DNA of 20,824 nt from Larix sibirica (taxonomy: Eukaryota; Streptophyta; Pinopsida; Pinales; Pinaceae), in assembly GCA_004151065.3 (NCBI GenBank), contig NWUY0300009040.1, positions 76,558 through 97,381 of the forward strand. Reading direction: 5' to 3'. Both the position numbers and the translations under genes were made by a program. A model generated the notes under the pieces. That model was given only the letters and a program-made list of their open reading frames with translations. It searched no databases and was not told the DNA's origin. Shown here one piece after another: positions 1 to 20,824 of this stretch. The first letter of the stretch is position 1; the number at the start of each line of letters is the position of its first letter.

Positions 1-138
1 ATATTTTCAGGACTTCGGCACTGGTAAGTGGCTCGGACATGCACTTACAGACTGCTCGACTCTCTGGTTATAGAGGCTCTGAAATCGCACGCAGACGAAC
101 TAGAGTTCTCGGTAAAATGTATAAGTGCTTGGCTGGGG

Positions 139-149
139 CCTATTTATAG
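139..149 (-). promoter_or_regulatory. TATA box of the partial LTR
   Basis: The minus strand reads CTATAAATAGG, a near-consensus plant TATA box and a common sequence in plant LTR promoters. Transcription would be expected about 30 bases downstream, near 105-118 on the minus strand, and would run off the left edge of the window. Confidence 0.5.
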
Positions 150-649
150 ACCCTGCTGGTCTGGAACGTGGCGATCGACCGTTAATGGAGTAGTTAATGC
201 TTCGTCCTTCAGCCAGATCTCCTCTGAGATCTCGATCTTGTCGACCAATCATCATCCCTGAACCAATGATGTTTCCTTAATTGCTAAAAAGTGCCGGTAC
301 TGCCAGGCTGTTAAACAAGTTAAGTCAGTAGTTAATTACCGGCCTGTTAACCGGATCTCGGTCACTTCGCTCTTTATTATGCCCGAATGGTCAGATTTTC
401 TTTTAATGCTTGATCTTGTTAGTGCCTCCCTTTTGGTTACCGGCTCACTAATCGGCCAACAGTTGTCACGGTCACCTTTTTCCGTCATGATGTGCTGGCG
501 GTTCTGACAAGCGGGTTGGATGTACATGTGTGCTTTTCGGTCTTTAGCTGTGCAGCTGCGGTCCCATCACATGCCTCTCATCACAACTTCCCGCTCTTCG
601 CTGTTCCATTTGATATGCGCAGCTATCTTTTCAGCTTTGTACTGTGCAG

Positions 650-698
650 TTCTTCTTTTCTTTTCTTTTTCCTTTTTATTTTTCTTTTATTTTTTTCC
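650..698. repeat. Polypyrimidine low-complexity tract in U3
   Basis: Almost uninterrupted C/T with short T runs, equal to A/G on the minus strand. It lies within the U3 part of the partial LTR, about 70 bases from its start. It is low-complexity sequence with no motif I can assign. Confidence 0.7.
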
Positions 699-769
699 CG
701 CGTAGCTTTGCTTCTCGACAAGTGCTGCGCGGTACATATACATACTTATTCCTTCGAACATCGGGTACA

Positions 770-781
770 GACTCTTCCCCA
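770..781 (-). other. Polypurine tract next to the LTR start
   Basis: On the minus strand the bases just before TGTACCCG read ATGGGGAAGAGTC. A G/A-rich run immediately upstream of TG at an LTR start is the normal place for the plus-strand primer of an LTR element. It supports calling 769 the LTR boundary and the minus orientation. Confidence 0.5.
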
Positions 782-782
782 T

Positions 783-783
783 N
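783..783. other. Single ambiguous base at a composition break
   Basis: The only N in the window. It falls within 15 bases of the LTR boundary, where GC-richer sequence on the left meets AT-rich sequence on the right. It may be an unresolved base or a collapsed join between contigs, so continuity across it should be treated with caution. Confidence 0.9.
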
Positions 784-999
784 AGGACAAGGATGGAGTA
801 TTAATTATCCTAAAAAAGGGATTTTGAATTTATCACAAATTGGAGACCAATCACTCAGCTCAATATGTCTTATAAAACTCCATCCAAATCCCTAATCCTA
901 CATATCAAATACATATTCCCCAAGATTTTCTACCCTAAATACACTGGATTCATTCAGAGAAGGTATATTATAAATAATGTTAGTTTGTGATATGGATTT

Positions 1000-1224
1000 A
1001 TGTGAGAAGGAAATGAAAGAGAATATATAGAACCACGTACACAAATATAATGCAGGAAACACAGTGATATAGTAAACTCAAATTCTATTAACTGAATAAA
1101 ATAGAACATGCTATAAAATAAAAGCAACTAGAATGGCGGTAGCTTTATCCTTGAGAAGAGATGCAGTGACTACTCTCATTCGTCACAAGTTGATTAAAAA
1201 AAAGGCTAAAGGGCCTATTTATCA
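1000..1224 (-). mobile_element. Possible second LTR fragment (promoter to U5)
   Basis: The minus strand has TGATAAATAGGCCC at 1211-1224, sharing an 11-base word with the TATA region of the partial LTR at 1-769. After it comes T-rich sequence containing GTTTACTATATCACTGTG, which has the feel of a plant LTR R/U5 region, ending near CTTCTCACA around 1005. No convincing primer-binding site follows, and the rest does not match the LTR at 1-769. The remainder of 784-1530 shows no coding sequence. This is a weak call based on texture; it could be unrelated AT-rich DNA. Confidence 0.25.
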
Positions 1225-1530
1225 TAAGCATGAGGGAGAAAACCCAAACATCCAAAAATCCAACCTTAGGAGATGATCCGTAAAACAGTTTGTAGGTCCT
1301 AAGGTGGTTAGTTTAGGTGTCAACTTCTTGAGGGCATAACTTTTGCATATGATCTCCGTTTAGGGCGTTCAGTAGCTTGTTGGAAAGGTCTAGCTAAGAA
1401 GTACAATTTTCTCCCATCTAGTCCTATATACAACTATGGTTGGATTGAAACATTGCCAAAAAATGTCGTTTAGGGCCTCAAAATGGCCTCGGAAGTTTTG
1501 GGCACTAAAATCCATAAAAATTGCCAAACT

Positions 1531-1772
1531 AAAAAACTATCTTGAGCTCGTGGAATAGGTGGGTGGCCATCAATATCCATCTAGAGCAGTCCTCTGATCC
1601 GAAAAAATATCGAGATGGAAAAACTATCTTGAGCTCAGTGGAATAGGTGGGTGGCCACCGATATCCACCTGGATCAATCCTCCGACTCGACAAACTGCCA
1701 AACTGGAAAAATTGTTTTGAGCCAGTGGAATAGGTGGGTGGCCACCGATATCCACCTGGATCAATTTGGGAG
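1531..1772. repeat. Tandem repeat, about 87-bp unit, 2.7 copies
   Basis: Three copies of a block centred on GGAATAGGTGGGTGGCCA start their shared core at 1552, 1640 and 1727, giving a period of 87-88 bases. Copies two and three are closest to each other (both read GGCCACCGATATCCACCTGG) and copy one is more diverged. Each later unit contains the 10-base perfect palindrome GGTGGCCACC. The third copy runs directly into the LINE reverse transcriptase frame, so the unit may derive from coding sequence just upstream of that domain. Confidence 0.85.
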
Positions 1773-2268
1773 GGAATGGAGTGAGTGTCATCATATCTCC
1801 TTGACACATTGTTTATAAAAAAATATTATGGGAAATCATATGATCAAATAGAGTTTCCCTTCACCTCAACCATGCTCAAAGCTCTAGAGTTTGGCCTAGC
1901 TTTTATCGACATTGTTGCAACTCTATTTGCAAATGATTTGACTTGTCTTGCTATCAACACATGATCTTCCAAGGAGGTACATACTTTCAAATCTATTCAG
2001 CAAGGTTATCCCTTATCCCCAACCTATATATGTGCTAGCAATTGAAGCTCTTGACTACTTATTCAATTTTGAGGTAATTTTGGGGTTAATTCGAGGAGTT
2101 CCACTTCTCAAGCCAAAACTGGGGTAGTTGGTCAATGGAAATTTTGATGATGAATCCTTCATGAACTTCTGTAAGGACCAAACTTCATGGACTCAAACCA
2201 TGAAGTGTCTGGACACCTTTTGCTTAGCCTTGTGATCGATCAACCAATTGGCTAAAAGTCAACGTTAG
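1764..2268 (+). pseudogene. Decayed L1-type LINE reverse transcriptase fragment
   Basis: This is part of the palm of a LINE ORF2 reverse transcriptase, which copies element RNA at the nicked target. In order the frames give IWEGME, DTLFIK, KSYDQIEF, MLKALEFG, FKSIQQGYPLSP, IYVLAIEALDYLF, GLIRGVPLL, VNGNFDDESF and CLDTFCLA. These match the order and spacing of the plant L1 segments I know (WEGMEWA, KAYDRIEW, SIRQGCPLAP, NGHFADDSF, CLDTFC). The catalytic F/YADD motif reads FDD at 2143-2151, with the alanine missing. There are internal stops (for example after LAINT) and frame changes near 2025 and 2105. No endonuclease, zinc finger or 3' tail was found nearby, so only a fragment remains, flanked by the 87-bp repeat. 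It is dead. The family call is from established motif knowledge and is strong; the clade is inferred. Confidence 0.85.
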
Positions 2269-2680
2269 GGATGGAGCCACATGTAGTGTATGAGATTTGC
2301 ACTTGGGTTATACTCATACATGCCTACCCACTAAGAGGTTCATTGTGTGTTCCACTCATGTGTTGCATTCATATATGACCCACACAATAATGATACAATA
2401 CCTTTCAAGAATTGCTCTAATGTGGTTGACCACTTTCCTAAAGTCCCACTCAATTTAGCCTAGATGTGGGACCTCTATGTGATGTATAGTGCTTAGGTGG
2501 GTTTCGTAGGTGCCTTCTCTCCCCTGGTATTTAACCATTGGTCTCTAGTTTGGTTCAATTTTACCCTCAAGGTACCCTTTAGGGGTATTTCCTAACTTCA
2601 TGGGTCAAGTTGGGAGCCTCTTTGTAGGAAGTGTACCACAAGTTCCTAAGGTGTGTTGTATATTTGAATTTGTGTACCAT
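2269..2680. other. Gene-free stretch, possibly LTR-like
   Basis: No coding sequence was recognised after the LINE frame breaks down. The texture (TTAGGTGGGTTTCGTAGGTG, pyrimidine-rich blocks) resembles the U3 of a plus-strand LTR, but no terminus can be fixed. It directly abuts the truncated edge of the large element's left LTR. Confidence 0.3.
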
Positions 2681-3992
2681 TTCAATTTCATATGTTACCC
2701 ATGTATACATTCAATCATTTGAACACATAAAACATTTTTTTTATAATACATAGAATATTAAGAATTAATGAATGGGATAACACGACGACAAACATATCCA
2801 ATCCTTTTACATAAAAGTAACTACATGTTTTCCATGATTCTAGTGTATTTTGTGATACCCATAATGCCAATTGCATCCATTTGCACAAGTGAAATTTAAT
2901 TGCATCCATTTGCATAAGAGGCAAAGATTATTCCCTTTGCATTACAAAATAATGGTTGTAACAACCTTGAAATCCACATAAGAATAACATTCAATTAGTT
3001 CAAAATGCATTCTTGTTAAAATGTTAAATTCTAGATTTTACATTTCTTGATTAAGGACATCATCTTTAGACACAATAGAACCACAAATGTTAATCTTCAA
3101 GAATTGAACAACAAACATTAATTTATTTGTTTGATTAGTGGATGCAGTTGGGGAAATATATCCATTGGAGTGTCTTTCCTCCTAGCCATAGGCACCATGT
3201 CATGTAGGTGTCTCCCTCGTGATGGCCAATGATACAACAAGGGCGAATTTACTAGATATGGCTCTAGTTTTTCTCACAACCCAATTTCTAGATATCACAA
3301 CCAAGGAATTCAATTTTCGACCATTCCAACAACAAAAATCCCACTGAAATAACCTATCTCCCCCCTCAATCTACATAACACAAGGAATGGGATCCACTTC
3401 CCTACTAAACAGTCCCTCAATCTATCCCTCTTTCGTCCAATGCTCTATTGCAAATTGGACAATAAATCTTCATTGTTGGTGTTGAGAATTTCTAGGTGTA
3501 ACTAAGTTTTCCCTTTTCTCTCAGTAATTACACATGTTTAGGAAAAATAAATGGCAGTGTACCCCCTTGGTAGAATGCAGTGTCCTCTTCCTCGAGATCA
3601 ATAAAATACTCTTCCCAAAAGCTTGCATGAACAACATGTGTATTTCCATGAAGCTTGGGAAAATAAAACATGAGACACACAAGATAAAAGGAAAGAAAGG
3701 TTTAGAATAATGACACTTGGACAACAACAATAATATATTACTTCTTGAACTCACCCTACTTACCCACTTATTGGGTTATTGTCCCCATGGTGCTCTTATG
3801 AAGTCATAACCCCAAGGGCACCTTATTATTATATTATTAGTATTCCATATTGATTTCAATATAATCAAATGGTAATTCAATTACCAAACTTACCACATAC
3901 TTACACATCATGCCTTACCAGGATTTGGCTCATCCTTTTGCACTTGGAGCATCATTACACACATCATGTTCAATGTTATCATGGGTGTTACA
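2681..3992 (-). mobile_element. 3' LTR of the large element, outer end lost
   Basis: It matches the right LTR along its whole length with an offset near 11,560. The match includes a 31-base identical run (3488-3518 against 15048-15078) and 18 of 20 bases at its left edge. The minus-strand start is TGTAACACCCATG at 3992. The match stops at 2681, whereas the right LTR goes 97 bases further to its GGGATGTTACA end, so the outermost U5 end of this copy is deleted or replaced. Open frames inside, such as 3521-3754 on the minus strand, are chance. No promoter could be placed with confidence. Confidence 0.85.
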
Positions 3993-3997
3993 TTGAA

Positions 3998-4009
3998 CCT
4001 CCCTGTCTT
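3998..4009 (-). other. Polypurine-tract-like sequence
   Basis: The minus strand reads AAGACAGGGAGG, then TTCAA, then the LTR start TGTAACACCC. A purine run just upstream of the 3' LTR is expected for plus-strand priming. The 5-base gap before TG is longer than usual, so this is a likely but decayed tract. Confidence 0.45.
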
Positions 4010-7000
4010 GGAATCACACCAACCTCGATGTTCCTCTTTCCAGAAATGAGATCCATGTCTTCATTCTTAAATTGCACATGCAATATTATCTTCTTTATTG
4101 TGTACGTTCATAGTTGGTGGCTATCTTGGACACAATGCTTATGTGTTTCCTTTCACTGCTTTGATCACCTCGAAATTCTTATCATTTCAACATATATCTA
4201 TATTAGTCATCAAGAAAAACATGCATGTCGTAACCATTTTTATACAACAACTAATTTTATCCATAGGAATTATCAAATTCATAACTAAAGTATATGTATT
4301 CATAACGCAAGATAAGTTTGTAAATAAACCCAATACTTATGCCTTACTTGATTGTCATGTCTATGGCATTTCTTTCTACAACTCTATTCTCACAAGAGAG
4401 ATTTCATGTAGTGAAACAAAATATGACTACTTATGCATACAATCATTTCAATGCAATATCCACAACAACCCATGAAATGGTCTCATAATTTTGAGACAGC
4501 AATAATTTCCCCGCTTTGGTTTTTAACACATTAATTGCAATGAAATATAACACAAGTATGCATTCACAAAATGTAATCAAACTATATGCCAACATACATG
4601 CGGTATAGATAATCACAACTTGCACACTCCAACTATATTTTATTATTTGTTTTTTATTAGTATTATATTAGTCTTATTTTGTTTGTTTTGTGGGGCACCT
4701 CCCTTCCCCTTCCACTACGTTTATTGTCATTATTTTTATTATTATTATTATGCTAATTAATTAATTTGTATTTTATGTTTTCATTTCACATAATACCACA
4801 TCCTCATGTTGTGCAATCAATCATGATGAGATGGATGGCCACACCAACGCCTCAACACATCATCCAACCACCTCCCTAATACTTGCTTGACCATGTGTAC
4901 ACCTTCTTGTTCAACCCGAACACAACACCATGATTATATGCTTTTAGTGATTTTAAGTATTGGAAAGAAGGTTATAATACATGATACTAATACAAGTAGG
5001 GAGACCATTGTATGCTTGTGAAACACTTTAACCTTTCCCCAAGTCCAACCACACTATGGCCTCGCACATGGTTGTCTCACATGGCACCCATTTTCCTAAT
5101 AGGATCATAAGTCCCAATTTGCCTTGGTTATTGCCTCACAATCAACACAACATGACATGATATTCTATTTCATATGAATGCATAAATAGTTTTTTAAACA
5201 ATATTTACATGTCCAAGGCTTCTTGCTTTTACCATACCCTCACCCGGGTAATTTTCTCACAAATGCATTCAAACAACATAAATATATCAACTTATGATAT
5301 CAAATCGGGATGGAAGGAAATCTTACCAAATTCCTCTTAAGCATGCATGACTAATTTCATGCATGTATGGTTGCCATCAACATCTCTGATGTTACCTAAT
5401 AATTTATTGCCTTATGGGAAATCATATGATCTCTTCACCAAATTATTGGCAAGCATCCTCTTGTCCTCATTCTTTATCATGAGATTGATTGTCATAGGCA
5501 GTTGGATCATCAACATCTTCAATCATGTCCTCAAACATTCCTTGTTATACAACCACGGCAACAATATTGATTATCATGTTATACTCATTGCACATGTAAT
5601 AACATATCAATCTTAACCAATATGTAATATCACATGTATGCTCAAGCATATCTATATGCATTCTACCATGTATTATCTCTCAATATTCCCACTAGTGCAT
5701 ATGCATTCTAGCCATCTTATTTTATTTCATTTATCAACATTCCTATGCTTTAACTATCTATACATGGCAACTTTCTCAATCTCAAGAAATATAAACAATG
5801 CAACAAGAGAATAATCAAGGAATCCTCCCTTCCAATTCCTATGCATAGAATAGGACTCTACAACATAGTTATACTTTTCCATAGGTTTACTACCAATCAT
5901 ACCATAGATCATTCGCTGTGATTTTCTCACATAAGTAGCAATTCACCACATGCATACACATTTATACTTACTATTTTTAAAAACAATCAACTCTACTCTA
6001 CAAACAAAATAAAGTTTAAGGTGAGAAAATCTCCCTAATTAGTATATCTACCTTGTTGGCCACACGCACCATTTACTACTACAAAAAGTTCATTAGCATC
6101 TTGTATCTACCTTTGTTGTCTTGGGCTACCTTCAACTGTCATCTAATTTTGACAAGAGTCTTCGCTCTTGTTTTGAGTTGCCTTTGCATTTTGTTTGACT
6201 CTGGGAATTGTTTCTTGTTAATCACTTTTCCTTGTCAAAGGAAAGAGATCAACATTGATGGGGTCTTAGGAGAATCCCAATATCCCCTCCATTTTTAGAG
6301 AGCTAACACTCCCATTTTTTAGTTTGGATTTTCTTTGTTTGCTCAAATGGGTGAATTCTAGACAATCGATCCTAATATATCCTTGAACATTCAATATATC
6401 TCATTTAAATGCACCACCGCTTGCAAAGGACTATGCAATTTCAAATCATTTAAATAAAGATATTTAAATATTTGAGAAAATAATAGAGCTACCCACAACA
6501 TATATTCGCCTTCTTTTAAGTAATACAGGTACAAGATTAACCATGACTTTGCAATATTAAGGAAAGAAATAAAAGTATGACAAGATTCAAATAAATTTAA
6601 AGGAATATTTCATTTGAGATCAAACAAGTTGAAAAAAGTCACCCTACTCAAGATTCCATTGATTTAGAACCATGCAGAAGTCATAAAAGCCAAATGGATG
6701 CTTAAATAGTTCTTTATGTCAACATTTTAAAACAATATAGATCCCAAGTGTGACAAGTTCAAGATCATCCGAAACAAAGTGGGCTAAGAGAACCTCTATA
6801 AAATCTCAATGACTAATACTTAAACAATAAATTGAAATGCATTCACCCTCAAGGATAGGGATGTGGCTCCCATGAACCAAGAATAAAGTAGGAAATGCTC
6901 GAGAGAAAATAAGAGGAAATTGGTTAGTCCAAGGCTCCTATGTTGTAAAGTATACAAAGAAAAACATAATGGTAGAAGACAATAGGGAGGAAAAGTGAAG

Positions 7001-7177
7001 GGGTATAAGGAAAACTCAATAAATTTGGAAAGGTGTGAACTTTGAATTGTGAACCCTTTCTTCTTCAAGGAAATTGAATTAAATAAGAGTTTGATGTTTC
7101 CATGTGTGCTTCATGAACCCTAATTGTCCCCTTAACTAAATATTTACGAGGTCTTAGATATATTTTCCAATGTTTTA
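4010..7177 (-). other. Non-coding 3' interior of the large element
   Basis: About 3.2 kb lie between the end of the decayed frame and the polypurine tract. Frames on both strands were checked and none shows a recognisable domain. The longest open frames (3869-4288 plus, 4098-4475 plus, 6820-7068 minus) have the residue make-up of chance AT-rich frames. A short TTA/ATT microsatellite lies near 4731-4751. No nested insertion with clear ends was found, though some may be present. Confidence 0.5.
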
Positions 7178-9994
7178 TCAACCCACACCTTGATGAAGTC
7201 CATGATGGGGCCCCACTGTGACCTCCTCCTTTACTCTCAAAGCAAACATCTCACTTTGGACCTTGCTTAACTCTATGATTTTCTCTTGCACAACTGGATC
7301 AATCCTATAATTTTTAGCCATCAGGTCATTTAGTCATTGCCTTATCTCCTTTTATGAAAAGCCGGTAAGCATATCAAACTGCTCAACTAATGTGGCATGG
7401 AAGTAATCATCTTCAACATGTACTCCTCCTTGGTAAGGACCCTATTTTCATGAACACTTGAGGGTCTCTCTATTTCCTTAATTACATCAACTCTTTTTAA
7501 AAGCACTTTGTTTCTCCTATCAATTATTATGTCACAGGTGGTAATCAACTATTGTAAAACATATAATCAAGCTCCCCAACTAGCCTGAACCAATCTAAGT
7601 CTTGTGTTTGAAGGGAGATTATTCTTTTTCCTTTTGTGTTCATTTATGTCTGTCATGGATTTGATGAAGGTCTCATGCTAACTCTTATAGAATTATTAAT
7701 CAAACTACAGACACTAATTCATAGTATCGGAAAAAGAAATAATCTTGGTGGTAAGTTTAGAGGATTTATTTACTAACTCCCATTGTTCCATCAATAAATT
7801 TATATTTTCTTCAATGTTGGCAGTTATTGTTTCCCTGACTCCATGCACCAATCCCTAGGATTTATTTGTTCTAGAAATCATTTTGGATTATTCTTAGGTT
7901 ATTCCTGAAGGGTTCATATGGCTAATGGTTTTGTAAATAATGGATCAGGAATCAATGTAAATCCATTTAGAATACCTTCTTTTGAATGTGGTGTTTTATT
8001 CCATTTGTTTCAAAATAGAGTCCCTAAGCATCCCAATAGTGGAATCATGTAGTCTAAGGCTCCTTCTATCCCTAGTTCCTTGAAATTTAATGAGGAGCAA
8101 TACTATTCTAAGAGCTTATTCCCCTTTACCCTAACTCTCCCAATTTGCAACTTTTTAGCTTGCAGGTCAAAATTAGCACAATGGAGGGTAATTGAGTTGT
8201 CTTCAAAGAGTGGAAGCTCTAACGGGATACATGTTCCTTCAACCAAACTATTACTTCTCAAATGCACAATAGCATAATAAAGCATTACACTGGATTGGTA
8301 TTCACTTTACATAATATCATCAATGAATTCCACTACCTTAGGTTGGCTTGCAAGGTCATTTTTAGTTGACCTCCTCTTGGGAATAACATGTCATTTCTCA
8401 GTCTTAAACTGTGGCATATTTTGGAAATATCTATTGTCATTAGCACTACCAATGCCTCTATCATTTTTCTTAGGATAAGTAGCATAAGTAGATTTTTTCA
8501 AAGGGGTAGTATCATTTTTCTCTAATTAGACCACAAAATGACCTCTTCCACTAGCTAATAATTGACCCTTTTGTGTAAAAATTGCTTCCTGATGCTTGAT
8601 ATCATTAGGCCCCATATCTTATATTACCTTTCCTTTGGGACTGTTAGTTGAACTAATCAAGGTACATAATTCACTTTGAGTTGTAACTTCATTACTATGT
8701 GAACTAGTTGGTTCGTGCTCAACATCGATCCCTTCATAATATCCACCACATTTAACTCGTTGTCTAGAACTAGGGAAATATGAGCCATACTTTTGCGTAG
8801 TTATGAAAGACTTGAATGTTCCTTTAGGGTTGTAACTCTTCATGGTATTGATTTCTTTCAGATCAAGAGATTGCAAGCCTTTAGCCAACTCCATCATGTA
8901 AGCATTACTTCACATATTACTACATGCAAATATGAATGGAGTGGAGATGGATTGCTTCCTTTTCTTGCCCTCAAAGAATGTGGACTACTTCTAGTATTAT
9001 TAGAAAAACTCACTTTGAATGAATATGTCACAAACAAATTTAGGTAACATATATGGATTTATTTTGAAACCATATAGTTGAATGTTTGTATGCCTACCTT
9101 CATAAACATAATAACCCTTTCCTTCGAGAAGGTCATAGGATTCCTTTGTAAACCTTTCCAAGACTTTCCTAGCCAACATTTGTTTAAACCTCTTGAAAAA
9201 AATCTTGAACTTTGTGAAAATTGAAAGGGGATTTATGTTTATAGAAAATGGGATATCATTATAGGATAGGCTCTAAGTATATATGCACATCCTCTTTAGC
9301 ATCCAAATTCTTGAATTGCTTAGAAAATCGAGTTGCATAATCCATATGAATCCATGGATAATCTTTGTGTCTTCTAGAAATTGGTTAGTTGGTGGGAGAT
9401 TTTGCTCAATAAAAAATCCCCCAAATCAAACACTTCATATTTTTTCACAACATAGTGGATAACATAGAGGACATACCTAGGAACTTTCGAGATAGTCTCC
9501 TAGCCTACAATTCTGGAAAAAAGCCATGAAACCTCTTTGTATGACTCTAAAACGTATAAAGTGTCAATATGGAAGGTCGTGATATTTTCAGTGGTTGTAT
9601 TTTCCAACCATTTCCTCAAAATGGACACCCCGTTACCATTGGCATTCATGAAGGTACCTTGAAAACCCTAGTTAGTGTAGGGAACCTTAACATGCTTATG
9701 AAGATAGTAGGTAAGGGAAACATGAGCCTTGTCAATCTCCTTCAAAATTGCAATGCGATGTTTGTCATCGAACCTCTTGGAACACTACTAGACAATGTCA
9801 TGGTAATTATAGACTTTCGAAATGCAACTAGATTTAGCTAAACTTGAATTCCAATCCTTATAGTCTCTCTACAAATGTCCCTCCATTTTTGAATACCACT
9901 TATATGTTGAGGACCAACATAATTCCTTGTCCCTTTGAGCTAAGTTATTCAACATATCTCCACAATATGGTTCATATTTTTTATTATGAGCCAT
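7178..9994 (-). pseudogene. Decayed ORF of unknown protein in the LTR element
   Basis: A run of about 940 codons can be followed on the minus strand through several frame changes and roughly fifteen stops. It opens at an ATG (9994) reading MAHNKKYEPYCGDML and ends near GLHQGVG at a TGA (7178-7180). Protein-like blocks in order include AILKEIDKAHVSLTYYL, KYEVFDLGDFLLSKISHQL, YPWIHMDYATRFSKQF, GYYVYEGRHTNIQLYGF, INPYMLPKFV, LYYAIVHLRSNSLVEGTC and ELSKVQSEMFALRVK. The last 250 or so residues are rich in charged, leucine-spaced helical sequence and may form coiled coils. No CCHC knuckle, aspartic protease, YxDD or integrase motif is seen. Its place as sole ORF of an LTR element suggests a Gag-like or passenger protein, but that is inference; I do not recognise the family. 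Many of the stops are TGA or TAG where CGA or CAG would fit, as expected from cytosine-methylation decay. Open frames on the plus strand here (8080-8277, 8793-9047, 9569-9841) are antisense shadows. Confidence 0.7.
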
Positions 9995-12862
9995 CTCTAA
10001 TAATTTTTCTATCAATTAAAATCCCCTAGACAAAGTACCTTTGATTAATGGCCATGTCTCATATCATCCACATTCATCTGTCAATTTTGTGGGACATGAT
10101 GATCTTCAAAAAGGCCTCGCCATCCCAGCGACTTGGTGTTATTCTCAAAGAGACACTTCTAAACACAATGTTAATGAAAATTAAATGCAAAATAATGGCA
10201 CCACTGGCCAAGACATAAATGACACAATGAGTGGGGATCATAGGTAAAATTCCTTTTCATTTTGCATACATAATGTGGGAGGTGGGAATCATAAGTACTA
10301 ATAGCTAGCCTTGAAGGACAATGCATAGATGCAGATTGTAAGGATATAGGATTCAAGTGATGGCCAAAAGTATCCACACTTCCACATACATAATGCAAAA
10401 TGCAAAAATTGATTCTCAACACGGTGAGCAAAGGATTTTAACCCCACACCCTGCACTTTGCATGTGGAAAGTAGGATATGCAAAGCAAGCCAAAAATATT
10501 TGTAAAAGGGGATTTAAACAAAAGCTCACAAAACTCCATTTTATTGAAAAGTTATAGCCAATCCCAACATATCTATTTCGTATTTCCATTCCATATTAAT
10601 ATTACAACCTCAACATTTGCTTCCTTTTCTTGGTTAATCTTGACCCAACTTTAAGATTATTTACCAAAATTTTACAGCACACTATAATGCTGCAATTTAT
10701 GCCATTTCAACATTATTTGGGCTCATTTCAAAGTCAACTATGCTTGCAACCAATAACAAGTTTCTATGCTCTTCCCATTTCATATACCTACTTTATACTT
10801 TATATATGGAAGTAGCTACATTATCTTATGTTTTGCTTTGATTTGCTACCCATTTGTATATTTGGAATGCACTCAACATTCTTTATCCATGTCACATCCT
10901 ATCAACAGTCATTTACTACTAGAGTCATCTCCTCTCTTTAGTGCAATATCTTCCAGTATCTTGAACATCCATCATATAGTATCTCATACCCCTTTCTCCA
11001 GTTCTGTTTAATTTTATCCAATTCATAGATTTCCTCTTAATTTCATTGGACAAGTTCAACTCTATCCAACAAGACAAAGCCACAAAATGGAATGCTTTAT
11101 TCCATCATTAGAAACTCTCAAGTGAGTGGAAGTTCATGTATTTTTTCACATTCTTCATGCATAACTTGTTTCCTGCAACTCTTCCAAGGATACATATATC
11201 TTGCTCACGAAGATGGTTCGCCATCACATGCATGAAGTGCATGTTTTCTTTTTCTTGGTAGATTTATTCTACCATACTAGGTTCCCATAGATTCCTCCTT
11301 TTCAATCATGCTCTACAACCTTCATTACTTACCTATCTTTCTCTATCTCCAAGGTAAGGACTTACATCTTCATTTATGCATAAGGATGTTGTTTTTATTT
11401 GTTCGTATATTTTAGGCTCCATATAACTGTCATAATTATTTTGTTGCGTACAATAACCAACTACCATCACTAAGGGATCCCACGACTCTTCCCTGCAATC
11501 CAAATTGCACATACAAATTACATTCAACACATTGTATGCATTCTTTCTAAGGACACCATCAACCTTGGTCCCTTCTCTTAAAATGATTGATAATAAAATA
11601 AAATCTATAAGAAACCTCAACCTTATTCAATCAAGGAATTTACCTATCTTGTTAACAAACAATGCTATAATACTCTCAACTTAAATATCTCTTCTCGTCA
11701 AGAGTGCTACTATATTTTTTGGAAACCCTCAGCCATCCTTGATCCAATCATTCAACTTGTTTGTTGACAAACATTTTAGACTGCCATTCTTTTGCACATC
11801 CATTTGTGGCTCCACACCACTTCGAAAGCATCATTAAGAAGTGGATGTAGTCATCCTTAATCATTTTCACATCTAGTATGCTCATATATCACCATAAAAC
11901 TTTGTTCCCAAGTTTAAGATACTTTGGAGGTTATTTACACTAACAATTGCCTTGTCTAACCAAGCCCAAAGGCTATGTTGCGCTAATTTTCAGAAACAAA
12001 AAGAAGTATATTTTGAAAACATAATTCTTATGTTATATTACCCTCTATAACATTTCTATTGACTATGATTCATGCTCAATTATTAGTTTGGAACTAAAAG
12101 TTACAGTTCTTGGAAGTTGTCATTCCTACCCAATTTCTTCACTTTTCTTCATTTGGTGCAACCAAGGTGAGAGACCAAATTCTGCCACTTATAGAAGAAA
12201 ATCTAGTGAGGACTAGAAAAACATTTATATCAGGTACTAATAGTAATTTTATTCATTACCAATCAACAACTCTTAGTTTGGTAATCTAATACTCCCTTAA
12301 TTTTCTACATCAATAGGGAAATGCTAACTTTCCACATTTTTCACTGTCTAGTGGGAGAAAATATAGTGAAAATCACTATCTTTCAAATGTTAAGGATCCA
12401 CAAAATTATCACTAGGAAAAAGTTCAAGAATATTGTAATTATGAAATGTCAACTAAGAGAAGTTTTCCATATTTGATGTCTTGGGTCACTTTTCCTCCAA
12501 TTATAGTTTCCAAAATGGTTAAAACGCACCTTGGAATAGTGGATATGACCATATTTTTCTAATGTTCATTCAAACTATAACAAACGCTCTTCTAGGTTCC
12601 TCGTGCTTGACCTTGTTCCTTATTGTCCAAATTTCATCGCCAATGGAGTTGTTGATAGTAAGTACCATCCCACTCTTTGGAAATTAATATTTTCCAATTT
12701 TCAGGATTCTAGGGCCGAATCTACAACATCACTCTCAATGACATTTTTATAGTTCTTGTTACTATATACTTCCATTTGTAATTTCACCTAAATTCAACTT
12801 TGTATGCTCTGGTTATGGTTAAAAGGAATATTTGGTTCCAATCTTTTGTTTTACAAATAAAT

Positions 12863-12905
12863 TCTTTTTCTTTTTTCTTTTTCTTTTTCTTTTTCTTTTT
12901 TTCCT
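12863..12905. repeat. (CTTTTT)n / (AAAAAG)n microsatellite
   Basis: Five or six near-perfect CTTTTT units, equal to an A-rich AAAAAG run on the minus strand. Such tracts often begin as retroposon tails. Moderately GC-richer sequence lies to its right (12910-13110), but I could not identify a SINE or LINE body there. Confidence 0.85.
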
Positions 12906-13098
12906 TACCTTTATTATGCCCATGGGCCCTGCCATATAGAATTCTATAAATCATCAGAGGGTTGGTTGTCTGTACGGTAAACCCTGAGTACCTTTATAAC
13001 TAATGCCTCTGCATCGTCAATCACAATCTCATCGATTGGGTTGGATCGATCTTGGAGGTCAAGCTTGCATATCTTTATCCAGCGATGTACCTTATGAA

Positions 13099-13573
13099 GT
13101 GGTAAACCACCACATACGTGTCAACATATATATGGATTTGGAGCTTTAAAGGTGGTTTATAAAACCACTATTTTTTTCTTTGAAGTGGTATTAGATACAA
13201 CGTACTACCTCCAACATGATTACATCCATGTAGATGTGGAAACGAACATGGTGTCCACCTATGTGTTAATGTGGCATACTGATGTGTCACCACTTGGGTC
13301 TACCATATCATCACCTATGTTGATGTGGCACCTCCCTCATGCTTGCATGCCACCTTTTAACTACCTTTTTGTGGTGCCTTTCTTGGACACTTGGCATCCA
13401 TCCAACAATTAAGATCTACCCTTGTCATTGATTTCAAAGCACCAAAGTGTAGATCTTAAAAACACCACTCAACCTACAAAGAAGTATACCATTGTACACA
13501 TGGAAATCAATGTATGGATTCAATGGATCTTGAATAATGGTTTCCAAAACCACTTCTTGGACTTCAAAGTGGT
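13099..13573. repeat. Cluster of GTGGT/ACCAC hairpins
   Basis: Short inverted repeats of one motif recur. GTGGT-AA-ACCAC is at 13099-13110. GTGGTTT and AAACCAC with a 3-base loop are at 13152-13168. TGGTTT and AAACCA are at 13538-13552. ACCACTT and AAGTGGT with an 11-base loop are at 13549-13573. Single AAGTGGTAT words also occur at 13183 and 13646. The shared motif at both ends of a block of about 550 bases suggests a degraded foldback or MITE-like element, but no target duplication was found. Confidence 0.45.
13409..13459. repeat. Perfect 11-bp inverted repeat, 29-base loop
   Basis: TTAAGATCTAC at 13409-13419 is mirrored exactly by GTAGATCTTAA at 13449-13459. It lies between the hairpins of the GTGGT cluster and could be its centre. 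A transcription terminator is not a sensible reading in this setting. Confidence 0.7.
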
Positions 13574-14132
13574 ATACAAAACCATTGTCCCAATTTCCCA
13601 CTTTAGAAGCTTGATACCTAGTTTCCATAATAAGACTTCGGTTCCAAAGTGGTATAAGATTACAAACACTCCCACTAATACCACATTTCTCCAAAATTTG
13701 ATATTTCCATGCTTCCATGCATTTATTATTACTACTATGGCACCAAGGTTTTTCCTTTCGACTATTCACTGCGGCTTATGACCATGAAATCATATTTCAA
13801 TTAAAACATGCACAATGTCAACCCCAAATTCTATCTCAACTTCAAATTCAAACTTATAATCAATTATCCTTTTTCTCCAAGAGGAATTCAACCATTATGG
13901 AGTCGAGCCCTACAATTCACAATTATAACCAACAATGCTTCCATACCCAACCCATGTGTTATATCAAGAGCATAATTTGGGCATCTAGAAGCCATGAGTT
14001 ATCGATTATGGGCTTTATACACTTCTTCCCAATTTTTCTGACCGACTTTATGTCAAACCCTAACTTGCATACTGAAAATACTCCCCATGTAGTATAATTT
14101 TAGTGCATACAACCCCAGTGTTGTAGATATTA

Positions 14133-14144
14133 GCTGCAATACCA
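14133..14144 (-). other. Primer-binding site, initiator tRNA-Met type
   Basis: On the minus strand the LTR ends TGTTACA, then ATA, then TGGTATTGCAGC. This matches the plant initiator tRNA-Met primer site TGGTATCAGAGC at 9 of 12 bases, at the expected distance from the LTR. The three mismatches are consecutive and fit decay. The site fixes the right LTR as the 5' LTR and the element as minus-oriented. Confidence 0.65.
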
Positions 14145-15359
14145 TATTGTAACATCCCCAGTTGCCCAATTTTTTCTCTAATCAACACTATGATATAGCA
14201 TACATAGGCAAATATAAATTAGCAATGGAAATAACATTGCCCAATTCAAGTTAATATGTTACCCATGCATACATCCAATTATTTCAGCACATAAAGTATA
14301 TTTTATGGTGATACTTGAAATATTAACAACTAGCAAATAGGATAACACAACAGCATACATATCTAGTCCTCTTCCATAAAAAATAATAACACTTCTTCCA
14401 TGTTTCTAGTATCTTCTATGATACCCACAATGCCAATTAGATCCATTTGGCATGGCTAAAATTTAATTCACATAACAAAGGTAATATTACACCCTCTGCA
14501 TTAAAAAATAATGGTTGTAAAAGCCTTGAAATATGCATATGAATATTTCTCGCATAGTCTAGAATGCATTCTTGATACATTGCTAAATTTTGGATTTTTC
14601 ATTTCACAATTAAGACATATTCTTTAAACACAATAGGCACATAAATGGTAATCTTCAACAATTAAACAACGATAACAAATTTACTTATCTATTTCGTAGA
14701 TTCACTTGGGGAAATAGCTCCATGGGATCATTTTTCCTCCTAGTCATGAGCACCATCTCATGTAGGTGCCACCCCTGTGTTAGGAAATGAAACAACAAGG
14801 GAAAATTTATTGGTTATGGCTTTGGTTCTTCTCACCCATCCCAATTTATAGATATCATAGCCAACGAATTACATTCCAAACCATTATGATTACAACACTC
14901 CCACTCAACCAACCTCTCTTCCCCCTCATCCCACACAACACAAGGATTATGATCCCATTCTTTGCTAAATAGACCGTAAGGCTATCCCCCTTCCCTACAA
15001 TGCTCCAATGCATACTGGACAAGGAATATTCACTGCTAGTGCCAAGGATTTCTAGGTGTAACTAAGTTTTCCCTTTTCACTTAGGAATTAGCCATGCTTG
15101 GAAACAAGTTACGGTAACACACCCCCTTGAAAAAATGCACTCCCTTCTTCCCCAATATTGAGTAAATATCCTTCCCAAAAGCTTGCATGAATACAACACT
15201 TACATGGAGAGCACATGCCCTTCCATGAAGATTGGGGAAATAAAACATTAGATACACGAGAGAAAAGGATCAGAAGGCTTGGAATAATGACATTTGGGCA
15301 ACAACAATAAAATGGTATTTCTTGAACTCACCCTACTTCTCCACTTGGTTCATTGCCCC

Positions 15360-15373
15360 CATAGTTTTCCTAG
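15360..15373. repeat. Target-site duplication, left copy
   Basis: CATAGTTTTCCTAG, matching CATAGTTCTCTTAG at 17252-17265 at 12 of 14 bases. The uninterrupted sister LTR has a related single copy, CATGGTGCTCTTAT, at the same place. A duplication of 14 bases fits target-primed retroposition. Confidence 0.85.
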
Positions 15374-15390
15374 TATTTTTTTTAATAAAC
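15374..15390 (-). other. A-tail end of the retroposon
   Basis: The minus strand reads GTTTATTAAAAAAAATA and stops at the target duplication. The sequence before it (TTGGGTTTTCCACTGCCCTT) resembles the 3' end of plant L1 elements. This is the 3' terminus of the inserted copy. Confidence 0.8.
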
Positions 15391-15622
15391 AAATAGGATT
15401 TATATTATTAAAGGGCAGTGGAAAACCCAAACAACCTAAACTTAGAAAACATGATAAAAAAAATGATCCAAAATTGCTCTTTTGAGCTAAAGTAGAATAT
15501 ACATTGCTTCAAATAACATAATAGAAATATGTGGCATGAGGCCTTCCTACAATATCTAAAGCTACACTATTGAATAAATTTAGCAAGTAGCCATAAACAA
15601 GAAAAGAGCATGAGAAAACATA

Positions 15623-15844
15623 TCAACCAAATTTATACCCTAAATGGGCCTCCTCTGTGAACACATCATCACACTCCATGCCATTGTTGTATTGAAAGTT
15701 TGGTTTCTCTATTAACACCATAGTTGTTTGTTGCACTGTTTCTTCCTCACCAACCTTGTCTTTCACTGAACTAGTAGAGATAACTAGATGACTTGCAATA
15801 GATTGTGAACCTCTAGGAAACCCCAAGATAATATTGCAATGCAT
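15623..15844 (-). other. Short open frame (73 codons) in the retroposon tail
   Basis: Reads MHCNIILGFPRG and so on to EAHLGYKFG. No family is recognised. It is uninterrupted, acidic in its middle part and lies downstream of the 102-codon frame on the same strand. It may be chance or the last part of a once longer frame in the retroposon. Confidence 0.2.
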
Positions 15845-15917
15845 TTTGAATCATTTGCAAGATTCTCATACTTTGAATTATGCTCTTTCAAAATTGCTCC
15901 ATCACTTCTTGCTTATG

Positions 15918-16226
15918 TTATTTCTTTTCCATATGGATACTTAAGTACTCAATTGCTTGTCTCATTCCCTCTAGTTGTCTATTCATCCTTATAAAAAAAA
16001 ATAACCTCAGTAATTCCTTCTCCCCCATTCTATTTGAAGCTAGAAGGATGATCCATACTAAGGATTGAATAGAAAACCCCAAGCCAAATAGCACACTGAA
16101 GACTAAATAAGCCTTGGGATTCATCCAGTCCCAGTTTAAAATACCCCCCACAAAGGTCATGTTCAACCGTATACCAATCCTTTCTGATGTCCTAAGGATC
16201 TTAGCTGATTCCAATTCAAATTGCAA
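15918..16226 (-). other. Open frame (102 codons) with a hydrophobic segment
   Basis: An intact frame in an otherwise decayed region. It starts MQFELESAKILRTSERIG, has a hydrophobic stretch of about 25 residues around residues 40-65 (AYLVFSVLFGLGFSI onward), then a basic, helical end (LEGMRQAIEYLSIHMEKK). It follows the RNase H remnant by about 500 bases in the same retroposon. I do not recognise it. It could be an accessory frame of the parent LINE or a chance frame. No promoter or start context supports expression. Confidence 0.25.
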
Positions 16227-16747
16227 ATCATAAACTAAACCAAAATAAATATTACCTCTAGGAGAGCAAACACCATACCTCTAACCAACTTGTTGTGATG
16301 AGAAAGAACCTCTAGAAAGTACTAGATTTTCCAAGTGCAACCACCACTGAATATGCATTCTAATAACCTGATCCTACCTCTATTGGCACTACTCTTGTTA
16401 CCTCCTTATGTGCATTCTCTCAAAGCATAAGTGTTTTGACCCTCCTAAGCTTGGCCTTCAAAGATCCACTTCCAGTGACCAAAAAATCCAAGCCATATAT
16501 CCCATCCCTACTAGAGGAGTGGTGTATAAGGGCTACAAATCCCACCATGTTGCAGATTGAAATGCAAGGACCAAAGGGATAGGAGGCATGGGTAGATTTA
16601 GTTCTCCTTCACACGAGTATCTAACTATGAAATAGCTTGCATGAGGGCCAAGATTGTTGTGATGCCATGTGTTGGATTTACTTCCTAACCCATGATATAG
16701 GTGGCTAACATGATTTGAGTTCATAATGTTGTTCATATTAGTCCAAT

Positions 16748-17158
16748 TGGGGTAGCCAAAACCTTTCAAAGGGGCACCCTTTTTTATCAATACCCACGTG
16801 TCCAAGTAGATGGTCTCATTTTCCTTTTGATCTTCCAAACCATTGTTGCTTCTTTGCACATGAAAAAACTTAACTTCATCCATAACTTCTAGATTTATAA
16901 GTATTCTTTGAAAGGCATTGTAAAACAAAGTCCCGTTTTTAAGCATCCTCTTCCTAAATTTATTGATGAAAAGAGGGAGTCGCCTGTATCATGGCATTCT
17001 TTACTTGGTTTGCCTACATTAAAACTAACCCAAGATATAAGGCATATATTTTGTTTGGTCATTTGTAGCAGTTTCCAACTCTCAGAATTTGAATTCTATA
17101 TTTCCTTCGAGGCATATAAGAAACACCCCCTTGCCCCACTACTCTTGCCCCCCTAAAA
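16748..17158 (-). pseudogene. Decayed LINE-type RNase H domain
   Basis: The domain normally removes RNA from RNA-DNA hybrids. Blocks in order on the minus strand are RGARVVGQGGV (in place of the glycine-rich start), ETATNDQTKYMPYILG (the TNNxAEYxALxxG helix), a GDS triplet at 16984-16976, and EVKFFHVQRSNNGLEDQ (the strand and xxNxxAD segment). All lie at the expected spacing for an L1 C-terminal RNase H. The first acidic residue of the DGAS motif is not readable, the helix glutamate is lysine, and AD has become ED, so the domain is dead. Two or more frame changes separate the blocks, and the final 137-codon open frame (16533-16946) covers the last third. It sits directly after the tRNA-like head. 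The family call is firm; the catalytic assignments are by analogy. Confidence 0.8.
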
Positions 17159-17182
17159 ATATTGAGGATGGTACCTAACCTA

Positions 17183-17239
17183 GAGACTTGACCCAAAGAT
17201 TTCATGCTTGCAATTCATAGCTCTCAACCACTCGAACTA
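17183..17239 (-). promoter_or_regulatory. tRNA-like Pol III A and B boxes at retroposon head
   Basis: On the minus strand TAGTTCGAGTGG (17239-17228) resembles a tRNA A box, like the CGAGTGG of tRNA-Leu or tRNA-Ser genes. GGGTCAAGTCTC (17194-17183) matches the B box GGTTCGANTCC at 8 of 11 bases. The starts of the two boxes are 44-45 bases apart, the spacing in a tRNA. The A box lies about 12 bases from the element's 5' end. I could not fold a full cloverleaf, so this is a SINE-type head and not a tRNA gene. Confidence 0.55.
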
Positions 17240-17251
17240 ACCCACTACGCT

Positions 17252-17265
17252 CATAGTTCTCTTAG
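17252..17265. repeat. Target-site duplication, right copy
   Basis: CATAGTTCTCTTAG, the partner of 15360-15373. After it, the LTR sequence resumes (GGAATTTATAACCCCA) in register with the left LTR (AAGTCATAACCCCA). Confidence 0.85.
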
Positions 17266-17408
17266 GAATTTATAACCCCAAGTGCACCTTGTTATTATAT
17301 ATTAATTCCACATACTTACACATCATGTGTCACCAAGATTTGGTTCATCCTTGTGCACTTGAAGCATTAGTACATGCATCATGTTCAATGTTCGCATGGG
17401 ATATTATA

Positions 17409-17981
17409 GAAGGTTCCGTAATGTCTAGGGCAAGGGAGTTATCATCCCCACTAAGGCACTAGAATCTATACACTTTGCATTACTATTTATTTATATTTAT
17501 AGTTGCATATCTAGTTGCTAATTGATTATATTGCATTCCACACAACACACACACATCTTTGCACTGAAGATTTGGTGAAGTCTTGTCTTGTGAGAAATTG
17601 GATTTGCACGTGTAATATGCTCCCAGATGTGGTGCACTGTTGGAAACCCGTCACAACTCTCCTCTTCATCCTAGCGATTTTCATCACTTATAGTAGAAAA
17701 ATCTAGGTGAGTATTTTAGATTTTATGTTTGCCTTTCCAACATTATAGTTTTTATCTCATTAAAGGATTTGTCAGTTAATTAACCCTGGTTAGTCAACCC
17801 TCTTTCCTCCTCTTATTTAATGGTAAAAATTTATCTTAAACTTGAGTGAAGTACCCTAATCATTTATATCCATAAGTTAACATTAACAAGATCTTAAGAT
17901 CCCAATTATCTAAGTGGTCATATCTTCCTTTTTTACCTTCTCATCTTACCCTAAGGTTTCTCGATTAACCCTAAAATAGAG
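17409..17981 (+). mobile_element. Plus-strand LTR-like fragment (R/U5 texture)
   Basis: No coding sequence. The run from TTTATTTATATTTATAG through an AC-rich tract near 17540 to GTCACAACTCTCC resembles the end of a plant LTR read on the plus strand, and PBS-like motifs follow. If correct, this is the downstream half of an older element split by the large minus-strand element. A 12-base palindrome, GATCTTAAGATC, lies at 17890-17901. Evidence is texture and position only. Confidence 0.3.
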
Positions 17982-17992
17982 TGGTGACTCCA
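17982..17992 (+). other. PBS-like motif, first copy
   Basis: TGGTGACTCCA, close to the TGGCGACTC-type primer site found after some plant Ty3 LTRs. No LTR end (CA) could be fixed just upstream. Confidence 0.3.
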
Positions 17993-18091
17993 TTGTCATC
18001 TTCCCCCCTCTTCGTAGTGTGTGCATATTTGGGTGGTATTTCATCTTGCTTTCATGCTATGTGTGATTTCATGATCCATTTGTCAATTACA

Positions 18092-18111
18092 TTTAGTGAC
18101 TCCACTATGGA
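18092..18111 (+). other. PBS-like motif, second copy
   Basis: TTTAGTGACTCCACTATGGA, a fuller version of the motif at 17982, repeated 110 bases downstream. It recalls a TTGGCGACTCCACTGGGGA-type primer region of plant LTR elements. Which copy, if either, was the primer site is unclear. Confidence 0.3.
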
Positions 18112-18910
18112 GTTCTTTTCAACCCTTCCTTCTCTTGAGAAAAGACTCCCTCTTCTTTTTCATGTTGATTCTCTATTCCCATCATAGGGGGAATTGTCTA
18201 TGTCTTTTCCATGAGAGGGAAGGTCCATCTTTTCCCTTAGTTTCTCTTTGCTTAATTACTCCTTGGAGTAGTCCCCTCTTCAAGCATCTATCTCTTTATT
18301 ATGGAGGTTGTCCAAATTAGCACCATTGACATAGTAGGTTGTGTGGCTTCTTGTGATCCCCCTTACCATCCTCATCATTCAAATTTCATTCTTGGCACTG
18401 AACTAGACTTCCCTCAAGGTATTATTCATTCTTGCAGTTACTCTTGTGTCCTCATAGAGCCCTCTACCAAGTTTATCCTATCCCCCTACCAAGGAATAAG
18501 GGGAACAATCTCCTCATGCTTTGGAATGAGGAGAAAGTTATCCCTCCTAATGATGGAAGGACTTCTTTCTATTAGGTGGGCCTATATCCCCCCCTTATAG
18601 GAAGCTTTCCATTGATGGATGGGTTCCCTTCCCCTTTATATCTTGGGTGGTATCTCCTACTATTATCCAAGGTCTAATCCCGTCTTAGATGCCTCCCCTA
18701 GCCACTTCATTGTACTTGGAACTCCTAAGCATTGGTGCTTCTATGATGGCTACATAAAATTTACCCAAAGATTATGAACACCCAATTTTAAGTACTCTTG
18801 GGAGACTTGGAGTACAATATCCTCCTTGGTATCCTTTAGTTGGATGTGATAATTGTAATTGATTGTACCTTCATAGTAGAACTCTTATTTTTCCATGTCC
18901 CATTTCCTAG
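18112..18910 (+). other. Leader-like sequence, no gene recognised
   Basis: Pyrimidine-rich plus strand with a 99-codon open frame at 18301-18600 (MEVVQISTIDIVG) that matches nothing I know. It fits the leader of the inferred plus-strand element. No other structure was seen. Confidence 0.3.
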
Positions 18911-19530
18911 GATCATGATCTCTTCTCCCATATTCTTGAAAGCACTTCCACTATTTACTCCTTGATCTCCTCATATTAGTTCCCAAAGTTCATTAAAGTC
19001 CCGTCCTCTTCCTTTCATTTTGAATTTTGGATGTCTAGGTTAGAATCCTCCACTAGAGTTATTTACCTTTTCTCCTTGGACGTGTGGGCATCCTTGGGGA
19101 CACACTATATGGATCCCTCACTTCATCATCTCCTCGCTCACCCTAATTACCAGCTCAAGACATCCTTCTCTTCCTCCCTGATGCCTCACCCTTGTATCTT
19201 GAATGCTTAGGAAATGGACACCATTTATCCTCAACTTTCCATTGATATCCTAAGACAACTTGAGTGAACTTTAGAAGGTTTCCATACTTTAGTATGGATT
19301 TACAAAGTTGAATTAATCCCCATCCTGAATGTGACCTTTGAGTCTCCTACTGTTTTCCCTGGCTATCTCTTACTCCAACTTCACTCGCTCCTTCTTCTTC
19401 ATCAACCCCTAAGTTTTTTAGGTATACTCAATAGAACCTTCTTTCTATCGTCTACCTTGCCTCTTGGTCTTTATATTTTCTTGGTCACTTTCCAAGCAGT
19501 TGGTTTCCCTCTAACTTATTGTTTTGAGTA
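18911..19530 (+). pseudogene. Possible decayed coding stretch, unidentified
   Basis: One plus-strand frame runs for about 206 codons with only three internal stops, fewer than I would expect for this base composition. Blocks include FSHILESTSTIYSLISS, DVWASLGTHYMDPSLHHLL, IYPQLSIDILRQLE and FHTLVWIYKVELIPIL. The pyrimidine-rich composition lowers the chance of stops, which weakens the argument. Its position after a leader-like region would suit a gag remnant of the inferred plus-strand LTR element. No family is recognised and no motif supports a function. Confidence 0.25.
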
Positions 19531-19999
19531 GGGTTCAACTCAAGATACTTGTATACCAATTAGGATTGACCATTGCATTGTCCCTACAATGCGCTTAGTT
19601 CAATTGTCGATTTACATAAATTGTAGCTACAAGATTGCCTTCCCAACCAGACCACTCATGTCTCTCACCTCTCAACTCTTTCCTTCACTTGGTCCATTAT
19701 AGAATCGTTTCCAGGGTATTTTTTAGTGGTGAATTTTCACCAATTAGTTTTTTGGCATTTAAAAAATATCCACCAATTGGCCATTTTCTCTTTAAAAAAT
19801 TGCCTATTTTTTATATAAATTATGCTTATATCAGTGATATTCACCAAAAAATTACAAATTATAACAACAAATTGTATGTTTTTAATTGAATATTCGCCTA
19901 CATAACTATATGCATGATTTTTTGAACCAAAATATTTTCCTAAAATACTATCTTTAGGTATAATTTTTGAATCCTTAAAAAATACCTTCCTCTCTTGTC

Positions 20000-20073
20000 T
20001 TGCCTTCATTAGGTCTGCCTTAGAATTGTCAATTATGTGTCCTTGCCTTCATTCGGCCTGTCCTAGAGTTGTC
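20000..20073. repeat. Imperfect tandem pair, 31-base unit, period 43
   Basis: TTGCCTTCATTAGGTCTGCC at 20000 recurs as TTGCCTTCATTCGGCCTGTC at 20043. Each unit is 31 bases and ends in TTGTC; the two differ at five positions. Probably an old local duplication. Confidence 0.8.
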
Positions 20074-20483
20074 GCGTCTCTTTCCATTGAATATTCCCTC
20101 CATCATTTCCCTGAGAGGTGGTGTTGCTACACCTTCATACTTGAGTCAAACAACAAACCTCGATGATGTATCTTCTCAACTCATTTCATCGTGTGCCTTC
20201 GTTTTTGGATGTTGCTTATAAGTAAGTGTATATATTACTATCTTAGTCTTACACTTTCTAATGAATTTATTATGATTAAACTTATCCATGCTTCATTACA
20301 TGTTCTAGTTTATATTTGACTAATGTAGTAATTAGAGTCAACTTACTCTAAGAATCGTGATTTAGATATTCTAGTGTTACGTGTTAGTTAGATTTACTAC
20401 TCATTGTCTAATCTCTTTTTTATATCTCATAGTTTAATTGATATCTCTCTTACATAGCATTTAATATTGGTTGCTCTCTTGCC

Positions 20484-20543
20484 TCAACATTATTTCTTAA
20501 CATGCATTTCTTGTTCAACATTATTTCTTAACATGCATTTCTT
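20484..20543. repeat. Perfect tandem pair, 29-base unit, period 31
   Basis: TCAACATTATTTCTTAACAT and the following nine bases occur twice without a mismatch, at 20484-20512 and 20515-20543. Perfect identity in such decayed DNA suggests a recent slippage event or an assembly artefact. Confidence 0.95.
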
Positions 20544-20728
20544 ATTTGTTGATTATTTTTTCTCCTTTTGTCAATTTCTTTCCTAATATCATAATCATCC
20601 ACAAGCTACCCTTGTAACTCTGTGTTGTACTGATGAACAAGGCATGCAGTTATTCACACATATTGTGAGATATCATGGCTAGGTCAATGGAGGATTCCCT
20701 TGTGACAGCATGGCATTGGCTCACACTA

Positions 20729-20740
20729 CAAGGGCCCTTG
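20729..20740. repeat. 12-base perfect palindrome
   Basis: CAAGGGCCCTTG, self-complementary. One such palindrome can occur by chance in 20 kb; no context gives it a role. Confidence 0.9.
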
Positions 20741-20824
20741 GATTATTCCCATGTATCTCCTTCCTTGCAACTCGCTACTATTCCCATCTTATGAACAGGG
20801 ATAATTTTAAGGACCCGTACTTAT

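Follow-up and report, generated by a model that had tools for sequence, protein, structure and literature searches.

The window (the whole 20,824-nt stretch of Larix sibirica DNA analysed here) holds an insertion that joins the 5′ end of a tRNA-type SINE to the 3′ end of an L1-like LINE (Table 1). Element positions are given as nt 1 to 1878 of the minus-strand reading, with nt 1 at 17251.

Table 1 Features of the chimeric retroposon and of its paralogous empty site, in window coordinates
Feature	Position	Strand	Details and basis
Whole chimeric retroposon	15374-17251	minus (sense)	1878 bp; target duplication and paralogous empty site
5′-end target site duplication	17252-17265	minus	CATAGTTCTCTTAG; 12/14 against 15360-15373
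SINE part, 5′ complete, 3′ missing	17156-17251	minus	nt 1-96 of a ~240-bp tRNA-type SINE; profile and alignments
Putative A box	17229-17239	minus	TAGTTCGAGTG; 4/6 SINE copies have TAGCTCGAGTG or TAGCTTGAGTG
Putative B box	17184-17194	minus	GGGTCAAGTCT; 4/6 SINE copies have GGGTCAAGTC followed by T or C
LINE part, 3′ 1.77 kb	15384-17154	minus	begins at 17154 (by eye) or 17145 (profile), at the recurrent start AGGGG.GGCAAG
Broken RNase H (aRNH-like) remnant	16762-17154	minus	three frames; begins after FDG motif; RVT_3 and aligned LINE copies
A8 tail	15376-15383	minus	sequence; 3′ end common to other copies
3′-end target site duplication	15360-15373	minus	CATAGTTTTCCTAG; 12/14 against 17252-17265
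Paralogous empty site	3786-3799	plus	CATGGTGCTCTTAT; within the repeat copy 2677-3985
Direct-repeat copy without the element	2677-3985	plus	partner copy 14241-17400 holds the element

Two copies of an old direct repeat of about 1.3 kb, 74-86% identical, lie 11.56 kb apart in the window, and the one without the element gave the empty site. Positions 2677-3791 pair with 14241-15365 at 74% identity, and 3786-3839 pair with 17252-17304 at 85%; when the first copy is aligned to the joined flanks of the element, it has a single target, against two targets plus the element in the second copy. Because it is this alignment that fixes them, both ends of the element are set with no assumption about the interior. 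The stretch 15374-17251 is a real insertion, bounded as one unit, for which the empty site is stronger proof than the target duplication. A sequence-only reading of the window had derived exact ends from a 14-bp target duplication and an A8 tail; the duplication and the ends are borne out by the empty site and the tail is present, but the duplication itself is not exact (12/14). At random window positions, a duplication of at least 12/14 arose with a frequency of 6.5e-5 with ends fixed and 0.002 when they could shift by ±6 bases. Only the dinucleotide TA separates the A8 tail from the outer target duplication.

We searched the 618-Mb assembly of the same genome (19,862 contigs) with the whole element and obtained 42 rows from the best 40 of 101 candidates: the window, seven rows matching only the head and 34 matching only the body, with no second row carrying both parts. 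One contig, C945, has head and body rows, but they lie more than 100 kb apart. The seven head-only loci (L029-L035) align with one another over ~240 bp, have an A-rich run at the end and form one family. Two of them (L032 and L033, 12.3 kb apart on C945) are identical in SINE and flanks where printed, through either a recent segment duplication or an assembly effect; as these two read the same, we counted six distinct SINE copies. Target duplications exceeded every mismatched control in three of the six (L030, L031 and L034), were not above the best controls in L029 and L032, and were missing from L035. The head-only loci thus have A and B boxes, an A tail and, in 3/6, target duplications, the features expected of tRNA-derived SINEs, and on these sequence features they are a tRNA-type SINE family with putative Pol III transcription. 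One locus, L035, carries an additional, weaker SINE head at 586-669 (E 1.4e-7).

A profile built from the six copies, with the window excluded, aligned its positions 3-96 (out of 240) with 17249-17156; the sequences searched were the window and 38 others, and E was 3e-18. The window head agrees with the SINEs at 58-61 of 76 positions, and the SINEs agree among themselves at 60-67 of 76. By the profile, the window element does not qualify as a whole SINE unit, having only nt 1-96 of ~240 and lacking the 3′ 60%. The sequence-only reading had pointed to A and B boxes near the 5′ end, and these score 14/17 against a box consensus; elsewhere in the window one pair scores 15 and several score 14, and 0.07%, 0.15% or 2.8% of window positions, depending on the consensus chosen, score as high as the fixed 5′ end of the insertion. 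Box scores alone therefore do not settle the matter, and we assign the head to a SINE because a SINE family of the same genome matches it. A tRNA or SINE search of the head, which the same reading had proposed, gave a divided answer: ARAGORN and Rfam matched no tRNA in the window, and a tRNA gene or an intact tRNA head was rejected for want of a hit, while the SINE profile did match. Folding of the head was also discarded as a signal, being no better than in shuffles (z of 0.00, 1.03 and 0.81 at the three lengths folded). The top-scoring A/B-box-like pair of the window lies at 2199-2254 on the minus strand, has no Rfam tRNA or SINE-profile match and is probably due to chance.

Besides the window, 30 body loci were fetched, and a 3′ end and A tail are common to many body copies. 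Four loci (L023, L026, L027 and L036) share ~1.7 kb of LINE sequence further upstream of the RNase H region; a profile made from the first three of these finds L036 with E 8.5e-302 and, among the other L009-L045 loci, nothing beyond one 6-bit match in L010. The SINE profile has no match in any of the four, so that LINE copies run on upstream with no SINE head, an observation that the sequence-only reading had named as a refutation. L023 has, upstream of RNase H, a LINE-type reverse transcriptase (RT) stretch and an FVDD sequence that we take to be an RT motif, both of which are lacking in the window copy. For L026, one of ten pieces gave an RVT_1 match that falls short of the cut-off (E 0.0093) and is close to unrelated chance matches in the same search (E 0.039 and 0.048).

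The RNase H remnant was matched to Pfam RVT_3 at E=0.019, short of the curated cut-off, by a hand-joined read-through of its three frames; the separate frames had no Pfam match, and the assignment is backed by aligned LINE copies. Those copies place the RNase H N-terminus, FDG.SKGNP, 5′ of where the LINE part of the window starts. The FDG motif holds the first catalytic Asp of RNase H, and because the LINE part starts downstream of it, the window copy never had this residue. A working RNase H gene is ruled out by the three-frame pieces, the stops and the start past the FDG motif, and the largest open stretch is 16533-16988. The remnant starts ~30 nt past the B box, close to the roughly 25 bases previously estimated. 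Taken together, the comparisons identify the body as the 3′ end of an L1-like LINE that starts inside the C-terminal RNase H domain. Protein searches with the read-throughs gave no relevant hit, two matches at E 0.055 and 0.63 being unrelated; for the 3′ half of the element Pfam gave at best DUF4391 (E 0.0019, short of its cut-off), and ten window open reading frames yielded just three weak Pfam matches (E 0.13-0.23). Among the other loci, L016 has a LINE 5′ part fused to a downstream RNase H point (~sense 3935-3955), making a LINE without its RT region, and L010 (sense 5046-5965) and L019 (sense 3374-3887) have insertions within LINE-derived copies.

The point at which the LINE part starts is shared, with 14 of the 30 other body loci beginning at the same few bases. 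We aligned 19 sequences at the RNase H start (the four full LINEs, the window and the 14 others), and the 14 short loci begin within a few bases of the boundary between CC and AAGGGGTGG, with unrelated flanks; L010 begins ~15 nt later. For the other 12 body loci (L009, L013, L015-L018, L020, L021, L037 and L041-L043), the start lies further in, is lost at the end of a contig or gave no clear position. A duplication test was applied to the 10 of 14 short loci that have a recognisable 3′ end (L025, L028, L039 and L045 were left out), and eight of these 10 have target duplications at the common start, where only 0-3 of 26 mismatched pairs score as high; L012 and L024 fail this test. As expected, none of three full LINEs has a target duplication at the site.

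As the first search had used the window as its query, we ran a second one with a 901-nt query from the full LINE L026, which has the site inside it at position ~401. This search returned 44 rows (best 40 of 57 candidates), of which 13 start at query 401-419, 14 pass through the site (one being L026 itself) and 17 start further in. The 13 rows starting at the site come from 12 contigs that were all absent from the whole-element search list, and include two row pairs with equal coordinates and scores that may be duplicates. All four new loci fetched from this search start at the site and have no LINE or SINE profile match. Without a shuffled control, L050 has an 11-bp exact duplication just past its tail, L048 and L049 have none, and L047 has no 3′ end that was found. 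Five rows (on C14643, C14633, C14236, C7748 and C743) match L026 query 373-507 at 72%, and perhaps represent a younger repeat with an RNase H fragment.

Phylogenies were reconstructed from a 5′ block (16 rows; L009, L019, L020, L038 and L039 excluded) and a 3′ block (20 rows; L018, L037 and L038 excluded). The LINE L027 groups with the short copy L040 in both (support 99/97 and 87/74 in the 5′ and 3′ trees, respectively), the LINE L023 groups with the short copy L025 in the 5′ tree (97/96), and the LINE-bearing L016 falls inside the clade of the window in the 3′ tree (100/99). Well-supported branches force at least three changes of label per tree, and in neither tree are the LINE and short labels more clustered than shuffled labels. 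A full-length tree, in which L038 and L039 form long branches and L027 has an odd composition, rejected a LINE clade (p 9e-55). The placement of LINEs among short copies rules out a single short master family. Because LINEs interleave with short copies, and because a 5′ part once lost to truncation is not restored, the break recurred at the site; it arose several times, at least three on our reading of these trees.

Immediately upstream of the site, CC precedes A or T in 4/4 LINEs, which resembles the template-switch consensus GCC*A/U described for Magnaporthe (PMC2104539). In 25-nt windows, the hairpin at the site, which might stall the enzyme, is in the top 1.5% for two LINEs but ranks at 6% and 25% for the remaining pair; longer windows make it less unusual (4-32%). 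A G-quadruplex stop was rejected on the sequence, because the G-rich run is part of the copies themselves, whereas a stop would need it on the other side of the site. We tentatively suggest, as a reading that is plausible but somewhat short of probable, that insertions begin repeatedly, across LINE lineages, at a fixed site within the RNase H coding region. Either a sub-genomic RNA, made by an internal start or by cleavage at the site, would be retroposed as a unit, or the RT would regularly halt there, giving uniform ~1.77-kb copies and a place at which foreign RNA can be joined.

The junction of the two parts was found once. A 121-nt junction query gave a single candidate, the window itself, in a search where common words are passed over and just the best candidates are scored. 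At the junction the SINE match stops at nt 96 and the LINE match begins at nt 98 by eye or nt 107 by profile, and AGGGGGGCAAGAG, from nt 98, matches by eye the start of L014, AAGGGTGGCAAGAG; because the copies are ~23-35% diverged, the position is uncertain by ~10 nt. By eye, GGG occurs near the junction in both partners. The window has TTTTT at nt 93-97, where most SINE copies have TATTGTG, and this may be a later change. The SINE profile found no SINE sequence in the window past SINE nt 96. A second placement fits 13 nt, GTACCATCCTCAA, to SINE nt ~180-193 and beats the colinear one for two of six copies, so that an internal SINE deletion may have occurred; our initial reading of the head, a ~105-nt internal deletion, was replaced by the colinear match.

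These features are those of a SINE/LINE chimeric retrogene: one duplication and an A tail enclose both parts, the sense 5′ part begins at the 5′ end of another RNA, and the 3′ part is a 5′-truncated LINE with the LINE 3′ end. The proposal that a tRNA-type SINE head is joined to an L1-like RNase H region is upheld by the SINE profile and the LINE copies, and the empty site supports their insertion as one unit. Of the two origins that the sequence-only reading had offered, a composite SINE-LINE family or a template-switch product, we favour the latter. Both parts are in sense orientation within the one duplication, and because the SINE is complete at its 5′ end and cut at its 3′ end and the LINE is the reverse, the element has the described signature of template switching. 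We therefore consider it probable, at roughly 70%, that 15374-17251 is one long-dead insertion by LINE machinery in which the template switched from LINE RNA to SINE RNA, a single event as judged from one copy. Target-primed reverse transcription would have started on the A tail of the LINE RNA, and the enzyme would have copied ~1.77 kb up to the site within RNase H where copies of this LINE often end. There it may have moved onto a SINE RNA, perhaps by way of the common GGG, and copied it up to the Pol III start at the SINE 5′ end. What normally results at the site would be a 5′-truncated LINE copy, but in this case it would have been a template switch.

Two separate events could also produce this arrangement: a SINE already in place would have been the target of an ordinary short LINE copy, with loss of the SINE 3′ part by deletion at the target or between the A tails. 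The LINE part starts as the ordinary short copies do at their 5′ end and so could be one of them, and both tails are A runs that offer a natural site for deletion, but this course requires two insertions in the same orientation and a deletion reaching the outer target duplication, and the window has just TA between tail and duplication and no SINE match past nt 96; we regard it as unlikely. Ligation of a SINE RNA fragment to a LINE RNA 3′ fragment ahead of reverse transcription is one of the two routes, with template switching, that Law and Burns name for U6/LINE-1 chimeras (PMC13174262), and a fixed 5′ end of the LINE RNA would account for the 14 short copies too. Nothing here demands such a ligation, however, and the GGG seen by eye in both partners fits copying better, if weakly, so that we hold this route to be improbable indeed.

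A still slimmer chance attaches to Pol III read-through from a resident SINE into an old LINE piece, followed by retroposition of the RNA, or to membership of a composite family. That the insertion begins at the SINE 5′ end, where Pol III would start its transcript, would suit either, but a resident SINE would keep its 3′ end and A tail ahead of the LINE, and the match stops at nt 96. T runs terminate Pol III transcription, and those in the LINE part should have stopped the polymerase, with the caveat that the TTTTT at nt 93-97 may have arisen later. A composite family would show several copies with the same junction, but neither the junction query nor the best 40 of 101 whole-element candidates held a further one.

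SINE-LINE chimeras are already described in primates and in a fungus. According to Law and Burns (2026, PMC13174262), 452 Alu/LINE-1 chimeras are reported in primates, and in these, as in the template-switch product proposed here, a SINE adjoins a 5′-truncated LINE, mostly in sense there, with one duplication and an A tail. The primate Alus are mostly full length and the LINE lengths mirror those of all LINE-1 copies (PMC13174262), whereas here only the first 96 nt of a ~240-nt SINE are present and the LINE part has a recurrent starting point. In Magnaporthe grisea, the MINE (WEIRD-MGL) and Mg-SINE chimeras likewise fuse a 5′ RNA to a 5′-truncated LINE, with 10-20 bp duplications and with shared chimerization sites that have the consensus GCC*A/U and upstream hairpins (Gogvadze 2007, PMC2104539). 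There, 31 of 33 chimeras involve the noncoding RNA WEIRD and microhomology was not found (PMC2104539), while the present case is a tRNA-type SINE in one copy.

Plant Ta11-type L1 LINEs carry a C-terminal archaeal-type RNase H, and oomycetes too have LINEs with such a domain (PMC5348765). The order found here, with RNase H downstream of RT-type sequence, is that of the Ta11 type, and the arginine rule (PMC5348765) is matched by eye by HVQRSNN in the window and YIRRLHNGLAD in L026; the window copy departs from it in lacking RT and the FDG motif, and the likeness is one of motif and domain order only. The Sadhu retroposons of Arabidopsis, some chimeric copies of which are ascribed to template switching (PMC2848041), resemble these elements by description, without a sequence link, in being ancient, diverged, non-autonomous and A-tailed, but the short copies of this genome are the 3′ ends of LINEs. 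Among the matches listed from open-access texts (titles and abstract starts, which is not proof of absence), there was no plant tRNA-SINE/LINE chimera at a recurrent site.

The locus offers a clean SINE-LINE chimera with its empty site within the same window, and a LINE whose copies repeatedly begin at one point within a coding domain, which provides a uniform class of copies, together with LINE relatives, for testing why copies stop or switch there. Elsewhere in the window, at 1510-1765, an 87-88-bp unit occurs in three tandem copies that are 68-86% identical.
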